A stretch of DNA of 64,000 nucleotides, taken from assembly GCA_036703985.1 (NCBI GenBank), contig DATNQN010000071.1, forward strand, positions 62,001 to 126,000, read 5' to 3'. This DNA comes from Leptolyngbyaceae cyanobacterium. Its GTDB lineage: Bacteria > Cyanobacteriota > Cyanobacteriia > Cyanobacteriales > Aerosakkonemataceae. The notes under the pieces are model-generated. The model saw nothing but the letters and a program-made list of their open reading frames with translations. It was not told the DNA's origin and did no database searches. Made by a program: the position numbers and the translations under genes. Every line of letters begins with the position of its first letter. Within the stretch, counting starts at the first letter, position 1. Positions 1 to 64,000 of this stretch are shown one piece after another.

Positions 1-1
1 C

Positions 2-667
2 AAACTCATTTCAAGTATGCAAGTGGGAGTAGATCGCATCCGAGAAATCGTGGCATCTTTACGGAATTTTTCCCGGTTAGATCAAGCAGAAATGAAACCC
101 GTGAATGTTCATGATGGAATTGATAGCACTTTGATGATTTTGCATCATCGCTTGAAAGGAACGGGAGAACGACCAGAAATTAAAGTAATTAAAGAATATG
201 GAAATTTGCCATCAGTAGAGTGTTATGCAGGGCAATTAAATCAAGTATTTATGAATATTATCAGTAATGCGATCGATGCCATAGAAGAACAATCAGCACC
301 GGGCGTCATTACAATTAATACCGATGTAATTAATGCTCATCAAAAATCAGAGATACCTTCTCATATACTAATTAGTATTCGAGACAACGGTTCCGGGATT
401 TTAGAGGAAACCAGGAAACATTTATTTGATCCATTTTTTACCACCAAACAAGTAGGAAAAGGTACGGGATTGGGACTATCAATTAGTTACCAGATTGTGG
501 TAGAAAAGCATGGAGGCTTTATTAAATGTTTATCTAAACCGGGTGAAGGAGCGGAATTTTTGATTGAAATTCCCGTGAAGCCTACGGTGGCAAAAAAACT
601 TAAGCGTAATGGCGATCGCATCATCAATTTTCCGATTAATTCTCAAACATACAGCTATCCAATATAA
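2..667 (+). CDS. Sensor histidine kinase, C-terminal part (5' end outside window)
   Basis: The frame is open to the left edge, so the N-terminal sensor part and probably the start of the dimerisation helix are missing. Counting from the Met at 17, an RIREIVASLRNFSRLD segment typical of the helix after the phospho-acceptor His is followed by a HATPase domain: N box NIISNAIDA (N84), G1 box DNGSG (about 123-127), F box FDPFF (137-141) and G2 box GKGTGLGLS (148-156). These bind ATP for autophosphorylation. The conserved boxes are all intact, so the visible part looks functional. The input signal and the partner regulator cannot be told. The next intact gene, a lone receiver at 1236, is a possible partner, but a decayed kinase lies between them. 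Confidence 0.9.
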   Translation, partial: KLISSMQVGVDRIREIVASLRNFSRLDQAEMKPVNVHDGIDSTLMILHHRLKGTGERPEIKVIKEYGNLPSVECYAGQLNQVFMNIISNAIDAIEEQSAPGVITINTDVINAHQKSEIPSHILISIRDNGSGILEETRKHLFDPFFTTKQVGKGTGLGLSISYQIVVEKHGGFIKCLSKPGEGAEFLIEIPVKPTVAKKLKRNGDRIINFPINSQTYSYPI

Positions 668-737
668 AGAATCAAAACAGAAGATAGAAAACGTAAAGAA
701 ATTTAAAAAAAATCAACAAAATGTCAACATAATTTAT

Positions 738-1159
738 ATTAGAAGGAAAGCGACTTACATCGCTAATTAATGATGTTTAGATATTGCTAAAATGGAAGCT
801 AGTAAGATAAATTTGCATATGCGACAGTCTTCTATTGAGTAAATTATCAAGCGAGCGATCGCATCTACATCCGATCTTGGACAAGGTAATAGACTAGAAT
901 TGTACAAAGAGGTAAAATCAGACATACCAGAGTTTTGAGGCAAGCGCTTATGGCAATTCATGATTAACATGATTTCCAAAGCCGTTAAATTTATGAAAAA
1001 GGTGCGATCGCCTGTCGAGCAACTCTACAAGAAAATCATATTATCGTCAGCATTATAGTACGGGAATAGGTATTGCTACATCAAATCTATAAAAAGACTT
1101 TGAAAAGTTTAAGCCAATTGGCGATACCTTCACGGATCTACTTAAAGGACTAGAAAACG
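738..1159 (+). pseudogene. Decayed histidine kinase remnant (dimerisation helix to ATPase domain)
   Basis: No intact ORF, but reading the three plus frames together gives the order of a kinase core: EGKRLTSLINDV, frameshift, LDIAKMEASKINLHM, stop, AIASTSDLGQGNRLELYKEV..DIPEF, stop, MINMISKAVKF (degraded N box; functional versions read MINLISNAVKF), frameshift, GAIACRATLQENHIIVSII, frameshift, TGIGIATSNL (G1 box), stop, FEKFKPIGDTFTDLLKG (F box). At least three stops and three shifts are present. A strong Shine-Dalgarno-like AAGGAGG at 1174-1180 has no start codon at proper distance. The intact receiver at 1236 probably was its neighbour or partner. Assignment rests on motif recognition by eye. 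Confidence 0.75.
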
Positions 1160-1235
1160 TTTTTTGTATAGTTAAGGAGGAAATAACCAAAATAATCAAG
1201 GTGAAAATCTGTAAATTTTAGGTACAAGTATTACT

Positions 1236-1616
1236 ATGTTGAAAAAAGTATTGATTGCTGACGACGAACCTCATATCCGGATTCTGCTAGAGCAAACCTT
1301 AGAAGAATTAGAAGAAGAAGGAGTAGAATTACTAATTGCTGAGAACGGGGAGAAAGCTCTATTTCTGATTAAAAGAGAAAAACCGCAATTAGTTTTTTTA
1401 GATGTAATGATGCCTAAAATGAGCGGTTTTGAAGTTTGTCAAACCGTGAAAAAAGAATTATGTATGCAGGATGTTTTTATCATTATGCTAACTGCTAAAG
1501 GTCAAGAATTCGATAAACAAAAAGGTAATGAAGTTGGTGCAGATTTATACATGACAAAGCCTTTCGATCCAGATGAAGTACTAGAGAAATCGTGGGAAGT
1601 TTTGGGTTTAAATTAG
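1236..1616 (+). CDS. Single-domain response regulator (receiver only)
   Basis: A 126-residue protein consisting only of a receiver domain: acidic pair D9-D10, phospho-acceptor D56 in VFLDVMMP, T86 in MLTAKG and K108 in TKPF, so all switch residues are present. There is no output domain. It would act as a phosphorelay intermediate or by protein contact. It follows directly after a decayed kinase and may have outlived its partner; the truncated kinase at the window edge is another possible donor. Start chosen at the ATG giving a normal beta1 strand (KKVLIADD). Confidence 0.92.
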   Translation: MLKKVLIADDEPHIRILLEQTLEELEEEGVELLIAENGEKALFLIKREKPQLVFLDVMMPKMSGFEVCQTVKKELCMQDVFIIMLTAKGQEFDKQKGNEVGADLYMTKPFDPDEVLEKSWEVLGLN

Positions 1617-1818
1617 GAATTTAAGTAAAAATTCAAATATAATGGCTCGCAATTGAAATATGGTAGGAGTAAAAACTTTTATTTATATTAGCTGGGAAAA
1701 CTAGCTTTCTTTTATGTACAATACAAACTACCATACTCTCTTTATATAGGGTTACCCGATCGAGAGTAAACGGGAGTAAAATTTCATAAAAATTTGTTAA
1801 CTTATCAAGAATAAGCAA

Positions 1819-2136
1819 ATGGACTTATCAAAATCTTTTCTGGCAGACAATATAGCCTTCCTATTATCTGTTCCCCCTGAGAGTAATTTGGCTAAATTGT
1901 TAAGATTTTGTATAGCGATCGGATGGGATGAAAAAAATGCGGGCAAAAGCCCCGTAGAAATGGTTCGTGACCTCATGGAAGACCCAACTAATTTGCCTTA
2001 TTGGACGCGAGAAGTGATGGGACTGGACACGGAACATAGCGATCGAGAATGGATAGCATTGGGAGAAATGGGTATCAAAGACGCTAAAGAATTTATGAAT
2101 CAATTGTTCAAAGAATTGGAAAATTTGAAATTATAG
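1819..2136 (+). CDS. Conserved-looking hypothetical protein, 105 residues
   Basis: I do not recognise this family. The protein is acidic, mostly helical by composition, with no signal peptide or membrane segment. It starts MDLSKSFLADNIAFLL and has a Trp-rich middle (IGWDEKN, PYWTREVM, REWIALGEMG). Coding is plausible because the frame is fully open, begins with ATG and hydrophobic residues recur with helical spacing. It is convergent with the globin/pentapeptide gene, whose stop lies about 60 bases away on the other strand, and follows the lone receiver by 200 bases. No function can be assigned. Confidence 0.6.
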   Translation: MDLSKSFLADNIAFLLSVPPESNLAKLLRFCIAIGWDEKNAGKSPVEMVRDLMEDPTNLPYWTREVMGLDTEHSDREWIALGEMGIKDAKEFMNQLFKELENLKL

Positions 2137-2199
2137 TCAACCTTACAGATCTCTCTCCTTCATGATTTTTGCCCAGTCGAGGAGAGAGATTATAAAATT

Positions 2200-4128
2200 T
2201 TATTTATTCTCCGAACCATCAGGCATAATTGCGCCTTCTAAATTAGTACCGTTTAAGTTGGCATCTTCTAAATTAGCCCCACTCAAGTTAGCTTCACTTA
2301 AATTGGCAGCACTCAAATTAGCGCCTTTAAAGTCGGCACCACTCAACAGAGTACCGCTCAAATCTGCGCCAAGTAAGTTAGCACCAACAAAGTTACAACT
2401 AGCCATTTTAGAATTTTTTAACTTAGCAAAACTCAGATTGGCGCGACTAAAATTAACGCGAGTAAGACTGGCAAAACTCAAATCAGCACGATTGAGATTA
2501 GCGCGAGTGAAGTTAGCTTCATCTAAATCTGCCTTACTGAAATCTGCTTCCGTTAACTCAGCTTGACTCAGATCGATCTTTTCTAACTTTGCACCGTTAA
2601 CTTTTACCCCTCTCAGAGAAACAGCATCTTTATTCAAATCTTGCAGTGCCATTAACCTAGCATAGCTAACCTCTACCCCTTCTGCTCCATCTATGATGCT
2701 CCAAGCTTGGTAGTGAGATTGTTTTCTTCGTTCGGGAATCTCTTTAATAAACAGAATCAAAGCCAACACGACACTGATTGCATCAGCACTTTCGAGAATT
2801 TTTGCAAGCCAAGAATTTTCATCAGTTATTAATACAAGTACGATCAGCACCAAAGCTACAATACCAGCAATTGCCCATGTCGGTAATTCCCAAAACGATT
2901 GGATTAACTTTGCTCTAACAATAACTAAATTTTCCTGTGATTGTTTTAGCGTTACTCCTTCTTTGAAAACAGATGTCAACTTTTCAATCTGTGCTTGCAC
3001 TTGAACTTTAATTTGTGCAAATTTTTGATTAATTAAATCAATCTGGAAATCGGGATATTTTTCTTTATTGACTGCTGCCACTCCTGCAATGTTAGTGTTA
3101 GAAGAAGCCGGCACTGTCTGGGATGGCACGGGGGAATTTACATAACCCGCACCTTCTAACATTACATTAGTAATCGCGCTATAAGCATCAACCCAAGCTT
3201 GCTTAACTTCTGTTGTCCAATCTTCCTTGAGATGTGTTTCAAAACTTTTCAGCAAAGCTTCACCAACTAATGGGTAATATTCTGCTATAGTCCCGTAACC
3301 AACGTGCCTAGCTCCTAAATCTTGCAGAACTGCTTTAAGCACTTCTGGCTTGCGTAAGCTTTCTACTACTAGTACCAAAGCAGAAATCAGCTTTTTTCGC
3401 TGCTTCTTCATATCGGTAGTAGAAAATAATGGTTTTACGCTGGGATTAGCTGAAAATAGATTTTCATAGAAACTAGCGGCAAATTCCTCCGCTTGAGGCT
3501 TGATTTTGGCAAAACTACTTTCAAGTAATTCTACAGATAAAGCGCTTGATTGCTGCGGCGTTGGTGTTGCTAGTTGCGCTGCTGGAGATACTGATAGAAC
3601 TGGTGCTGACTGTTTTACTGGGACAACAGTTTCTAATGTTTGTGGTGTAACTGGTATTGTCGAGACTTTTTCCTCAGTGGGGGAAGGTTTTGGCGGTGTC
3701 TCTAATGCCGAAGATAGTGGTGGATAACCAGCACCTTCAAACATGATGTTAGTAATTGCATCATAAGCATCCATCCACGCTTGCTTGACTTCGACTGTCC
3801 AATCTTCCTTTAAATACTGCTCGAATGTAGTCAGTAATGCTGCACCTACTAATGGATAATATTTAGGGATCGCCCCGTAAGAGATGTGTCTAGATCCCAA
3901 ATCTTGCAGAACTGCTTTGAGTACTTCTGGCTTCCGTAAACTTTCTACTATTAATACTAAAGAAGCTAGCAGCTTTTTTTGCTGTTTCTTCATATCGGTA
4001 GTAGAAAATAAAGGTTTTACTCTGGGATTGGCTGCAAATAGGTTTTCGTAGAAACTAGCTGCAAATTCATCTGCTTGAGGTTTAATCCGTGCGAAACTGT
4101 TTTCTAAAATTTCAACTTGCAAAGGCAT
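2200..4128 (-). CDS. Membrane protein with two globin domains and C-terminal pentapeptide repeats
   Basis: 642 residues with an unusual domain order. Globin 1 (about 1-135) and globin 2 (about 197-329) are both of the flavohemoglobin-like type, each with a B10-type Tyr (Y27, Y221 in FYENLF), an E7-type Gln (Q49, Q243) and a proximal F8-type His (H81, H275 in the DLG-x-RH-x-x-YG motif). By hand count the two are about 78% identical, so the duplication is recent or maintained by conversion. A Pro/Thr-rich linker separates them. Then come a basic, coiled segment (365-410), two hydrophobic segments (about 417-434 and 446-463), and a right-handed beta-helix of A(D/N)Lxx pentapeptides (about 505-633) ending GAIMPDG. 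No FAD or NAD reductase domain is present. A haem-based O2, NO or redox sensor on a membrane is a reasonable inference; substrate and partner are unknown. Confidence 0.88.
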   Translation of the reverse strand: MPLQVEILENSFARIKPQADEFAASFYENLFAANPRVKPLFSTTDMKKQQKKLLASLVLIVESLRKPEVLKAVLQDLGSRHISYGAIPKYYPLVGAALLTTFEQYLKEDWTVEVKQAWMDAYDAITNIMFEGAGYPPLSSALETPPKPSPTEEKVSTIPVTPQTLETVVPVKQSAPVLSVSPAAQLATPTPQQSSALSVELLESSFAKIKPQAEEFAASFYENLFSANPSVKPLFSTTDMKKQRKKLISALVLVVESLRKPEVLKAVLQDLGARHVGYGTIAEYYPLVGEALLKSFETHLKEDWTTEVKQAWVDAYSAITNVMLEGAGYVNSPVPSQTVPASSNTNIAGVAAVNKEKYPDFQIDLINQKFAQIKVQVQAQIEKLTSVFKEGVTLKQSQENLVIVRAKLIQSFWELPTWAIAGIVALVLIVLVLITDENSWLAKILESADAISVVLALILFIKEIPERRKQSHYQAWSIIDGAEGVEVSYARLMALQDLNKDAVSLRGVKVNGAKLEKIDLSQAELTEADFSKADLDEANFTRANLNRADLSFASLTRVNFSRANLSFAKLKNSKMASCNFVGANLLGADLSGTLLSGADFKGANLSAANLSEANLSGANLEDANLNGTNLEGAIMPDGSENK

Positions 4129-4414
4129 TTTGGAATCCCTGATATTTACAATATAAATTAGAAAGTTTTTTCCATTTTATAGAGATTTTTGACCAATATG
4201 AAGTACAGATTGACTGGGGACGGCTTTTAGAAATAATTTGTGGATTTGAAACAAAAATTTCAGGCCAAACCGCTCTCTACAATAATAACTTCTTCAAGTA
4301 GTATAAATTTTCTAGACTTTTTATAAATGGCTAATTTATTTATACTAAAATTCTGAATTGATTATTCATTGTTTATCAAATTTGACAATAATTAACAAAC
4401 AGATAATAATCTAT

Positions 4415-5002
4415 TTAACTATGAATTCTCGGTTCTGGGTGAAGAGTAGCCAATAAATTGCTTTCGGCGATCGCTAACTCCTCCAGTCGCTCCATCACCC
4501 GATCGCGATCGAAATAAGTATCGGCCAAAATCCAATAAATGCCGTAGTGACGCGCCTCGGAAGCCATTAAACTCTGATAAAATTCCGCCAACTCCCGATC
4601 GGGACAATGAACGGCTAACAAACCCAACCTTTCGTGGCTCCGCGCCTCAATTAAACCGCAGACTAACAAAGTATCCAACAACCGCATCGGTTCGTCGCGG
4701 CGAATTTGGGCGTTTAAATCAGCACCGTAGGGAGGTGCGGCTAGTGGGCCAAGACTAACTCCCCGTCGTTCCAACCACTGATTAACCAACTCGAAGTGTT
4801 CCAATTCCTCCCGTGCGATCGCCGTCAGCATCCGCACCAGCTTAGTATTAGAAGGATAGCGAAACATCAAATTTAACGCTACGCCAGCCGCTTTGCGTTC
4901 GCAGTGAGAGTGATCCAACAAAATTACATCCAGGTTAGCGATCGCCTGCTCTATCCATTCCGACTTAGTAGGCTGCTTGAGAGCGTTAATCACGGGAAAC
5001 AT
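4415..5002 (-). CDS. miaE: tRNA-(ms2io6A)-hydroxylase MiaE-like diiron enzyme
   Basis: 195 residues, the usual length of MiaE. The family is a ferritin-like diiron monooxygenase that hydroxylates the isopentenyl group of ms2i6A at position 37 of tRNAs, using O2. Candidate metal ligands are visible in the expected order: E35 (SHCERKAAG), E66-x-x-H69 (REELEHFE), E119 (LIEARSHERL) and E149-x-x-H152 (SEARHYG). It stands alone between the globin/pentapeptide gene on the same strand (287 bases) and a divergent phosphatase gene. The ATG at 5002 gives the standard N-terminus. Confidence 0.9.
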   Translation of the reverse strand: MFPVINALKQPTKSEWIEQAIANLDVILLDHSHCERKAAGVALNLMFRYPSNTKLVRMLTAIAREELEHFELVNQWLERRGVSLGPLAAPPYGADLNAQIRRDEPMRLLDTLLVCGLIEARSHERLGLLAVHCPDRELAEFYQSLMASEARHYGIYWILADTYFDRDRVMERLEELAIAESNLLATLHPEPRIHS

Positions 5003-5152
5003 TTAAAATCACCATCAGCGCATTTTTTTTGGATCGAAGGCATAATTAAAAATAACAGGGTGTTAACATCTTTGCCTATTATCCTTCTGTTGATTTAGCC
5101 GATCTAGGCTAACAATAAACTTTAATTTCCAATTTTTTGCCACAGAACGCCG

Positions 5153-5896
5153 ATGAGCGAATCTACCAACCGACGCATCATTATCGGTGATGTGCACGGT
5201 CACTATGACGGATTGATGACCTTGTTAGAAGCGATCGCTCCCGGATCGGAGGATCGAGTATATTTTTTAGGAGACTTAATCGATCGAGGGCCACAAAGTT
5301 GTCAAGTTGTCGAATTTCTCCTCACTAGCTCCTACACTTGCTTACTGGGTAATCACGAGCAGTTATTGCTAGACAGCTTTGTTAACGAAAAAATCCGCTC
5401 TCCCATCTTACAAGTTTGGCTTTATAGCGGTGGGGCTGCCACGATCGCCAGCTATGCAGAGTCCCGCATTCCCTCGGAACATTTAGACTGGATGCAAACC
5501 CTACCCACTCATTTAGACTTAGGTGACCTCTGGTTGGTTCACGCCGGAATTCACCCGCAAATACCCTTAGCAGAACAAACTGCCGACCAATTTTGCTGGG
5601 TGCGAGATGAATTCCACAGCATGACACAACCTTATTTTCCCGACAAACTGATTATCACCGGTCACACCATCACCTTTACTTTACCGAGTGTTTCCCCCGG
5701 CAAAATCGCCCAAGGGCAGGGTTGGCTGGACATCGATACTGGTGCGTATCACCGAAAAAGCGGCTGGTTAACCGGATTAGACATTACCAATCAAATCGTT
5801 TATCAAGTTAACGTATTCGATCGCCACGTCCGTACCCTACCCCTAGAAAAAGCGATCGCGCGGATCGAGCCAACCGAAGTACTTGCTCGTCATTAG
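5153..5896 (+). CDS. PPP-family metallophosphatase (serine/threonine phosphatase-like)
   Basis: 247 residues with the PPP metal-centre motifs: GDVHGHYD (D13, H15), GDLIDRG (D41), GNHE (N67, H68) and a late GHT motif (ITGHTITF). These residues bind two divalent metals and cleave phosphoesters. The protein resembles bacterial Ser/Thr/Tyr phosphatases or ApaH-like enzymes; the substrate (phosphoprotein or dinucleotide) cannot be decided. It is cytoplasmic with no signal peptide. Its stop overlaps by four bases the stop of the convergent M48 protease gene. A second, more distant PPP gene lies at 20542. Confidence 0.88.
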   Translation: MSESTNRRIIIGDVHGHYDGLMTLLEAIAPGSEDRVYFLGDLIDRGPQSCQVVEFLLTSSYTCLLGNHEQLLLDSFVNEKIRSPILQVWLYSGGAATIASYAESRIPSEHLDWMQTLPTHLDLGDLWLVHAGIHPQIPLAEQTADQFCWVRDEFHSMTQPYFPDKLIITGHTITFTLPSVSPGKIAQGQGWLDIDTGAYHRKSGWLTGLDITNQIVYQVNVFDRHVRTLPLEKAIARIEPTEVLARH

Positions 5897-6762
5897 CTTC
5901 TGCGGGAAACCGGCACCAAGGGCCGGATATTGGCCCTATATGAAGCTTGGTTTAACCCTTCGCCTACCGTAGCGCGGGTAGGATCGAGCTCCTTTTCCAA
6001 CGCCGCAATTCGGTCTTGCGTAGCGGGGTGAGTACTTAAAAAGCTGGGAGGAGAACCGCCTTGCTCCAACAATTTTTCCATAAAAGAAACGATCGCCGAT
6101 TGAGCGTAGCCAGCCTTAGTGATAGTTTGCAAAGCTCTTCGATCTGCTTCTAACTCATCCTTGCGACTTCTAGGACGATCGAGCGCCAACTGCAAACCAA
6201 GTTGTACCGCCGTACTACCGTTCAATCCAGCCGCACTAGCCAACCCTCGTGAAATCGCCGTTTGGCGCATTTGTTCTACCATATGACGGCTGGCAATATG
6301 ACCCACTTCATGGGCTAACACGCTAGCCAATTCAGCTTCATTCTCCGCCGTCCGTAACAATCCGGTGGTAACGTAAACATAGCCGCCCATCGTCGCAAAA
6401 GCATTCACGTTATTATCTTGCACCACTTGAAAGGTGTAAGGAATGCCCGGACGATCGCTAGCTGCGGCAATCCGCTGACCCACCTCATCCACATATGCGT
6501 TTACTTGGCGATTAGTGTAAAGCCGAAATTCTTGTCCCACTAATCCAGCATTAATCTGCTGACCGATCTGAACTTCTTGGCGATCCGATATATTAGACAA
6601 CTGAATGACTTGAACTCCCCGCAAAAGCAAGTCTCGCCAAGGAACTGCCGGCGTGGGGTGAGGTGTAGCTACCAACACGCTCACCGCTACTACCAAGGAA
6701 AGTAAAGGATAAAACCAGCGACGAGGAAAAAGATCGGAAAATATAAACTTGAAGTTGAACAT
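5893..6762 (-). CDS. M48-family zinc metalloprotease, exported
   Basis: 289 residues. Residues 15-35 form a hydrophobic signal or anchor segment, so the enzyme works outside the cytoplasmic membrane, probably the periplasm. The zinc site is HEVGH (H151, E152, H155) with the third ligand E203 in the E-L-E-A-D motif. This matches the BepA/Oma1-like subgroup, which degrades misfolded envelope proteins. Length is short for BepA because no C-terminal TPR domain is present, a common cyanobacterial form. The ATG at 6762 places the signal peptide correctly. It is divergent from the DUF4330-like gene across a 344-base spacer. Confidence 0.92.
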   Translation of the reverse strand: MFNFKFIFSDLFPRRWFYPLLSLVVAVSVLVATPHPTPAVPWRDLLLRGVQVIQLSNISDRQEVQIGQQINAGLVGQEFRLYTNRQVNAYVDEVGQRIAAASDRPGIPYTFQVVQDNNVNAFATMGGYVYVTTGLLRTAENEAELASVLAHEVGHIASRHMVEQMRQTAISRGLASAAGLNGSTAVQLGLQLALDRPRSRKDELEADRRALQTITKAGYAQSAIVSFMEKLLEQGGSPPSFLSTHPATQDRIAALEKELDPTRATVGEGLNQASYRANIRPLVPVSRRS

Positions 6763-7106
6763 AACAAACTAAGTTGAGCAAAAAATTAACTTGGTAACCT
6801 TTCCGGAGGAAGGCTGAGTGGATGAAGTTTATAGAACAGACGCATTTTTAGGAATTCAGGTTGCATGATGGCTGGTTTCGATGGTAGTAACCTTCTACCT
6901 TGAGAACCATTGCGATCTTTACCATTAACTCACCAAGATGAAACCGGATTCTCTAGCTCGATCGCCTTTGGTTCCCCATTGTTTCACAAATATTGTGGTA
7001 CGCTGGCATCTGTTTAATTAGTCAGTCAATTTTTCAAATAATTGGCCGATCGCTATTTCTTCCCCAACCAAAACAACTTTCTCCTTTCGCAACAGACAAA
7101 ATCTCC
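6763..7106. other. Divergent spacer, M48 protease / DUF4330-like gene
   Basis: This 344-base spacer must hold the promoters of both divergent genes. I see no small gene, no repeat family and no strong hairpin except a short CTTTCC-GGAGG-AAGG fold near 6800. An in-frame extension of the downstream gene back to 6993 is possible but lacks a convincing ribosome site. Confidence 0.4.
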
Positions 7107-7637
7107 ATGAAAAAAATTCTCGATTCTCAAGGTCGCTTGTTCGGTAAAATCAGCATCCTCGATTTAGGTGCAGCTTTAGTGATTTTGCTGGTTATATTAG
7201 GCATCTTTTTCTTTCCCGGTACTTCCGGTTCTGTCGCGCAACTGGGCGTTACCACTAAACCAATTGAGGTCGATTTGGTAGTCCGAGGATTGAGTATCCG
7301 CGAACCCCAAAATTTAATCAAGGAATTTCAAACCAAACAGAAAACCAATATTATTATTCGCAATCAACCCTACGCTAACGTTGGCATCAAAACAGTCAGA
7401 GAATTGCCCAGAACCGTCCTCATTCCTCAACCGGATGGTTCTGTCAAAGCACTTCCCGATCCTAGAAAAGATAATTTCAGCACTGATTTGCTGATTACTT
7501 TAGCTGGCAAAGCTCAAATTACCGAAAATGGCCCTGTTTTCGGTAATAACAAAGTCAAAGTTGGAACACCAATTGAATTGGAAGGATTCGATTATAATTT
7601 CAATGCCAGCGTGATTGACGTGCGGATTAAAGAGTAG
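7107..7637 (+). CDS. DUF4330-like single-pass membrane protein
   Basis: 176 residues from the ATG at 7107. An upstream in-frame start at 6993 would add 38 residues that look non-coding, so it was not used. The sequence starts MKKILDSQGRLFGKISILD, followed by a transmembrane helix (about 20-37) and a predominantly beta, exported domain with repeated short strands (IEVDLVVRGLS, KVGTPIELEG). This layout matches the cyanobacterial DUF4330 family, of unknown function. It ends 75 bases before a convergent hydrolase gene. Family assignment is by memory of the N-terminal motif and is moderately sure. Confidence 0.75.
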   Translation: MKKILDSQGRLFGKISILDLGAALVILLVILGIFFFPGTSGSVAQLGVTTKPIEVDLVVRGLSIREPQNLIKEFQTKQKTNIIIRNQPYANVGIKTVRELPRTVLIPQPDGSVKALPDPRKDNFSTDLLITLAGKAQITENGPVFGNNKVKVGTPIELEGFDYNFNASVIDVRIKE

Positions 7638-7711
7638 GAAGCCAGCTTAGTTGAGGCAGCAGGGGCTGGGGACAAGGGGAGAAAGAATAAAATCGGTATT
7701 TCAACTTAAAA

Positions 7712-8617
7712 TTAATTCAATTCCTGCAAAAAACGGCGGATTAACCCGATTGTCACGGCTGGCAGTTCGAGTTGCGGCGTTAATCCCACATCTTCTAAAT
7801 GTTGGAAAAATCGGATCGCTTGGGGATTCAATTTAGCCAATCTTTCACCAATTTCTGGCCCCGTAAACTGCGACTTTTTACCCCAAATTAATGCCGTTGG
7901 TACGGTTAATTGGGGAATATATAATGACAGATCGAAACTCAAATCTCCTCGCACGAAAGAAAGTGCGGCATATTCGGCATTTTCTTCTAAAGCCGATGCT
8001 AAATAAGCATCGACTATTTCATCGTAAACTCGACCCGGATCGGCGAATTGACGTTCTTCTAAAAAAGTTCTAATGGCGTTACGGTTGGCTACTCCCAAGT
8101 TATAAATTAGCCGATCGACGATCGGAACGCTCACCACTTGAGCGAATAAGCTATTGGCATAATTTTGACCGAAATCTGCTAGTCCAGCCGCCGTCGTCAA
8201 AATCAAACACTGAAATAATTCCGGGCGATCGATCGCTACTCTGATCGTAAAAGCCGCCGTCAGAGAAGAAGCAACTACCGACACCGGCCCGTGACAAGTT
8301 TGTTCGATAAACTCGGTTATGGTAGTCAGATAATCTTCAATTCGGTAACTGCGGGCGGGGTGATTCGAGCGACCCCAACCAATTAAGTCCGGTGCTAAAA
8401 TGCGGTACTCACAAGCAAATGCCGGATAAACTTTAGACCACTCGTAAGCAGAGGAACCCCCACCAAAACCATGTAAAAACACTAATATGGGCAATTCTTT
8501 TTCTGTATTCTCTGCAACCTTAGACTGCTGCCATAACTCCCCTTGAGCGGTGTAATAAACCATTCTCCCCAAGGAAGTCATTACTGAACTTTGTTCAAAG
8601 CCGGGTGGTTGAAACAT
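7712..8617 (-). CDS. Alpha/beta-hydrolase fold protein
   Basis: 301 residues with an alpha/beta-hydrolase layout: oxyanion-hole HGFGGG (about 50-55), a PDLIGWGRS turn (about 95) and a nucleophile elbow in VVASSLTA, where the usual G-x-S-x-G is replaced by A-S-S-L-T. The departure from the Gly-rich elbow is common in some plant and cyanobacterial homologs but makes the catalytic role less certain. A C-terminal His is not obvious, as the final region reads FFQHLEDVG. No signal peptide. Substrate unknown; esterase, lipase or haloperoxidase-like names would be guesses. Confidence 0.85.
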   Translation of the reverse strand: MFQPPGFEQSSVMTSLGRMVYYTAQGELWQQSKVAENTEKELPILVFLHGFGGGSSAYEWSKVYPAFACEYRILAPDLIGWGRSNHPARSYRIEDYLTTITEFIEQTCHGPVSVVASSLTAAFTIRVAIDRPELFQCLILTTAAGLADFGQNYANSLFAQVVSVPIVDRLIYNLGVANRNAIRTFLEERQFADPGRVYDEIVDAYLASALEENAEYAALSFVRGDLSFDLSLYIPQLTVPTALIWGKKSQFTGPEIGERLAKLNPQAIRFFQHLEDVGLTPQLELPAVTIGLIRRFLQELN

Positions 8618-9135
8618 AGATAACTGCTCTCAAATATCTTCAGGATCGATCGTGCCTCTTTTGTTTCTCTTCTAGCAGTAGGTTGATTTTCAGCCAGTAG
8701 GCTCCCAAGCAAAAGGCGTTAAGCCAGAAGATAGGAGGGGAGAGTATAAATTATGAAGTAAGAAATATGAAGTACAAAATTCCCGATCTCCCCATCTCTC
8801 CCTTTGCCTCTCCCTCTTCCCAGTTTAAAGAAAACAGCAAATAAATTCTTTATCTTTAAAGATTCGGTAAATTTTTTATCACTAATACTGAGGCCAGTAT
8901 AGAGCAGGAAGCGTAACCCAAAACAAATACAGGTACTCAAGTACCCCCTGAGGGGTCACACCCCACAAAAGTTTTTTCATGTTAATGTAACAGAAAAACA
9001 GTAGATACACCTAATCTACTGGACAGTCAAGTATGGTGAAGAAAATTTTTCCAGATGCTTGGCCAAGCATAAGAAAAATTTTTGTTACCTTTGAAGATTT
9101 TAAATAAAGGTTATAGATAATCGGAACGATCGGAA
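8618..9135. other. Intergenic region with stacked hairpins
   Basis: No gene seen in 518 bases. A pyrimidine-rich tract lies near 8780-8820. Three foldable elements follow: CCCC-TGA-GGGG near 8944-8956, an 8-bp stem CAGTAGAT/ATCTACTG at 8999-9021, and a 16-bp perfect palindrome ATGCTTGGCCAAGCAT at 9055-9070 flanked on both sides by A4-5T5 runs. They lie upstream of the gene at 9154 and may be its leader or the hydrolase promoter region. Confidence 0.5.
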
Positions 9136-9153
9136 ATGTATTCTGAATGTCTT

Positions 9154-9732
9154 ATGTCCAAACAGAGCAGTCTAGAATCGGATGGCCGTAGCTCGTATGC
9201 AGCGCTAGGGTTACCGATTGAAGCGGGAGAGATACCTACTTTTTTGGCTTCTCCTTCTCGCCGCCAGACGACTTCTGAATCTGACTTACTAGTGAGTACC
9301 CCGGCGGATGTTTATTTAAACTTAGAAGACCTCAAGTGTTTTGAAGTAGTAGATAGGCAGTTTCAACGGTGGGGAGTATTGTTTCATAATTGCATAGCGA
9401 TTCATCCTTCTAACCCGGCTTTTCCCGCCCATTCTGGCGCGACGGTTTTAATGGGAGCACCTAAAACGGGTTGGTTGGAGGCGAGTTTCGTCCAACCGGT
9501 GTGCTTGGTCAAAGCTTTCGTGACAACTTCTCAGCGTTTGGTTCTATCCGCTTACGATCGAGATAACCAAAGATTGACCCAAGTCGAGATCCCCGGACAA
9601 AATCTAGCCGGATCTGATTCGGAAATTCCTCCTAACCTACCTTTAAGCTTAAAAGCACCTAATATACATCGAGTTACATTCTGTGCGTTTGACGGACAGT
9701 TTACCGTGGATGATTTTAGTTTTCAGTTTTGA
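9154..9732 (+). CDS. Hypothetical protein, 192 residues, beta-rich
   Basis: Not recognised with confidence. The ATG at 9154 is preferred; one at 9136 would add six residues. The N-terminal 50 residues are polar and Ser-rich. The rest (about 55-190) alternates hydrophobic residues as in a beta-sandwich, with motifs YLNLEDLKCFEVVDRQFQRWG, SGATVLMGAP and a terminal FDGQFTVDDFSFQF. The end resembles the closing strand of jelly-roll or PEP-CTERM-type lectin-like domains, but no signal peptide or sorting tail is present. Same direction as the next gene, 177 bases apart. Confidence 0.65.
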   Translation: MSKQSSLESDGRSSYAALGLPIEAGEIPTFLASPSRRQTTSESDLLVSTPADVYLNLEDLKCFEVVDRQFQRWGVLFHNCIAIHPSNPAFPAHSGATVLMGAPKTGWLEASFVQPVCLVKAFVTTSQRLVLSAYDRDNQRLTQVEIPGQNLAGSDSEIPPNLPLSLKAPNIHRVTFCAFDGQFTVDDFSFQF

Positions 9733-9909
9733 TCCTCGTCGATTTCTCGTCCCCGTTCTTTCCTCTTCCTTCTCGAAGAAAAATTCCCTCGACTTGTTAG
9801 TGAAATAGTTATGGCTTAGGTATCCTGGTAGGTGTTATTGTTGGCATCTAGAGATGTGGATATCGATCCATGTTTTTAGAATCTATTTCACTGTTAACAG
9901 GTAAGCAAC

Positions 9910-10680
9910 GTGGCACAGGCTTCGTCTTGGTGGCAGCAATTAGTCAACCAACTCCCAAGCTCGTCGCTTCCAGAATTCAAAAGTAGAGCCTTCAGATCCT
10001 TGGCAAGTCGGTATTTCGGAAGTCTGGGGTTCTGGCTGACTGGGTTGATGGTAGCGATCGCTATACTGATTTGGAACTGGAAGCTATGGGTAGCTACCAG
10101 TGCAGGCGTCTTGGTAATGTGGTTGGTTTGGCGGCTGCAAGGGTGGAAGTGGCAGTTATATTGGTCAAAGCTGCGCCGCATCTTTGGGGGAGCAAACCGT
10201 CAATTAACGATCGCCGTCGCTAGTGGTGGGCTGGCTAGTGTCAGCACTTATACGGCAGTGGCGATCGGCGTCGATACGGAGAGTCCCTGGATCGGTGCTG
10301 GTGCGATGCTGCAAGGTGTGGGGACGCTGGCTATTTTCATACTGCTAATTTGGCAAATTTTCGGGCGACAATCGGTTCGCGATGAAGCGAAATCGGATCG
10401 AATGGTGAGCAGTTTAGCTCATAGCGATCCGCTTAAACGTCTGATTGCCGTTCGTTATCTGACTCGTTTGGCATTAGATTACGATCGAACTCGCCAATCG
10501 GAAATCGCAGACTATTTTCGCCTGATGCTCGATCGAGAACAACCATCCCCGATTCGAGAAGCTCTTCTGGATGGATTGCAAGCTTTCGACGATATGAAAA
10601 ACTTAGCCGATACCGAAGTGCCTTTGGCTATTCCACTGGATTTAAAACCAGCAGTCAAATCAAGTCATCTGATTACTTAA
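9910..10680 (+). CDS. Membrane protein with C-terminal helical-repeat-like region, unknown function
   Basis: 256 residues from a GTG start. Four hydrophobic segments are visible: about 40-55, 58-75, 98-115 and 128-150. The C-terminal soluble part (about 160-235) reads like HEAT or armadillo helices (HSDPLKRLIAVRYLTRLAL, QPSPIREALLDGLQAF). I do not know the family. The layout suggests a membrane anchor with a cytoplasmic protein-binding surface. Same strand as the deacetylase 42 bases downstream, so the two may be co-transcribed. Confidence 0.7.
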   Translation: MAQASSWWQQLVNQLPSSSLPEFKSRAFRSLASRYFGSLGFWLTGLMVAIAILIWNWKLWVATSAGVLVMWLVWRLQGWKWQLYWSKLRRIFGGANRQLTIAVASGGLASVSTYTAVAIGVDTESPWIGAGAMLQGVGTLAIFILLIWQIFGRQSVRDEAKSDRMVSSLAHSDPLKRLIAVRYLTRLALDYDRTRQSEIADYFRLMLDREQPSPIREALLDGLQAFDDMKNLADTEVPLAIPLDLKPAVKSSHLIT

Positions 10681-10722
10681 AACTTTTTAATTTTTAAGCG
10701 TTCGCTTTTTTTGATTTTGCCG

Positions 10723-11412
10723 ATGCAATTGGCTCCCTTTTACCCGTTAGTCTACAAGGTTCTCAAACCAGCTTTTCCTAATTGTCTGTGGGCTGGTAGT
10801 CTCGCCCAACCAACGGTGGCGCTCACTTTCGATGATGGGCCACATCCCCAATACACTCCCCAGTTGTTGGAGGTGCTAGACCACTATGGAATCGTGGCTA
10901 GTTTCTTTTGGTTGGGGGTATGCGTCAATCGCGCACCTGATGTGGCTAAAGCTGTTTATCAGCGAGGTCATTGGCTCGGTCTGCACGGTTACGATCATCG
11001 GATGTTTCCCCGTTTAACACCCGGGGAACTAAAGCAAAGCTTGCGAAAAACTCAAGATGCGATCGCTAATGCCTGCCAGTTAGATTTATCCTACGTTCAA
11101 ACCAACGTTCGAGATGTCCGACCTCCGAACGGCATATTTACCCCTCAAACCTTGAAATACTTGCAACAGTGGAACTATCGACCCGTAATGTGGAGCGTAG
11201 TACCGGAAGATTGGGTAAGACCGGGAGTATCGGTAGTGGTAGAGCGAGTGCTGCGGCAAGTTCGCAATGGCTCTACGATCGTATTGCACGATGGTGCTTG
11301 CGGCGGACAAGATGTAGCCCAAACCGCTGCCTTAACGATCGAAAAGTTGTTACGGCAAGGGCTGAAATTTGTTACAGTTGAGCAGCTTTGGCAACAAACT
11401 CGCTACTCCTGA
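10723..11412 (+). CDS. Polysaccharide deacetylase (NodB homology domain)
   Basis: 229 residues from the ATG at 10723; a TTG at 10711 is a weaker alternative. The carbohydrate esterase 4 motifs are in order: TFDDGP (catalytic base and metal Asp), HGYDH (two metal His), RPPNG (Arg and wall of the groove), a W-S-V-V-P-E-D-W segment and LHDG (catalytic His). The family removes acetyl groups from GlcNAc in peptidoglycan, chitin-like or exopolysaccharide chains. No clear signal peptide is seen, so the site of action is unclear. The upstream membrane gene may be in the same transcript. Confidence 0.93.
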   Translation: MQLAPFYPLVYKVLKPAFPNCLWAGSLAQPTVALTFDDGPHPQYTPQLLEVLDHYGIVASFFWLGVCVNRAPDVAKAVYQRGHWLGLHGYDHRMFPRLTPGELKQSLRKTQDAIANACQLDLSYVQTNVRDVRPPNGIFTPQTLKYLQQWNYRPVMWSVVPEDWVRPGVSVVVERVLRQVRNGSTIVLHDGACGGQDVAQTAALTIEKLLRQGLKFVTVEQLWQQTRYS

Positions 11413-12446
11413 AGGAAAATAAATTTTCCAGTTATCCGGATCGGTTAGGTAGTTTAGTAGTAGAAATGTTAATTTCTCAACCCAGATTGCTGCCAGATTG
11501 CAGTTTATTTAATTAAAATGTCAGATGAGTAGTTTAGCCATTTGTCAAGTCTATTCCGACTTAAACTTCTTAGCTTAACTAAGGCCACTCACTGAAACCT
11601 TGGATAGAATTGAAGTCTCTCCAAAGCGAGCGGTGGTTCTCATTAGCTTGGTAGGTATGGATTTAACTAGTGGAGAGTGGCGGAAATAACTCACCAGTAA
11701 AAAAAAGGTGAAAAAGCCATCTTACAAGCTCTTTTCCTTGGAGCCTTGGAGTCTTGGAGCCTTCTTGTACTAGATTTCCGGGCAACATCCGGGAGTGAGT
11801 CCTTCAATTCCACCCTACTAGCTAGCAGCCTCTTATCTGTTATGGGGTTTTGCCAGGGTAAGAATTTAGCAAAATAAATTGAGTTGACTGATGGTAAATG
11901 ACAGTTCCAATTAGTTCAAGTAAATCAGGAAAAGATGGGTGCAAAAATCTTTTTAGCTTTAATATTCAAGATAAGGACAGTATCTAAGTCCTATTTACTT
12001 TCCCCATTCTCTAGGAATGGCTCACCCGAGCTTTCCCTTTACTTTTAAGCGCAAGTTAGCTTATCCATAGATTTTTTAGCTTTTTCCACAGCGGTTGTAT
12101 TTTCGAGCCAAAGACTGTAGTGGAAACGGAGGAATTTTATTTTCTTTCCTCAATGCAAAAAACGAAAAAACCTTATGGATAATATGAAATAACGGCGTGC
12201 AATTTTTGTGAGAAAGGCTACAATCGGAAAGATCTTTGCTACAAACGATCGCAAAGTCTTTTACTCGGGCTTCAACTAAAAAATTTATTTTTAGCGAGAA
12301 GCAAAAACTTTTTTCCTCTAGTCAGCAAACCATCGAGTAATTATTAAAGCCTCGTTGGGTATACTACTGACTAGAAGGTTAGGAGATATATGTATCCCAT
12401 CTTTAGTTGTTGATTTGTTAACCCAAAGGAGCATGAGGAACGCGGC
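11413..12446. other. 1 kb non-coding region ahead of sigA
   Basis: No convincing gene. It probably holds the sigA promoters and a long leader. Between 11583 and 11681 two stems can form that share one strand: 11584-11590 (GCCACTC) with 11675-11681 (GAGTGGC), or 11616-11622 (TCTCTCC) with 11672-11677 (GGAGAG). Repeats of CTTGGAGCCTTGGAGTC type lie near 11735-11765 and again near 26150. A TTTCCAC/GTGGAAA pair (12083-12089, 12120-12126) and a GAGGAA/TTTCCTC hairpin lie closer to the gene. Whether a separate small RNA is made is unknown. Confidence 0.5.
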
Positions 12447-13589
12447 ATGACCCAGGCTAACAACGTACTGGAAGAAACCCTCGATCGCCCATCTATTGAT
12501 ACTTTTGACCTCGCAGAGTTAATCCTAGAGGAAGAAGTAGATCGAGAAGATTTGTTAGAGGTTTCCACCGAAACGGAAGAAGACGACGGCAAGCCTGGTA
12601 AGGTTCGCTCTAACCGTCGTCGAGCCCAAACCAAGAAAAAGCATTACACGGAAGACTCGATTCGCTTATATTTACAAGAAATCGGTCGAATTCGACTCCT
12701 GCGGGCGGATGAGGAGATTGAATTAGCAAGGAAAATCGCCGATCTATTGGAACTAGAGCGGATTAGAGAGCAACTGTGCGATCGCTTAGAGCGAGATCCG
12801 CAAGATAGCGAATGGGCGCAAGCCGTTAACATGGCATTGCCAGCGTTTCGTCATCGCCTCCATTTAGGTCGGCGGGCGAAGGATAAAATGGTTCAGTCTA
12901 ACCTTCGCTTGGTTGTTTCGATCGCTAAAAAATATATGAATCGGGGGCTGTCATTTCAGGATTTAATCCAGGAAGGCAGCCTTGGTTTAATTAGGGCGGC
13001 TGAAAAATTCGATCACGAAAAAGGCTATAAATTTTCTACCTACGCAACTTGGTGGATTCGTCAGGCAATTACGCGGGCTATAGCCGATCAGTCTCGTACT
13101 ATTCGCCTACCAGTTCACCTTTACGAAACCATTTCTCGTATTAAGAAAACAACCAAATTGCTTTCCCAAGAAATGGGTCGCAAACCAACTGAAGAAGAAA
13201 TCGCTACTCGCATGGAAATGACCATCGAGAAGTTGCGTTTCATCGCTAAATCCGCTCAGTTGCCAATTTCTTTAGAAACACCAATTGGGAAAGAAGAAGA
13301 TTCTCGACTAGGCGATTTTATTGAATCTGATGGGGAAACTCCAGAAGATCAAGTTTCCAAAAATCTACTCAGAGAAGATTTAGAAAGCGTTCTCGATACT
13401 TTAAGTCCGCGAGAAAGAGATGTTTTACGGTTGCGCTACGGTTTAGATGATGGTCGTATGAAGACTCTGGAAGAAATCGGCCAGATTTTCAACGTTACCC
13501 GCGAAAGAATTCGCCAAATCGAAGCTAAAGCTCTTCGCAAGTTACGCCATCCTAACCGTAACAGCATTCTGAAAGAGTATATTCGTTAG
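12447..13589 (+). CDS. sigA: RNA polymerase principal sigma factor SigA (RpoD1)
   Basis: 380 residues, the normal length of cyanobacterial group 1 sigma factors. An acidic N-terminal region (1-60) and basic linker are followed by region 1.2 ([16 protein letters not shown]), region 2 with the core-binding and -10 reading segment ([34 protein letters not shown]), region 3 and region 4 with a helix-turn-helix ([23 protein letters not shown]). It directs core RNA polymerase to housekeeping promoters. The ATG has a GAGGAAC ribosome site just upstream. A clear terminator follows, so it is probably monocistronic, with a very long upstream region. Confidence 0.97.
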
Positions 13590-13612
13590 CAACAAATTAG
13601 TTGCCACTCAAA

Positions 13613-13645
13613 AGCTCCGATCGCTATTTGTATCGGAGCTTTTTC
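13613..13645 (+). terminator. Rho-independent terminator of sigA
   Basis: A 9-bp perfect stem AGCTCCGAT/ATCGGAGCT (13613-13621 and 13632-13640) with a 10-base loop is followed directly by a T run. It lies 24 bases after the sigA stop. Confidence 0.9.
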
Positions 13646-13733
13646 CGATCGATAAGAAAAAACTGGGCGTTTAAGTAATGAACACCCAGTTAATTTTTCG
13701 TTGACATTCCCAGAGATATAAAAAACTGAAAAA

Positions 13734-13886
13734 TTACATTAAGCCTAAAAAGTGCAGTACGCCTTGACCGCTAAATAGTTCGGTGACCAATGCAGCAATG
13801 AAACCGATCATCGCTAAGCGACCGTTCCAATTTTCGGCTTGAGGAGTAAAGCCAAATTTGCCACTGTTGCGATCTTGAGTTTGCAT
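13734..13886 (-). CDS. High light-inducible protein (Hli/SCP, one-helix LHC-like)
   Basis: A 50-residue protein. Sequence MQTQDRNSGKFGFTPQAEN continues into the chlorophyll-binding helix with the motif E-N-W-N-G-R-L-A-M-I-G-F (residues 18-29). The helix spans about 20-38, and E18, N21 and R23 are the expected pigment ligands and salt-bridge residues. Hli proteins sit in the thylakoid membrane, bind chlorophyll and carotenoid, and protect or assist photosystem II assembly under high light. A ribosome site AAGGTGA precedes the ATG. It is convergent with sigA, with the sigA terminator between them. Confidence 0.95.
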   Translation of the reverse strand: MQTQDRNSGKFGFTPQAENWNGRLAMIGFIAALVTELFSGQGVLHFLGLM

Positions 13887-14314
13887 AGCTTTCACCTTAA
13901 ATAATAAAGCTTTATTGCATTATGTAAACAAACATAACAAATATTTGGCAAAAGTGCAACCTTTTGCATAAGAGGTATCCTGCTTTGGGATGATGTGACT
14001 TTTCTGGCAGGGCGAGGAAAGGATGAAGTGTGAATTTTTAAGATACCAAGTAGCTATACCAATTAACTTTAACCGTGTCACTTATCTTTCCCCCTGCCCC
14101 CTGCCCCCCTGCCAAAATATAAAAGTGACAGCGCTTAAGTGAAATAGTAAGCTTGCATCGCATCTAATTTGTATATTTCCGAGTGTCGAGGAAAACTGTC
14201 AATCCATCTCCCCATCCCCCCATCCCCCCATCTCCCCATCAAGCTCAATATCAAAATTAAATGCGTAGCAGCTTACTATTCTCTGCCCTTTCCCTTTCCC
14301 CATCCCCCCATACC
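13887..14314. other. Spacer with C-rich tracts and a MITE-like element
   Basis: 428 bases without a gene. It holds the hli promoter region, a C-run tract at 14090-14109, an 8-bp inverted pair TGTCACTT/AAGTGACA (14076-14083, 14123-14130), the terminal-inverted-repeat element listed separately, and a tandem of CATCTCCCC/CATCCCCC units near 14204-14240. Confidence 0.6.
14143..14280. repeat. MITE-like element with about 27-base terminal inverted repeats
   Basis: The left end 14143-14170 and the right end 14254-14280 are inverted copies. By hand alignment 24 of 28 positions match with one gap. The ends begin AATAGTAAGCT and finish at TAATTT. The 83-base centre contains a C-rich CATCCCCC microsatellite. 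Total length is about 138 bases, with no ORF. No target-site duplication is obvious. It could be a miniature transposable element or a palindromic intergenic repeat. Confidence 0.55.
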
Positions 14315-15577
14315 CTAACGATGGCTAACCGCTAAACCAGTTTCTGGATCGAATAGGTGTATTTTGTCCGGTGCGATCGATAACCAAAGTACTTCGCCGA
14401 CGCGCACTGATTTATCAGGGGGAATTCTGACCTGTAAACTGGCATTTTCGCTAGTAGCAGCTTCTACTAGATGAACTGATAAATGAGTTTCATTTCCCAA
14501 AGCTTCCACTAAATCTACTTGCACTTGTAAATTTTTGGGTGCGGGTAAACTCAAGTTGAGATGTTCTGGACGAATACCTAAAATTAAAGAATTTCCATTC
14601 AATTTTTGTAAGGATCGTTCCCAAGTATTGGGTAAAGTGAGGCGGAAGCAAGGATTGCTAATTAATAGAGGCCGTTGCAATTCCACTGGGATAAAATTCA
14701 TTGGGGGAGAACCAATAAATTGAGCAACGAACATATTAGCTGGGCGATTGTATATTTCGATCGGATCGGCAAGTTGTTGAATTTGACCTTGATTCATGAC
14801 GGCGATCCGATCGCCCATTGTCATCGCTTCGGTTTGATCGTGGGTAACGTAGATCGTGGTAATGCCTAATTGTCGCTGTAATTTGACAATTTGAGCGCGA
14901 GTTTCCGTTCTTAGTTTGGCATCTAAGTTAGAAAGGGGTTCATCCATTAAAAAAACTAGGGGATTGCGGGCGATCGCTCTTCCCAATGCTACCCGTTGCT
15001 TTTGTCCGCCGGAGAGTTGTTTGGGTAGTCGGTTTAGCAGAGAATCTATTTGTAATAATTGGGCGACGGTACGCACTTGTCGATCGATCGCTTTTTCTTG
15101 CGCTGGTAGATAGCGCAGTCCTTTCGGAAGCGATCGCGTTATTCCCACCAACAAATTTTCTGCCCAAAACGGTAAAGAACTGCGATTTTCTTCCCCCCGA
15201 TTCATCCGCCTCAGTCCGAAGGCAATGTTATCGTAAACCGTCATGTGGGGATAAAGAGCGTAATTTTGAAACACCATTGCGATGTCTCTTTCTTTCGGTG
15301 GCAGATCGTTCACCATCCGATCGCCCACCCAAATATTACCCCCTGTTAACTCCTCCAAACCAGCTATCAAGCGCAACAGAGTGCTTTTACCGCAACCTGA
15401 CGGCCCTACTAATACCATAAATTCCCCATCATTTACCGTCAGGTTAATGCGCCGCAAAATGGCACCGGAAGACCCGGAAGGGGAAAGCAGTTCCTCTGTC
15501 GGTCGCTCTTTGCGCTCTTGTTCGCTTTTGCGATCGGAAAAGCTTTTGTAAACGTTTTCTAAAACAACCTGTGCCAC
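14315..15577 (-). CDS. ABC transporter ATPase, MalK/UgpC type
   Basis: 420 residues from a GTG start at 15577, chosen because GGGAA lies just upstream and the protein then begins with the usual AQVVLENVYKSF strand. Walker A GPSGCGKST (58-66), Q-loop VFQNYALYP, signature LSGGQKQ (188-194), Walker B VFLMDEPLSNLD and a C-terminal TOBE regulatory domain identify a sugar or polyol importer ATPase. Two insertions relative to MalK are seen: residues about 14-37 in the first strand-loop, and about 125-160 (NRGEENRSS.. to ..LRYLPAQ) in the helical domain. No permease or binding protein is adjacent, so it may serve several importers. Confidence 0.92.
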   Translation of the reverse strand: MAQVVLENVYKSFSDRKSEQERKERPTEELLSPSGSSGAILRRINLTVNDGEFMVLVGPSGCGKSTLLRLIAGLEELTGGNIWVGDRMVNDLPPKERDIAMVFQNYALYPHMTVYDNIAFGLRRMNRGEENRSSLPFWAENLLVGITRSLPKGLRYLPAQEKAIDRQVRTVAQLLQIDSLLNRLPKQLSGGQKQRVALGRAIARNPLVFLMDEPLSNLDAKLRTETRAQIVKLQRQLGITTIYVTHDQTEAMTMGDRIAVMNQGQIQQLADPIEIYNRPANMFVAQFIGSPPMNFIPVELQRPLLISNPCFRLTLPNTWERSLQKLNGNSLILGIRPEHLNLSLPAPKNLQVQVDLVEALGNETHLSVHLVEAATSENASLQVRIPPDKSVRVGEVLWLSIAPDKIHLFDPETGLAVSHR

Positions 15578-15648
15578 AACAAATTCCCAGTTTTTTGTTA
15601 AATATATTGAGATTGCGATCGGACGATCGTTTGGTACGATTATTAACC

Positions 15649-16743
15649 TCAAATTTCTACAATAAAGACCGAACCTTGGGGCTGATTATCTTCCACCAAT
15701 ATTCTACCCCCGTGTGCTTCCGTTACCATTTTACAAAAAGTCAAGCCGAGACCAATTTGAGAAGCCCCGCTGATTAAGTTTCCCACTTCATATTTATCAA
15801 ATACTTGCTGCTTCTTTTCAGCGCTGATACCCGGGCCGCAATCAGCAATCCGAATAATTGCTTGCTGACAAGAATTTACTTCGGATAACCCATCATTGGG
15901 ATACTCTACTTGCAAAGTAATAGTGCTTTTAGATGGAGAAAATTTAATCGCATTAGAGAGCAAATTATCTAATACGCGATGCAACAAATTGTCATCTGCC
16001 GATATAATTCTTCCCCGTTCTGGCAGTTGAGTAATTAAATTTAACTTTTTGGAACCAGCGATTTCATTAAAATGGGATATCGCATCTTTCACCAAATGAT
16101 TAAGGTCTACTTCTATTAAATTCAGTACTAGTTTACCAGATTCCATTTTAGCTAATACTAGCAAATCGTTGATCTGGTCGTTTAGTTGCCTTGCTGATGA
16201 TTGAATGAGATGTAATCTTTCTAAATTTTTACCATCAAATTGATTTTGCAATAACAATAATTGAGCGCTTAAAATAATATTAGTTACTGGATTTCTTAAA
16301 TCGTGAACTACCATATTAGATAGGTCTTCTCGCAATTGAAGAGTTTCTTGTAACGCATCATATTGTTGTTTGATTCGCATCATCGAGCGGACGCGAGCAC
16401 GCAGTTCAATCCCGCTAATCGGTTTATTCAAGAAATCGTCGGCTCCCGCTTCAAAAGAACGCCCTAAATCTTCTTTAGAATTGAGAGCGGTTACCATGAT
16501 AATCGGAATGTGCTTCCAGGTAGGGTTTGATTTAATGAGACGGCAAACTTCGATGCCATCAAGTTCCGGCATCATAACATCTAATAAAATTACATCTGGA
16601 TTAATCGAACTTAAAAGAGTTAATGCTTCTTTGCCACTAGAAATATAAGTAAAATCATAATTTTCTTTATATAGCAATGCCTCTATTACTTCAAAACTGT
16701 TTCGATCGTCGTCAATCACTAATACAGAATTTTTTCTACTCAT
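15649..16743 (-). CDS. Receiver-histidine kinase fusion
   Basis: 364 residues from the ATG at 16743. Three codons earlier another ATG exists, and a longer frame reaches 16821 but reads as non-coding repeat DNA. N-terminal receiver: DDD (11-13), D55 in LLDVMMP, K107 in LNKP. A short coiled linker (120-140) follows, then the dimerisation helix with H147 in VVHDLRNPV, and a HATPase domain with NLLSNAIKFSP, ADCGPGIS and GLGLTFCK. The receiver probably controls the kinase in a phosphorelay. It lies 71 bases upstream of the ABC ATPase in the same direction. Confidence 0.93.
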   Translation of the reverse strand: MSRKNSVLVIDDDRNSFEVIEALLYKENYDFTYISSGKEALTLLSSINPDVILLDVMMPELDGIEVCRLIKSNPTWKHIPIIMVTALNSKEDLGRSFEAGADDFLNKPISGIELRARVRSMMRIKQQYDALQETLQLREDLSNMVVHDLRNPVTNIILSAQLLLLQNQFDGKNLERLHLIQSSARQLNDQINDLLVLAKMESGKLVLNLIEVDLNHLVKDAISHFNEIAGSKKLNLITQLPERGRIISADDNLLHRVLDNLLSNAIKFSPSKSTITLQVEYPNDGLSEVNSCQQAIIRIADCGPGISAEKKQQVFDKYEVGNLISGASQIGLGLTFCKMVTEAHGGRILVEDNQPQGSVFIVEI

Positions 16744-16747
16744 GTCA

Positions 16748-16790
16748 GTCATTAGAAGGATGAAGTATAAAGGATAAAGGATGAAGTAAA
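16748..16790. repeat. Heptanucleotide tandem repeats (GGATGAA / GGATAAA)
   Basis: Short tandem GGATGAA and GGATAAA units upstream of the receiver-kinase start. The same family appears near 26100-26130 and, inverted as TTCATCC, near 58545-58570. These match the short tandemly repeated sequences known from filamentous cyanobacteria. Confidence 0.6.
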
Positions 16791-16897
16791 AATTTTCTGG
16801 CTCATCAGTAGCGTTTGCCATCCTCTTATCTTCCCATTACCCCATCCTACCCCTACTCACCATTACCCTCAATATCTAAGTTAAGTGTTCCCGCTGC

Positions 16898-17640
16898 TTA
16901 ATGATGTTGAAGGTATTGGGCGATCGCAACCATTAAGTTTTTCAAACTGGCTGATTTGGTAAGATACTCGTTAACAGACGCTACTAAGCATTTTTCTCTA
17001 TCTCCAGGGATTGCTAAAGAAGTGATGGCAATCATCGGAATGGTAGCTGTAGTCACTATCAAATCTAATCGGACGAATCATTTCCGGCATCTGAATATCC
17101 ATTAAAATCAGATCGGGCTTTCATATCTTTGCCATCTCCACCGCTTATATTTCATTCCTAGCTAATGTTACTCGATAACCTTGTACCTCCAGGTAATCTA
17201 TAATTGTAGAAATATTAGCCTCATTATCTTCTGCCAATAAAATAAGCGGTTGCGCTAATTTATCTGAAGCGGTAATTAAACAAGTTTATTGGGTAAAGTG
17301 GTCTATTTCTGGTTAAATCCTGTTTAAAGCGCGTAAAATTGTGGTGAGAGATGGTTTTAACCCAATACTCGGCAGACCCCATCGTTAAAGTTCGCGATCT
17401 TTCATCTATCACAGAGATATCTTTAGTACGGGAATCAGCTTTTATTTGTGCTAACGCATCCCAGCCAAACATATGGAGAAGCAGCAAATCTAATACGATC
17501 GCATCCGATTTAAATTTTACTACCTACTCGACAGTTACTTCACTTTGGTGATGAAAGATCGGTACTGCACCCAATTTTCGCAAGTCAAGCGCAATTTTAC
17601 GAGCAGCCGGATGAGAATCTTCTACGATTAAAGCATGATA
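16898..17640 (-). pseudogene. Decayed hybrid histidine kinase, C-terminal double receiver
   Basis: Reading the minus strand across frames gives two degenerate receivers in tandem. First: HALIVEDSHPAARKIALDLRKLGA, then VTVE, a stop, then KFKSDAIVLDLLLLHMFGW, ALAQIKADSRTKDISVIDERSR and EYWVKTIS. Second: ASDKLAQPLILLAEDNEANI, TIIDYLEVQGYRVTLARNE, a stop, AVEMAK, a break, KPDLILMDIQMPEM, then frame-broken pieces of the C-terminal part (IAITSLAIPGDREKC, VNEYLTKSASLKNLMVAI) and a natural end at 16898. Internal stops, small deletions and frame shifts are all present, and the kinase core is absent. This arrangement is typical of cyanobacterial hybrid kinases. Recognition is by motif only. Confidence 0.8.
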
Positions 17641-17944
17641 AAAATTAGAAGATTAGCAATAGATATATTAAAAAAATTAGCCGCAAACTAGTTACCGAAT
17701 CAGAACGGGATAAAAAACTATCTACCTGTAAGAATGGTTTTGAACAACTTATTAATATCTTTTGTGGGAATCCGGATTCCATTATCAATTACAACCTATC
17801 CGGTCATTTTCTATTTGGTTATTTTATTTTCAATGGTATTTTCAACAAAGTAATATCATAGAACTAAGAATTTAGCAATTATCAATTATCCGTTGGGTTG
17901 TTAGATCGGTGTAAGCTGTGGAAAAAACAAATTGATTTTGGATT
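17641..17944. other. AT-rich spacer upstream of CHAT gene
   Basis: About 300 bases between the hybrid kinase remnant and the CHAT gene. I see no kinase core remnant, no repeat and no terminator. A GGAATCCGGATTCC palindrome lies near 17767-17780. It must contain the CHAT gene promoter. Confidence 0.4.
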
Positions 17945-18040
17945 TTGACGAATCACTTTTTATTGATTATGCTTAAAACAATATCGCTGAGTTTGGTAAA
18001 CACTACCAGTTCAGCTTACTTTACTCCAAAATTGAAAAAA

Positions 18041-20464
18041 ATGATACTAAAAAATCTCGCTACTACGGTACTCTTTTCTCCTTTGTTGTTAACTAATTTT
18101 GGGAAAGCCGAAATGATTAACCCTGTCCGAGTTATTCATGAAACTAGTTATTGTCATAATTTATCTTATAAATGTAACTTGCCGAAATCGACTTATAAAA
18201 ATTTATCAAAAGAGTTATCAGCAGATGATATAAAAACAATAATTGGATTAATGACAGCAAGCATAAAAGAAGCACAAGCAGGGAAATACCAACAAGCTCT
18301 TGACGGTCTTCAAAGAGCAGTGCAAATTGCCAAAGCAGGAGATCATCCAAATCTGGAGTGGTCAGCTAGGGAACAAATGGGATACGTGTATTACTTAATG
18401 GACGATATTCAAAAAAGACGTGAAATCTACGAGGAAAATTTAGCTTTCGCACGGGAAAATCGGGAGCGACTAAAAAATGATGAAGAATCTTTTTCTCTAG
18501 AACATCTTAGTTGGGTTTACAATGCTCAAGGGAATTACCAAAAGGCGATCGAACTACTGAATCAAGCGATCGCTCTGAGCAAAAATGGGCTTCCCCTTCA
18601 CAAAGCATATCGTTTAAACGCGATCGGAGTTAATTTATTTCAAGCTGGTAATATTGCAGAATCAGAAAAAGCTTTATTTTCATCTATCGAACACTACGAG
18701 ATAGGCATAAAAGACAGTATCAGCAAGGGTCTGTTTAATCCAGATATGTACGAAGATGAAGTAGAAGTAATGCGGCAATTGCAGAAGGTTTTAGTTGATC
18801 TAAATAAAATAGAAAAAGCTCTAGAATTAGCAGAACGCGGTCGGACTCGTGCTTTTGTAGGGTTATTAGCTCGTCGCTTAGAAAATAATTCGGGATTTCA
18901 AGCAGATATCCCATCTCCTAATATCGAGCAAATCAAGCAAATTGCTAAAGCACAAAATTCTACAATAGTAACTTATTCAGTTATCTACGAATTTCGGCCT
19001 TATAAAATTATTAATTTTGATGATTTAGCTAAACTACCAGCTAAAAATTTATTAATTTGGGTGGTAAAGCCTACAGGTGAAATCGCATTTAAACAAATAA
19101 ATTTAAATGAAAAAAATGCTTTAATAGGGGAGTTAGTACAACTAACACGCGAGTCAATCGGTGCCAGAGGAAGGGGGTTAGCAATAACGGCTAGAACTGA
19201 AGCGAATTCGCGCTTAGGTTTTAACCAAAGATTGCAAGAACTGCATCAACTGTTAATAGAACCCATTGCTGACAAATTACCGACAGATCCTAGCTCTAGG
19301 GTTACTTTTATACCTCAAGATTCTTTATTTTTAGTTCCATTTGCGGCGCTGCAAGATCGGGCTGGAAAGTATTTAATTGAAAAACATACGATTATTAACG
19401 CTCCTTCATTTCAAGTTTTAGATTTAACGCGCCAACAACAAAAAGCGATTCGAGATACTATCAAAAGCGTGTTGATCGTGGGTAATCCGACGATGCCGAG
19501 TTTAACTGAAGAAGGCAGTCCACCACAACAATTATCTAGTTTACCGGGAGCGGAAAGAGAAGCTAACGCGATCGCAAAAATTTTTAACGCACAAGCTATC
19601 ACTGGTAACGCTGCAACTAAAACTGCTATAGCACAACGAATTTCTCAAGCACGCATCATTCATTTAGCAACTCACGGTCTTTTAGATGATGCGGGAGGCT
19701 TTTTTAGTTCCCTCGCATTAGCTCCCTCCAGTCGTGATAATGGATTTTTAACAGCACGAGAAATCATTGCTTTAAAATTAAATGCAGAATTAGTTGTGTT
19801 AAGTGCTTGCGATACGGGAAAAGGTAAAATTACTGGCGATGGAGTAGTCGGGCTTTCTCGATCGTTTATCGGCGCGGGAACACCTAGCGTAATCGTTTCT
19901 TTGTGGGCGGTACCGGATGGCCCTACTGCCGAACTTATGACTGCATTTTACCAGAATCTTAAAAATGGTTCCGATAAAGTACAAGCTTTACGAAGTGCAA
20001 TGTTGCAAACGATGAAACAATTTCCTAATCCGAGAGATTGGGGTGCATTTACCCTCATTGGAGAAGCGGATACTTCTAAAACGCTGCAAGCTGTTACGGG
20101 CGATCCGGCAATAACCGATATTAGCTATAATAGTGGTAATACTATGCAAGCAACTGCATCTCGCTACACCGTATTTCCCGTCCCGCCAAATGCTCAAAAT
20201 TATAGAGAATCTCCTTCTAAAATTGTTGAGGGCGAAATAGATATACTTTTTGAAACTAATCTCAGTTTTGATGAATTGGTTGCGTTTTATCGTCAAGCTT
20301 TTACTGAGAAAGGGTTGACGGAAAATACTGCTTTAACTAGTCGCACCGAACAATTTTTTCAAATAGTTTTTGATGGTTCGCCAAATGGTCGTAAAATCGT
20401 AATTCAAGGTACTGATTTACGGGCGCAGGGCTTTGCGCCTACGGTATCGGTCAGTTTTCATTGA
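18041..20464 (+). CDS. TPR-CHAT protein (caspase-like fold) with extra C-terminal domain
   Basis: 807 residues from the ATG at 18041, which places a signal peptide (ILKNLATTVLFSPLLLTNF) first. Earlier in-frame starts at 17969 and 17945 would add 24 or 32 residues. After about 45 residues come TPR helices (about 60-270, e.g. YQQALDGLQRAVQIAK, YQKAIELLNQAIALSK). The CHAT domain (about 330-680) has the caspase-like dyad: H545 in LATHG and C590 in LSACDTG, followed by GVVGLSRSFIGAG. A C-terminal module of about 110 residues (LFETNLSFDELVAFYRQAF..) follows. CHAT proteins are cysteine protease-like; here the enzyme would be exported. Substrate unknown. A decayed hybrid kinase lies upstream. Confidence 0.9.
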   Translation: MILKNLATTVLFSPLLLTNFGKAEMINPVRVIHETSYCHNLSYKCNLPKSTYKNLSKELSADDIKTIIGLMTASIKEAQAGKYQQALDGLQRAVQIAKAGDHPNLEWSAREQMGYVYYLMDDIQKRREIYEENLAFARENRERLKNDEESFSLEHLSWVYNAQGNYQKAIELLNQAIALSKNGLPLHKAYRLNAIGVNLFQAGNIAESEKALFSSIEHYEIGIKDSISKGLFNPDMYEDEVEVMRQLQKVLVDLNKIEKALELAERGRTRAFVGLLARRLENNSGFQADIPSPNIEQIKQIAKAQNSTIVTYSVIYEFRPYKIINFDDLAKLPAKNLLIWVVKPTGEIAFKQINLNEKNALIGELVQLTRESIGARGRGLAITARTEANSRLGFNQRLQELHQLLIEPIADKLPTDPSSRVTFIPQDSLFLVPFAALQDRAGKYLIEKHTIINAPSFQVLDLTRQQQKAIRDTIKSVLIVGNPTMPSLTEEGSPPQQLSSLPGAEREANAIAKIFNAQAITGNAATKTAIAQRISQARIIHLATHGLLDDAGGFFSSLALAPSSRDNGFLTAREIIALKLNAELVVLSACDTGKGKITGDGVVGLSRSFIGAGTPSVIVSLWAVPDGPTAELMTAFYQNLKNGSDKVQALRSAMLQTMKQFPNPRDWGAFTLIGEADTSKTLQAVTGDPAITDISYNSGNTMQATASRYTVFPVPPNAQNYRESPSKIVEGEIDILFETNLSFDELVAFYRQAFTEKGLTENTALTSRTEQFFQIVFDGSPNGRKIVIQGTDLRAQGFAPTVSVSFH

Positions 20465-20479
20465 ATTATAATTACTGAC

Positions 20480-20537
20480 AAAAAGCAGATTATGGAAATT
20501 TTCAATGTTGATAAAAATTGATAAATATCTGCTTTTT
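20480..20537. terminator. Bidirectional terminator between convergent genes
   Basis: An 11-bp perfect inverted repeat AAAAAGCAGAT (20480-20490) and ATCTGCTTTTT (20527-20537) lies between the stops of the CHAT gene (+) and the phosphatase gene (-). A and T runs at both ends suit termination in either direction, though the loop is long (36 bases). Confidence 0.75.
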
Positions 20538-20541
20538 GCTT

Positions 20542-21216
20542 TTAAATTTGATTGAGCCAGAAAACCCTTTTTTGACCTGCTTGATTAGCTTGCCAAACTT
20601 TTCTGCTGATTACATCTAAACAAGTTAACCAACCATTTCCGTAAGCCCAAGTATCAATACCAATAGCGTGACCGAGATTGAGGGGTAAACCATTTTCTTG
20701 AGTGTGGTGTCCGTAAATCATGGTTTTGCCAGAAAAATGCGGCAATGGTCGATCGCTAAATCCCCAAAACAATATATATTCCGGTTGTTCGGCTAGGGGT
20801 AAATCGGGATCTGCTTCGGCGTGTACGAAAAAGTGAGTGTCCGTTTCGTAACAATTTACACACTTATTTTCTAGGAAATCCCAATGGCGATCGGGTATTT
20901 CCTTTAAGTTTCCGCCATCTTCGGATCGAGAATAAGAAGCTAGAGTTGCTTTTCCGCCCCAATCTAACCAAGGAGATAATTTGCCATCAGAACGAGAGTT
21001 AAGCAAGATTTGTTCGTGATTTCCTCGGAGTGGGATTAATTGACCTCGATCGTATAAACCGATCAATCTATCAATTACACCTTTCGCATCTGGGCCATGA
21101 TCTACGTAGTCACCAAGAGTAATAATTTTATCTTCTAGTTTTAGTTCTAGCGCAGCTAAGAGCGTATCGAAAGCGATCGAGCAACCGTGAATATCACCAA
21201 TGGCAAGAATACGCAT
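20542..21216 (-). CDS. PPP-family metallophosphatase, second copy
   Basis: 224 residues from the ATG at 21216; a start at 21228 would add four. Metal-centre motifs are GDIHG, GDYVDHGP, GNHE and GHH, with a further H in FFVHAEAD. These are the PPP hallmarks, as in the gene at 5153, but overall similarity to it is limited to motifs, so this is a paralog of another subgroup (DYVDHG in place of DLIDRG). Probable role: dephosphorylating proteins or small phosphoesters in the cytoplasm. It is convergent with the CHAT gene and follows the gyrase-type gene on the same strand. Confidence 0.88.
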   Translation of the reverse strand: MRILAIGDIHGCSIAFDTLLAALELKLEDKIITLGDYVDHGPDAKGVIDRLIGLYDRGQLIPLRGNHEQILLNSRSDGKLSPWLDWGGKATLASYSRSEDGGNLKEIPDRHWDFLENKCVNCYETDTHFFVHAEADPDLPLAEQPEYILFWGFSDRPLPHFSGKTMIYGHHTQENGLPLNLGHAIGIDTWAYGNGWLTCLDVISRKVWQANQAGQKRVFWLNQI

Positions 21217-21312
21217 TGTTTTAATCACAAAAGTAGCATTATTTCATTAAAGCTGGTAGTAGGTAATAGAAAATAATCTCACTACATACTACCAACTACC
21301 CACTACCAAATA

Positions 21313-23889
21313 TCAATTGATAACGTTAATTATGCTTTCTTCTGGTTCGAGTTGAACGATGCGATCGCCAGTTCCATCTTTCCCCCAGAACTTCACTTTA
21401 TCCACAGCTACTTTGAGAGTTCTTTGGTTACTAGTTACTAACATAACCTCAGACTTCGGAATAGCTAATATCATCCCTGCCAAAGCATCAGACTGACTGG
21501 TAAATTGAAGCGCTTGAGTACCAATATTACCCAATTGAGCCAAAGGCATCGCGCTAACTGGTAAGCGTTTAGCATATCCCAACCGAGAAATTATGAAAAT
21601 ATTTTGGTCTCGAAGCGGTGTAGCAGCACCTATCAAATCCTCGGAACGTCGCAATCGAATTCCTTGCAACCCTTGAGCGGTTCTTCCCATCACGGGTAAT
21701 TGTTCCTCGTTGATTAAAAGACGCAGTAAACGTCCGCCACCAGTTGCCAAAATCAATTCTTCGTTAGAACCAATTAAGTTAGCGTGTAATAATTGGTCAT
21801 CATCTTTCAGTTTCAGCAGTGTCAAACCGCGACGGGTAAAGTTAGCAAACTCTAACATTCCGACTCTTTTGATCCGTCCTTGCTGGGTGGCGATTACCAA
21901 ACTACCTGTTTCTAGAGCATCTGGTAATAAGAAATATGCAGCTAAAGTTTCCGGCGTTTCCTTTGCTTGGGGTAACAACGTAACGAGAGGCGTTCCTTTA
22001 TTTCCGCTAGAAGTGGGGGGAATATCGCCAACTTTCACCGGGTAAGCTTTCCCGCTCCCAGTAATGACGACCAAATCTTTTTGAGTGTCTGCTGTTAAGC
22101 TTTTAACGATAAAGTCATCGCTGGATTTCAAAGATGGAGATTTGCCATTTTTGGATAGTCGCCGCACGTAACCTTTGTAAGTAAATTCGACAACTACCTC
22201 TTCTGGAGGTGGTGGCGGGAAAAGGGAAGGTTGTATTTCTGCTGGTTCGGAAGAGGGGGTGGAAGATGGGGAAATTTTCCGTTTTTTGGTTTTACTGACG
22301 GTATTTTCTTCATTTTTTCCCTCTGCTGCTCTCCCTTTTTCTTTCTCATCGCTTTTCCGAGTTGCAGGAATCGCTGAATTACCGAGAATACGAGTGCGAC
22401 GGGGATCGGCGAATTTCTTTTTGAGGTTTCGCAAATCTTTTTTGAGGGCTTTGAGAAACTCTTGGCGATCGCTTAACAATCTTTGTAACTGGCTGATTCT
22501 GGCAGCTAAATCGTCGAATTCTTGCTGTAATTGCTGCCTTTCCAAACCTGTGAGGCGTCGTAGGGGCATGGATAGAATGGCATCAGATTGGCGATCGCTA
22601 AAATTAAACCGCTGCTGCAATGTAAGTTTAGCCGTACTGCCATCGGGAGCATTTCTGAGAATTTCAATCACTGTATCCAAATTTTCCAACGCCGCTAACA
22701 AACCTTCCACTACATGAATACGCCTTTGGGTTTGTTCTAACTCATGAGTGTATTGTCTGGTGAGAGTTTGTTCGCGAAAACTCAAGAATTCTTGTAATAA
22801 CTGACGCAGGGTTAACTGGCGCGGTTGCCCGTCTACCAATGCCAGCATAATTGCCCCAAAATTACTGCAAAGGGCAGTTTGCTTGTAAAGCTGGTCTAAA
22901 ACTTCTTGCGGATTGGCGTCTCGTTTGAGTTCCACCACTACCCGGATGCCTTCGCGATCGGATTCGTCTCTGATATCGGCAATCCCTTCGATTTTCCCTT
23001 GGTTAACCAGATCGGCCATTTTTTCAATCCAGGATGCCTTATTCACCTGGAAAGGCAACTCAGTGACCACAATTGCCGTCCGATGTTGGGTTTTCGATTT
23101 ACCAGCCGCTCGACGGCTGATTTCTTCAATTTTGGCCACTCCTTGCAGGGTGATACTACCTTTGCCAGTAGTGTAAGCTTCGCGAATGCCCTCTGTTCCC
23201 ACAATTTCCCCGCCCGTGGGAAAATCCGGCCCGGGAATCAACTCCAGTAACTTGTCTTCCGACAAATCCGGCTTATCGATTAAAGCAATCAAACCATCCA
23301 CTACTTCCCCTAAATTGTGGGGCGGTACGTTAGTGGCCATTCCGACGGCAATTCCAGCACAACCATTGAGTAAAAGGATGGGTAATTGCGCCGGCAATAC
23401 CACAGGTTCCTGCTGGGAATTGTCAAAATTGGAGATAAAGTCAACGGTTGCCTCGCCAATTTCTAACAGCAAGGCTTCATGGCTGATGGCTCCCAGGCGG
23501 GTTTCGGTATAACGCATCGCTGCCGGTGGGTCGTTATCTACCGAGCCAAAATTGCCATGACCGGCGAGTAAGGGATAGCGACAGGAAAAATCCTGCACCA
23601 TTCGTACCAGAGCATCATAAACCGCCTGGTCGCCGTGGGGGTGATATTTTCCCAAAACGTCTCCGACTACGCGGGCGCATTTGCGGTAGGGGCGGTCTGG
23701 TGTTAAGCCCAGTTCGTGCATCGCGTATAATATGCGGCGATGAACTGGCTTTAACCCGTCGCGAACGTCGGGTAATGCCCTCCCGACTATGACACTCATG
23801 GCATATTCAAGATATGACCGTTGCATCTCCGTATGCAGGGCAGTGGTGATAACCTGTCCTGTTGAGAGAAGGTTCAGTTGTTTTGCCAT
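21313..23889 (-). CDS. Type IIA topoisomerase subunit A (GyrA/ParC family)
   Basis: 858 residues. The breakage-reunion domain shows [17 protein letters not shown], the HPHGD motif and the catalytic Tyr Y127 in AAMRYTE. A coiled tower region follows. A charged, Pro-rich linker (about 497-555, Lys/Glu runs then PPPPPEE) precedes a six-bladed C-terminal DNA-wrapping domain (blades such as [21 protein letters not shown]). I find no canonical GyrA box (QRRGGxG), so it may be closer to topoisomerase IV subunit A, or to the second GyrA-like paralog many cyanobacteria carry. The partner B subunit is not in the window. Confidence 0.92.
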
Positions 23890-24014
23890 GAGTTCACGTT
23901 CCTTACGACTAATAAAAGATAACTAATGGTGACGGAGCCAACTCTTTTCACAGTAGTATCAAACGGCAGGAGCTATGACTGCCTTATTTTGAATCAAGCT
24001 CACAGGAAAAAGTC

Positions 24015-24413
24015 ATGAAAACCGTTCTGATTGTGGAAGATGACCCGATTAATTATCGAGTTTTCTCGAAGATCTTGACTAAGCGAGGTGGCTTAGATGT
24101 CAAGGGTACTGAAGATGTGGAAGAGGTGATAAAGCTAGCCCAGTCTGGTCAAGCGGATCTCATTTTGATGGATGTCTCCCTGGCCCGCAGTGTTTACCAA
24201 GGCAAGGCTGTTGACGGTATCAAAATCACCCAAATGTTGAAGTCTAACCCTCAAACGGCCAAACTGCCGATTATCCTGGTGACGGCTCACGCGATGGAGG
24301 GCGATCGGGAAAACTTTCTCAAACAAAGTGGTGCCGATGGCTATATCTCTAAACCAGTGGTCGATCATCAACAGTTTGTGGATCAAATTATGGCACTGCT
24401 GCCAAAAGACTAA
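24015..24413 (+). CDS. Single-domain response regulator, DivK/CheY-like
   Basis: 132 residues, receiver only. Acidic pair D9-D10, phospho-acceptor D53 in LILMDVS, T90 in LVTAHAM and K113 in SKPV are all present. An insertion (SLARSVYQGKAVDG, 55-68) after the phospho-site lengthens the beta3-alpha3 loop, unlike a normal MPxxDG loop. It has no output domain and would act by protein contact. It is divergent from the topoisomerase gene. Confidence 0.92.
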   Translation: MKTVLIVEDDPINYRVFSKILTKRGGLDVKGTEDVEEVIKLAQSGQADLILMDVSLARSVYQGKAVDGIKITQMLKSNPQTAKLPIILVTAHAMEGDRENFLKQSGADGYISKPVVDHQQFVDQIMALLPKD

Positions 24414-25001
24414 CAACATAGACACATCCCCTTTAACGCCACCCAAATCGAGAACCTGCTTTTAGCTATAGCACTGTTGAAGCCAGTGCTGTGGGAAAGA
24501 TCGAGGCAAGCGATCGCTTGGGTGGGTTCTTCGCTAACGCATCTAGTGGCATCTTCCAATGCCGGGATGCCTGAATGCAAGGTTTTGTTACTCAGGACTC
24601 CCGACTCTGGATTCTATTTTTAGCCAAAATTCAGACAACCGCATCTCGGGCTAAATGCCCGGTCTGCATTGCCACTAAATACATATGTACTACTATATAG
24701 GGAATTTTTATTTGGGTGCAGGGGGGCAGGGGAGTAGGGGAGTAGGGGAATGGAGAAGGGAATATTTCAAGTTTATTGTTAGGACGATCGCAAATCCCGA
24801 TAATTTTTTTTCCAAAAAAGTTCGCGCGATCGGAAATGTAATTTAATTTAGTCCAAAAAAATAAAAAAATTAAAAATAAAAAATGAAACATCATCCATTC
24901 TTTATTTTTAATTTTTTGGTTTTTTCCGCCATCAACTTAAGCCGGAACCGTTTTAAAGATAAATTAGCTATCTTGTGTATTTTCCCTTTCCCCTGTGTTC
25001 C
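24414..25001. other. Intergenic region with G-rich tract
   Basis: 588 bases without a convincing gene. A 7-bp hairpin AGCACTG/CAGTGCT (24470-24490) may end the receiver transcript. At 24721-24748 four G runs separated by 3-4 bases (G6, G4, G4, G4) form a G-quadruplex motif on the plus strand. A-rich runs near 24850-24920 separate it from the TPR gene. A frame continuing past the receiver stop to about 24620 lacks an ATG and is not called. Confidence 0.5.
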
Positions 25002-25886
25002 TTAACGTTGGGACTCTTCTGTCGGTGGTTGACCGTGAGTTTGGGCGAGAGTAGCTTGAATTCTGGGAGTGTCTAAAAGTTGTTTGGTATCTTTGAGCAA
25101 ACGATCGCCCCAAAGATTTTCTTTCAAGAAATCTATATCGCCGTAGCGATCGTCGATCCGCAGGGCATCTTCTCCCATTGCCAAACCCTTTTCCTGTTCG
25201 CCTTTGGTGTAAAGGGCAACTGCGATCGCTAGTTTGGGTTCTGCTGCCTCCTTTTCCACCGCAAGCGCGGCTTGCCATTGTTTGATAGCGCTGTCAACAT
25301 CGCCTTGTTCGTATTTAATCAATCCGATGTTGTTAATGGCTGGCCAAAATGTGGCATCTACACCAACGGCTTTTTGATATTGAGCGACCGCTTCCGAATA
25401 ATTTTTTAATCGATAATAGGAATTACCCAAATCAAATAAAGCATCGCGGGAATTGGGTTTGAGCTTTAACCCCTCTTGAATGGCATCGATTGATGCTTGG
25501 TACTTTTCTTGCTGAAAATAAGCCGACCCCAGCGCAAATTGAATCGCTGCTTCGTTAGGGTTGAGAACTTTGGCCTTTTGTAATGCCTCAACGCCTTTAT
25601 CGGCTTGATTTGTTTGTAAATAGAGCCCTCCTAAGAGGAACCAAGCTTGATAATTTTTGGGAGCTAACTGAGTGGCTAACCTTGCGCGTGACAAGGCTTG
25701 TTCGTATTGTTGGAATTGTGCTAGCTGGGCAGCTTCCTGCGCTAGCCCGACGCCCTGCTGCTCTAGCTGGTTTGAATCGAGTTGCAGGGTGTGGGGTACG
25801 AGTGCCTGCCCGAAAACTGGCCCAGCTATACTCCAAATTCCAAAGATCAGCAGAAATTTAAACCAAGATTTGCGATTAGTGGGCAC
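25002..25886 (-). CDS. Exported tetratricopeptide repeat protein
   Basis: 294 residues. A signal peptide (9-27, FKFLLIFGIWSIAGPVFG) is followed by about five to six TPR units between 45 and 235, such as YQAWFLLGGLYLQTNQADKG, AIQFALGSAYFQQEKYQASI and ALFDLGNSYYRLKNYSEAV. The end is polar. The function would be as a scaffold in the periplasm or thylakoid lumen; photosystem assembly factors have this form, but nothing specific supports that here. It is a single gene between two long spacers. Confidence 0.88.
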   Translation of the reverse strand: MPTNRKSWFKFLLIFGIWSIAGPVFGQALVPHTLQLDSNQLEQQGVGLAQEAAQLAQFQQYEQALSRARLATQLAPKNYQAWFLLGGLYLQTNQADKGVEALQKAKVLNPNEAAIQFALGSAYFQQEKYQASIDAIQEGLKLKPNSRDALFDLGNSYYRLKNYSEAVAQYQKAVGVDATFWPAINNIGLIKYEQGDVDSAIKQWQAALAVEKEAAEPKLAIAVALYTKGEQEKGLAMGEDALRIDDRYGDIDFLKENLWGDRLLKDTKQLLDTPRIQATLAQTHGQPPTEESQR

Positions 25887-26452
25887 AGTACAGCCTCGAA
25901 ATCAAAAGATGTCTTCTACTAGCTTCAACCATAGTTACAGGTTTTCTAGACAAATATTACATTTGCCCGATCGAACCTTTTTGTAAGGTGTGACCCTTAA
26001 CGGACGTACTACCACGCCCTGTATTCCCTCAATCCATGAAGGCAGGAAATACTTTTTCGATCATGTTAACACTGCCATTTATCGCTAGGGGCTAGGGGAA
26101 AGGATGAAGGATAAAGGATGAAGTAAAGAGAAATGAATGCTTGACTTATGCCTTGGAGCCTTCTGTCTTGGAGCTTCCTGCCTTGGAACCCATCCTGATG
26201 GAAAATTGCGATCGAAGAATTAATTATAGGTTAGTAGAAAGTGCTTTCTATAACATCATAAATACCCTACTGGGTGATGCTTTATAGATTGAGGAATCGT
26301 TAGTATTAAGAAAAATGAAGCTTTAAGGTATCATTACGGTATTTTATTCATCCTTACGCAAATTCTGTCACTAAGACTAGGCTGCTTCTCCCCTAGTAAA
26401 CAAAAACGGTAAGGGGCTGTTCTCTAGTTGCGGATTAGAAAAAATTAAGATT
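25887..26452. other. Divergent spacer with tandem heptamer and CTTGGAGCC repeats
   Basis: 566 bases between the TPR gene (-) and the macA-like gene (+). It contains GGATGAA/GGATAAA tandem units near 26100-26130 and a CCTTGGAGCCTT-like repeat near 26150-26190, related to the one near 11740. An AGAAAG-TG-CTTTCT hairpin lies near 26239-26252. No gene seen. Confidence 0.5.
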
Positions 26453-28066
26453 ATGCAAATTCCATTTATTGGCAAAAAATTTGACCAGGGCAAACAAGTC
26501 AGCCAGCGGACTCCCTGGCTGGTGGGATTGCTCGCTGCCAGTCTATTGAGTGTCTCTGCTGGCACATACTTATACTTAAATCGAGCAACACCTAAGTCAG
26601 ACATTGCCAATCTGACGGTAGCAGTGCAATCAAGAAATATCAATCTGCGGATTACTGCCAGTGGAACGGTTGTTCCCGTGCAAACCGTTAACCTCAGTCC
26701 GAAAACAGCTGGGCTGCTAGCTGATTTGCGAGTAGAACAGGGAGATGTGGTAAAGCAAGGACAAATCATTGCCCGGATGGATAATGAAGACATCCAAGCT
26801 CAGTTATTGCAAGCCAGAGCCAGATTAGATCAAGCTAAAGCAAGCTTAGATAAAGTACGGGCTGGAAATCGCCCGGAGGAAATAGCTCAAGCCAGAGCGC
26901 GTTTAGCTCAAGCACAAGCTCAATTAGCCCAAGCACGAGCGGGTAGTCGTCCGGAAGAGATTGCTCAAGCTAGAGCGCGTTTAGCTCAAGCACAAGCTCA
27001 ATTAACATCGGTGCAAACTGCTAATCCCCAACAAATTGCCGCCGCCGAAGCTCAGGTAAATGCAGCCCAAGTCAGGACGGATTTAGCTAAGACACGGGTA
27101 GATAGGTATCAAAGTTTGCAGCAACAGGGAGCAATTACTCGCGATCGCTTCGATGAAGCAATGGCCGATTACCGGACGGCAACGGCTAATCTGGAAGAAG
27201 CGAGGCGACGTTTGGCACAAGTACAATTGGGTACTTCGCCAGCGGAAATTACCCAACGACAAGCGGCGGTGAAAGAAGCGCAGCAAGCTTTAGATTTACT
27301 GCAAAGGGGTACGCGCCAAGAGGAAATCGCTCAGCGAGAAGCAGTGGTAAGAGAAGCTCAACAAGCTCTAGATTTGTTGCAACGGGGTTCTCGTCCGGAA
27401 GATATCGCTCAAGCACGAGCATCTGTGAAAGAAGCAGAAGGTAGGGTAGCCCAAATTCAGGTGCAACTGGAAGATACGATCGTCAAAGCACCTTTTGATG
27501 GGGTAATTACGCAAAAATATGCTAACGTGGGTGCTTTTGTTACACCTACTACTTCTGGTTCTAATACGGCGGCGTCTACTTCGACTTCGATCGTCGCGAT
27601 CGCTAGAGGATTGGAAATTCTCGCCAAAGTGCCAGAAGTAGATATTGGTAATATCAAACAAGGGCAAGCAGTTGAGGTAGTGGCAGATGCTTATCCCGAC
27701 CAGGTATTTAAAGGCAGCGTGCGTTTGATTGCGCCGGAAGCAGTCGTAGATCAAAACGTAACTTCTTTCCAAGTACGGGTAGCGCTCGATACGGGATTGG
27801 ATGAATTGCGATCGGGAATGAACGTCGATCTGACTTTTTTGGGTAAGGAAGTACAAGGTGCTTTGGTAGTACCGACAGTTGCGATCGTTACTGAAAAAGG
27901 ACAAACCGGCGTGATGATACCGGGTAAGGAAAATAAACCTGAGTTTCGTCCGGTAACGATCGGTACAACCATTCAAGACCAAACTCAAATTCTCGATGGT
28001 ATAAAAGAAGGAGAACAAATATACATCGACTTGCCCAAAAATTATCGACCACAACCAGAAGAGTGA
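26453..28066 (+). CDS. MacA-type periplasmic adaptor (HlyD/RND membrane fusion family)
   Basis: 537 residues. An N-terminal membrane anchor (about 22-42) precedes split lipoyl (LSPKTAGLLADLRVEQGDVVKQGQIIARMD, 81-110, and VKAPFDGVIT, about 344-353), a very long alpha-hairpin (115-340), beta-barrel and membrane-proximal domains. The hairpin tip is near 220-235 (SLQQQGAITRDRFDEA). Both arms carry 26-residue repeats: two copies going out (about 122-173) and at least two coming back (about 269-320). The protein bridges the inner-membrane ABC pump encoded just downstream to an outer-membrane channel. Substrate unknown. Confidence 0.92.
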   Translation: MQIPFIGKKFDQGKQVSQRTPWLVGLLAASLLSVSAGTYLYLNRATPKSDIANLTVAVQSRNINLRITASGTVVPVQTVNLSPKTAGLLADLRVEQGDVVKQGQIIARMDNEDIQAQLLQARARLDQAKASLDKVRAGNRPEEIAQARARLAQAQAQLAQARAGSRPEEIAQARARLAQAQAQLTSVQTANPQQIAAAEAQVNAAQVRTDLAKTRVDRYQSLQQQGAITRDRFDEAMADYRTATANLEEARRRLAQVQLGTSPAEITQRQAAVKEAQQALDLLQRGTRQEEIAQREAVVREAQQALDLLQRGSRPEDIAQARASVKEAEGRVAQIQVQLEDTIVKAPFDGVITQKYANVGAFVTPTTSGSNTAASTSTSIVAIARGLEILAKVPEVDIGNIKQGQAVEVVADAYPDQVFKGSVRLIAPEAVVDQNVTSFQVRVALDTGLDELRSGMNVDLTFLGKEVQGALVVPTVAIVTEKGQTGVMIPGKENKPEFRPVTIGTTIQDQTQILDGIKEGEQIYIDLPKNYRPQPEE

Positions 28067-28079
28067 GAGAAAAGGAACT

Positions 28080-28222
28080 AGGAGCTAGGGGCTAGGGAAG
28101 AGGGAAAGAGAAAAGATGTATAAGGGAAAGAATAGTTGTTTTGTATTGTGAATTCTGACTCCTGACTCCTGACTTCTATAATTCCCCAATCGAAAATCGA
28201 AAATCTAAAATCTAAAATTGAA
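28080..28222. repeat. Short repeats between macA- and macB-like genes
   Basis: The 158-base spacer inside the exporter operon is almost entirely repeat: AGGGGCTAGGG units, then CTGACTCCTGACTCCTGAC, then AATCGAAAATCGAAAATCTAAAATC-type heptamers. The AATCTAAA family recurs near 36135-36165 and 36288-36305. Confidence 0.6.
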
Positions 28223-28224
28223 GC

Positions 28225-29439
28225 ATGGATATTGTTGAAAGCATCAAAATGGCAGCCAAAACTTTGGTTGCGAATAAATTGCGAAGCAGCCTTACCATGT
28301 TAGGGATTATCATTGGTAATGCTTCTGTAATAGCAATGGTGGGAATCGGACAGGGCGCTCAAAAACTAGCCTCCGAACAGTTTGAATCATTGGGGCCAAA
28401 CGTATTATTTATTATCCCCGGCAATCAAAACGCGCAGCGCAACAGAGATGTACCAAGGACTTTAGTATGGGAGGACGCGAAAGCGATCGCAAATCAAGTT
28501 CCTTCTATCAGTGAAGTTGCACCGCAAATTCAAGGCAGACAACCAGTTGTTTATAGTAATAAAAATACTAACACTCAAATTTTAGGAGTGACACCGGAGT
28601 TTCTGTCAGTACGCAGTTTTGATGTTAACAAGGGAAGGTTTTTTACAAATCAAGATATCAAATCGAATAACCAAGTAGTTGTACTGGGATCGGACGTAGT
28701 TAAAAAATTATTTAACAATCAAAATCCGATTGGCGAAAGAATTCGGGTAAAAAATCTCAGTTTCTTGGTAATTGGTGTGATGGAATCTAAAGGCTCTTTC
28801 TTGGGAAGTAACCAAGATGATGCCGTTTATTTGCCGCTTACGACAATGGCGAATCGCATTATGGGGCGTACTTCTCCTTATGGAATGGAAGTATCGTTTA
28901 TTTCTGTTTCTGCCAAAGATTCTAATAGCATTAGAGCGGCACAATTTCAGATTAGTAATTTGTTGCGATTAAGACATAAAATTACCACCGAAGATGATTT
29001 TACCGTTCGCACGCAAAAGGATGTGCTGCAAATAGTAGATACGATCACGGGTGCGCTGACACTGATGCTAGCAGCAATTGCGGGAATTTCTCTTTTAGTT
29101 GGTGGTATTGGCGTGATGAATATCATGCTGGTTTCCGTTACCGAACGCACCCACGAAATTGGACTTCGCAAAGCAATTGGTGCTACTCAGCATGATATTC
29201 TCATTCAATTCATGATCGAAGCGATTATTTTATCAGCAGCAGGCGGTTTAGTTGGTACTGGAATTGGTGTAGGGGGAGTGATGTTAGTGGGCGCTCTCAC
29301 ACCTTTGAAAGCGGGTATATCGCCGATCGCAATTATACTGGCAGTAGGGATTTCTGGCGGTATTGGTCTGTTCTTTGGCGTTGTACCCGCCAGGAGAGCA
29401 GCGAAACTCGACCCGATTGTTGCTTTAAGAAGTGCTTAA
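28225..29439 (+). CDS. MacB-type ABC transporter permease (FtsX fold)
   Basis: 404 residues. Transmembrane helix 1 (about 20-42, with the motif LRSSLTMLGIIIGNASVIAMVG) is followed by a large periplasmic domain (about 45-270) and three C-terminal helices (about 275-300, 325-350, 365-390). The conserved VTERTHEIGLRKAIGAT loop before helix 3 is the coupling motif of the MacB/FtsX family. It pairs with the ATPase gene 17 bases downstream and the adaptor upstream, so this operon encodes a MacAB-like mechanotransmission exporter with permease and ATPase as separate polypeptides. Confidence 0.94.
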   Translation: MDIVESIKMAAKTLVANKLRSSLTMLGIIIGNASVIAMVGIGQGAQKLASEQFESLGPNVLFIIPGNQNAQRNRDVPRTLVWEDAKAIANQVPSISEVAPQIQGRQPVVYSNKNTNTQILGVTPEFLSVRSFDVNKGRFFTNQDIKSNNQVVVLGSDVVKKLFNNQNPIGERIRVKNLSFLVIGVMESKGSFLGSNQDDAVYLPLTTMANRIMGRTSPYGMEVSFISVSAKDSNSIRAAQFQISNLLRLRHKITTEDDFTVRTQKDVLQIVDTITGALTLMLAAIAGISLLVGGIGVMNIMLVSVTERTHEIGLRKAIGATQHDILIQFMIEAIILSAAGGLVGTGIGVGGVMLVGALTPLKAGISPIAIILAVGISGGIGLFFGVVPARRAAKLDPIVALRSA

Positions 29440-29456
29440 TTCATTAAAAAATCCAA

Positions 29457-30215
29457 ATGCAAAACCAAATCGTTACACAAGATTCCACCTTAGATACTAA
29501 TTCTAAACCAGCGATCATTCGGATGGAAGATATTTCTAAAATCTACGGTTCTGGCAATACTGAAGTGTTCGCATTGCGAGGGGTTAATCTAATAGTAGAA
29601 GAAGGAGAATATTGTTCGATTATGGGTGCGTCCGGTTCTGGTAAATCTTCAGCAATGAATATTATCGGTTGCTTGGATCGTCCTACTTCCGGTCGTTACT
29701 ATTTGGATCGGTTGGATGTGTCAACATTAGGAGATTCAGAATTAGCTCGCATCCGCAATCTTAAATTGGGATTTGTGTTTCAGCAGTTCCATTTGTTGGC
29801 GCAATTAAGTGCTTTGGAAAACGTGATGTTGCCAATGGTTTATGCGGGTGTACCTGCGGGGGAAAGAAGCGATCGCGCGGCGGAAGCACTCAAGCGGGTA
29901 GGATTGGCAAATCGGATGAATAATAAGCCAAATCAACTTTCTGGAGGACAACAACAACGGGTTGCGATCGCTCGTGCAATTGTCAATAAACCTGTTTTAT
30001 TATTAGCGGATGAACCAACGGGTGCTTTAGATTCCAAAACTACTCAGGAAGTAATGGATATTTTTACAGAACTTAATCAAACAGGTATTACTGTTGTCAT
30101 GGTAACTCACGAACCAGAAGTAGCTCGTCAGACTCATCGTATTGTCTGGTTCCGAGATGGACAAGTAGTACACTCCCATTTGACTCCTGACGATCTTGGC
30201 ACTGTTGCTATTTAA
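29457..30215 (+). CDS. MacB/LolD-type ABC transporter ATPase
   Basis: 252 residues. Walker [10 protein letters not shown] (57-65), Q-loop FVFQQFHLL, signature [14 protein letters not shown], Walker [13 protein letters not shown] and H-loop VTHEPE are all intact. Sequence style ([30 protein letters not shown]) is that of the MacB/LolD/FtsE group. It powers the adjacent permease. An N-terminal polar extension of about 20 residues precedes the domain. It is the last gene of the exporter operon; an AT-rich 415-base spacer follows. Confidence 0.94.
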
Positions 30216-30630
30216 TGGTAGGGTTAGTTATTGAGTAAAATACTTATTATCATATATACAAAAATTCTTAATATAATTACTATGCAAAATGAGTATTAAT
30301 TAGTTTGATTATTTTAATATTTAAGTGATATTTGATATTCGTCTTAATATCCTAAGAATTTATTATAATCTATATCAATTATGTTAGATATTTTCAGAAA
30401 TTATAGGTAAGTTACAATGATGAATGATTACTATATACTATTGTTTGAACAATAATCGGAATGTTCGCGTTTTAAGATGTAACTATATTGTTCATCACAT
30501 TAATGGATGAAAAACAATAATGCTAGGCAGGAAAAAGTAGGTTAATATTTTTAAAGTTAAAAATATTAAAGTTGCCTGTTTTAAAGCTAAATTTTAGTAA
30601 AATTAAGCCAGTAAAATTTTATTACAAAGC
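30216..30630. other. AT-rich spacer
   Basis: 415 bases of very AT-rich DNA after the exporter operon. No gene, no repeat family and no convincing terminator. It contains the promoter region of the receiver-kinase at 30631. Confidence 0.4.
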
Positions 30631-31854
30631 ATGAAAACAAACTGTAAACCGAAGATTGATATGCAAGAAAGCCAAAAAGAAACTATTTTAATCGTAGACG
30701 ATCACCCTGAAAAATTAGATGAATTAATGAAATTACTAACAGAATATGGATTTAAAATATTTCTAGCCAAAACTGGTGAAATAGCCATAAAAGAAGCGGA
30801 GTCCAGCCAACCGGATATCATTCTATTAGATGTGATAATGCGGGGAATGGATGGTTTTGAAACTTGCCGTAGATTAAAAAGGAACGAATTAACTAAAAAT
30901 ATTCCGGTTATTTTTATGACTGTCTTATCTCAGACGGAAAATAAGGTCGTAGCATTTGAAATAGGGGGAGTTGACTACGTAACAAAGCCCTTGCAATATG
31001 AAGAAGTTTTAGCACGGATAAATAATCACTTAAATCTTTGTAATTTGCAAAAAAAACTATTAGAACAAAACGAAATTTTACAAAAAGAAATTAGCGATCG
31101 CATTGCAGCAGAAGCAGAAATCAAACAATTAAATGAAGATTTAAAACGTAGAGCCGCTCAACTGGAGGCTACTAATAAAGAGCTAGAAGCTTTTTCCTAT
31201 TCTGTTTCCCACGATTTACGCAATCCCTTGCTAGCCATTGACGGTTTCAGTTGGTCGATCCTTCATAAATATAGTTCCCAGTTAGACGAAAAAGCTAAAA
31301 AATATTTGGAAAATATACGTGCGACTACTAAGCAAATGGGTAAGTTTATCGATGATTTATTACATCTTTCTAGCTTAACTAGCAGCGAAATTTCGTTTAC
31401 TGAAGTTGATTTGAGCCAGCTAGCAAAAAAGACTGCTTCTTCTCTACAACTTTCTGCTTCAGAACGAGTAGTTGAGTTTGCGATCGCTGATGGGATCGTC
31501 GCGTGGGGCGATCAAATATTACTAGCAGTAATGCTGGAAAATTTATTGGGTAATGCGTGGAAATATACCAGTAAAAATCCCCAAGCCCGCATCGAATTAG
31601 GTATTTTCGATCGCAACGATCGATCGCCAGTTAGCAATCCAGTGTATTTTGTCCGTGATAACGGTGTTGGCTTCGATATGGCAGATGCCGATCGCATATT
31701 TTGTACCTTTCAACGCCTCCACCACAAAAACGAGTTTGAAGGTACGGGTATAGGTTTAGCCACAGTTCAGCGGATAGTTCACCGTCACGGGGGACAGATT
31801 TGGGTAGAAGCCTTTCCCAATCAGGGCGCGACTTTCTATTTTACTCTTGGCTGA
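30631..31854 (+). CDS. Receiver-histidine kinase fusion
   Basis: 407 residues. Receiver (about 17-135): D23-D24, D67 in LLDVIM, T97, K119 in TKPL. The MRGMDGFE loop replaces the usual MPxMDG Pro with Arg. A coiled coil (about 138-190, LLEQNEILQKEISDRIAAEAE..) leads to the dimerisation helix with H194 in SVSHDLRNPL and the HATPase domain (NLLGNAWKYTSK, RDNGVGFD, GTGIGLATVQRIV). The ATPase resembles the phytochrome/bacteriophytochrome kinase type (HDLRNPLLAIDGFS, HHKNEFEGTGIGL). Output partner unknown. An internal ATG at 30661 would give a shorter version. Confidence 0.94.
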   Translation: MKTNCKPKIDMQESQKETILIVDDHPEKLDELMKLLTEYGFKIFLAKTGEIAIKEAESSQPDIILLDVIMRGMDGFETCRRLKRNELTKNIPVIFMTVLSQTENKVVAFEIGGVDYVTKPLQYEEVLARINNHLNLCNLQKKLLEQNEILQKEISDRIAAEAEIKQLNEDLKRRAAQLEATNKELEAFSYSVSHDLRNPLLAIDGFSWSILHKYSSQLDEKAKKYLENIRATTKQMGKFIDDLLHLSSLTSSEISFTEVDLSQLAKKTASSLQLSASERVVEFAIADGIVAWGDQILLAVMLENLLGNAWKYTSKNPQARIELGIFDRNDRSPVSNPVYFVRDNGVGFDMADADRIFCTFQRLHHKNEFEGTGIGLATVQRIVHRHGGQIWVEAFPNQGATFYFTLG

Positions 31855-32060
31855 AAGGGAAAAGACAAAGGAAAAGGATCGAGGTAAAAATTAGCCCGTC
31901 TTCTATATCTCCCCCTCACCTTACCTCCCCATCCTCCTAGACTCTAAAAAGTTTATCGAATAAGGATTGCTTTTTTGCCCGACCCTGGTTAGGATAATCA
32001 TAACTATTAAATACGGTATTCCTAGCAGAAAACCGTAGATTCATTAAGGAGAACGTTTGG

Positions 32061-33254
32061 ATGGGTCTGTGGAAAAGCACCAAAAAACAAAGTAGCTCGG
32101 GTATTGGTGCGATATCTTCACTCTTAAGGTTGGCACGACAATCGTGCGAACAAGTGCTGAGAACTGTCAAGGCAAGCTTTGGCCACCCTTATAGTTCCCA
32201 AAAAGCTTTTGTATCTTTATTCTTAGTGGGAGTTAGTTTAAGTATCGCGATCGCGTCCTGCACTCCCAACAACTCCAATCAAAGCGGTACATCCACTGGT
32301 GGGAGTACTCCCGCTGCAAAAACAGGCGATGTTGAATTAACCTTAGTTTCCTATGCCGTCACTCGCGCCGCCTATGAAAAAATCATTCCCCAATTCGCCC
32401 AACAGTGGAAACAAGAACACAACCAAAACGTTAAATTTAATCAAAGCTACGGAGGTTCCGGTTCCCAAACTCGTGCGGTAGTTGATGGACTAGAAGCAGA
32501 TATCGTAGCACTAGCCCTCGCACTCGACACCAAAAAAATTGAAAAAGCTGGATTAATTGCACCTGGATGGGAAAACGAAGCACCCAATAACGCGATCGTA
32601 ACCAAATCTGTAGGGGTGCTAGTAACGCGAGATGGTAACCCAAAAAATATTCAAAATTGGCAAGATTTAGCAAAAGCAGGCGTAAAAGTAATCACTGCTA
32701 ATCCCAAAACCTCTGGTGGCGCACGGTGGAACTTCATGGCTTTATGGGGCGCTATAACTCAAACTGGAGGAGATGAAGCCAAAGCACAGGAATTCGTCAA
32801 CCAAGTTTTCAAGAATGTCCCGGTACTACCCAGAGACGCCCGTGAAGCTAGCGACGCCTTTTTTAAACAAGGTCAGGGAGATGTACTAATTAACTACGAA
32901 AATGAAGTTATTTTAGCGGCACTGAACGGCCAAAAACTTCCTTATGTAGTGCCTGAAGTAAACATTTCCATTGATAATCCGGTTGCTGTCGTCGATAAAA
33001 ACGTCGATAAACACGGTACTCGTGAAGTAGCTGAAGCTTTCGTCAAGTTTCTCTACACTCCAGCCGCTCAGAGGGAATTCGCCAAAGTAGGATTTCGACC
33101 TGTTGACCCAACAGTAGAACAAGAATTTGCCAGCAAATACCCGAAAATCAAAACTTTGTTTACTGCTCAAGATTTAGGTGGTTGGGATGCCGTGCAAAGT
33201 AAGTTTTTTGATGATGGTGCGATTTTCGACAAGATTCAAGCTGGCATCAAGTAA
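32061..33254 (+). CDS. sbpA: Sulfate ABC transporter substrate-binding lipoprotein
   Basis: 397 residues, family of sulfate/thiosulfate-binding proteins Sbp/CysP. Motifs: LTLVSYAVTRAAYEKIIPQF, QSYGGSGSQTRAV, LALALDTKKIEKAG, NPKTSGGARWNF and RPVDPTV. A lipobox (SIAIASC, C67) ends the signal segment 50-66. The N-terminus before the hydrophobic core is about 48 residues, much longer than usual, yet the ATG at 32061 has a good ribosome site (AAGGAGA, 14 bases upstream). First gene of a sulfate importer operon continuing to 36038. Confidence 0.95.
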   Translation: MGLWKSTKKQSSSGIGAISSLLRLARQSCEQVLRTVKASFGHPYSSQKAFVSLFLVGVSLSIAIASCTPNNSNQSGTSTGGSTPAAKTGDVELTLVSYAVTRAAYEKIIPQFAQQWKQEHNQNVKFNQSYGGSGSQTRAVVDGLEADIVALALALDTKKIEKAGLIAPGWENEAPNNAIVTKSVGVLVTRDGNPKNIQNWQDLAKAGVKVITANPKTSGGARWNFMALWGAITQTGGDEAKAQEFVNQVFKNVPVLPRDAREASDAFFKQGQGDVLINYENEVILAALNGQKLPYVVPEVNISIDNPVAVVDKNVDKHGTREVAEAFVKFLYTPAAQREFAKVGFRPVDPTVEQEFASKYPKIKTLFTAQDLGGWDAVQSKFFDDGAIFDKIQAGIK

Positions 33255-33382
33255 TAATCGTTTATCTGTAATTTGATGAACGAACAAGAAATGGTTGCTT
33301 GAGGTAGCAAGGGAATTATGAATTATCGATCGCAACCGTAAATCATAATTTCCTTTTCTCATATCTAAAACAAGCCAAATAA

Positions 33383-33871
33383 ATGCTTATGAGCGCCGTC
33401 TTATTTAGCTATTTTCTCATCAGTTACAGCTTTTCCGGCTTTCTTTGCTACTTAGCGTTTCAAAAACATTTGAATCGCCAGCTATATTTAGCAGAGTTAC
33501 CAATACCCATCTTAAATCCTCAATTAGGTAATTTAGCCATCCCATTTTTTTGGCCAATTTGGATCGTGCAGGAAAGTTTTAAAAAAAATCGAGCCAACAA
33601 TCTCGGTCAACATATTTTTACCAAAGCTCGCATTAGAATTCTGATTCCTACCACGTATTGCCAAGAGCCTGTAATTTCTCATCTTACTTCCCAATATGGT
33701 TTAACTTTCAATATTACAGGAGCAAGATTGAACGCCAATAAACAGTCACCCGGAGTATTCGATCTGGAGCTTACGGGAACACCTCAACAAATTCAAAAAG
33801 CTCTTGATTATCTAGTAACGAAGCAAGTAAAAATTTGGGGCAAACCAAACCCTGATGGCGATGCTTGGTAA
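33383..33871 (+). CDS. Membrane-anchored NIL-domain protein in the sulfate importer operon
   Basis: 162 residues. An N-terminal hydrophobic segment (about 5-25) and a second weaker one (about 48-62, NLAIPFFWPIWIV) precede a NIL domain (about 80-155): ARIRILIPTTYCQEPVISHL, GLTFNITGARL, FDLELTGTPQQIQKALDYL, KIWGKP. NIL domains are best known at the C-terminus of the methionine importer ATPase MetN, where they bind amino acid to inhibit transport. By context this protein may sense a sulfur compound and act on the importer; that is inference. It sits 128 bases after sbpA and 29 before a second NIL gene. Confidence 0.88.
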   Translation: MLMSAVLFSYFLISYSFSGFLCYLAFQKHLNRQLYLAELPIPILNPQLGNLAIPFFWPIWIVQESFKKNRANNLGQHIFTKARIRILIPTTYCQEPVISHLTSQYGLTFNITGARLNANKQSPGVFDLELTGTPQQIQKALDYLVTKQVKIWGKPNPDGDAW

Positions 33872-33900
33872 ATTAGTATATTTTTCAGCAGGAAACTATC

Positions 33901-34251
33901 ATGTTTAGTCAAGATAACAACGAACCTCAATTCGATCTCATCGATGCTGCCAGCGCTGGAACGGCCACAGCGATTAGTTCGGGAGAAAACCGACCAACCC
34001 AAGCCCGTATCCGCATTCAAGTTCCCAAACATTATCATCAGGAACCAGTAATCTCTCGTTTAATTTCCGATCATGGCTTAACAGTTAATTTCAACGCCGC
34101 ATTGTTGACGACAAACGAGTATAATGATGGCTGGTTCGATCTGGAATTACAAGGTACGTCTCGTCAAATTCAAAGTGCCTTCATCTACTTGGCCGAAATG
34201 AACGTGCGAATTTGGAGTAAATCCACCGATCCAGAAGAAGAAAATTGGTAA
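33901..34251 (+). CDS. Soluble NIL-domain protein in the sulfate importer operon
   Basis: 116 residues, with no membrane segment. Residues about 37-113 form a NIL domain homologous to the upstream gene: ARIRIQVPKHYHQEPVISRL, GLTVNFNAALL, FDLELQGTSRQIQSAFIYL, RIWSKS. The first 35 residues are polar and Ala/Ser/Thr-rich. Paired soluble and membrane forms suggest two binding subunits of one sensor. Small-molecule regulation of sulfate uptake is plausible but not shown. A 106-base spacer with tandem heptamer repeats separates it from cysT. Confidence 0.88.
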   Translation: MFSQDNNEPQFDLIDAASAGTATAISSGENRPTQARIRIQVPKHYHQEPVISRLISDHGLTVNFNAALLTTNEYNDGWFDLELQGTSRQIQSAFIYLAEMNVRIWSKSTDPEEENW

Positions 34252-34260
34252 ATTTTTGGT

Positions 34261-34330
34261 CGTTGGTCATTTGTCATTAGTCATTAGCGATCGTTTAATC
34301 AAGACAAATAACAAATAACCAATGACTAAT
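34261..34330. repeat. Tandem TGTCATT/GTCATTA repeats forming a hairpin
   Basis: Heptamers GGTCATT, TGTCATT and AGTCATT on the left and their complements on the right form a long imperfect hairpin. A 10-bp perfect pair is 34276-34285 with 34321-34330. It lies inside the sulfate operon, between the second NIL gene and cysT. Same family as 38514-38557 and 52811-52910. Confidence 0.7.
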
Positions 34331-34357
34331 TAACTAACAAAAAATTACAACTTAATT

Positions 34358-35227
34358 ATGGCTGTTTCTGTTTCTTCCCGTTCTAATCGAGTCGGGAAAA
34401 AAACTCTCCCTTCAGTGGGGAAATTATCTCCCTGGTTATTTACGTTCGGGTATCTTACCTTGATGCTTTTGCTACCAACAGCGGCTCTTTTGTTAAGAGC
34501 TAGCACGGTAGGCCCATTAGAATTTTGGAAAATTGCTACTAGCCCGGTCGCTATTTCCGCTTACGATGTTACCTTTATCACGGCGTTAATTGCGGCTGGA
34601 ATTAATGGTTTATTTGGGGTTTTAATTGCCTGGGTTTTAGTCCGGTATGATTTTCCCTTTAAACGCCTGATCGATGCTGCGATCGATCTGCCTTTTGCCT
34701 TACCTACTTCCGTTGCTGGTTTAACTTTAGCGACAGTTTACAGCGAAAATGGCTGGATCGGCTCCCTATTAGCGCCTTTGGGTATTAAAGTTGCCTTTAC
34801 TCGCTTGGGAGTTGGTATTGCTATGCTTTTTATTTCTTTACCTTTTGTGGTGCGGACTTTGCAACCAGTTCTACAAGAAATGGAAAAGGAGGTAGAAGAG
34901 GCGGCGTGGAGTTTAGGTGCTTCGGAAAGATTAACTTTTTGGCGAGTGATTTTGCCCCCGTTGATGCCAGCTATTTTAACTGGGATAACACTGGGCTTTT
35001 CACGCGCCGTAGGAGAATACGGTTCGATCGTAATTGTGGCTGCTAATATTCCGTTTAAAGATTTAATTGCTTCTGTGCTAATTTTCCAACGGTTAGAGCA
35101 GTACGATTACGCAGGCGCTACGGTAATTGGCACGGTTTTATTGGGTATTTCTCTTTTAATGTTGTTAGCTATTAACTTGTTAAATGTGTGGGGGAAACGT
35201 TATGGGCAAGGACAATCAGAAAGTTAA
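34358..35227 (+). CDS. cysT: Sulfate ABC transporter permease CysT (CysU)
   Basis: 289 residues with six or so transmembrane helices. The EAA loop that docks the ATPase reads [31 protein letters not shown]. Motifs [14 protein letters not shown] and GEYGSIVIV are typical of CysT, which pairs with CysW in sulfate/thiosulfate import. The stop overlaps the start of cysW by 26 bases, indicating translational coupling. Confidence 0.95.
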
Positions 35228-36038
35228 GTTAATTCTCATTTGGGGAGCAATATTATATTTAGCATTAGTACTATTTATCCCCGCAGTCAATGTTTTTTTT
35301 CAAGCTTTTAAGTTTGGAGTTAGCCCTTTTATCGCCAATTTGATGGAACCGGCTTTTCTCCATGCGATTAAATTAACGGTTTTAATTGCTTTAATTGTCG
35401 TACCGATCAATACGGTATTTGGGCTATGTGCGGCATGGATAATTGCTCGTCATAAATTTCGGGGTCGTACCTTCTTTTTGAGCGTTTTAGACTTACCTTT
35501 TGCCGTTTCGCCAGTGGTAGCTGGCTTGATGATCGTCTTGCTGTACGGACGATTGGGTTGGTTTGGGCCATTACTGGAGCAAGGAAATATTAAAATTATT
35601 TTCGCTTTGCCAGGGATGATAATTGCTACGGCTTTTGTTACTTTGCCATTTGTAGCGCGAGAAGTAATTCCCGTGTTAGAAGAAGTCGGTACAGATCAGG
35701 AAGAAGCTGCCAAAACATTAGGAGCAAATGACTGGCAGATTTTCTGGCGAGTTACCCTTCCTAATATCCGTTGGGGTTTGCTTTACGGTTTAATTTTGAC
35801 CAATGCTAGAGCTATGGGAGAATTTGGGGCAGTATCGGTGGTTTCCGGCAATATTGCTCAGAAAACTCAAACTTTGCCTTTATTTGTCGAAGAAGCTTAT
35901 AAGCAATACCAAACACAAGCTTCTTTTTCTGCTGCGGTTTTGTTGGCTGGTCTAGCTTTGGTCACCCTGGTACTTAAAGAAATTTTGGAGCGTAAAACTC
36001 GCATCAAAGATGTGGATTATGAAGCTACAACTGAGTAA
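35202..36038 (+). CDS. cysW: Sulfate ABC transporter permease CysW
   Basis: 278 residues from the ATG at 35202 (MGKDNQKVK). The frame opens earlier, at 35184, but that start is deeper inside cysT. Six transmembrane helices, the EAA loop [30 protein letters not shown] and the CysW motifs [15 protein letters not shown] and [11 protein letters not shown] are present. It forms the membrane channel with CysT. The ATPase gene cysA that normally follows is missing here: next is a 270-base spacer and a regulator on the other strand. Confidence 0.95.
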
Positions 36039-36309
36039 ATCATTAAAAGTTGTATTTTAGGTAGTGATGAACTGAAAACGCCAAATAAACAGAGAACAGA
36101 AAAGAATAATAAACATCTTGATGCAAGTCTATCAATTTTAGATTTTAGATTTTAGATTTTAGATTGCAGAATCGATCCCTGCGGATGAATCAATTTGCTC
36201 AAAGTGAGGAAAAATTCCGTTCATTTCGACAACTAAAATCGGGGTGCTGTGGTTGACTATTTTTGATGTTTCTCATCTAAAATGCAACCATCTAAAATCT
36301 AAAATGGCT
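36039..36309. repeat. Spacer with TTTTAGA heptamer arrays
   Basis: Between cysW (+) and the LuxR-type regulator (-). Tandem TTTTAGA units lie near 36137-36165, and inverted AATCTAAAA units near 36285-36305, so the two can pair as a long stem. No gene. The family also occurs between the exporter genes near 28195-28222. Confidence 0.6.
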
Positions 36310-36954
36310 TTAAGCCATGCTGTTTTCAATTGCCCAGCGTGCCAGTTCTGTACGGTTATGCAGACCTGTTTTACCAAGCATATTGGAGACATGGCTTTCT
36401 ACGGTTCGCTGACTGACGTTTAGTTCATCGGCAATTTCCCGATTAGCTAAACCCCGCGCTACGTGCTGGACTACTTTCAGTTCGGTGGGAGTCAATTGCA
36501 CGTCAAAGGGAACGTGGATTCTCTGACCGTCTTCTGGTTTATCGCGGTGAGCGATCAGTCGATCGGCATATTTAAGGGAAGATTCCACTTGCGCCACTAG
36601 TTCTTCTGGCTCAAAGGGCTTGACCATATAAACATCAGCGCCGGTGTTGAGTCCTTTTACTTTATCTTGGCTTTGACCTTTTGCTGATAGGAAGAGAACT
36701 GGAATCCAACTGGTTTCTGGGTTTTCCCTGACGTGCTTGACGAAGGTGTAGCCGTCCATTTCCGGCATCATCACGTCGCAGATGATCAGGTGAGGCTTTT
36801 CTACCTCCAGCACTTCTAGGGCTTCTCGCCCGTTTTCGGCTGTAAGCACGTCATATCCTCGAAATTCCAAGTAATCTTTTACCAACAGGATTAAGTTGGG
36901 GTCATCATCAATCAGCAGCAATCTTTTTGCGTCTCTGAGGCGAGGTTCTTTCAT
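36310..36954 (-). CDS. NarL/LuxR-type response regulator, Rre1 (Ycf29)-like
   Basis: 214 residues. Receiver: D16-D18, D60 in IICDVMMP, S90, K112 in VKPF. The C-terminal LuxR helix-turn-helix (about 150-205) reads LTPTELKVVQHVARGLANREIADELNVSQRTVESHVSNMLGK in consecutive pieces. The start MKEPRLRDAKRLLLIDDDPN and overall form match my memory of cyanobacterial Rre1 (plastid ycf29), which with Hik2/Hik34-type kinases controls heat, osmotic and redox stress genes including groESL. groESL lies 1.2 kb away in this window. Ortholog assignment should be checked by tree. Confidence 0.85.
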   Translation of the reverse strand: MKEPRLRDAKRLLLIDDDPNLILLVKDYLEFRGYDVLTAENGREALEVLEVEKPHLIICDVMMPEMDGYTFVKHVRENPETSWIPVLFLSAKGQSQDKVKGLNTGADVYMVKPFEPEELVAQVESSLKYADRLIAHRDKPEDGQRIHVPFDVQLTPTELKVVQHVARGLANREIADELNVSQRTVESHVSNMLGKTGLHNRTELARWAIENSMA

Positions 36955-37370
36955 GCTGTGGCACTAGCCCTATTAAGGGTATCCATTGAGTTTACTAAGG
37001 AGATGGGGAATGGAAGATTGGCTAGTAGGTGTAAGCGATCGATCAGGATCGGACACCGATTTGCGATCGCGAATCTACCAGTCAGAATTTCTCATTCCTG
37101 TGGTCGATTAACTTTCCTTTTGTTATCAACAATTTGATTGGCCCTCCTTTGCGGAATGACCTCAAAGTTGGGTAGCAACTGCTTTAACCCACTGAGGGTC
37201 AAAGTTTTGTAGATAACCAAAGGAACTCTAGTAGTAATACGTAAGTATTGTATTTAATTGCCATGATAATATGCAAACTTTGCAGAAGTCCAGTACAAAA
37301 TTAACCGCCTCAATCTGAGTAGGATGCACTGTGCCTCAACAAATTCTCAATCTAGAACGTTAATCCTGCT
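36955..37370. other. Leader of the Rre1-like gene with a structured hairpin
   Basis: 416 bases between the ferredoxin-like gene and the regulator, both on the minus strand. A two-part fold at 37157-37201 pairs TGACCTCA with TGAGGGTCA (one bulge) outside and TGGGT with ACCCA inside. It could be a leader structure of the regulator or the end of the ferredoxin transcript; there is no T run after it on the minus strand. No gene seen. Confidence 0.45.
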
Positions 37371-37826
37371 TTATTGGGAAATTTCAGAAATTTCTGGCAA
37401 AGGGTGGGTAAAAAAGGCATATTCATGCACGATTTGATTTCCAATCAGATGTTCCTGAATAATTCGCTCGATTACTTGTGGAGTAGCGTTACGATACCAA
37501 ACCCCATCCGGGTAAACTACTAAGATCGGCCCTTGGCCACAAACTCGCAAACAATTGGCCTTTGTCCGAAAAACACAACTCGGTCTGGTAGCTGTGGGCT
37601 TTTCTAGTTTTAGTTCTTTGAGTCGTTTTTTTAGATAGTTCCAAGCTTCCAAACCAACTTCTTTAGAACAACACTGAGGTAAGGTTTGGTCTGCACAAAT
37701 GAATACATGACGCTGAATGTAATTGAGTCCTAAACTTTCTATGCAAACCGCCAAAGCGTTGTCATCTGGCTTTGGGCTGATTTGGCAAACTTCATCAATT
37801 GGTAAACCTGGTGAATTTTCTGTCAT
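37371..37826 (-). CDS. Thioredoxin-like [2Fe-2S] ferredoxin protein
   Basis: 151 residues. The cluster motif is C44-x7/8-C52/C53 near [13 protein letters not shown] and C92-x3-C96 in [11 protein letters not shown]. This is the pattern of thioredoxin-fold [2Fe-2S] ferredoxins (as in NuoE-like or Fdx of Aquifex). In many cyanobacteria such a protein is encoded separately; its electron partners are unknown. An N-terminal extension of about 35 residues precedes the fold. Cytoplasmic. Same strand as the Rre1-like gene. Confidence 0.9.
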
Positions 37827-38058
37827 TGTGAAGAGAGGCGATCGGTTTCGTTAAATAAAAACGTAACTTAAAACATTCTCTCTCTAAATTGAGATACTTA
37901 CGTATACAGGATTAGGGCTGCTACTCGTTATTAAGTTAAGAATCGTTACAACTAAATCGCTTGCGTGTAAGTATTTATACTCTGACAATCGCCCCAGTCG
38001 TAAGTTCGGGAACCCGTACAAACAAATTTGTTGCGATCGTACCCCTGGTCGTTTTAAA

Positions 38059-38085
38059 TTAGCACTCAGGAGAAGAGAGTGCTAA
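38059..38085 (+). promoter_or_regulatory. CIRCE operator of groESL (HrcA site)
   Basis: Perfect 9-9-9 CIRCE: TTAGCACTC (38059-38067), 9-base spacer, GAGTGCTAA (38077-38085). This is the consensus binding site of the heat-shock repressor HrcA and lies 98 bases before groES. Confidence 0.97.
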
Positions 38086-38183
38086 CTCAAAAAAAGTTCT
38101 GAGTAGCAAGTCTCTGGCCCAAGACTCAGGACTTGAGGATCGGGGCTGAAAAACACAATTCTGATTATGGAAAGGAATCTAGT

Positions 38184-38495
38184 ATGGCAGCAGTATCTCT
38201 GAGCGTTTCTACCGTTAAACCACTGGGCGAGCGTGTATTTGTCAAAGTGAGCGCTGCTGAGGAAAAAACCGCAGGCGGCATCCTCCTACCTGACAACGCT
38301 AAAGAAAAGCCTCAAGTTGGCGAAGTAGTCCAAGTTGGCCCAGGCAAGCGCAATGATGATGGCAGCCGCCAAGAATTGGAAGTAAAAGTTGGCGATAAAG
38401 TTCTTTACTCTAAATACGCTGGTACAGACGTCAAACTCGGCGGTGAAGAATACGTTCTACTCTCTGAAAAAGACATTCTTGCCGTCGTTAGCTAA
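38184..38495 (+). CDS. groES: Co-chaperonin GroES
   Basis: 103 residues from the ATG at 38184, which has AAAGGAA upstream; the frame opens at 38133 but the extra 17 residues are not GroES-like. The mobile loop [21 protein letters not shown], the [11 protein letters not shown] roof region and [18 protein letters not shown] are conserved. It forms the heptameric lid on GroEL. First gene of the operon, controlled by CIRCE and possibly by the nearby Rre1-like regulator. Confidence 0.98.
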
Positions 38496-38513
38496 TCAAG
38501 TTATTAGCGATCG

Positions 38514-38557
38514 GTCATTGGTCATTAGTTAGTGAGAAAAAACAAATGACCAATGAC
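38514..38557. repeat. TGTCATT-family inverted repeat between groES and groEL
   Basis: A 13-bp perfect inverted repeat: GTCATTGGTCATT (38514-38526) and AATGACCAATGAC (38545-38557), 18-base loop, within the 117-base groES-groEL spacer. Transcribed with the operon, it would form a stable hairpin in the mRNA. Confidence 0.8.
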
Positions 38558-38585
38558 GAATGACAAATAACTTCCCAATCAATAA

Positions 38586-40253
<1,668 letters not shown>

Positions 40254-40266
40254 AATCTTTCGATTT

Positions 40267-40332
40267 GGGTGGGCTTTTTGCCTACCCTTTCACAAAAACA
40301 GCTACTTCCTTTGTAGAGGTGGCTGTTTTTTG
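40267..40332 (+). terminator. Two successive terminator hairpins after groEL
   Basis: Hairpin 1: GGGTGGGC (40267-40274) with GCCTACCC (40280-40287), T5 loop, followed by TTT. Hairpin 2: AAAACAGC (40295-40302) with GCTGTTTT (40322-40329), followed by T-rich DNA. Both suit Rho-independent termination of the operon. Confidence 0.85.
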
Positions 40333-40421
40333 TTTTATCCGTACAAGCTCTGATGTGGCAAAGCAGTGATTGGTTATTAGATAGTTATTAGATTGTCAAT
40401 CTAAAGATTGCTTACATAATA

Positions 40422-40910
40422 ATGGAAAGCTTATTTACAATTTTTTCCGGTATCCTTTTAAGTGCTGCCTGTGGCTTTCGAGTATTTGTGCCACTGCTAG
40501 TTATGAGTATGGCATCCAAGGCAGGCCAAGTACGCCTACCACCAGATTTTGAGTGGATAGGAACAAATCAAACACTGTTGTTGTTTTTAGTTGCAACGAT
40601 TATTGAAATTATTGCCTGTACCGTTCCTTATGTTGATAATTTATTCAAAATATTGGCTACCCCAGCAGCTATAATGGCAGGAATTATTATTACTGCTGCT
40701 TTTGTCACTGATATCAGCCCACAGATGAGTCCTCAGCTACGGTGGACGCTAGGCTTCATTGTTGGCGGGTTAGCAGCAGGAAGCACGCAAACCGTATCAA
40801 TTTGGGGCAGATTTATGACGGGTTTGATGCCTATAATACCACCGGTAATAGAACATATAGCAGCTGGTATTGTGTCAGCCTTACCATTTTTATTACCTCT
40901 TTTATTTTAA
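40422..40910 (+). CDS. DUF4126 membrane protein
   Basis: 162 residues, four hydrophobic helices (about 3-25, 48-68, 80-102, 135-160). The N-terminal LLSAACGFRVFVPLLVMSMA and GGLAAGSTQTVSI motifs are those of the DUF4126 family, of unknown function. It ends 53 bases before the stop of a convergent coiled-coil membrane gene. Not in the groESL transcript because two terminators intervene. Confidence 0.85.
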   Translation: MESLFTIFSGILLSAACGFRVFVPLLVMSMASKAGQVRLPPDFEWIGTNQTLLLFLVATIIEIIACTVPYVDNLFKILATPAAIMAGIIITAAFVTDISPQMSPQLRWTLGFIVGGLAAGSTQTVSIWGRFMTGLMPIIPPVIEHIAAGIVSALPFLLPLLF

Positions 40911-40963
40911 TTTGCCTGTTTTGCTTAGAAAAAGAATAAAAGCTTGCTAGTTTACTAATTCAC

Positions 40964-41962
40964 TTACTTCACTTTCAAATTCAAGTCACTTGTGTCTAAA
41001 ATTTTCCCTAACTGCTGTAACAGATTGTTTTCTTCTTGCTTAATTTCGTTTAACCTGTTAAGAATATAGTTGAATTGTTCTTTTGGATCGTCGCTGTCTA
41101 ATTTCATTGAAACAAACCCATTATTCATGGCAGTTACCGATGATTTAGAGCCAATACCTAGAAATGACTGTATCAGTTTGAAGGGTGATAATAAAACTGA
41201 TGTCCAAGCTTTTACAATTAAACCACTTAAAGCTTGTATTAATCCCCACATTAGCACAACAGATAGAACTAAAATTAATATAGAGTAGAGCGGATGATTC
41301 AAGAACCAAGCTAAGGTTCGGTGTTGAGTTGCCCAATCGCTAATATAGCCATTAATGCCATTTTCTATTCCTTCAGTTAATGACCGACTTAAGGCTTCAG
41401 TTTTTTGAATTGTTTCTTCTAAAGATGTTTTTGCTTGTTGCGATACTTGATTAATATTACTAATCGCTTGATTAGTTGTTTCAGTAACACTTTTAACTGC
41501 TAAATTGGTACTTGTAGCAACCGCTTCTTTCGCTTTATCAGTGATATCAGAAACAGTCATTGCCGCTTTGTTTGCAGCATGGTTAACACTGTCAATTGCT
41601 TGAACAGAAGTATGGGAAATTGTATCTTTGGCCTTTTGTGCAGTTTGGCCAATTGTTCTAACTGCATTTTTACTAGTTTCATTAATATTAGTAGCAGCCT
41701 GATTCAGTGAAATATTAGCTTTTTCACTTGCTTCTGTTAGTTTACTAACTGCTTGATTAGTTTCCTGATTCAGGTTATTTAAAATTGTGTTACTTGTTTG
41801 AATAACAATTTCTTTTGCTTGCTCAGTAGTTTTGGATAAGGAGTCTTTGGTTTGATTAGTAACTGCCGTTATAGTGTCAATTGTATCGACAGTTTTTTGA
41901 ACGAAAAAATCTTTACTATTTTGAAAGTCTTGAGAAACTTTTTCAAGAAGTGCAAGTTCCAT
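40964..41962 (-). CDS. Coiled-coil/LEA-like membrane protein, paralog A
   Basis: 332 residues. Residues about 25-205 are an imperfect 11-residue repeat rich in Thr, Ala, Asn, Gln and Ser (TTEQAKEIVIQT, SKNAVRTIGQTAQKAKDTI, AVKSVTETTNQAISNI), like the amphipathic repeats of apolipoprotein, perilipin or LEA proteins. A hydrophobic region (about 220-268, LNHPLYSILILVLSVVLMWGL) is followed by a linker and a C-terminal coiled coil (about 295-325, FNYILNRLNEIKQEENNLLQQL). A paralog of the same length and plan lies at 49986. Function unknown; membrane shaping or lipid-surface binding is possible. Confidence 0.85.
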   Translation of the reverse strand: MELALLEKVSQDFQNSKDFFVQKTVDTIDTITAVTNQTKDSLSKTTEQAKEIVIQTSNTILNNLNQETNQAVSKLTEASEKANISLNQAATNINETSKNAVRTIGQTAQKAKDTISHTSVQAIDSVNHAANKAAMTVSDITDKAKEAVATSTNLAVKSVTETTNQAISNINQVSQQAKTSLEETIQKTEALSRSLTEGIENGINGYISDWATQHRTLAWFLNHPLYSILILVLSVVLMWGLIQALSGLIVKAWTSVLLSPFKLIQSFLGIGSKSSVTAMNNGFVSMKLDSDDPKEQFNYILNRLNEIKQEENNLLQQLGKILDTSDLNLKVK

Positions 41963-42174
41963 ATTTCCTTATTTGAAATTATTTTGATTTATTATAATGA
42001 CTTACAGGTAGTTTAATCAAACGGATTAATAATACTTAGTATATTTACATTTTTGGCAACATAGATTTTACTATAATTAACAAAGTTAGTCTAGTTGAAC
42101 AATGGAATATTTATTGATATTGAGGGTCGTCATAAGGTTTAATAAGTAAAGGGAACTGGTAATTAATAAATTTT

Positions 42175-42753
42175 ATGGTTATCACTCATTTGAAATTAAA
42201 TCTAAACACTGTTCATTTAACAGATGAACAGTTCTATCAGCTTTGTCAAAATAACCGCGAATTGAAATTTGAACGCACTACCAAAGGAGAATTAATTATC
42301 ATGCCACCAGTAGGGGGAGAAAGCGGCAATCGTGAGTCAGATCTGATTGCTGATTTAGTAATTTGGAATCGTCAAAGTGGACTCGGTTATACTTTTAGTT
42401 CTTCTACTATTTTTAAATTACCAAATGGAAGCGATCGCTCTCCAGATGCAGTGTGGATTCAACGAGAACGTTGGGAAGCACTCACTCCCCAACAAAGACG
42501 CAAGTTTCCACCGATTGCACCGGATTTCATCATTGAGTTAAGATCTGCGACAGATGACTTAGCTTCCCTACAAGAGAAGATGCAAGAATATCTTGATGCT
42601 GGCGTAAGATTAGGTTGGTTAATTAATCCCCAAGACCAACAGGTAGAAATTTATCGTCGGCTGGGTCAAGAAGTAGAGGTGCGAAATCTTCCTACTGAAT
42701 TATCTGGTGAAGATATTTTACCTGGATTTACCTTGAGTTTAGCCCGTTATTGA
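42175..42753 (+). CDS. Uma2 family (DUF820) endonuclease-like protein
   Basis: 192 residues. The PD-(D/E)xK nuclease-like fold is seen from the order of motifs: LKFERTTKGELIIMPPVGGESG, SPDAVWIQRERW (Asp), APDFIIELRSATDDLASLQEKM (E-x-R position where many have E-x-K/S) and YLDAGVRLGWLINPQ. Uma2 proteins are numerous in cyanobacteria; biochemical role is unclear, though the fold is that of restriction endonucleases and transposon-related nucleases. It stands alone with no partner gene. The active-site Lys is uncertain here. Confidence 0.9.
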   Translation: MVITHLKLNLNTVHLTDEQFYQLCQNNRELKFERTTKGELIIMPPVGGESGNRESDLIADLVIWNRQSGLGYTFSSSTIFKLPNGSDRSPDAVWIQRERWEALTPQQRRKFPPIAPDFIIELRSATDDLASLQEKMQEYLDAGVRLGWLINPQDQQVEIYRRLGQEVEVRNLPTELSGEDILPGFTLSLARY

Positions 42754-43009
42754 ATAAAAAGAAAGAACAGGGTGAAATATAGATGATTTCACCGAGATTG
42801 TGCTAAATTTATTCTTTGTATAGGGGAAGTCGGTAAAATATTTGCAACAACACGCTTTGTTAATTAATAGGGAAATTTGGACAATTTGCCACGCTAGTAC
42901 AATGTTATATAAATAATTTAGGCTAAAATTTGGCTACATAAAATATTATTTTATTAAACTTATTTGTAAAGAAGCCTCAGCCGCGAGGGTGCTTCACTAA
43001 GGTAAGGCA

Positions 43010-44908
43010 ATGAATCCAACACCAGCAGACAATGTAAAGCCAGAAATTTTAGTAGTAGACGATATGCCAGCTAACTTGGCTTTGTTATCGAGTATTTTAA
43101 AACAAAAAGGGTATAAAGTTCGGGCTGTTACTAATGGAAATATAGCAATTCAATCGGCTTTTGCCGCACCTCCAGATTTAATTTTACTTGATATTTTAAT
43201 GCCTGTAATTGATGGGTATGATGTTTGCCAAAAACTAAAAGCCAATCCGCTCACCAGTGAAATTCCGGTGATTTTCTTAAGCGCACTTAGTGAAGGAGTA
43301 GATAAAGCAAAAGCTTTTAAATCTGGTGGAATAGACTACATTACCAAACCTTTTGAAGTAGAAGAAGTATTCGCACGGGTGGAAAATCAACTCAAACAAC
43401 GCTTCTTGCAAAAAGAGTTACGGAAACAAAGCGAGACGCTTCATCAGCAAAACTTACAATTGCAAGCAGAGATTAATTCTCGTCACTTGCTGGAAAGTAA
43501 ATTATATGCTTCCGAGCAAAAACTACGAGCCATTTTTGAAGCGATGACTGATATCGTAATCGCTGTTAATATTCAAGAAGGGCAAATAGGAGATATAGAT
43601 ATATTACCAACTAACTGGCAGCAGTTATATGACAATGAAATAGATTTGGTTAGCCAAATTATCGAACAATTTTTTCAAGTGGAAACAAGTTCTATTTGGT
43701 TAAGTATCCTTCAGCAATCTTTAGGAACGTCTCATACGCTCAATTTTGATTACACTATAAGAATTAAAGGGCGAGATATTTGTCTGGCAGTGACGGTTTC
43801 TCCGTTAGGTAATCATTCGGCCATGTTAGTAGGGCGAGATATTACCGATCGCCAATTGGCAGAAGAAGCTTTGCGAATAGCACAAGAACGCTATCACAGT
43901 ATAGTAGAAAACGCTTTAGAAGGGATTTTTCAATCAAGTCCAGAAGGACGTTATTTGAGCGTCAATCCTGCATTAGCAAGCATATATGGCTATTCTTCTC
44001 CTGAAGAACTACTGGCAAGCGTCAAAGATATTCAAAAGCAATTATATGTCGAGCCTAAACGTCGCGAAGAATTTGTAGCGGTAATGGAAAAAAATAATAC
44101 TGTATCTGCTTTTGAATCAATGGTATATCGCAAGGATGGCAGCGTAATTTGGATTTCGGAAACTGCGCGTGCGGTGAGGGACTCTACAGGCAAATTACTA
44201 TACTATGAAGGTATAGTTTCTAACATTACGGATCGCAAAATAGCACAAGAAGCATTGAAATTTCAACAAGTCCAAACTGAGGAATTATTACTCAGTATTT
44301 TACCGCAACCGATCGCAACTCGTTTGCGATCGGGAGAATTTCCAATAGCTGATTATTTTGAGGATGCCAGCGTGTTATTTGCCGATTTAGTAGGATTTAC
44401 TCAACTTTCAGCCGAGAAAACGCCACGGGATTTAGTAAAATTGTTGAACGAAATTTTTTCGGAATTCGATCGTTTAGCAGAAAAATATCAGTTAGAAAAA
44501 ATTAAAACGATCGGTGATGCTTATATGGTAGTGGGAGGTTTGCCGATTCCTCGTTTGGATGCACCAGAAGCGATCGCGCAAATGGCACTCGATATGCAGC
44601 AAGCTTTAGCAGAATTCAATCACAAAAACTCGGAAAGTTTTCAACTCCGGATCGGTATTCATATTGGCCCAGTGGTAGCAGGAGTAATCGGTAAAAGCAA
44701 ATTTATTTACGATTTGTGGGGAGATACGGTTAATATTGCTTCTCGTATGGAATCAAATGGATTACCGGGCAAAATACAGGTTAGTTCTGTCACTAAAGAA
44801 CGTTTAAATCAACAATTTGAATTTGAAGAAAGGGGCAAAATATTGGTAAAAGGTAAAGGGGAGATGGTGACATATTGGTTAGTGGGAAGGATTAAGTATG
44901 AAGGATAA
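43010..44908 (+). CDS. Receiver-PAS adenylate cyclase
   Basis: 632 residues. Receiver (about 12-130): D17-D18, D61 in LLDILMP, K114. A coiled segment leads to a degenerate PAS-like region (about 170-280) and a clear PAS domain with PAC motif (about 290-412, YHSIVENALEGIFQSSPEGR). The class III cyclase domain (about 440-615) has both metal Asp residues (D459 in FADLVGF, D503 in IGDAYM) and the adenine-specific pair K499 and the Asp of YDLWG, so it should make cAMP. PAS and receiver inputs probably tune activity. CyaC-like layout but without a kinase core. Confidence 0.93.
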   Translation: MNPTPADNVKPEILVVDDMPANLALLSSILKQKGYKVRAVTNGNIAIQSAFAAPPDLILLDILMPVIDGYDVCQKLKANPLTSEIPVIFLSALSEGVDKAKAFKSGGIDYITKPFEVEEVFARVENQLKQRFLQKELRKQSETLHQQNLQLQAEINSRHLLESKLYASEQKLRAIFEAMTDIVIAVNIQEGQIGDIDILPTNWQQLYDNEIDLVSQIIEQFFQVETSSIWLSILQQSLGTSHTLNFDYTIRIKGRDICLAVTVSPLGNHSAMLVGRDITDRQLAEEALRIAQERYHSIVENALEGIFQSSPEGRYLSVNPALASIYGYSSPEELLASVKDIQKQLYVEPKRREEFVAVMEKNNTVSAFESMVYRKDGSVIWISETARAVRDSTGKLLYYEGIVSNITDRKIAQEALKFQQVQTEELLLSILPQPIATRLRSGEFPIADYFEDASVLFADLVGFTQLSAEKTPRDLVKLLNEIFSEFDRLAEKYQLEKIKTIGDAYMVVGGLPIPRLDAPEAIAQMALDMQQALAEFNHKNSESFQLRIGIHIGPVVAGVIGKSKFIYDLWGDTVNIASRMESNGLPGKIQVSSVTKERLNQQFEFEERGKILVKGKGEMVTYWLVGRIKYEG

Positions 44909-44953
44909 AAATTAATTTATTTCTCCCCTGCACCCCTGCACCCTATCTCCTCC

Positions 44954-47494
44954 TCATCCCAACTGTCCTCTGGTTACTCCTAATTGATTTAGCAATTTGA
45001 GTTCTCGCCAAAGTTGAGAACCGGTGATTTTTCCTTGAAGTAATTGATGATAGCGATGAATAGTATCGGTTACTTGTTGGGGTGTTTCATTCAAAAATTC
45101 GATTCGGAAGTTAGTAATACCTAAGTCAATCAAATGTTGTACGTATTCTGCACCAGTTTGGGCGATCGCATTAAATAAAGTATTGCGACAACCGGCATCT
45201 GCTTGTAAGATGTGTTCGCTACCAACGCGATCGCGCAATTCTACTGCATGGTTTTCGCAAGGACGACCGCAATTAGTATAATCGGTTCCTTTCGACAAAA
45301 AAGCACAGAAAACGCAATGTTCCATGTGAAACATCGGCATATGTTGATGAATGGTAACCTCTAACCAATCCGGCGGACAACTTTTTGCCAAGTCTGCCAA
45401 TTGACTGATATTTAAATCGTAAGAAGCAGTAACTCTTTCTAAATTAAACTGGCGTTTAAGATAATCTGCCGTTAAAGCATTGGCAACATTTAGAGAAAAA
45501 TCTCCCATACAGCGATGTTCGGCAAAAAATTGTAAATGATCGTAGTTTCGCACTAAATAACCATCAGCATGGGAGTTAAGCACTTGTTGCAAAATCCAAT
45601 GTTCTCCCGCTTTCGTAATGCGGGGTGGCGCTACCCAAATCGTTTGATTAGGAACGGTTTGGTTTTGGCGCACTAATTCCACTGCTTCTCGATACTTGCG
45701 GGGGTCTTCCAATTCACAATAAATAGTTTCAATTCCCGCTTTGATAGTAGCTTGTAGTTGTGGTAAATTACGCACCAGTACGATTAAATGGGGAGAAATT
45801 GACTGTTTGTGTTCGATTACTGGTAATAAATCGGAAACAGAAGAATTCGATCGCAATTCCCAGCGTTTCGGTTGCGATCGCAATTCCTCCAATTGCGAAA
45901 CGATCTCTCGTCTTAACCGATTTAACTCACTGACTGGAAGCATCACCTCACCTTTGAGATGATTGGTTAAATTCCCCAAACAAAAAGGAGTATTACCCAA
46001 GCGCCCGAATTGCGATCGCAAAACTTCCATACTCAGCGGTTTAGTACGCGCTTCTACCAAAGCGATCGCAGATTCCACTTTAATGATATTACCCAATTCA
46101 TCACGGGCAATTACAATTAAACTTTCTCCAACTTCTCCATAAACTTCCAGATCGATCGCCCGTTGAAATTGCGGAGTATCTCCAGCAAAACTTTGCCGCA
46201 ATTGTCGATCCAATTCCGGATCGCTGGTTTTCCAAACCTTATCACCTATATGTATGCGTTGAAAATTGACATTTCCCCGTCCAAAAGATAGCGCCGCATC
46301 CTCACCCCGGTTTTCCACTGCATAAATTCGACCGCCTTCTTCTTTTGCTTCCGGTTTACCGCAGTCAAACACCACCCCATCACCGGGTTTAACAGGTGCT
46401 TGCAACTTTACTATTACTTGTTCTTTGCGAATGCGAATCACTTCTCCCAGCAAAACTCCTCGCTTTTTGCCAAATCGGGCATGAACTAATTCTTGATTAT
46501 CAATTCCTTGCAACCAACCAGTATATAATCCCCTAGAAAATGCCATTTCTAAGTTGTAGCGTTCTCCATCAGTTGGTTGATATTCCTCTGTTTTCTCTTT
46601 TTTTAATAAACTATTTGATTTTCTCAAATCTGCCATTACCCGTTCCAGCGCTTCTCGATAAACGCGAGTCACGTTAGCAACATATTCGGCAGTTTTCAAA
46701 CGACCTTCAATTTTCAGACAAGTGATACCAGCTTTTACTATATCTGGCAGTACTTCCAATCCTGCCAAATCTTGAGGACTGAGTAAATATTTGCGATCGC
46801 CTAAATCTACTATTTTCCCATCAGCAATTAACTGATAAGGCATCCGACAAGCTTGGGCGCACTCACCCCGATTTGCCGAACGTCCCCCTAACGCCTCACT
46901 CGTCAAACATTGACCGGAATAAGCAACGCACAACGCACCGTGAACGAATATTTCCAACGGTAAAACAACCGCTTTTTCTTTTAGTTGATTTTGAATTTTA
47001 TTAATTTCCCCGATCGAACATTCTCGAGCCAACACCACCAACTGACAACCCAAAGACTTAGCAAATTCCACCCCAGCCACACTAGTCACCGTCATCTGAG
47101 TAGAAGCGTGAATCGGAAAATCCGGCGAAAGATGACGAATCAAGCGACAAATCCCCACATCCTGCACGATCGCCGCATCTACCCCCGCCCTTATCATCGT
47201 GCGAATATACTGTTCTGCCTCTGGTAATTCTTTTGGAAAAATTAAAGTATTTAGAGTAACATAACCCTTAACACCCCGACGGTGCAGAAACTCCATCAAC
47301 TTGGGCAAGTCCGCCTCCGTGAAATTCTGCGCCCGCATCCTCGCATTAAACCGTTCTAAACCAAAATAAATCGCATCTGCCCCATTTTCCACCGCAGCTT
47401 GGGCGCATTCCCAGTCCCCCGCAGGCGCTAGCAGTGCTGGTTTTTTAAAGGTGAGATTGGTAGGTTGAGAATAATTTTTAGCAGCAGTGTTCAT
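44954..47494 (-). CDS. Peptidase U32 family protein (RlhA/YhbU-like)
   Basis: 846 residues. N-terminal U32 catalytic-type region: LLAPAGDWECAQAAVENGADAIYFG, FVHGALCVAYSGQCL, with conserved Cys residues in RGECAQACRMPY (about 210-225) and ECSIGEI. A DUF3656-like middle region and a C-terminal second U32-like barrel (from about 560) include HCVFCAFLSKGTDYTNCG and CRNTL. U32 proteins with this layout (RlhA) hydroxylate 23S rRNA C2501; others act as collagenase-like enzymes. Iron-sulfur binding through the Cys clusters is likely. Stands alone. Confidence 0.92.
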   Translation of the reverse strand: MNTAAKNYSQPTNLTFKKPALLAPAGDWECAQAAVENGADAIYFGLERFNARMRAQNFTEADLPKLMEFLHRRGVKGYVTLNTLIFPKELPEAEQYIRTMIRAGVDAAIVQDVGICRLIRHLSPDFPIHASTQMTVTSVAGVEFAKSLGCQLVVLARECSIGEINKIQNQLKEKAVVLPLEIFVHGALCVAYSGQCLTSEALGGRSANRGECAQACRMPYQLIADGKIVDLGDRKYLLSPQDLAGLEVLPDIVKAGITCLKIEGRLKTAEYVANVTRVYREALERVMADLRKSNSLLKKEKTEEYQPTDGERYNLEMAFSRGLYTGWLQGIDNQELVHARFGKKRGVLLGEVIRIRKEQVIVKLQAPVKPGDGVVFDCGKPEAKEEGGRIYAVENRGEDAALSFGRGNVNFQRIHIGDKVWKTSDPELDRQLRQSFAGDTPQFQRAIDLEVYGEVGESLIVIARDELGNIIKVESAIALVEARTKPLSMEVLRSQFGRLGNTPFCLGNLTNHLKGEVMLPVSELNRLRREIVSQLEELRSQPKRWELRSNSSVSDLLPVIEHKQSISPHLIVLVRNLPQLQATIKAGIETIYCELEDPRKYREAVELVRQNQTVPNQTIWVAPPRITKAGEHWILQQVLNSHADGYLVRNYDHLQFFAEHRCMGDFSLNVANALTADYLKRQFNLERVTASYDLNISQLADLAKSCPPDWLEVTIHQHMPMFHMEHCVFCAFLSKGTDYTNCGRPCENHAVELRDRVGSEHILQADAGCRNTLFNAIAQTGAEYVQHLIDLGITNFRIEFLNETPQQVTDTIHRYHQLLQGKITGSQLWRELKLLNQLGVTRGQLG

Positions 47495-47910
47495 CGAGTT
47501 GAAAAGAGGTAATAGGATTTTTAGTAAAAGCTGTTATAGGAGTCTTTCATTTTAGCAAGAATATCTCAATCAGTGATTACGTAATAAAATACGTTAACTT
47601 GGTAGCCATCCCTTTGTGGCTACTCAAGAGAGATCGGTAGTTAATTTTAACCGTGACTAATTAATTAATCATTAAAACAATAATAAAAATATATTGCTCT
47701 GGCTGATATACCCCCAGATAGAAACAACCCAGATTAAATTACTGTAACCAATCCCAAATAAAATCTTTTCATAAATCTATGAATAAATAGATAAATTTAA
47801 TGATAATTTTGCTAATCTTGTCTATTATTTACAGATGAGTAAGTACTATCAGAGTAAATTCATCATCGTATGAGTGCGTCCCGATAAAATCCCTCTGGAG
47901 CAACCCTGCT
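47495..47910. other. Divergent spacer with a small hairpin
   Basis: 416 bases between the U32 gene (-) and a secreted-protein gene (+). One 7-bp hairpin GTAGCCA/TGGCTAC at 47602-47623. Otherwise AT-rich, with no gene or repeat family seen. Confidence 0.4.
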
Positions 47911-48474
47911 ATGAGATTTAAAACTTTCGCTGCTGTTATCCTCGCAGCACCCTTGTGTCTAGTGCCCTCCGTTCGAGCAGAAAATTCCCTTCCGTTAAGA
48001 GGGTTAATAAAAATCGAATCGCCCGAACCATCAGCCCAAAGCGACTGGAACGAGTTTTTGTCTACCTCTGGGCGGTTTGCTGTTTCCATGCCCGGTCAAC
48101 CAAAAGAAGAAATAGCAACAGCAGACGATGGCTCTCTGGATTATTCATTTAGTCTTAGACTTCCCAGAGGTGCATATTTCATCCACTACACTGATATTCC
48201 CAAAGCCAATGAAATGGAGAGCGAAAAACTGCAAGCTCTGTTGGATAGAGTACCTGCTGACTTTGTTAGTGGTGCTCAAGCTACGTTAAAGGAAGACCCC
48301 CGAAATGTAGAAATTAATGGTTATCCAGGAAAAGAATTTTATTTTACGCTTAAGACTGGCCTTCCTGGAGTAGGTAGAGTCTATATGGTACAAGAACGAC
48401 TTTATCTGCTTTTGGCAATGACAAATCAATCAGAGGATACACAAAAATTTGTTAATTCGTTTCGCCTACTTTAG
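47911..48474 (+). CDS. Secreted protein of unknown function, PsbP/DUF1795-like form
   Basis: 187 residues. A signal peptide (1-23, FAAVILAAPLCLVPSVRA) ends with an A-x-A-type site. The mature part starts with a linker and a motif SGRFAVSMPGQPKEE followed by a beta-rich domain with DYSFSLRLPRGAYFIHYTDIP, GYPGKEFYFTLKTGLPGVG and VQERLYLLLAM. This layout recurs in cyanobacterial periplasmic or lumenal proteins and resembles the Mog1/PsbP fold, but I cannot name a family. A GAAACCCGG hairpin repeat lies 22 bases after the stop and may act as a terminator. Confidence 0.75.
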   Translation: MRFKTFAAVILAAPLCLVPSVRAENSLPLRGLIKIESPEPSAQSDWNEFLSTSGRFAVSMPGQPKEEIATADDGSLDYSFSLRLPRGAYFIHYTDIPKANEMESEKLQALLDRVPADFVSGAQATLKEDPRNVEINGYPGKEFYFTLKTGLPGVGRVYMVQERLYLLLAMTNQSEDTQKFVNSFRLL

Positions 48475-48496
48475 TTTGTTAACAAAACAGGAATCT

Positions 48497-48529
48497 AGAA
48501 ACCCGGTTTCTTCAAGAAACCGGGTTTCT
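48497..48529. repeat. Palindromic interspersed repeat (AGAAACCCGG type)
   Basis: Inverted pair AGAAACCCGGTTTCT (48497-48511) and AGAAACCGGGTTTCT (48515-48529), with a 3-base loop. Each arm is itself nearly palindromic. A second copy with AGAAACCCAG arms lies at 59470-59502. Confidence 0.8.
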
Positions 48530-48666
48530 ATCTCCTACTTCACGTAACTGGAATCTGCTGTAAGTATTTCACAAATAACTCAACTTCAAAACCTACCCCT
48601 ACAATCCTTAATTTTTCATGATTCTTTGTAAGTCTTACAATCATTCTATTAAGCCAATAAAATCTA

Positions 48667-48695
48667 AATCGCTACAAGTAAAGCCTGTAGCGATT
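48667..48695 (-). terminator. Hairpin downstream of PEP-CTERM gene
   Basis: A 10-bp perfect stem AATCGCTACA (48667-48676) and TGTAGCGATT (48686-48695), 9-base loop. On the minus strand it follows the PEP-CTERM stop by about 60 bases and is followed by TAGATTTTATT, so it is a fair terminator candidate. Confidence 0.6.
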
Positions 48696-48757
48696 AGAGA
48701 GTGGAAAGTATAGAGTTTTCACCAGAGCTAAGAGAATATAGTTAGCTCTTTGATTAA

Positions 48758-49372
48758 CTAGTTAGATTTGCGGCGGCGAATCAACATTGCACTAGCTACC
48801 ACACCCAGACCCATCATAGTAGCTGGTTCGGGGATTTTCTTTTCTACTGGTGGTTTTACTACGTTAAGCTTGAATACAGAAGCGTGAGACAAACCTTGTG
48901 CTATACCTCTATTGTTGGTAGAAACGCCGATCGTATTGTACAAGCCTGCCCAACCTTTAGTAGCGAAATCATAATCTTTAAACAAGTAAGCACTATACTT
49001 GGTAGAAGCTTTTAAGCTCACTACAAAAGGGCCACTCATCAGATCGCTAGCAATATTAGTCAGGTTGAAATTGCCATTGCTGTTGCTGCCTGCTGTAAAA
49101 TCGCCACTATCCGACTTGCCAACTAACGACCAGTTGCCAGCACCGACGTAACTTGCAAACAGGCCGTTATCCAACTGTGTTTCTAAGGGAGCGCCATTAC
49201 CCGTATCATTGCCGCTGAAAGGCCCTGCACAAGCTGTAGCGTTGACGCCGCCTAACTTAACATTACTTACACTACAAGATACGCTGGCTGCTTGTGCTGG
49301 TGCAGTAATTATTGTAGATGCTAATCCTGTTAATAAAGCAGTTCCTAATAAAGCAGAAAATTTGGTTTTCAT
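48758..49372 (-). CDS. PEP-CTERM sorting domain protein
   Basis: 204 residues. An N-terminal signal peptide (about 5-28, SALLGTALLTGLASTIITAPAQA) is followed by a beta-rich, Gly/Ser/Asn-rich domain with two Cys (SCSVSNV, ATACAGPF) and a C-terminal tail IPEPATMMGLGVVASAML-IRRRK. The tail is the PEP motif, a short helix and basic end recognised by exosortase-type sorting. The protein would be exported and processed at the surface, often in exopolysaccharide contexts. No exosortase gene is in the window. Confidence 0.93.
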   Translation of the reverse strand: MKTKFSALLGTALLTGLASTIITAPAQAASVSCSVSNVKLGGVNATACAGPFSGNDTGNGAPLETQLDNGLFASYVGAGNWSLVGKSDSGDFTAGSNSNGNFNLTNIASDLMSGPFVVSLKASTKYSAYLFKDYDFATKGWAGLYNTIGVSTNNRGIAQGLSHASVFKLNVVKPPVEKKIPEPATMMGLGVVASAMLIRRRKSN

Positions 49373-49985
49373 CTTAGCTCACCTACTATTTAATGAAAAT
49401 TCTGTAGTTGATAGAAGCTTTGTTTGCGCTCTACTTCCTTCACTCTGTCAATCATCATAAGCGCACCTTCGGGAGCTTGTCTCTAGGAATGTGTCGTTTT
49501 TACCATATCTTTAAAAAGCGGGATGGTTATTTGATCTTCAGTTGAAGCATCCGCCAAATGGCTTATAAAATCTAAACTTTTACCCCTTTAGCCGATGGTG
49601 TGAATGGCGGGCGATACCGAAAAGGCAGTGTGCTACTTAAAACTTGTAGGTTTTAAAAATTACACAAGACCTATTTTGCGTAAAAATACGTATTTAGGGG
49701 ATTCAATAGTTAGATAAAATTATTCTATGAGCTATAGCACGTAAGTAATTTACTCATAAACTTCGGTTACAAAGAATAAAATAGTTATAAATACTGAAAG
49801 ACCTAACTTTTTAAAGATTGAAACAACTTGGCGATCGTTCAAGATAAAGGTGATGGAAAAATCTAGCCGCGATCGCAGCAAACACAAAAGCTAGAAAGTA
49901 TTTTAGAAGTTTATATATTCCAAATCAGGAAGCCCGAATGATGTCATTGAGGACTAAAGTCCTCACTACGAACTTAAACCTGGAG
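49373..49985. other. Spacer with a GAGGACT hairpin repeat
   Basis: 613 bases between the PEP-CTERM gene and coiled-coil paralog B, both on the minus strand. Near its end GAGGACT (49949-49955) pairs with AGTCCTC (49958-49964), and the following CACTACGAAC matches a hairpin repeat common in filamentous cyanobacteria. The rest is AT-rich with HIP1 octamer-like sites. No gene found. Confidence 0.5.
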
Positions 49986-50984
49986 TTAACGTAGATTTTC
50001 GTTAGATTTCAAGATAGATGTTACTTCTTGTAATAAATCAGTTTCTTCTTGCCTTAACGCTTCTAATCTTTTGAATATGTAGGTTAATCTTTCTTTTTTA
50101 TCTTCATTTACGGGTGGGGGAGCGGTGGGGTTTAAAGCTATAGCGTTGACTTGAGGGGATTTGTCAGTTACACCATTAGCAGTAAATCTGGCGAAAGGCT
50201 TCAAGCATAATCCTAAAATAAATTGACCGAATTTAAAAGGTGTTTGCAGTATTAATAAGAAAACTTGTTCTAAAAATTGACCGAGTGCTTTGATGAAGCG
50301 CTGTAACGCGAATATACTTAAAACTATGATAATTATGCCTAAAATGGGATGAGTGATGACCCAAGCTAGCGCTTTAGTTACCCAGGATAAGGCGGGATGA
50401 GCGTCAAGCCAAATTTTGATGGCATTTATTTTCTGATTCATAAAAGCAATCAGAGAATTTTCAATTGCAATAGAGGTTGTTTGAGTTATTTTATCAACTG
50501 TTCGATCTGTGGCAGAAGTAACTGTATCAACTGCATTAATTGCGGTTTGAGTAACGCTCTCAACTGTTTTGTGAGTAGCTTGATGGAAAGCGTTGACTGT
50601 GTTAGTAGCAGTTTGACTTAATGAATGTTTGGCATTTTCTGTTGTTTCAGTAACTCTATCTACAAATTGATCAGTTGCTTGGGTTACTTGATTAATGACT
50701 CTGTTGGTTAATTCGGAAAACCTAACCCCCCAGCCCCCTTCCCTAGTAGGGAAGGGGGAGCCGGAAAACTGAGTTCTTGGTAGGAGAGAGGTTGGGGAAG
50801 GGGAGCCGGAAACACCCTCTTTTGGTAGGGGAGGGATTGGAAAGGGGGAGCCGAAAAGCCCCTCTCCTGGTAGGGGAGGGTCAGATCCGGCAGCCAATTT
50901 GCTAACCCGATCATTAACTGTTTGTTTCAGCTGATGAAGGGTTTCGGTAACATTTTGAGGCAGACTGATTTGCCAATTTGCCAT
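49986..50984 (-). CDS. Coiled-coil/LEA-like membrane protein, paralog B, with in-frame repeat insert
   Basis: 332 residues, same plan as the gene at 40964: amphipathic Thr/Ala/Gln repeats (about 90-185, e.g. NQVTQATDQFVDRVTETTENA), hydrophobic helices (about 205-260) and the conserved C-terminal coiled coil (YIFKRLEALRQEETDLLQEV, about 300-320). Unlike paralog A, residues about 34-89 are a Pro/Gly/Ser-rich stretch encoded by three copies of an intergenic-type repeat (nucleotides 50715-50885), read in frame and ending GGWGVRFSE. The N-terminal 30 residues match the start of the amphipathic region, so the repeat interrupts the original domain. Confidence 0.85.
   Translation of the reverse strand: MANWQISLPQNVTETLHQLKQTVNDRVSKLAAGSDPPLPGEGLFGSPFPIPPLPKEGVSGSPSPTSLLPRTQFSGSPFPTREGGWGVRFSELTNRVINQVTQATDQFVDRVTETTENAKHSLSQTATNTVNAFHQATHKTVESVTQTAINAVDTVTSATDRTVDKITQTTSIAIENSLIAFMNQKINAIKIWLDAHPALSWVTKALAWVITHPILGIIIIVLSIFALQRFIKALGQFLEQVFLLILQTPFKFGQFILGLCLKPFARFTANGVTDKSPQVNAIALNPTAPPPVNEDKKERLTYIFKRLEALRQEETDLLQEVTSILKSNENLR
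50715..50885. repeat. Three tandem units of an interspersed GC-rich repeat inside a gene
   Basis: About 50-60 base units containing GGGGGAGCCGGAAA and TAGGGGAGGG-type segments in three copies, flanked by an outer GGAAAACCTAACCCCCCAG boundary. The same family occurs in the DUF3769 gene at 62258-62341, also in frame and with the same boundary reading GTTAGGTTTTC. Confidence 0.8.
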
Positions 50985-51108
50985 TTCGATCGATTGAGAG
51001 GGGGAAAGGGAGAGGGGAGAGCGCGGGAAAGGGAGAGAAAGGCAAAAGTTAGAAGAAATTCATTTTGACTTTTTACTTTTAACTTTTCTCTTGCTCCCAG
51101 CCTTTTAA

Positions 51109-52794
51109 TTAACCTAAGCCTAAATCGGTTACTGCGCCTACGCTGCTAGAAGATACTAGTTTGGCATATTTTGCTAATACGCCAGTGGTGTAACGAGGTT
51201 TGGGGGGTTGCCAATCTGCGCGACGGCGTTCTAATTCTTCATCAGATACGTCTACTTTTAACAAACGGGCATGGGCGTCAATAGTGATGATATCGCCTTC
51301 TTTCACTAGGGCGATCGCACCACCGACAGCTGCCTCTGGTGCTACGTGACCCACCACCATACCGTAAGTGCCACCAGAAAACCGTCCGTCGGTAATCAAT
51401 CCTACCGAATCTCCCAATCCAGCACCGATAATCGCAGAAGTGGGAGCCAGCATTTCCCGCATACCCGGGCCACCTTTCGGCCCTTCGTAGCGGATCACGA
51501 TTACGTCTCCTGCTTTGATTTGACCGGCCAGAATTGCATCTAAACAAGATTCTTCCGACTCGAACACCCGTGCTGGGCCAGTAATTTGCGGATTTTTAAT
51601 CCCGGTAATTTTAGCTACTGCTCCTTCGCTGGCTAAGTTACCCTTCAAAATTGCTAAGTGTCCTTGCTGGTACATGGGGTTATGCCAAGGACGAATCACG
51701 TCTTGATCGGGACGCGGCTCATCCGGCACGTCTGCCAAGATTTCGGCAATGGTTTGTCCGGTGATGGTGAGGCAATCTCCGTGCAGCAAACCATTTGCCA
51801 GCAGCATTTTCATCACTTGAGGAATGCCACCAGCTTGGTGGAGGTCAGTGGCAACATACCGACCAGATGGTTTTAAATCGCACAAAACTGGTACGCGGGC
51901 GCGGATGGCTTCAAAGTCGTCTAGGCATAATTCGACACCTGCCGCGTGAGCGATCGCGAGGAAGTGCAAGACTGCATTAGTCGAACCACCCACAGCCATG
52001 ATGACAGAGATGGCATTTTCGATCGACTTCCGGGTGATAATTTGGCGAGGCAGAATTTGTTTGCGAATTGCTTCGACCAGCACAAAGGCAGATTTTTCGG
52101 TACTTTCGGCTTTTTCGGCATCTTCAGCTGCCATCGTAGAAGAATAAGGCAAGCTCATTCCCATTGCTTCAAAAGCAGAAGACATAGTGTTGGCCGTATA
52201 CATTCCACCGCAGGAACCTGCACCGGGACAAGCTTTGCGCTCTACTTCCAGTAATTCGGTTTCGTCAATTTTACCAGCGCTATATTGACCGACTGCTTCA
52301 AAAGCGCTGACTACGGTGAGGTCGCGTCCGTTGTGATGACCGGGTTTAATCGTACCACCATAAACGAAAATAGCAGGGATGTTCAGGCGCGCGATCGCGA
52401 GCATCGCTCCTGGCATATTCTTATCGCAACCGCCAATTGCCAACACCCCATCCATACTTTGTCCGTTACAGACAGTTTCGATCGAGTCAGCGATCACTTC
52501 TCGCGATACCAGGGAATATTTCATCCCTTCCGTTCCCATCGAGATCCCGTCGCTAATCGTGATCGTGCCAAAAACTTGTGGCATCGCACCCGCTGAGCGA
52601 ACGCCTGCTTGCGCTCGTTCGGCTAACTGGTTGATGCCCATGTTGCACGGAGTAATAGTACTATATCCGTTGGCAACACCGACAATTGGTTTAGTGAAGT
52701 CTCGATCGCCAAAACCAACGGCACGCAGCATAGCCCGATTAGGAGAGCGCTGTACGCCTTGCGTAACGACTTGGCTTCTGAGATTGTCCGGCAT
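51109..52794 (-). CDS. ilvD: Dihydroxy-acid dehydratase
   Basis: 561 residues, normal length. It dehydrates 2,3-dihydroxy-isovalerate and its homolog in valine, isoleucine and leucine synthesis. Iron-sulfur ligand motifs [10 protein letters not shown] and [16 protein letters not shown], plus [19 protein letters not shown] near the C-terminus, are conserved. Cytoplasmic. Divergent from the pentapeptide gene, with a repeat-rich promoter region. Confidence 0.97.
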
Positions 52795-53121
52795 TTTAGT
52801 TTCCTTTGTCAGTTGTCATTTGTCATTAGTCACTTGTCAAAAGTTGTTGTCAAAAGTTCGTGGTTTGTTACGACTCGCCCATGACCGATGACTGATGACC
52901 AATGACCCTTCTTGTTCTTGATTTTCTCAGAAGGGAAGGTAGTTTGCGTACATGATATTAACAGAGTGGTAAAAATTTTTATTGCATTTGAGAGATGATG
53001 GAGGGAACAAACCACGATCGGTACGAGCAAAGCATTTATTTCTACCAACCCCGGCTCACGCAAGCGGGTCATTACTATAAATGCTTTGCCTCTATAAGAA
53101 AGGGATTATGAGGCAGATAGT
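52795..53121. promoter_or_regulatory. Divergent ilvD/pentapeptide control region with long hairpin
   Basis: 327 bases. Next to ilvD lie TGTCATT-family heptamers (52811-52845) with inverted copies at 52879-52908. Closer to the pentapeptide gene is a 13-bp perfect inverted repeat GCAAAGCATTTAT (53027-53039) and ATAAATGCTTTGC (53077-53089). Its 37-base centre has an inner stem ACCC..GCT/AGC..GGGT. It would form a strong leader fold in the pentapeptide mRNA or an operator. Confidence 0.65.
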
Positions 53122-53958
53122 ATGGATGCCAATGAATTGCTGGGGCGATATGCTGCCGGAGAGAGAGATTTTTGGGAAGTTAATCTGCCGGGAGCATCTC
53201 TGACTGGCCTTGACCTGAAGGATATCAATTTACGCGCGGCCAATTTGTCTCGCGCCAATTTAACCGGTACTAGTTTAATCGGCGCGAACTTACGGGAAGC
53301 TAATCTTCAGGGAGCGATCGTACAAGCTAACCTCACTGAAGCTAACTTAATTGCTGCCAATTTAAGCGGAGCCAACTTAAAAGGAGCTAACCTATCAGAA
53401 GCTAGTCTGCGGGGAGCCAACTTGGAAAGAGCTAACCTAAGCGGAGCTATTTTAAGCGAGACTAATCTCAATGAGGTTAACCTGCGAGAGGCTAACCTGA
53501 GTGGCGCAAAACTAATCGATGCCCCCATGAGTCGGGCTAACCTAATTAGAGCCAATCTCAGCGGCGCGATCTTAGACGGCGTAATCTTAACTCACGCGAT
53601 CTTGAACGAAGCAATTCTAGAAAAAGCTCATTTGGTCAACGCCATTTTGATTGGCGCTATTCTGGAAAATACCAATCTCACCGGTGCTGACTTGAGCCGA
53701 GCCAAATTAAGCGGGGCAAACTTGGCGGGTGCAAATATGACCAAAGCCAACATGAGAGGCGCTAACATAACTTGGGCTACTCTGCGGAGTACTAATTTGC
53801 AAGGTGCCAATCTTTACCGGACTAAACTCAGTTGGTCTAACTTAACTGGCGCGATCTTGTGCGAGGCGATTTTGATCGATGCCAATATGAATCACACTAA
53901 TCTACGAGACGCTAAACTCCAAGGCGCAATTATGCCAGACGGGAGGAGTCACGAATAG
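53122..53958 (+). CDS. Pentapeptide repeat protein
   Basis: 278 residues, almost entirely A(N/D)LxX pentapeptides from residue 24 to 270 with few breaks, giving a right-handed quadrilateral beta-helix of about 12 coils. N-terminal cap MDANELLGRYAAGERDFW. The C-terminal GAIMPDG ending is shared with the globin/pentapeptide protein at 2200. No signal peptide or membrane helix. Function unknown; some family members mimic DNA, but nothing here indicates that. Confidence 0.93.
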   Translation: MDANELLGRYAAGERDFWEVNLPGASLTGLDLKDINLRAANLSRANLTGTSLIGANLREANLQGAIVQANLTEANLIAANLSGANLKGANLSEASLRGANLERANLSGAILSETNLNEVNLREANLSGAKLIDAPMSRANLIRANLSGAILDGVILTHAILNEAILEKAHLVNAILIGAILENTNLTGADLSRAKLSGANLAGANMTKANMRGANITWATLRSTNLQGANLYRTKLSWSNLTGAILCEAILIDANMNHTNLRDAKLQGAIMPDGRSHE

Positions 53959-54177
53959 ATTTTAGAAAGGGTGCATCTTAAATAGTTGGGAGATGGGGAG
54001 ATGGGGAGAAATAACTTGAAATCGATCTTTAAAATTTAAACATTGGTCGATGTTTTGATAACGAATTAAGATAAATTTATTTTTGATATAAGCGTAAGTT
54101 TTATTAGAATATAATTTTTATCTCATTTCAGCCCCCCTGATGAAAGGGGGACTGAAGTAATTGCCTGTTGCCTCTAT
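53959..54177. other. Convergent spacer with G-rich microsatellite and CCCCCC hairpin
   Basis: Contains GGGAGATGGGGAGATGGGGAG near 53987 and CCCCCC-TGATGAAA-GGGGG near 54130-54150, which can fold as a short stem. The latter is a common intergenic repeat type. No gene. Confidence 0.4.
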
Positions 54178-56190
54178 TTAAGATGGAGAATCTGAATTAG
54201 CGTTTAAATAGGCTTCGATCGCCTCAGTTGCTAATTCAACAACTGGCTTTCCTTGACGAGCGGCAACTTCCTTGAGACGTTGATAAACATCGTCGCGCAC
54301 TGTGACGCGGCGACGTATTTTGGCAACGGTCGGAGTAGTAGTTTCCTCAGATGTCACGATGATAGTTTCACTCACACTAGTAGCAGAATGTCCATTGGTT
54401 AACTCTACCTCAATTGGTGCAGCTTTGTAGGTGGCAATAAACTGGCGAAGTGCCTCGAACCCTACTCGGTGACAAAAATCACCAAAACTTTCAGGGTCTT
54501 CCTGGGTTTGGCGTTCTTTTTTGTAGTAAACGAATAGTGGTTCTAAGGTGGTTTCCAGATCCTTGATGTTTAGCTTTTCCATAAAGGTTTCGGCCAAACG
54601 AGTTTGATTGGGATCGCCTCCCAACCAAATTTGATAGGTGTCTGGTAACTGACCGACAAAACCCAGTTCTGCCAAGTAAGGACGAGCGCAACCGTTAGGG
54701 CAGCCCGTCATCCGCACCACGAAGTGTTCTTGTTCCAATCCTACCTTGACTAGTAGCCCTCGAATTCGTTCTAGAATACTGGGAATCGCTCTTTCTGATT
54801 CGGTGGTGGCTAAACCGCAGGTGGGGAGAGCAGGACAAGCCATCGAATAGCGAATTAACGGGTCGATTTCTGCTTCTGTTTTGATGCCGCAACGGGTAAG
54901 AATTGCTTGAATTTCTGGTTTAAAGGCAGGTTCGATGTCGTAAATCAGTACGTTTTGATGGGGAGTTACCCGCATCGGTACTTGATATTTTTCGACGATT
55001 TCTCGTAAGGCAGTCCGTAATTGGAAGTCACCTTCGTCTTTAATGCGACCGTTTTGAATGGAAATGCCTAAGAAAAGTTTGCCGTCTCCTTGTTCGTGCC
55101 AGCCGAGGAAATCTAAGTATTTCCATTCTGGTAAGGGTTTTAATGGTTGAATGGGTTGGCCGAAGTATTTTTCTACGACGCTGCGGAATTTATCGACACC
55201 CCAATCGTGGAGGAGATATTTCATTCTGGCATGACGGCGATTGGCGCGATCGCCATAGTCGCGCTGGGTAGCGACAATTGCTTTGATTAAATCGTAAACA
55301 TCGTTTTTATCTACGTAGCCGATCGGATCTGCTAGTCTGGCAAAAGTTTCCTCTTTGTTGTGGGTGCGCCCTAAACCGCCTCCGGCATAGATGTTAAAAC
55401 CTAATAATTCGCCAGCGCGATCGCTAATTACCACTAAACTGAGGTCTTGGGAATACAGATCGACCGAATTATCTCCCGGTACGGTAACGGCACACTTGAA
55501 CTTACGCGGCATATATTGAGTGCCGTAAATCGGCTCTTCCTCATCGTGAAAGTTCGTTCCATTTTGGTTTTTTTGCCGCGCCGCTACTACTTCTGGATTT
55601 TCTCGAGCACTAATTACTTTTTCCCCATCCAGCCAAATTTCGTAGTAAGCACCAGTCTGAGGAGTTAGCAAGTCAGCTAGATTATCGGCATATTCCCACG
55701 CATACTCATATTCCGGGCGATTTTTATAAGGGGCTGGTGGAGCCATTACGTTGCGGTTGAGGTCGCCGCAAGCACCCAAGGTTGACCCCATATTTTTGAC
55801 GATCGCGGCAATAGCGGCTTTCAAATTTTTCTTTAAAATTCCGTGTAGCTGAAACCCTTGACGAGTCGTAGCTCTTAGCGTATTGTTACCGTATTCCTCC
55901 GCTAGACGATCGAGGGTAAGGTAAAGCTGTGGTGGAATAAATCCACCCGGGCTGCGAGTACGCAGCATGAATTGATAATCTTTCTCCTGACCTTTAACCC
56001 GATTATCCCGGTTATCCTGCTGGTAAGACCCGTGAAATTTGAGAATCTGAGTGGCATCTTCTGTAAAGCAGTTCGTGTCTTGCAAAATTTCCGTAGCAAT
56101 GGGTTCTCGTAAATAGTTACTGCGTTCTTTAAGTGTTTCTACTTTAGAAAGCTTGGGAACTGCGGGGCTTTGAATGGGAGTCTGGGTCAT
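54178..56190 (-). CDS. sir: Ferredoxin-sulfite reductase with C-terminal RHH-like extension
   Basis: 670 residues. The enzyme reduces sulfite to sulfide with electrons from ferredoxin. Siroheme/[4Fe-4S] ligands are C452 and C458 in [12 protein letters not shown] and C497 and C501 in [11 protein letters not shown]. Other conserved parts: [35 protein letters not shown]. The reductase domain ends near 590. After a Ser/Thr linker, residues about 625-665 read [14 protein letters not shown] and [22 protein letters not shown], which resembles a ribbon-helix-helix DNA-binding unit. It is divergent from the gene at 56831 across 640 bases. Confidence 0.95.
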
Positions 56191-56830
56191 GGGAACTATG
56201 AAATCTACTTTAAATTAGGTATTTTAACCAGGTGTTTATTGCCGCCCTCGTTTGGATGGTTGAACCCTGATTTTTGCAATCCCGATATTCCGGTCGGAAT
56301 TATGTATAATACCACAATTCTAACAGGGAAAGGACAAAAAGGAGAAAGCAAGAATCGCAGAAAATACAATAGGGAATGGCAAATCAAGGTTTGAGGTTTT
56401 TACTTGTTTTACTGATTGCCCTAAGTACTAAGGAACAAAAAAGTTATTTAGGGAAAGTTTTGTCTTTTCTCTCTTTCCACGCTCCTTAATCGATGTCAAG
56501 AAAACATTAGATTTATGTAAAGTTATGTTAAGGAATAATTACTTAAGCTGGTGGGAATAAGCTCAACTTGGCTCTAAATAGGGATCTCAGAAAGTAAACA
56601 TTGATTAAGCAGTGTAAAAAAATCTTGCAATTAGCGGCCATTAAACTTCATAATAAAATTTGATACTGAGTTATCAACCTTTGTAAGTAAATATGCTCAT
56701 TGTTGCTAGTTAATGGCTCAATTTCCATCAACTATTGCCTATGAGAATTACTTAATTTGCCATCTGCAAAAATTTGACAAAATTTTCCCATCTTCTTCAG
56801 TCCTTTAGATAGCCTTCAGGAGTAGTAGTA
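56191..56830. other. Divergent spacer, sir / Ala-Pro-Lys-rich gene
   Basis: 640 bases. An ATTCCG-GT-CGGAAT hairpin lies near 56288-56301. The rest is AT-rich with no repeat array. No gene recognised; short frames are without coding character. Confidence 0.4.
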
Positions 56831-57352
56831 ATGTTTGGTTTTATCAAAAAACTTTTTGGTGGAATTTTAGCTTTTTTGGGCTTGAATAAGTCTGGGAAAG
56901 ACCAAGCAAGCGCTCCTAAAACCAAGAAAGGGGGCGGATACTACTTGGAATTGGATGAAGCGCAAGTTGCTGCACAAAAAGCGAATGGTAGCAAAACTGC
57001 TTCAGCAACTAAAGCTGAATCAGCTGCTAAAGACAAGCCCGCACCTAAAGCCGAACCAGTAGCTGCCACCGCTCAACCAGCGAAAGCCGAAGCAGTGAAA
57101 GCCGAGCCTGCTAAGGTTGCACCAGCACCGAAGGCCGCACCAGCAAAAGTTGAAGCGGCAAAAGCCGAACCAGCACCAGCACCTAAAGCAGCACCAGCGA
57201 AAGCCGCAACCCCAGCTGCTAGCAATAATGGTAAATCTACTTTTGCACCAGATTATCTACTTTCTCTTTCTAGCACGAACGGTCGTCGTCGTCCCGGTGC
57301 TAACATGAATTCCTTTTTAAATATGGCTCGTCAGGTAAAGCCTTCTAGCTGA
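56831..57352 (+). CDS. Low-complexity Ala/Pro/Lys-rich protein, conserved N-terminus
   Basis: 173 residues. The N-terminus MFGFIKKLFGGILAFLGL is a short amphipathic or membrane-associated helix, then a polar linker with GGGYYLELDEAQVAA. Residues about 50-135 are a repetitive APKAEPA/KAEPAK low-complexity tract. The end (about 140-173) is ordered again: STFAPDYLLSLSS, ANMNSFLNMARQVKPSS. I recall similar N- and C-terminal motifs in cyanobacterial hypothetical proteins; no function known. The stop overlaps by 8 bases the stop of the convergent TPR gene. Confidence 0.8.
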   Translation: MFGFIKKLFGGILAFLGLNKSGKDQASAPKTKKGGGYYLELDEAQVAAQKANGSKTASATKAESAAKDKPAPKAEPVAATAQPAKAEAVKAEPAKVAPAPKAAPAKVEAAKAEPAPAPKAAPAKAATPAASNNGKSTFAPDYLLSLSSTNGRRRPGANMNSFLNMARQVKPSS

Positions 57353-58430
57353 TACCTGAAGGGGAATATCTGAGGAAAACCAATCCACTGTACAACTGGA
57401 AGGCTGAATCCCAATGGGATTCAGTTCTTCGCATTAATTCGATGTGGGAGGGAAGACGCTCCAGGAATTCGGTAAGATCGATCGCGGTTTCGGCGAAGGA
57501 AGTAAAATCAGAAAAAACTTTGGCATTGGGTAATTGAGATTTAAGATATTCGCTCAAGCGATTCCAGTTTCTTCTGTTAGTTGTTTTCCCCGGTTCGAGA
57601 TCGAAATCGACTCCCTGCTGAAACTGATAAGCGCTATCGTAAATTCGGACGATGGAACGCCTAGCGGGTAAATGTAAATCGCAAAATTGGATGTAGTCTT
57701 GAGTTTGGACTTTTCTTTGTAGCCGACGCAGATGGTCGTGGTCTACTACTTCCTCAAATATTGGTAAGCGTGCTTGTACGATTTGATGTACTTCACGCCA
57801 GCTGAAACTTAAAGAACCTTGTTGACCTTCCGTATTGCGGCAAACGATCGTAGGTTGGGGAGAAACCGCTTGAAAATAACTGACTGTAAATAGATTAATT
57901 TTTTGAATATCAGCTAAGGTGGCGCAAAAGTTAGGAATGCCATTTTTCACTAACTCTTCACTATAATATCGCAATTCTCCGATCGCACCCGTCCGATATA
58001 GCCGCCAACCTCGACTGGGGAGTAACAGCCGTGCTTTGTATGGTTCGAGATTCATGATGCGGGCAAAATTTTTGGCAGCTAAGGTTTTCGCTTCATTCTC
58101 GATCGGTTCTAAAATTAAGACGCCAGGTTGAGTATTTTTCGGATCGGTTTTAGCTTGTGCGATCGCTGCTTTTCGTTTTTCTTTTTCATTATCTTCTAAT
58201 CGCTGTAGCCCCTGTCGTGCTTGTCCCATAATTTTGGGGTTGGTGGTGCTACGCAACAATTGGCGATAAGCTTTTTCTGCTGCTTCTAATTTGCCAGTTA
58301 CTTCATACAAGCGTCCGACATATAACTGTACGTTGGGATTTTCCGGTGATTCTTTGACCAGTTGTTTGAGTAAGCGGGCGGCTTCTCGATAATCTTTGCG
58401 CTCAAAAGCGGCAGCAACTTCATCGATCAT
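57345..58430 (-). CDS. Tetratricopeptide repeat protein with long C-terminal domain
   Basis: 361 residues. Two to three TPR units occupy about 3-85 (AAAFERKDYREAARLLKQL, VQLYVGRLYEVTGKLEAAEKA). After a charged linker (85-105) comes a 250-residue domain I do not recognise, with motifs GVLILEPIENEAKTLAAKNF, GWRLYRTGAIGELRYY, QPTIVCRNTEGQQGSLSFSW and ARRSIVRIYDSAYQFQQGVDF. No signal peptide. Its upstream region carries a strong G-quadruplex motif. Confidence 0.82.
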   Translation of the reverse strand: MIDEVAAAFERKDYREAARLLKQLVKESPENPNVQLYVGRLYEVTGKLEAAEKAYRQLLRSTTNPKIMGQARQGLQRLEDNEKEKRKAAIAQAKTDPKNTQPGVLILEPIENEAKTLAAKNFARIMNLEPYKARLLLPSRGWRLYRTGAIGELRYYSEELVKNGIPNFCATLADIQKINLFTVSYFQAVSPQPTIVCRNTEGQQGSLSFSWREVHQIVQARLPIFEEVVDHDHLRRLQRKVQTQDYIQFCDLHLPARRSIVRIYDSAYQFQQGVDFDLEPGKTTNRRNWNRLSEYLKSQLPNAKVFSDFTSFAETAIDLTEFLERLPSHIELMRRTESHWDSAFQLYSGLVFLRYSPSGIS

Positions 58431-58464
58431 ATTATGAGGTAGAGAAGAGAGGGGCTAGAGGCTA

Positions 58465-58495
58465 GGGGTTAGGGGCAGGGGGCAGGGGGCAGGGG
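58465..58495 (+). other. G-quadruplex motif upstream of the TPR gene
   Basis: Five runs of four or five G (58465-58468, 58472-58475, 58478-58482, 58485-58489, 58492-58495) separated by 2-3 bases. It lies between rsmE and the TPR gene, about 35 bases upstream of the TPR start, with the C-rich strand being the coding strand of that gene. Confidence 0.6.
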
Positions 58496-58585
58496 AACAG
58501 GGGAGAGAGGGAGATAAATACAATAAATTTTCACACTTTACCCTTCATAATTCATCCTTCATCCTTCATCCTTTTTCCCTAGCCC

Positions 58586-59335
58586 CTATTCATTAATAGT
58601 TCCCATTTCGATCGCGGCTGCTAGCACGGATAAAGCCACTATGGGGGCGAGTACGGCAGTCAGGATGCGGCGACCGAGAGAAACTGGTTGAAATGAGGCG
58701 GTGCAAGCTTGTTCGACTTCTGCTTCCGTCCATCCTCCTTCTGGGCCAGTGGCGATCGCAATTGTCATTTGTCCCAGATCGTTTTTGATTAATTGTTTTT
58801 CTTGCCAACAGGTTAATAAGTGGGGATGATGGGCGCGGGGAATGCAGATATATCGGTAATTAGCGATCGAAGATAATGACAAAGCCTTGTCAAAAGGAAC
58901 GGGGTCAAGAATTGTCGGTACGATTTGACGTTCTGACTGTTCGGCTGCTTCAGTAGCGATGCGTCGCCAGCGTTCTAGTTTTTGGGGACTAGGAGCGAGC
59001 AAAGTGCGATCGCTAATAGTAGGAATTATACTAGCTACTCCCAGCGCAGTGGCTTGACGTACAACTTCATCAAATCCGTTTCCTTTTGGCAAAGCTACGA
59101 TCGAATAAATCGTTACTGGTAACTCAGTTTGAACGGAAATCGGCTCTAAAATTTGGGCTGTTTCGGATGTTAATTTAGCCAGCCACCATTCTCCTCGTCC
59201 GTTCATGGCAATAAAGCGATCGCCTTCTTTTAAACGCAATACTCGCATTAAATAATGCTGCTGTTGAATAGTGAGAATAATTTGGTTATTTTCTAATTGG
59301 GATGGTGCGATCGCGATGCGTTGTAATTGAGCCAA
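58586..59335 (-). CDS. rsmE: 16S rRNA (uracil-1498-N3) methyltransferase RsmE
   Basis: 249 residues. N-terminal PUA-like part (YLMRVLRLKEGDRFIAMNGRGEWW) and C-terminal SPOUT knot: ALPKGNGFDEVVRQATALGV, IATGPEGGWTEAEVEQA and SLGRRILTAVLAPIVALSVLA. It methylates U1498 of 16S rRNA with SAM. Start ATG at 59335. Confidence 0.95.
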   Translation of the reverse strand: MAQLQRIAIAPSQLENNQIILTIQQQHYLMRVLRLKEGDRFIAMNGRGEWWLAKLTSETAQILEPISVQTELPVTIYSIVALPKGNGFDEVVRQATALGVASIIPTISDRTLLAPSPQKLERWRRIATEAAEQSERQIVPTILDPVPFDKALSLSSIANYRYICIPRAHHPHLLTCWQEKQLIKNDLGQMTIAIATGPEGGWTEAEVEQACTASFQPVSLGRRILTAVLAPIVALSVLAAAIEMGTINE

Positions 59336-59469
59336 CTTATTTTTCCTCTTTGCTAATTATCTGGTTAGTTTGAATCAAGCCGCACTTCAAATTGATCGAG
59401 GGCGATCGCCTGCACTTTAAAACTTATCGATTTCCATAACTTTTATTTTAGAAAATCAAGGCTCTAAGT

Positions 59470-59502
59470 AGAAACCCAGTTTCTTAAAGAAACTGGGTTT
59501 CT
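59470..59502. repeat. Palindromic interspersed repeat (AGAAACCCAG type)
   Basis: Inverted pair AGAAACCCAGTTTCT (59470-59484) and AGAAACTGGGTTTCT (59488-59502), 3-base loop. Homolog of the copy at 48497-48529 with a compensated base change (CCGG to CCAG and CTGG), which keeps the stem paired. Confidence 0.8.
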
Positions 59503-59511
59503 GTCTCAAAT

Positions 59512-59687
59512 TCATCTGCCCTTAGTATAAGTTAAAGTTCCCCCTTCTACTTGTTTAATCTGCATTCCCGGATCGATATGAGTAGAAAGTTTTGTTTTTG
59601 GCGCGATCGGATAGCGGACAAGTTCGAGAATCTGCTTTCGTTCTGGCGTCGGATAACCGTTAGCTAAAACTTGTTGGTTTGGGGCTG
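59512..59687 (-). pseudogene. Truncated cupin-domain remnant
   Basis: An open minus frame without a start codon ends with TGA at 59512. It reads QQVLANGYPTPERKQIL and ELVRYPIAPKTKLSTHIDPGMQI, then VEGGTLTYTKGR. This matches the middle of small cupin proteins (STHIHPGMQIAYVESGTLTYTV-like) with one metal His replaced by Asp. Both ends are missing. It lies just after the methyltransferase stop on the same strand. Confidence 0.6.
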
Positions 59688-59698
59688 CTTAAAATTTA

Positions 59699-60505
59699 TT
59701 AATTTTCTTTAACTGCGGTCACAAAAAAGATATGTGGAGCATCATGAAGATTACGAGCCGGGAATTGATAAGTAAATCTGCCAAAAGAAGCACCTTCTTC
59801 TCCTGGTTGAATTGCTGATGCTTGCCAACCATAAGCCGCCAAAAATGATTCGGGTTCGTCACAACTGGATAGCCAATATTTAGCCCAGTCATCAGACCCA
59901 TTGCAAATAACTGCGTTGATGAGATCGGCACCCAAATAACTTCCGGCTACAGACAAATTTTTGATATTTTTTAAGAGATTTTCTACTTCTGTTTGGTTGA
60001 GATAATAGAGAAATCCTTCTAATAACCAGATGGATGGTTCTGAAGGCTGATAGCCTTTTTCCAGAAGTAATTGAGGCCAAATAGATTCTTTTAAATCAGC
60101 ACAAATTGAATAGCGATCGCAATTAGTAATAATCCCGCTTAAAACCGCTTCTTTATAATGCAGTACATCAGGTCGATCGATTTCATAAACATGAGTTCCT
60201 GGTTGCCAATTCAGGCGAAATGCTCTTGTATCCATTCCAGAACCCAAAAGAACAATTTGCCGGATCTGCTGAGAATATTTATTCAGGAAATCATCAAAAA
60301 AGCGAGTCCGAACTGATGTAAATGGTCTTCCTTGTTTTTCATATTCTTCTACGCGGGTCATCGCTGCTTCAATGGCCTCTTGACCCGCTAATTGTGCTGC
60401 CAAGGGGTCGTTAAACAAAGCATCAGGTCTTTGGGTTTCGATCGCACGAACAGCCGCCATCACTTTGGCGGTAAAACTCACGCTTATTTCTGTTACTTGA
60501 GACAT
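59699..60505 (-). CDS. SAM-dependent methyltransferase, leucine carboxyl methyltransferase (LCMT) family
   Basis: 268 residues. Motifs SVSFTAKVMAAVRAIETQRPDALFNDPLAAQLAG, IVLLGSGMDTRAFRL (SAM-binding Gly loop), VYEIDRPDVLHYKE (acidic residue for ribose) and WLLEGFLYYLNQTEVENLL are those of the LCMT/PPM1 group of bacterial methyltransferases. The substrate is unknown; small-molecule or polyketide O-methylation occurs in the group. Preceded by a 234-base spacer. Confidence 0.92.
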   Translation of the reverse strand: MSQVTEISVSFTAKVMAAVRAIETQRPDALFNDPLAAQLAGQEAIEAAMTRVEEYEKQGRPFTSVRTRFFDDFLNKYSQQIRQIVLLGSGMDTRAFRLNWQPGTHVYEIDRPDVLHYKEAVLSGIITNCDRYSICADLKESIWPQLLLEKGYQPSEPSIWLLEGFLYYLNQTEVENLLKNIKNLSVAGSYLGADLINAVICNGSDDWAKYWLSSCDEPESFLAAYGWQASAIQPGEEGASFGRFTYQFPARNLHDAPHIFFVTAVKEN

Positions 60506-60739
60506 TTTGTTCCTAATAGTGGCTAATTATTTGGCTATTTTACTGTATCGGCAGTGAACGAGCGCGATGCTGCGAATTGAGCTAGTTGTTGAGATATTTA
60601 TCGAGTAAGTGAATAAAAGCGATCGCCTATTTATATTTGTGGAGTCCGTGAGAGCGATCGCTAATCAATCAGATCGTTGCCGATGACCAGTCAAACCTAC
60701 TTCAGGAAAGCAAAGCTTTCTTTGGTGAAACTGTGTTTT

Positions 60740-61180
60740 TTAGTTACTCAAACGTAAGATTTCCCTGACTTCCATTAAAATTTGCCCTAACATATTTTTA
60801 CCGCTGCCATCAGCGCCGCAACCCCAATAATAATCAATCGGTGAATTTTCTACGATTAATTCATCGCTTGTAGAAAGTAATATTTCTCTAATATCGGTAT
60901 GAGTCTCAAATTTTCGCAAGACAGCTTTTTTCATTACCTCATCTTTTACCTGTTCCCAATCAGGACGGAGAGGACGAGAGCGATCGCGACCCATCTTAGC
61001 AGCATCTTTTGGTTTTTTAACCAAGCGAATTTGTTCTGCATGAGGCGTTCCGGTAAATTTTTGGGCTTGGAAATAATGCTCGCTAGTTGGCCAATATACG
61101 CCATCTAATTCAAAGCCATGAGGTGAAAAATTAGAAAAACATCCGTATTTTTCATTAATGGTGTAGAAATATATAGCCAT
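60740..61180 (-). CDS. NADAR (YbiA-like) family protein
   Basis: 146 residues, the usual length. Motifs GCFSNFSPHGFELDGVYWPTSEHYFQAQKF and AAKMGRDRSRPLRPDWEQVKDEVM plus the C-terminal YWGCGADGSGKNMLGQILMEVR are those of NADAR proteins. The family acts on ADP-ribose or on reactive riboflavin-pathway intermediates by N-glycosidic cleavage. Stands alone, divergent from psbI. Confidence 0.94.
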   Translation of the reverse strand: MAIYFYTINEKYGCFSNFSPHGFELDGVYWPTSEHYFQAQKFTGTPHAEQIRLVKKPKDAAKMGRDRSRPLRPDWEQVKDEVMKKAVLRKFETHTDIREILLSTSDELIVENSPIDYYWGCGADGSGKNMLGQILMEVREILRLSN

Positions 61181-61463
61181 TTAATTTTAGATTTTAAGTT
61201 TTTAGAGTTTAGATCTTGGATTGAAGAAGTAACCGTAAAGATAAATTTGGAATTGCTGAAGTAATGCAAAAAGGGTTGGTTGAGTATGTTATAGAGTGGT
61301 AAAGGATCTATCATATCGCGTTCTGTTGAAGAATTGTTCTCCAGAGCCGGATAACTATAAAAATCCCGATCTGCTGAAAAACCGGACGATCTTTCGGTAT
61401 GATATAAAACTGTCTTGTCTGGATAATAAAAGTTCTGCTGTTCACACGTTGGGAGATACCAGT

Positions 61464-61580
61464 ATGCTGACTCTAAAAGCCGTAGTTTATGTGGTGGTTC
61501 TTTTCTTCGTTAGCTTATTCGTTTTCGGATTCCTGTCTAACGACCCCGCACGCAACCCCAAACAACGTGATTTGGAATAA
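61464..61580 (+). CDS. psbI: Photosystem II reaction centre protein I
   Basis: 38 residues, starting [19 protein letters not shown] and ending with [19 protein letters not shown]. One transmembrane helix (about 4-26) and the hallmark [12 protein letters not shown]. A longer frame opens at 61296 but the extra 56 residues are non-coding in character. GGGAGA precedes the ATG by 8-13 bases. PsbI sits beside D1 and CP43 and stabilises the early PSII reaction-centre complex. A hairpin GGGCTCC/GGAGCCC (61611-61630) follows the stop. Confidence 0.97.
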
Positions 61581-61610
61581 AAATCGGTTTTCAGATAAAA
61601 TAGGCCGTCT

Positions 61611-61630
61611 GGGCTCCATTTGGGGAGCCC
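61611..61630 (+). terminator. Hairpin after psbI
   Basis: 7-bp stem GGGCTCC (61611-61617) with GGAGCCC (61624-61630), six-base loop, 31 bases after the psbI stop. No T run follows, so it may be an mRNA-stabilising structure and not a terminator. Confidence 0.55.
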
Positions 61631-61693
61631 GCACAGCCTCAAACGCGGTTATCTTCATGCGTGTGGGCTGTTAATTCGCTTCACGATCGAAAA

Positions 61694-64000
61694 ATGCCTT
61701 ACCCAGTTCCACCGCCCGAACCGCCTGCTATTATCAATCAATTACCATCGGTCAGTATTCAAGAACCTTTTGTTACCAGGGAACAACTGATTACCGATCG
61801 CCAACAGACCGCTAAAAACGAAATTTTGCCCCATCGAGATGACGGGGTGAGAGAAGGGAGAGCGCCGGAGAAGCTCGCTCCCATCTCCCCATCACTTCTA
61901 GATAGAAATACGATCGGGCAGCCAAAACAAGAGCCTATACCGGAACCTTCTAGTACGGTAAAAAGTGCGGCGATGTTAGGAGAGCCTTTGAGTTTGGGGG
62001 TTGCTGGGGAATCTGGGTCAGAATCAATTACTCCCAGCAAGATACTTTCCGATCGCGATCGGGGAAATAACGAAATAGCTGCGGATACTGCTGTGCGGGC
62101 GATCGACGAGATGTTGGCATCTGGCGAAATCGATCGATCTGTTAGTTCTGCGATCGAAGAGAAAGAAGAAGAAATCACCTACTCGACGCTACGGGATAGG
62201 GAACTCAGCCAAGATAATTTTGGTGAATTGACTGCCGGGGTTGACTCTTCCCCAACTACTCCCCTGCCAGGAGAGAGGCTTTCCCGCTCCCCCTTCTCTA
62301 CCCCCCTTAAAAAGGGGGATAGCGAGGTTAGGTTTTCTGAAGTTGGCAACAGTATCGCTCAAGCACCGACCAATCCCAGACGAAGAGATACTCTTCCTCA
62401 ATTAGAACCATCTCCCAATCCGAGAAGAACAGACACGCTTCCCCAATTAGAACCCTCGTCCCCCACTCCGAACGAGGAAATTGCACCAGCAGGACATATC
62501 GGGCCAACGATCGGCCCGATCCAGATCCAACCCCAAACTCAAAGACAACCAACTCAAGGAAATCAAGCGCAAGGCAATCAAATACCTGGTAGTACTGGGA
62601 CACCGGATCTGGGTTCGACGATCGTCGGAGTAGTGGAATTAGCTTCGGATCGTCAAGAATACGATGCGATTCGGCAAATCTTCACTGGGGAGGGAAATGT
62701 TTCCCTGCGGTATCAAGGAGGACTGATCGAAGCCGATCGCATTCAGGGTAACTTAGTGAATCGGATTGCCGTAGCGGAGGGCAGAGTGGCTTTCCAGCGG
62801 GGTCAGCAATCGCTGCGCGGTCAAAGACTGGTGTATAACTTGTTGCAAGACCGAGGGAACATCCAAAATGGCAGAGGGGAAATTTTTTCTCCGACTAGCG
62901 GGACGGATTTAGCGTTTGATTTGCCAAATACTGGTTTAGTGCCTCCTCTGGTGGCGGATCGACCTTTGAGCGATCGCCTGCTGGAAAGTCAACCAGCACA
63001 ACAAGTGACCAATCCAGGTCAACTGAATGTTTTGTTTGGCGGTACCAGACCCGGTAGCGGTTTACCGCCATTTGGTAGGGGCGGTCAAGTTAACCGCGTT
63101 CGTTTTGAAGCAGAGAATATTGAGTTTTATCCTAGAGGTTGGACTGCTACCAACGTAAGGCTAACTAACGACCCGTTTTCGCCGCCAGAATTGGAAATTA
63201 GGGCCGATCGCGCCGTATTGACCCAGGTATCGCCGTTGCGGGAAGAAGTGGTGCTGACGCGACCCCGTTTGGTGTTCGACCAAGGTTTGTCGATCCCGAT
63301 TTTGCGATCGCGCTACGTATTCGATCGCTCTCCAGGCGATCCGCCGATCGTGGTGTTCGGCTACGATGCAGAAGAACGGGGGGGCGTGTTTGTAGAGCGC
63401 ACTTTTAATGTTTACACAAGTCAACGAGTGCGTTTTCGGGTTACTCCTCAGTTTTTCCTTCAACGGGCAATTACTCAAGGTTTTGGTAATCCTGCCGAAT
63501 TATTTGGCGTGCGATCGAGATTTGATGCCGTGCTTGGCCCACGGACTGCGATCGGCGCGGCAGCAGTGGTGAATAACTTTGGCATCGAAGACATTGACGA
63601 AAAAGTACGGGCGAGTATGCGTTTGGTGCAAATTATCGGTACCAAGTTACCCCACCGACTTACCTTGGAGTACAGTTATCGCGATCGACTTTTCAACGGT
63701 TCTTTGGGATATCAAACCGTACAACAATCCCTTGGTGCTGTCTTGACATCTCCCCCCATAAATGTAGGGAAAACAGGCGCTATTTTGACTTATCAAGCTG
63801 GCGCACAATATATTAACGCCGATACCGATCGTTTAGACTTACTCGAACCGATCCGAGATAATAACCGAACTAATTTAAGTCGTTTCCAACTCAGCGCTTC
63901 TTTGTTCCGTCCCATCCTCCTCTGGCGAGGTAAACCTTTACCTGCCACCCCAACACAAGGTTTACGATACTCCCCGGTACCAGTAGTACCTAATATTCGA
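61694..64000 (+). CDS. DUF3769/LptD-like outer-membrane protein, 3' end outside window
   Basis: A frame open from the ATG at 61694 to the window end (769 codons, no stop). After a Pro-rich start there is a long disordered, acidic and Ser/Pro-rich region (about 15-300) holding an in-frame repeat insert (about 189-216) and a duplicated RR(R/T)DTLPQLEPS segment (about 231-256). Then comes a beta-rich, OstA/LptD-like domain: GNVSLRYQGGLIEADRIQGNLVNR, FQRGQQSLRGQRLVYNLLQDRG, FEAENIEFYPRGWTATNVRLTNDPFSPPELEIRAD, and alternating strands of a beta-barrel (RVRFRVTPQFFLQRA, LTLEYSYRDRL). This matches the cyanobacterial DUF3769 family, probably in outer-membrane lipid or LPS transport. No signal peptide at this start; an earlier start is not obvious. 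It follows psbI. Confidence 0.85.
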   Translation, partial: MPYPVPPPEPPAIINQLPSVSIQEPFVTREQLITDRQQTAKNEILPHRDDGVREGRAPEKLAPISPSLLDRNTIGQPKQEPIPEPSSTVKSAAMLGEPLSLGVAGESGSESITPSKILSDRDRGNNEIAADTAVRAIDEMLASGEIDRSVSSAIEEKEEEITYSTLRDRELSQDNFGELTAGVDSSPTTPLPGERLSRSPFSTPLKKGDSEVRFSEVGNSIAQAPTNPRRRDTLPQLEPSPNPRRTDTLPQLEPSSPTPNEEIAPAGHIGPTIGPIQIQPQTQRQPTQGNQAQGNQIPGSTGTPDLGSTIVGVVELASDRQEYDAIRQIFTGEGNVSLRYQGGLIEADRIQGNLVNRIAVAEGRVAFQRGQQSLRGQRLVYNLLQDRGNIQNGRGEIFSPTSGTDLAFDLPNTGLVPPLVADRPLSDRLLESQPAQQVTNPGQLNVLFGGTRPGSGLPPFGRGGQVNRVRFEAENIEFYPRGWTATNVRLTNDPFSPPELEIRADRAVLTQVSPLREEVVLTRPRLVFDQGLSIPILRSRYVFDRSPGDPPIVVFGYDAEERGGVFVERTFNVYTSQRVRFRVTPQFFLQRAITQGFGNPAELFGVRSRFDAVLGPRTAIGAAAVVNNFGIEDIDEKVRASMRLVQIIGTKLPHRLTLEYSYRDRLFNGSLGYQTVQQSLGAVLTSPPINVGKTGAILTYQAGAQYINADTDRLDLLEPIRDNNRTNLSRFQLSASLFRPILLWRGKPLPATPTQGLRYSPVPVVPNIR
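62258..62341. repeat. GC-rich interspersed repeat inside the DUF3769 gene
   Basis: Single copy of the repeat family also seen at 50715-50885, in the opposite genomic orientation and the same coding orientation. It reads CTCCCCTGCCAGGAGAG, CCGCTCCCCCTTCTC, then CCCCCCTTAAAAAGGGGG and GTTAGGTTTTCTGAA. It encodes TPLPGERLSRSPFSTPLKKG and EVRFSE without shifting the frame. Confidence 0.78.

Follow-up and report, generated by a model that had tools for sequence, protein, structure and literature searches.

This locus raises the question of what a single cyanobacterial membrane protein might do with two globins and a pentapeptide-repeat β-helix. The window, a stretch of 64,000 nucleotides from a Leptolyngbyaceae genome, carries the gene for this fusion on its minus strand (2200..4128; 642 aa), and Pfam profiles recover the Globin domain (PF00042) twice (E = 5e-38) and the Pentapeptide domain (PF00805; E = 2.5e-37), all within the same polypeptide. 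From the N terminus, with all parts on the minus strand, the protein comprises a first globin recognized by Pfam and by structure match (residues 3-135; 3724..4122), with Tyr27, Gln49 and His81 at B10, E7 and F8; a Pro/Thr/Ser-rich linker predicted by AlphaFold to be disordered, with pLDDT mostly <50 (136-195; 3544..3723); a second globin recognized by Pfam (197-330; 3139..3540), with Tyr221, Gln243 and His275 at the same positions; a second linker, in the AlphaFold model part disordered and part helix (331-409, helix 364-389; 2902..3138); two transmembrane helices identified by hydropathy and the model (413-437, 2818..2892; 447-463, 2740..2790, with the basic stretch ERRKQ after it); a helical cap conserved in its invariant columns, HYQAW...SYAR..ALQDLN (464-503; 2620..2739); and the β-helix, recognized by Pfam and AlphaFold (504-638; 2215..2619). 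Over 133 residues, the two globins share 78.2% identity. The first-pass annotation had described just such a chain, with two flavohemoglobin-like globins that keep these three residues, an identity of about 78% by hand count and about 25 repeats; profiles, hydropathy and structural modeling bear this out, the model having one rung per five residues between residues of about 509 and 639, which makes about 27 in all.

Hydropathy maxima at 413-437 (2.77) and about 443-463 (1.96) mark the two hydrophobic helices, which the AlphaFold model places at 417-434 and 448-462 alongside two globin folds. The loop between these helices is acidic and their flanks are basic (ERRKQ behind the second), which on a positive-inside reading suggests that both ends of the hairpin would lie in the cytoplasm. 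The model, built on 23 family members, is confident for the globins and the β-helix and predicts disordered linkers at 141-194, 330-372 and 383-398; its overall pTM is low (0.35), so that the placement of the domains relative to each other is not fixed. The long linkers, as predicted, argue against a stiff allosteric coupling from globin to β-helix.

Scanning 84,980 species genomes turned up 76 loci. The full architecture is kept in about 50 further fusions, and the dN/dS of the window's fusion is about 0.15 against a 66%-identical relative (approximate, as the dS of 1.6 is near saturation); hence, the fusion is no chance ORF. The plus-strand ORF at 2162-2566 was set aside as an antisense shadow of the pentapeptide repeats. 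Elsewhere in the window (53122-53958), there is a second pentapeptide repeat ORF, of 278 aa, without a globin. The full fusion is present in 10 of 390 sampled cyanobacterial genomes, and its hosts are mostly filamentous forms (Microcoleaceae, Nostocaceae, Scytonemataceae, Oculatellaceae and others). Beyond the cyanobacteria, a Flavobacteriales (Bacteroidota) MAG carries two diverged copies of 31-33% identity (L106 246-2066 and L112 204-1541). This looks like horizontal transfer rather than misbinning: the neighbors on these contigs have a Bacteroidota aspect, and the L106 contig also bears a gene whose product, by eye, resembles a PorP/SprF-type Bacteroidota protein, but its upstream flank ends with the contig. 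In several species, the fusion frame is broken by single in-frame stops at differing sites with no frameshift (L046 7014-9026, L055 121-1764, L063 630-1982, L080 167-1330, L082 3871-4671 and L112 204-1541). Decay, gene splitting or readthrough are alternative explanations for these.

Proteins of 244-426 aa with the same hairpin, HYQAW...SYAR..ALQDLN cap and β-helix but with no globins are also found within the same taxonomic order, and among the loci read in the sample of that order the globin is the only recognizable domain ahead of the hairpin module. Therefore, the globins were probably a later addition to an older membrane pentapeptide protein. In the 54 non-identical fusion ORFs from all fetched loci, their number varies from one (n = 20) through two (n = 29) and three (n = 4) to four (n = 1), always preceding the hairpin. 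In a globin tree of 133 columns, in which many forks are unresolved, globins of the same protein are often each other's closest kin, the pair in the window included (SH-aLRT 87). This pattern means that duplication or gene conversion has happened repeatedly, and that the copies do not descend from one ancient pair whose members each kept a role of their own.

The haem pocket is strongly conserved: among 91 fusion globins, CD1 Phe is present in all, B10 Tyr in 90, E7 Gln in 89 and F8 His in 87. The window's two globins combine the globin fold with all three of the residues expected of the F family (flavohaemoglobin type) at B10, E7 and F8, and their nearest relatives are HGbI, HGbRL and VHb; the best structure match by Foldseek is HGbI (3s1i; TM-score of 0.90 by target length, rmsd 1.5). 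On these conserved ligands, the window's fusion is a well-supported candidate for a membrane-bound haem protein. It is not a flavohaemoglobin proper, since the Pfam search shows no FAD/NAD(P)H reductase domain at its C terminus, and the NCBIfam flavohaemoprotein model covers only the globin part, scoring 138 bits where the cut-off is 432. Nor is it a globin-coupled sensor of the S family, given its HGbI/HGbRL/VHb kinship and the lack of kinase, cyclase, MCP or GGDEF domains in the Pfam search. The H-helix Glu of flavohaemoglobin and VHb is apparently not kept, the nearest aligned position being E, K, Q or others.

A quite different role, in which the globins serve mainly as lipid- or protein-binding modules that position the β-helix at the membrane and haem is secondary, seems very unlikely to us. 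F8 His is missing from four of the 91 globins with the architecture unchanged (in the single-globin fusions L067 and L088 it is Gln and Asp, respectively), HGbI is known to bind lipid (PMC11203436), and the membrane-β-helix module exists without globins; against this, the haem ligands are kept in more than 95% of the fusion globins.

The FHb/HGbI-type pocket, the one to four globins, repeatedly duplicated or converted as if dose mattered, and the flexible linkers would also fit a rival reading, that of a gas handler rather than a sensor: a tethered multi-globin that would store O2, feed a membrane oxidase or dioxygenate NO at the membrane with a separate reductase, with the β-helix merely a stalk or localization tag. 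A globin number that varies, among copies that tend to be closest to others in their own protein, would serve capacity no less than sensing. HGbI also combines very high O2 affinity with low autoxidation (PMC4476040), but such an affinity is poorly suited to storage or delivery; the lack of a reductase in the chain and the apparent lack of conservation of the H-helix Glu likewise speak against handling.

The first-pass annotation had held that the neighbors give no partner, which comparison of loci contradicts. On the plus strand at 1819..2136 and convergent with the fusion lies a gene for a 105-aa protein predicted to be all-alpha (pLDDT 84). The gap between the two genes contains a perfect 11-bp inverted repeat, ATCTCTCTCCT/AGGAGAGAGAT (2149..2190, read from the sequence and assigned to no strand), which may be a terminator shared by both. 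At 40 of 54 loci, neighbor clustering places this small protein next to the fusion; with a profile search, the count is 44 of 57 (some genomes counting twice, and several misses being contig ends). Its alignment of 105 columns is gap-free with 14 invariant positions, and dN/dS is about 0.08-0.14 against the window's two nearest relatives (L024 and L025; dS >1). In most species, its gene shares a strand with the fusion and lies upstream of it; Okeania and Planktothrix likewise have both genes on one strand but with the partner downstream; the convergent order belongs to the window and those two relatives. With three gene orders, the linkage has outlived rearrangement. In the 390-genome sample, the partner is present in all 10 fusion genomes versus 11 of 380 others (Fisher p = 1.8e-14, ignoring shared ancestry), and those 11 have mostly distant homologues. 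The protein belongs to no named family in Pfam, NCBIfam, PHROGs or PADLOC, and a sequence search of the PDB was likewise empty. In comparisons with PDB folds, the best Foldseek E was 2.2 and the best VIA-align Z 4.9; the latter, for DurN, lies below what is meaningful for helical proteins, and this match was set aside as too weak. A phage-defence role was also discarded, the PADLOC match being only at chance level (E = 1e-3 over 28 residues).

That this linkage reflects shared ancestry only, with each gene acting on its own, is unlikely in our estimate. In favor of that view, an intact partner is missing from several relatives, and the distant homologues in the 11 fusion-less genomes lie nearly always away from globins: in other genera their neighbors differ, with a globin at one locus only (L190). 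However, the linkage has been kept through the three arrangements and in several cyanobacterial families, with the Fisher p near 2e-14 (again with shared ancestry ignored). In the two single-globin fusions without F8 His, the partner is interrupted by about 150 nt (L067) or is missing from the genome (L088); this coincidence is suggestive only, as species with intact globins have lost the partner too. Some fusion genomes (G429-G432) lack it genome-wide, and their globins mostly keep the ligands. Two related cyanobacteria have a frameshift in the partner gene at an identical position, following residue 50 (L050 1580-1895 and L051 66-381), with the fusions intact. In a genome without the fusion, the partner gene sits beside a bestrophin and two CrcB-like genes (L176 7961-8287 and L222 6294-9771); G433 has a second fusion, again with CrcB-like genes at its flanks.

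Genes for membrane effectors recur around the pair. A NOX5-type NADPH oxidase with EF-hands (by Pfam on one representative) is found near the fusion in eight loci and lies directly before the partner in L044, L049, L058, L070 and L192; in L192, it still adjoins the partner with the fusion 12.6 kb off. The L049 protein, the sole one searched against the PDB, matches the crystallised enzyme of Cylindrospermum stagnale (E = 1e-165). That structure serves as a model of its human counterpart; we came across no account of the role of NOX5 in cyanobacteria. NOX5 is rare, with 9 of the 390 genomes carrying it; these include three of the 10 fusion genomes (p = 9e-4, ignoring shared ancestry). The six NOX5 genes of genus g157 are more remote (48-53% identity) and were rejected as cases of this association, having unrelated neighbors in the four loci read; hence, the link is local to fusion-bearing lineages. 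Also recurrent near the pair, in 11-17 loci, is a histidine phosphatase that has EF-hands and a membrane region; it is present in 4 of the 10 fusion genomes versus 4 of 380 others. In one such protein (L070 4738-6852), the membrane region is predicted to comprise several helices, and the EF-hands lie at the C terminus. In other species, the comparable position is occupied by bestrophin and MscS-type genes (L026, L028, L053, L078 and L079). The window's own genome has no NOX5 of this kind at E = 1e-80; NOX5 is therefore not an obligatory target, and the core is the fusion plus its partner, with the membrane effector varying.

Taking these findings together, we tentatively favor, at somewhat short of even chances, a membrane-tethered O2- or NO-binding haem module that, jointly with its partner, would signal to or regulate a membrane protein in its vicinity. 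On the cytoplasmic side, O2 (or NO) would be bound by the globins, which flexible linkers would attach to the two-helix hairpin; on the C-terminal side of that hairpin, the β-helix would form a stiff cytoplasmic docking surface. The small all-alpha protein encoded alongside would probably bind the fusion, and the two might report the local O2, NO or redox state to, or control, a target differing by species: a NOX5-type oxidase, an EF-hand phosphatase or an ion channel. Domain content, conservation of the haem ligands, distribution of the family, linkage of the partner and recurrence of the neighbors are observed; we infer haem and ligand binding, cytoplasmic topology, physical binding of the partner and regulation as the outcome. 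Evidence for this reading includes the pocket kept across the 91 globins, O2-binding HGbI as nearest solved relative, the related globins on signaling proteins in relatives (Cache-HAMP-cyclase and STK-GAF-PAS-cyclase) and the neighboring membrane effectors (EF-hand NOX5, EF-hand phosphatase, bestrophin and MscS). The absence of a reductase domain, the partner linkage (44/57 loci; 10/10 versus 11/380 genomes) and the broken or absent partner in L067 and L088 also count in its favor; the partner-less genomes G429-G432 weigh against it. The gas handler follows closely as a serious, if lesser, possibility: an O2-consuming NOX5 nearby in eight loci speaks for it, but handling alone leaves the partner unexplained. 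The first-pass annotation had offered a membrane-bound haem sensor or NO/O2 handler with the β-helix as output; its domain reading stands, a membrane-bound haem protein is well supported, and the sensing or handling output is still conjecture. A bolder and rather improbable extension is that the fusion would assemble with the 105-aa protein into a complex regulating cyanobacterial membrane effectors, including bacterial NOX5, as a haem- and calcium-responsive prokaryotic counterpart of the control subunits of eukaryotic NADPH oxidases, and that in other species this complex would act on ion channels.

Several parallels are offered by known systems. The closest solved globins, HGbRL of Methylacidiphilum infernorum and HGbI (E = 4e-21 and 1e-22, respectively), share B10 Tyr and E7 Gln and a globin joined to a non-reductase domain; however, HGbRL has 274 aa, with one globin and a Roadblock/LC7 domain and no membrane part or β-helix described (PMC4476040). 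The nitric oxide synthase of Synechococcus PCC 7335 (syNOS), also among the matches of the fusion globin in sequence and structure comparisons, is likewise a cyanobacterial chimera with an HGbI-like globin (PMC6104048), but one joined to NOS oxygenase and reductase domains. HglK and other cyanobacterial membrane pentapeptide proteins similarly place transmembrane helices before a pentapeptide region; HglK differs in having four predicted transmembrane regions, 36 repeats, 727 aa and no globin described (PMC8145042), and the fusion, with two hydrophobic helices, was rejected as a protein of that type. The combination had been unfamiliar at first reading; no paper joining globin and pentapeptide repeats was found in the open-access literature, and a pentapeptide review does not mention globins (PMC8145042). 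Globin chimeras (HGbRL, syNOS and globin-cyclases) and membrane pentapeptide proteins (HglK) are already known; the fusion is itself a globin chimera, and with it a membrane-anchored multi-globin joins their list. The function of most cyanobacterial pentapeptide proteins is unknown (PMC8145042). A conserved set of a ligand-binding globin head, a private partner and, in some species, an adjoining NOX5 makes questions about both pentapeptide proteins and NOX5 testable in culturable strains. The β-helix protein with its one to four globins, the recurrent small partner and the occasional superoxide-making NADPH oxidase point to an undescribed O2- or nitric-oxide-responsive membrane complex.

Related globins also occur in other contexts. 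Globin-coupled adenylate/guanylate cyclases (L034, L035, L104 and L033) resemble the fusion in being membrane or signaling proteins with a globin about 39-48% identical but differ in having that globin at the C terminus and a catalytic output; they comprise Cache-HAMP-cyclase proteins and one 2037-aa kinase-AAA-GAF-PAS-cyclase (L033 2036-8146, L034 8452-11058, L035 4353-7115 and L104 779-3379). Other cyanobacterial proteins have two or three globins in tandem without a membrane part or β-helix (L142 1030-2550 and others), and in one case (L036 5503-6891) two tandem globins, both with Asn at F8, are fused to a carboxymuconolactone decarboxylase domain.

Follow-up and report, generated by a model that had tools for sequence, protein, structure and literature searches.

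A GC-rich hairpin repeat within a cyanobacterial coiled-coil protein gene is very probably an in-frame copy of a mobile element

The window analyzed here, a stretch of 64,000 nucleotides from contig DATNQN010000071.1 (C71) of a Leptolyngbyaceae cyanobacterium, contains a gene for a coiled-coil protein (gene B) in which a GC-rich set of repeats lies within the coding sequence. This raises the question of what the repeated stretch is, and how it came to lie in a gene that still reads through. We propose that it is, with high probability, a copy of a non-autonomous mobile cyanobacterial repeat which persists in genes only where it adds whole codons to tolerant loops. The product of gene B has, by reading, a hydrophobic, membrane-like segment, and its Pfam matches were all below threshold.

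The initial annotation had described three tandem, GC-rich, hairpin-capable units inside gene B, with the reading frame kept across all three. Both points hold: the units are spaced 45 and 45 nt apart with 73–75% identity to unit 1 over 40 nt, and the 332 amino acid ORF stays open across the whole insert. The insert was rightly placed inside gene B, but its extent, given as residues 34–89, is corrected to residues 25–96 on the basis of terminal inverted repeats (Table 1), and the duplication at its flank contributes two further residues. Together, the element and one duplication amount to 222 nt, which is a multiple of three. The element has a GC content of 57%, compared with 36% for the remainder of the gene B ORF and 42% for the window. 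Among 100 shuffled versions of the window, none contained a match to the first hairpin (CCCCCTTCCCT/AGGGAAGGGGG), even when up to 3 mismatches were tolerated. The core is matched by a covariance model, R1, constructed from 11 copies, whose three stems, an outer one and those of two hairpins, contain 26 consensus pairs; window coordinates of R1 matches are the contig position minus 62000. None of the 26 pairs shows changes on both sides among the 11 copies, so that there is no covariation support, and the pairing therefore rests on sequence complementarity.

Table 1. Coordinates of the features in the window
Feature	Position	Strand	Basis
Host gene B, 332-aa coiled-coil protein	49986..50984	-	ORF list
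Paralog A, insert-free	40964..41962	-	comparison with gene B
Whole inserted element, 216 nt, 72 codons	50697..50912	-	terminal inverted repeats common to other genomic copies; flanking duplications
GC-rich core ACCTAACC...GGGT, 162 nt, drawn as family consensus	50720..50881	+	R1 matches 50719-50806, 50805-50893
First hairpin CCCCCTTCCCT/AGGGAAGGGGG, perfect 11-bp arms, 3-nt loop	50734..50758	.	pattern search without mismatch; inverted repeat I1
Internal unit 1	50749..50788	+	direct repeat D1
Internal unit 2	50794..50833	+	direct repeat D1
Internal unit 3	50839..50878	+	direct repeat D1
Terminal inverted repeat GACTCTGTTGGTTAATTCGG	50697..50716	+	16/20 vs family end GATACTGTTGGCGAATTCGG
Terminal inverted repeat GCCAATTTGCTAACCCGATC	50893..50912	+	14/20 vs family end GGCAATTCGCCAACAGTATC
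Target-site duplication ATTAAT in gene sense	50691..50696	-	sequence comparison
Target-site duplication GTTAAT in gene sense	50913..50918	-	5/6 identical to ATTAAT
Second family copy (L077), in frame in long ORF	62241..62334 (C71:124241-124334)	-	R1 match

The stretch had been considered derived since paralog A, a distant match to gene B (E 8.8e-10), lacks it. A comparison with orthologs agrees with this: four genomes of the same family (G003, G004, G007 and G009) possess stop-free orthologs of gene B with 49–55% identity over the C-terminal 239 amino acids, all without the insert. From these five insert-free sequences and the short duplications at the flanks we conclude that the insertion is derived. 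Because the orthologs are only approximately 50% identical, the empty site was deduced from the duplication. Where exactly the element ends in gene B is not fully certain: the core is directly followed by SELTNRV, which admits an alignment with residues of the orthologs, although in other host genes, too, a similar peptide such as FSEFANSI follows the core. As gene B is known here from sequence alone, it might be regarded as a pseudogene or an assembly artefact. The open frame of 332 residues, the conservation of the C-terminal 239 with four stop-free orthologs, and a high coding score downstream of the insert all argue against this, and we consider it very improbable.

A search of the organism's own genome (7.68 Mb in 151 contigs) with R1 gave 136 matches on both strands, and BLAST with the window repeat gave 59 pieces. 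Merged, these define 76 candidate places, 45 of which are strong (at least 45 bits, or found by BLAST). Family copies occur both between genes and inside genes of unrelated function, and the core is mostly about 85–160 nt across the measured copies. The weakest R1 matches (about 24 bits, 35-nt cores) include another short hairpin repeat. This separate 35-nt repeat (GCCCTCCC...GGGAGGGGT) is present at L097, L099 and L101–L105, mostly in intergenic positions and with weak R1 scores. A further hairpin repeat, of the CCCCCCTTTTTAAGGGGGG type, takes the place of the first hairpin or is lodged within it in L048, L058, L064, L066, L068, L072, L074 and L077, which suggests nesting or recombination between repeat families; in L077, the second copy in the window, the hairpin that substitutes for the first one is of the CCCCCTTTTTAAGGGGGG type. 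No family was matched when six loci were searched against Rfam at the gathering threshold.

One could see in gene B an ordinary, fast-evolving Pro/Gly-rich linker whose DNA resembles other sequences through low-complexity chance. The peptide is compositionally biased, and loops at such sites do differ in length between relatives. However, near-identical DNA occurs at dozens of places, intergenic ones and unrelated genes included; the copies share hairpins and ends, some of them with duplications; and the stretch is missing from the orthologs and from paralog A. Since the DNA is dispersed outside genes too, we reject the low-complexity linker as hardly credible. Nor did we encounter the situation which the initial annotation had set against a mobile repeat, namely distant genera whose orthologs carry these residues although their genomes contain no other DNA of this kind.

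Both terminal repeats (at least 14/20 at each end) were located at 9 of the 76 places, the window copy included. Three of these nine (L055, L046 and L088) have exact 6-bp duplications, with agtgaa, ttctct and ttctgc among the three; five lack a clear duplication, and the window copy has a 5/6 match. In a one-ended copy, L068, ttagct was read at both sides. The majority of the family consists of bare cores that have neither terminal repeats nor a visible duplication. The element would thus consist of a core folding into an outer stem and two hairpins which, in some copies including that of gene B, is wrapped in terminal inverted repeats of about 20 bp and would have left a 6-bp duplication at insertion. 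A transposase acting in trans would have moved it. Genes of the Y1_Tnp (RAYT) type were found at five places in the genome, none less than 20 kb from a copy and the nearest on the same contig at about 22 kb; at this distance, mobilization by RAYT was rejected as an explanation. Eight stretches with terminal-repeat-like sites and no core were inspected as candidates for a parent transposon, and none had a full pair around a transposase. Contig C134 (L245) has, at about position 2508, an exact 15-nt end of the terminal repeat, located shortly beyond a TnpB-like ORF (2579-3862, minus strand) and next to a tRNA-like sequence, both named by reading; no second end was seen there.

How the copies relate to reading frames was assessed with an in-frame hexamer model, rather than a gene caller, trained on long ORFs totalling 142 kb, taken from the window and from seven 20-kb stretches; 588 of 600 window pieces were called correctly, this being a test on training data. 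Judged from 180-nt flanks, 18 of the 76 places lay between two coding flanks of one frame that stayed open across the element. Of the others, 28 had one coding flank and 24 had none, and there were 2 each with flanks in different phases, with a stop, and with flanks on opposite strands. Considering whole ORFs, 31 places, or 30 at a stricter score, had a coding signal on either side of the element and an ORF running through it uninterrupted. These 31 are open by construction of the criterion; they include gene B and also a 113 amino acid ORF (L106) which is probably spurious. No gene-breaking copies were seen, the four candidates with a different phase or a stop adjoining gene ends when read in six frames. 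Truncated genes may be hidden among the places with one coding flank, not all of which were read, and the absence of broken genes may partly be due to long-broken genes which no longer score as coding. In-frame copies occupy 24 of the 45 strong places, compared with a null chance of 0.138 each (the mean share of open frames in non-genic copies, divided by three for random entry). This rate points to survival of in-frame copies, and not to aimed insertion.

Two readings dominate among the 31 places, (-, phase 1) with 14 and (+, phase 0) with 10, and give peptides such as LTSPPTPLLQGEGS..PPFPxREGGxGGLG and NLTPQPPSLxGKGE. The insert peptides contain 18% Pro and 17% Gly, as against 4.7% and 6.4%, respectively, in the rest of the hosts. 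Copies had nominally more open frames than dinucleotide shuffles, 2.79 vs 1.93 for genic and 2.48 vs 1.92 for non-genic copies. The length of the core, taken from ACC to GGT, is divisible by 3 in 19 of 22 genic copies and in 10 of 21 others (Fisher p = 0.0097). It was measurable at 51 of the 76 places, and eight matches with 35-nt cores (one genic, seven not) were dropped as belonging to another repeat; with these kept, the counts are 19/23 vs 10/28 (p = 0.0015). The genic exceptions to the length rule are L042, L062, L052 and L106. It had been suggested that the lengths and codon phases of the family let it enter genes without destroying them. The core lengths bear this out as a description, but not the idea that they evolved for that purpose: loss of frame-breaking insertions explains the pattern of length and phase equally well. 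Selection would have removed copies that introduced a frameshift or a stop codon, or that landed in a packed region of a fold. The survivors would lengthen tolerant loops or linkers by whole codons, and would be translated as a Pro/Gly/Ser/Leu-rich and probably unstructured peptide.

Among the host proteins, the seven checked received the Pfam names IleRS-type class I synthetase, ABC exporter, FGGY kinase, Orn/Lys/Arg decarboxylase, MenC, heavy-metal P-type ATPase and penicillin-binding protein. The IleRS with an in-frame copy, encoded on contig C137, is the only one detected in the genome at E<=1e-100. Its insert of 54 residues contains internal units at a spacing of 36 nt and falls in a loop whose length varies; all 28 alignable relatives lack it (29 relative loci, one incomplete), and with the best solved IleRS the alignment breaks off at residue 287 and continues from 349. 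The 36-nt units of IleRS, like the 45-nt units of gene B, could represent later tandem growth that also kept the frame. The repeat is probably now part of the host proteins, its translation being deduced from the open frames, and a single-copy tRNA synthetase with an insert is the best available hint that insert-bearing proteins work. An eroded copy in the IleRS of G001 (L149), suggested by the peptide KPSLKGKGK, was discarded with an R1 score of only 10.1 bits (E 1.1).

The presence of GC-rich hairpins inside an essential gene such as that of IleRS might also be taken to mean that the element is lost on the way to the protein, whether ahead of translation or in the course of it, through intron-like splicing or ribosome bypassing, so that the product is free of the insert. 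Such a process would need neither a kept frame nor a stop-free insert, yet in-frame copies are common (31 of 76). There was also no frame-breaking intragenic copy among the four candidates read, and no Rfam match in the six loci. We consider removal or skipping highly unlikely, and prefer a repeat that is translated with its host.

Two further hosts contain copies in the same loop in more than one genome. In MenC, the loop holds a copy in the minus orientation in the own genome (L078) and one in the plus orientation in G020 (L207); being opposite, these represent separate insertions. In a NERD/helicase-like gene, so named by reading, the element occupies the same loop in the same orientation in the own genome (G000, 26 bits with R1), in G003 (67.8 bits) and, eroded, in G004 (22.3 bits, E 2.4e-4). 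It is not in G007, G009 and others among the 20 aligned, and G007 and G009 belong to the genus of G003. Plain vertical inheritance was not retained as the explanation, since with G007 and G009 lacking the element repeated insertion is equally possible. Sharing of this loop between G000 and G003, with erosion in G004, could be read as a sign that inserts are kept because they are useful, the element having been domesticated to supply new protein segments on which positive or stabilizing selection acts. The patchy pattern, with two members of the genus of G003 lacking the element, speaks against this, and we think it unlikely. For a repeat that merely survives in tolerant loops, a benefit to the host protein need not be assumed.

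The family extends to other cyanobacteria: of 40 related genomes searched with R1, 29 gave matches at E<=1e-5. Among the best matches listed in three of these, 14 of 43 copies are in frame (G003 9/21, G020 2/12 and G012 3/10), the coding calls having been made with the model trained on the genome of the window; together with the 31 of 76 places in the own genome, this favours the earlier reading, which had called for such a genome-wide count. None of these best 43 listed matches had both flanks coding on one strand with the frame broken. In G012, two copies (L216, contig C76, 6041-6130 and 6968-7057) are in frame in one ORF of 794 amino acids. A CHAT-like protein (named by reading) carries copies that agree in position and orientation in G020 (L204) and G012 (L215), which represent two families; either shared or repeated insertion would account for them. 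Plasmid DNA contained similar sequence in four records, all cyanobacterial; of the two examined, H2 begins with the final base of a TPR gene and H4 is intergenic. A search of plasmids with the encoded 30 amino acid peptide gave no match.

The in-frame behaviour resembles that of the Rickettsia palindromic elements (RPE), as had been proposed; we draw an analogy and claim no membership. RPE are short palindromic repeats lying in frame in many unrelated genes and encoding a peptide of some tens of residues (PMC10969869), and their sequences end in CGTC (PMC3733652). The cyanobacterial family is likewise palindromic and hairpin-forming, agrees with the RPE size of about 100–150 bp, and is in frame in many functionally unrelated genes (31 of 76 places, including IleRS, MenC, the P-type ATPase, the penicillin-binding protein and the ABC exporter). 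It differs in belonging to another phylum, the likeness considered being one of features; in its three-stem core, with terminal inverted repeats and a 6-bp duplication in some copies; and in its ends, since the copies start with ACCTAACC and end with GGT, with no shared CGTC end by reading. GTAG/CGTC-tagged REPs, as described in 2013, are hairpin repeats, some of them cyanobacterial and some wholly inside ORFs, including those of tRNA synthetases (PMC3733652). According to the same paper, the GTAG-15 dimers of Anabaena variabilis sit inside longer palindromes, much as the core of our family sits in its terminal repeats. Unlike REPs and REPINs, the family has no invariant GTAG, the edge of loop and stem varying (TGCAG, GGTAG, CTTAG), and no RAYT (Y1_Tnp) gene near its copies. 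Nezha is an example of a prokaryotic MITE in cyanobacteria (PMC10969869, PMC3733652). With MITEs the family shares terminal inverted repeats, target duplication, the lack of an internal transposase ORF and a number of copies in the tens; it differs from them in that only part of the family has terminal repeats, the rest being bare cores. The small dispersed repeats of Nostoc, attributed to Elhai et al. (2008), are reportedly 21–27 nt long and mobile-looking; both kinds are small, mobile-looking and cyanobacterial, but the core of our family is mostly about 85–160 nt.

The titles and abstracts listed in searches of the open-licence literature contained no report of this family or of in-frame repeats in cyanobacteria. 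In-frame repeats as such are already known, from RPE and from REPs inside ORFs of several bacteria, and, judged against the papers cited above, the cyanobacterial family is new within the open-licence literature searched. A bolder and rather doubtful possibility is that the family itself has been shaped as translatable, with an open frame on each strand, whole-codon core and unit lengths and a 6-bp duplication equal to two codons, and that it seeds loops which outlive the DNA repeat, thereby acting as a phylum-wide source of variation in protein length. For annotation, a warning follows, since Pro/Gly-rich peptides such as LTSPPTPLLQGEG and NLTPQPPSL in cyanobacterial proteins may be derived from the repeat and mislead homology searches. 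If our proposal is correct, in-frame mobile repeats would not be restricted to Rickettsia but would be a feature of large cyanobacterial genomes, single-copy housekeeping enzymes included, in which the same loop is hit repeatedly. The insertions could then be counted as a natural experiment on which loops of which proteins accept an extra 30–70 residues, and could help to address the question of whether new protein sequence arises from mobile DNA.
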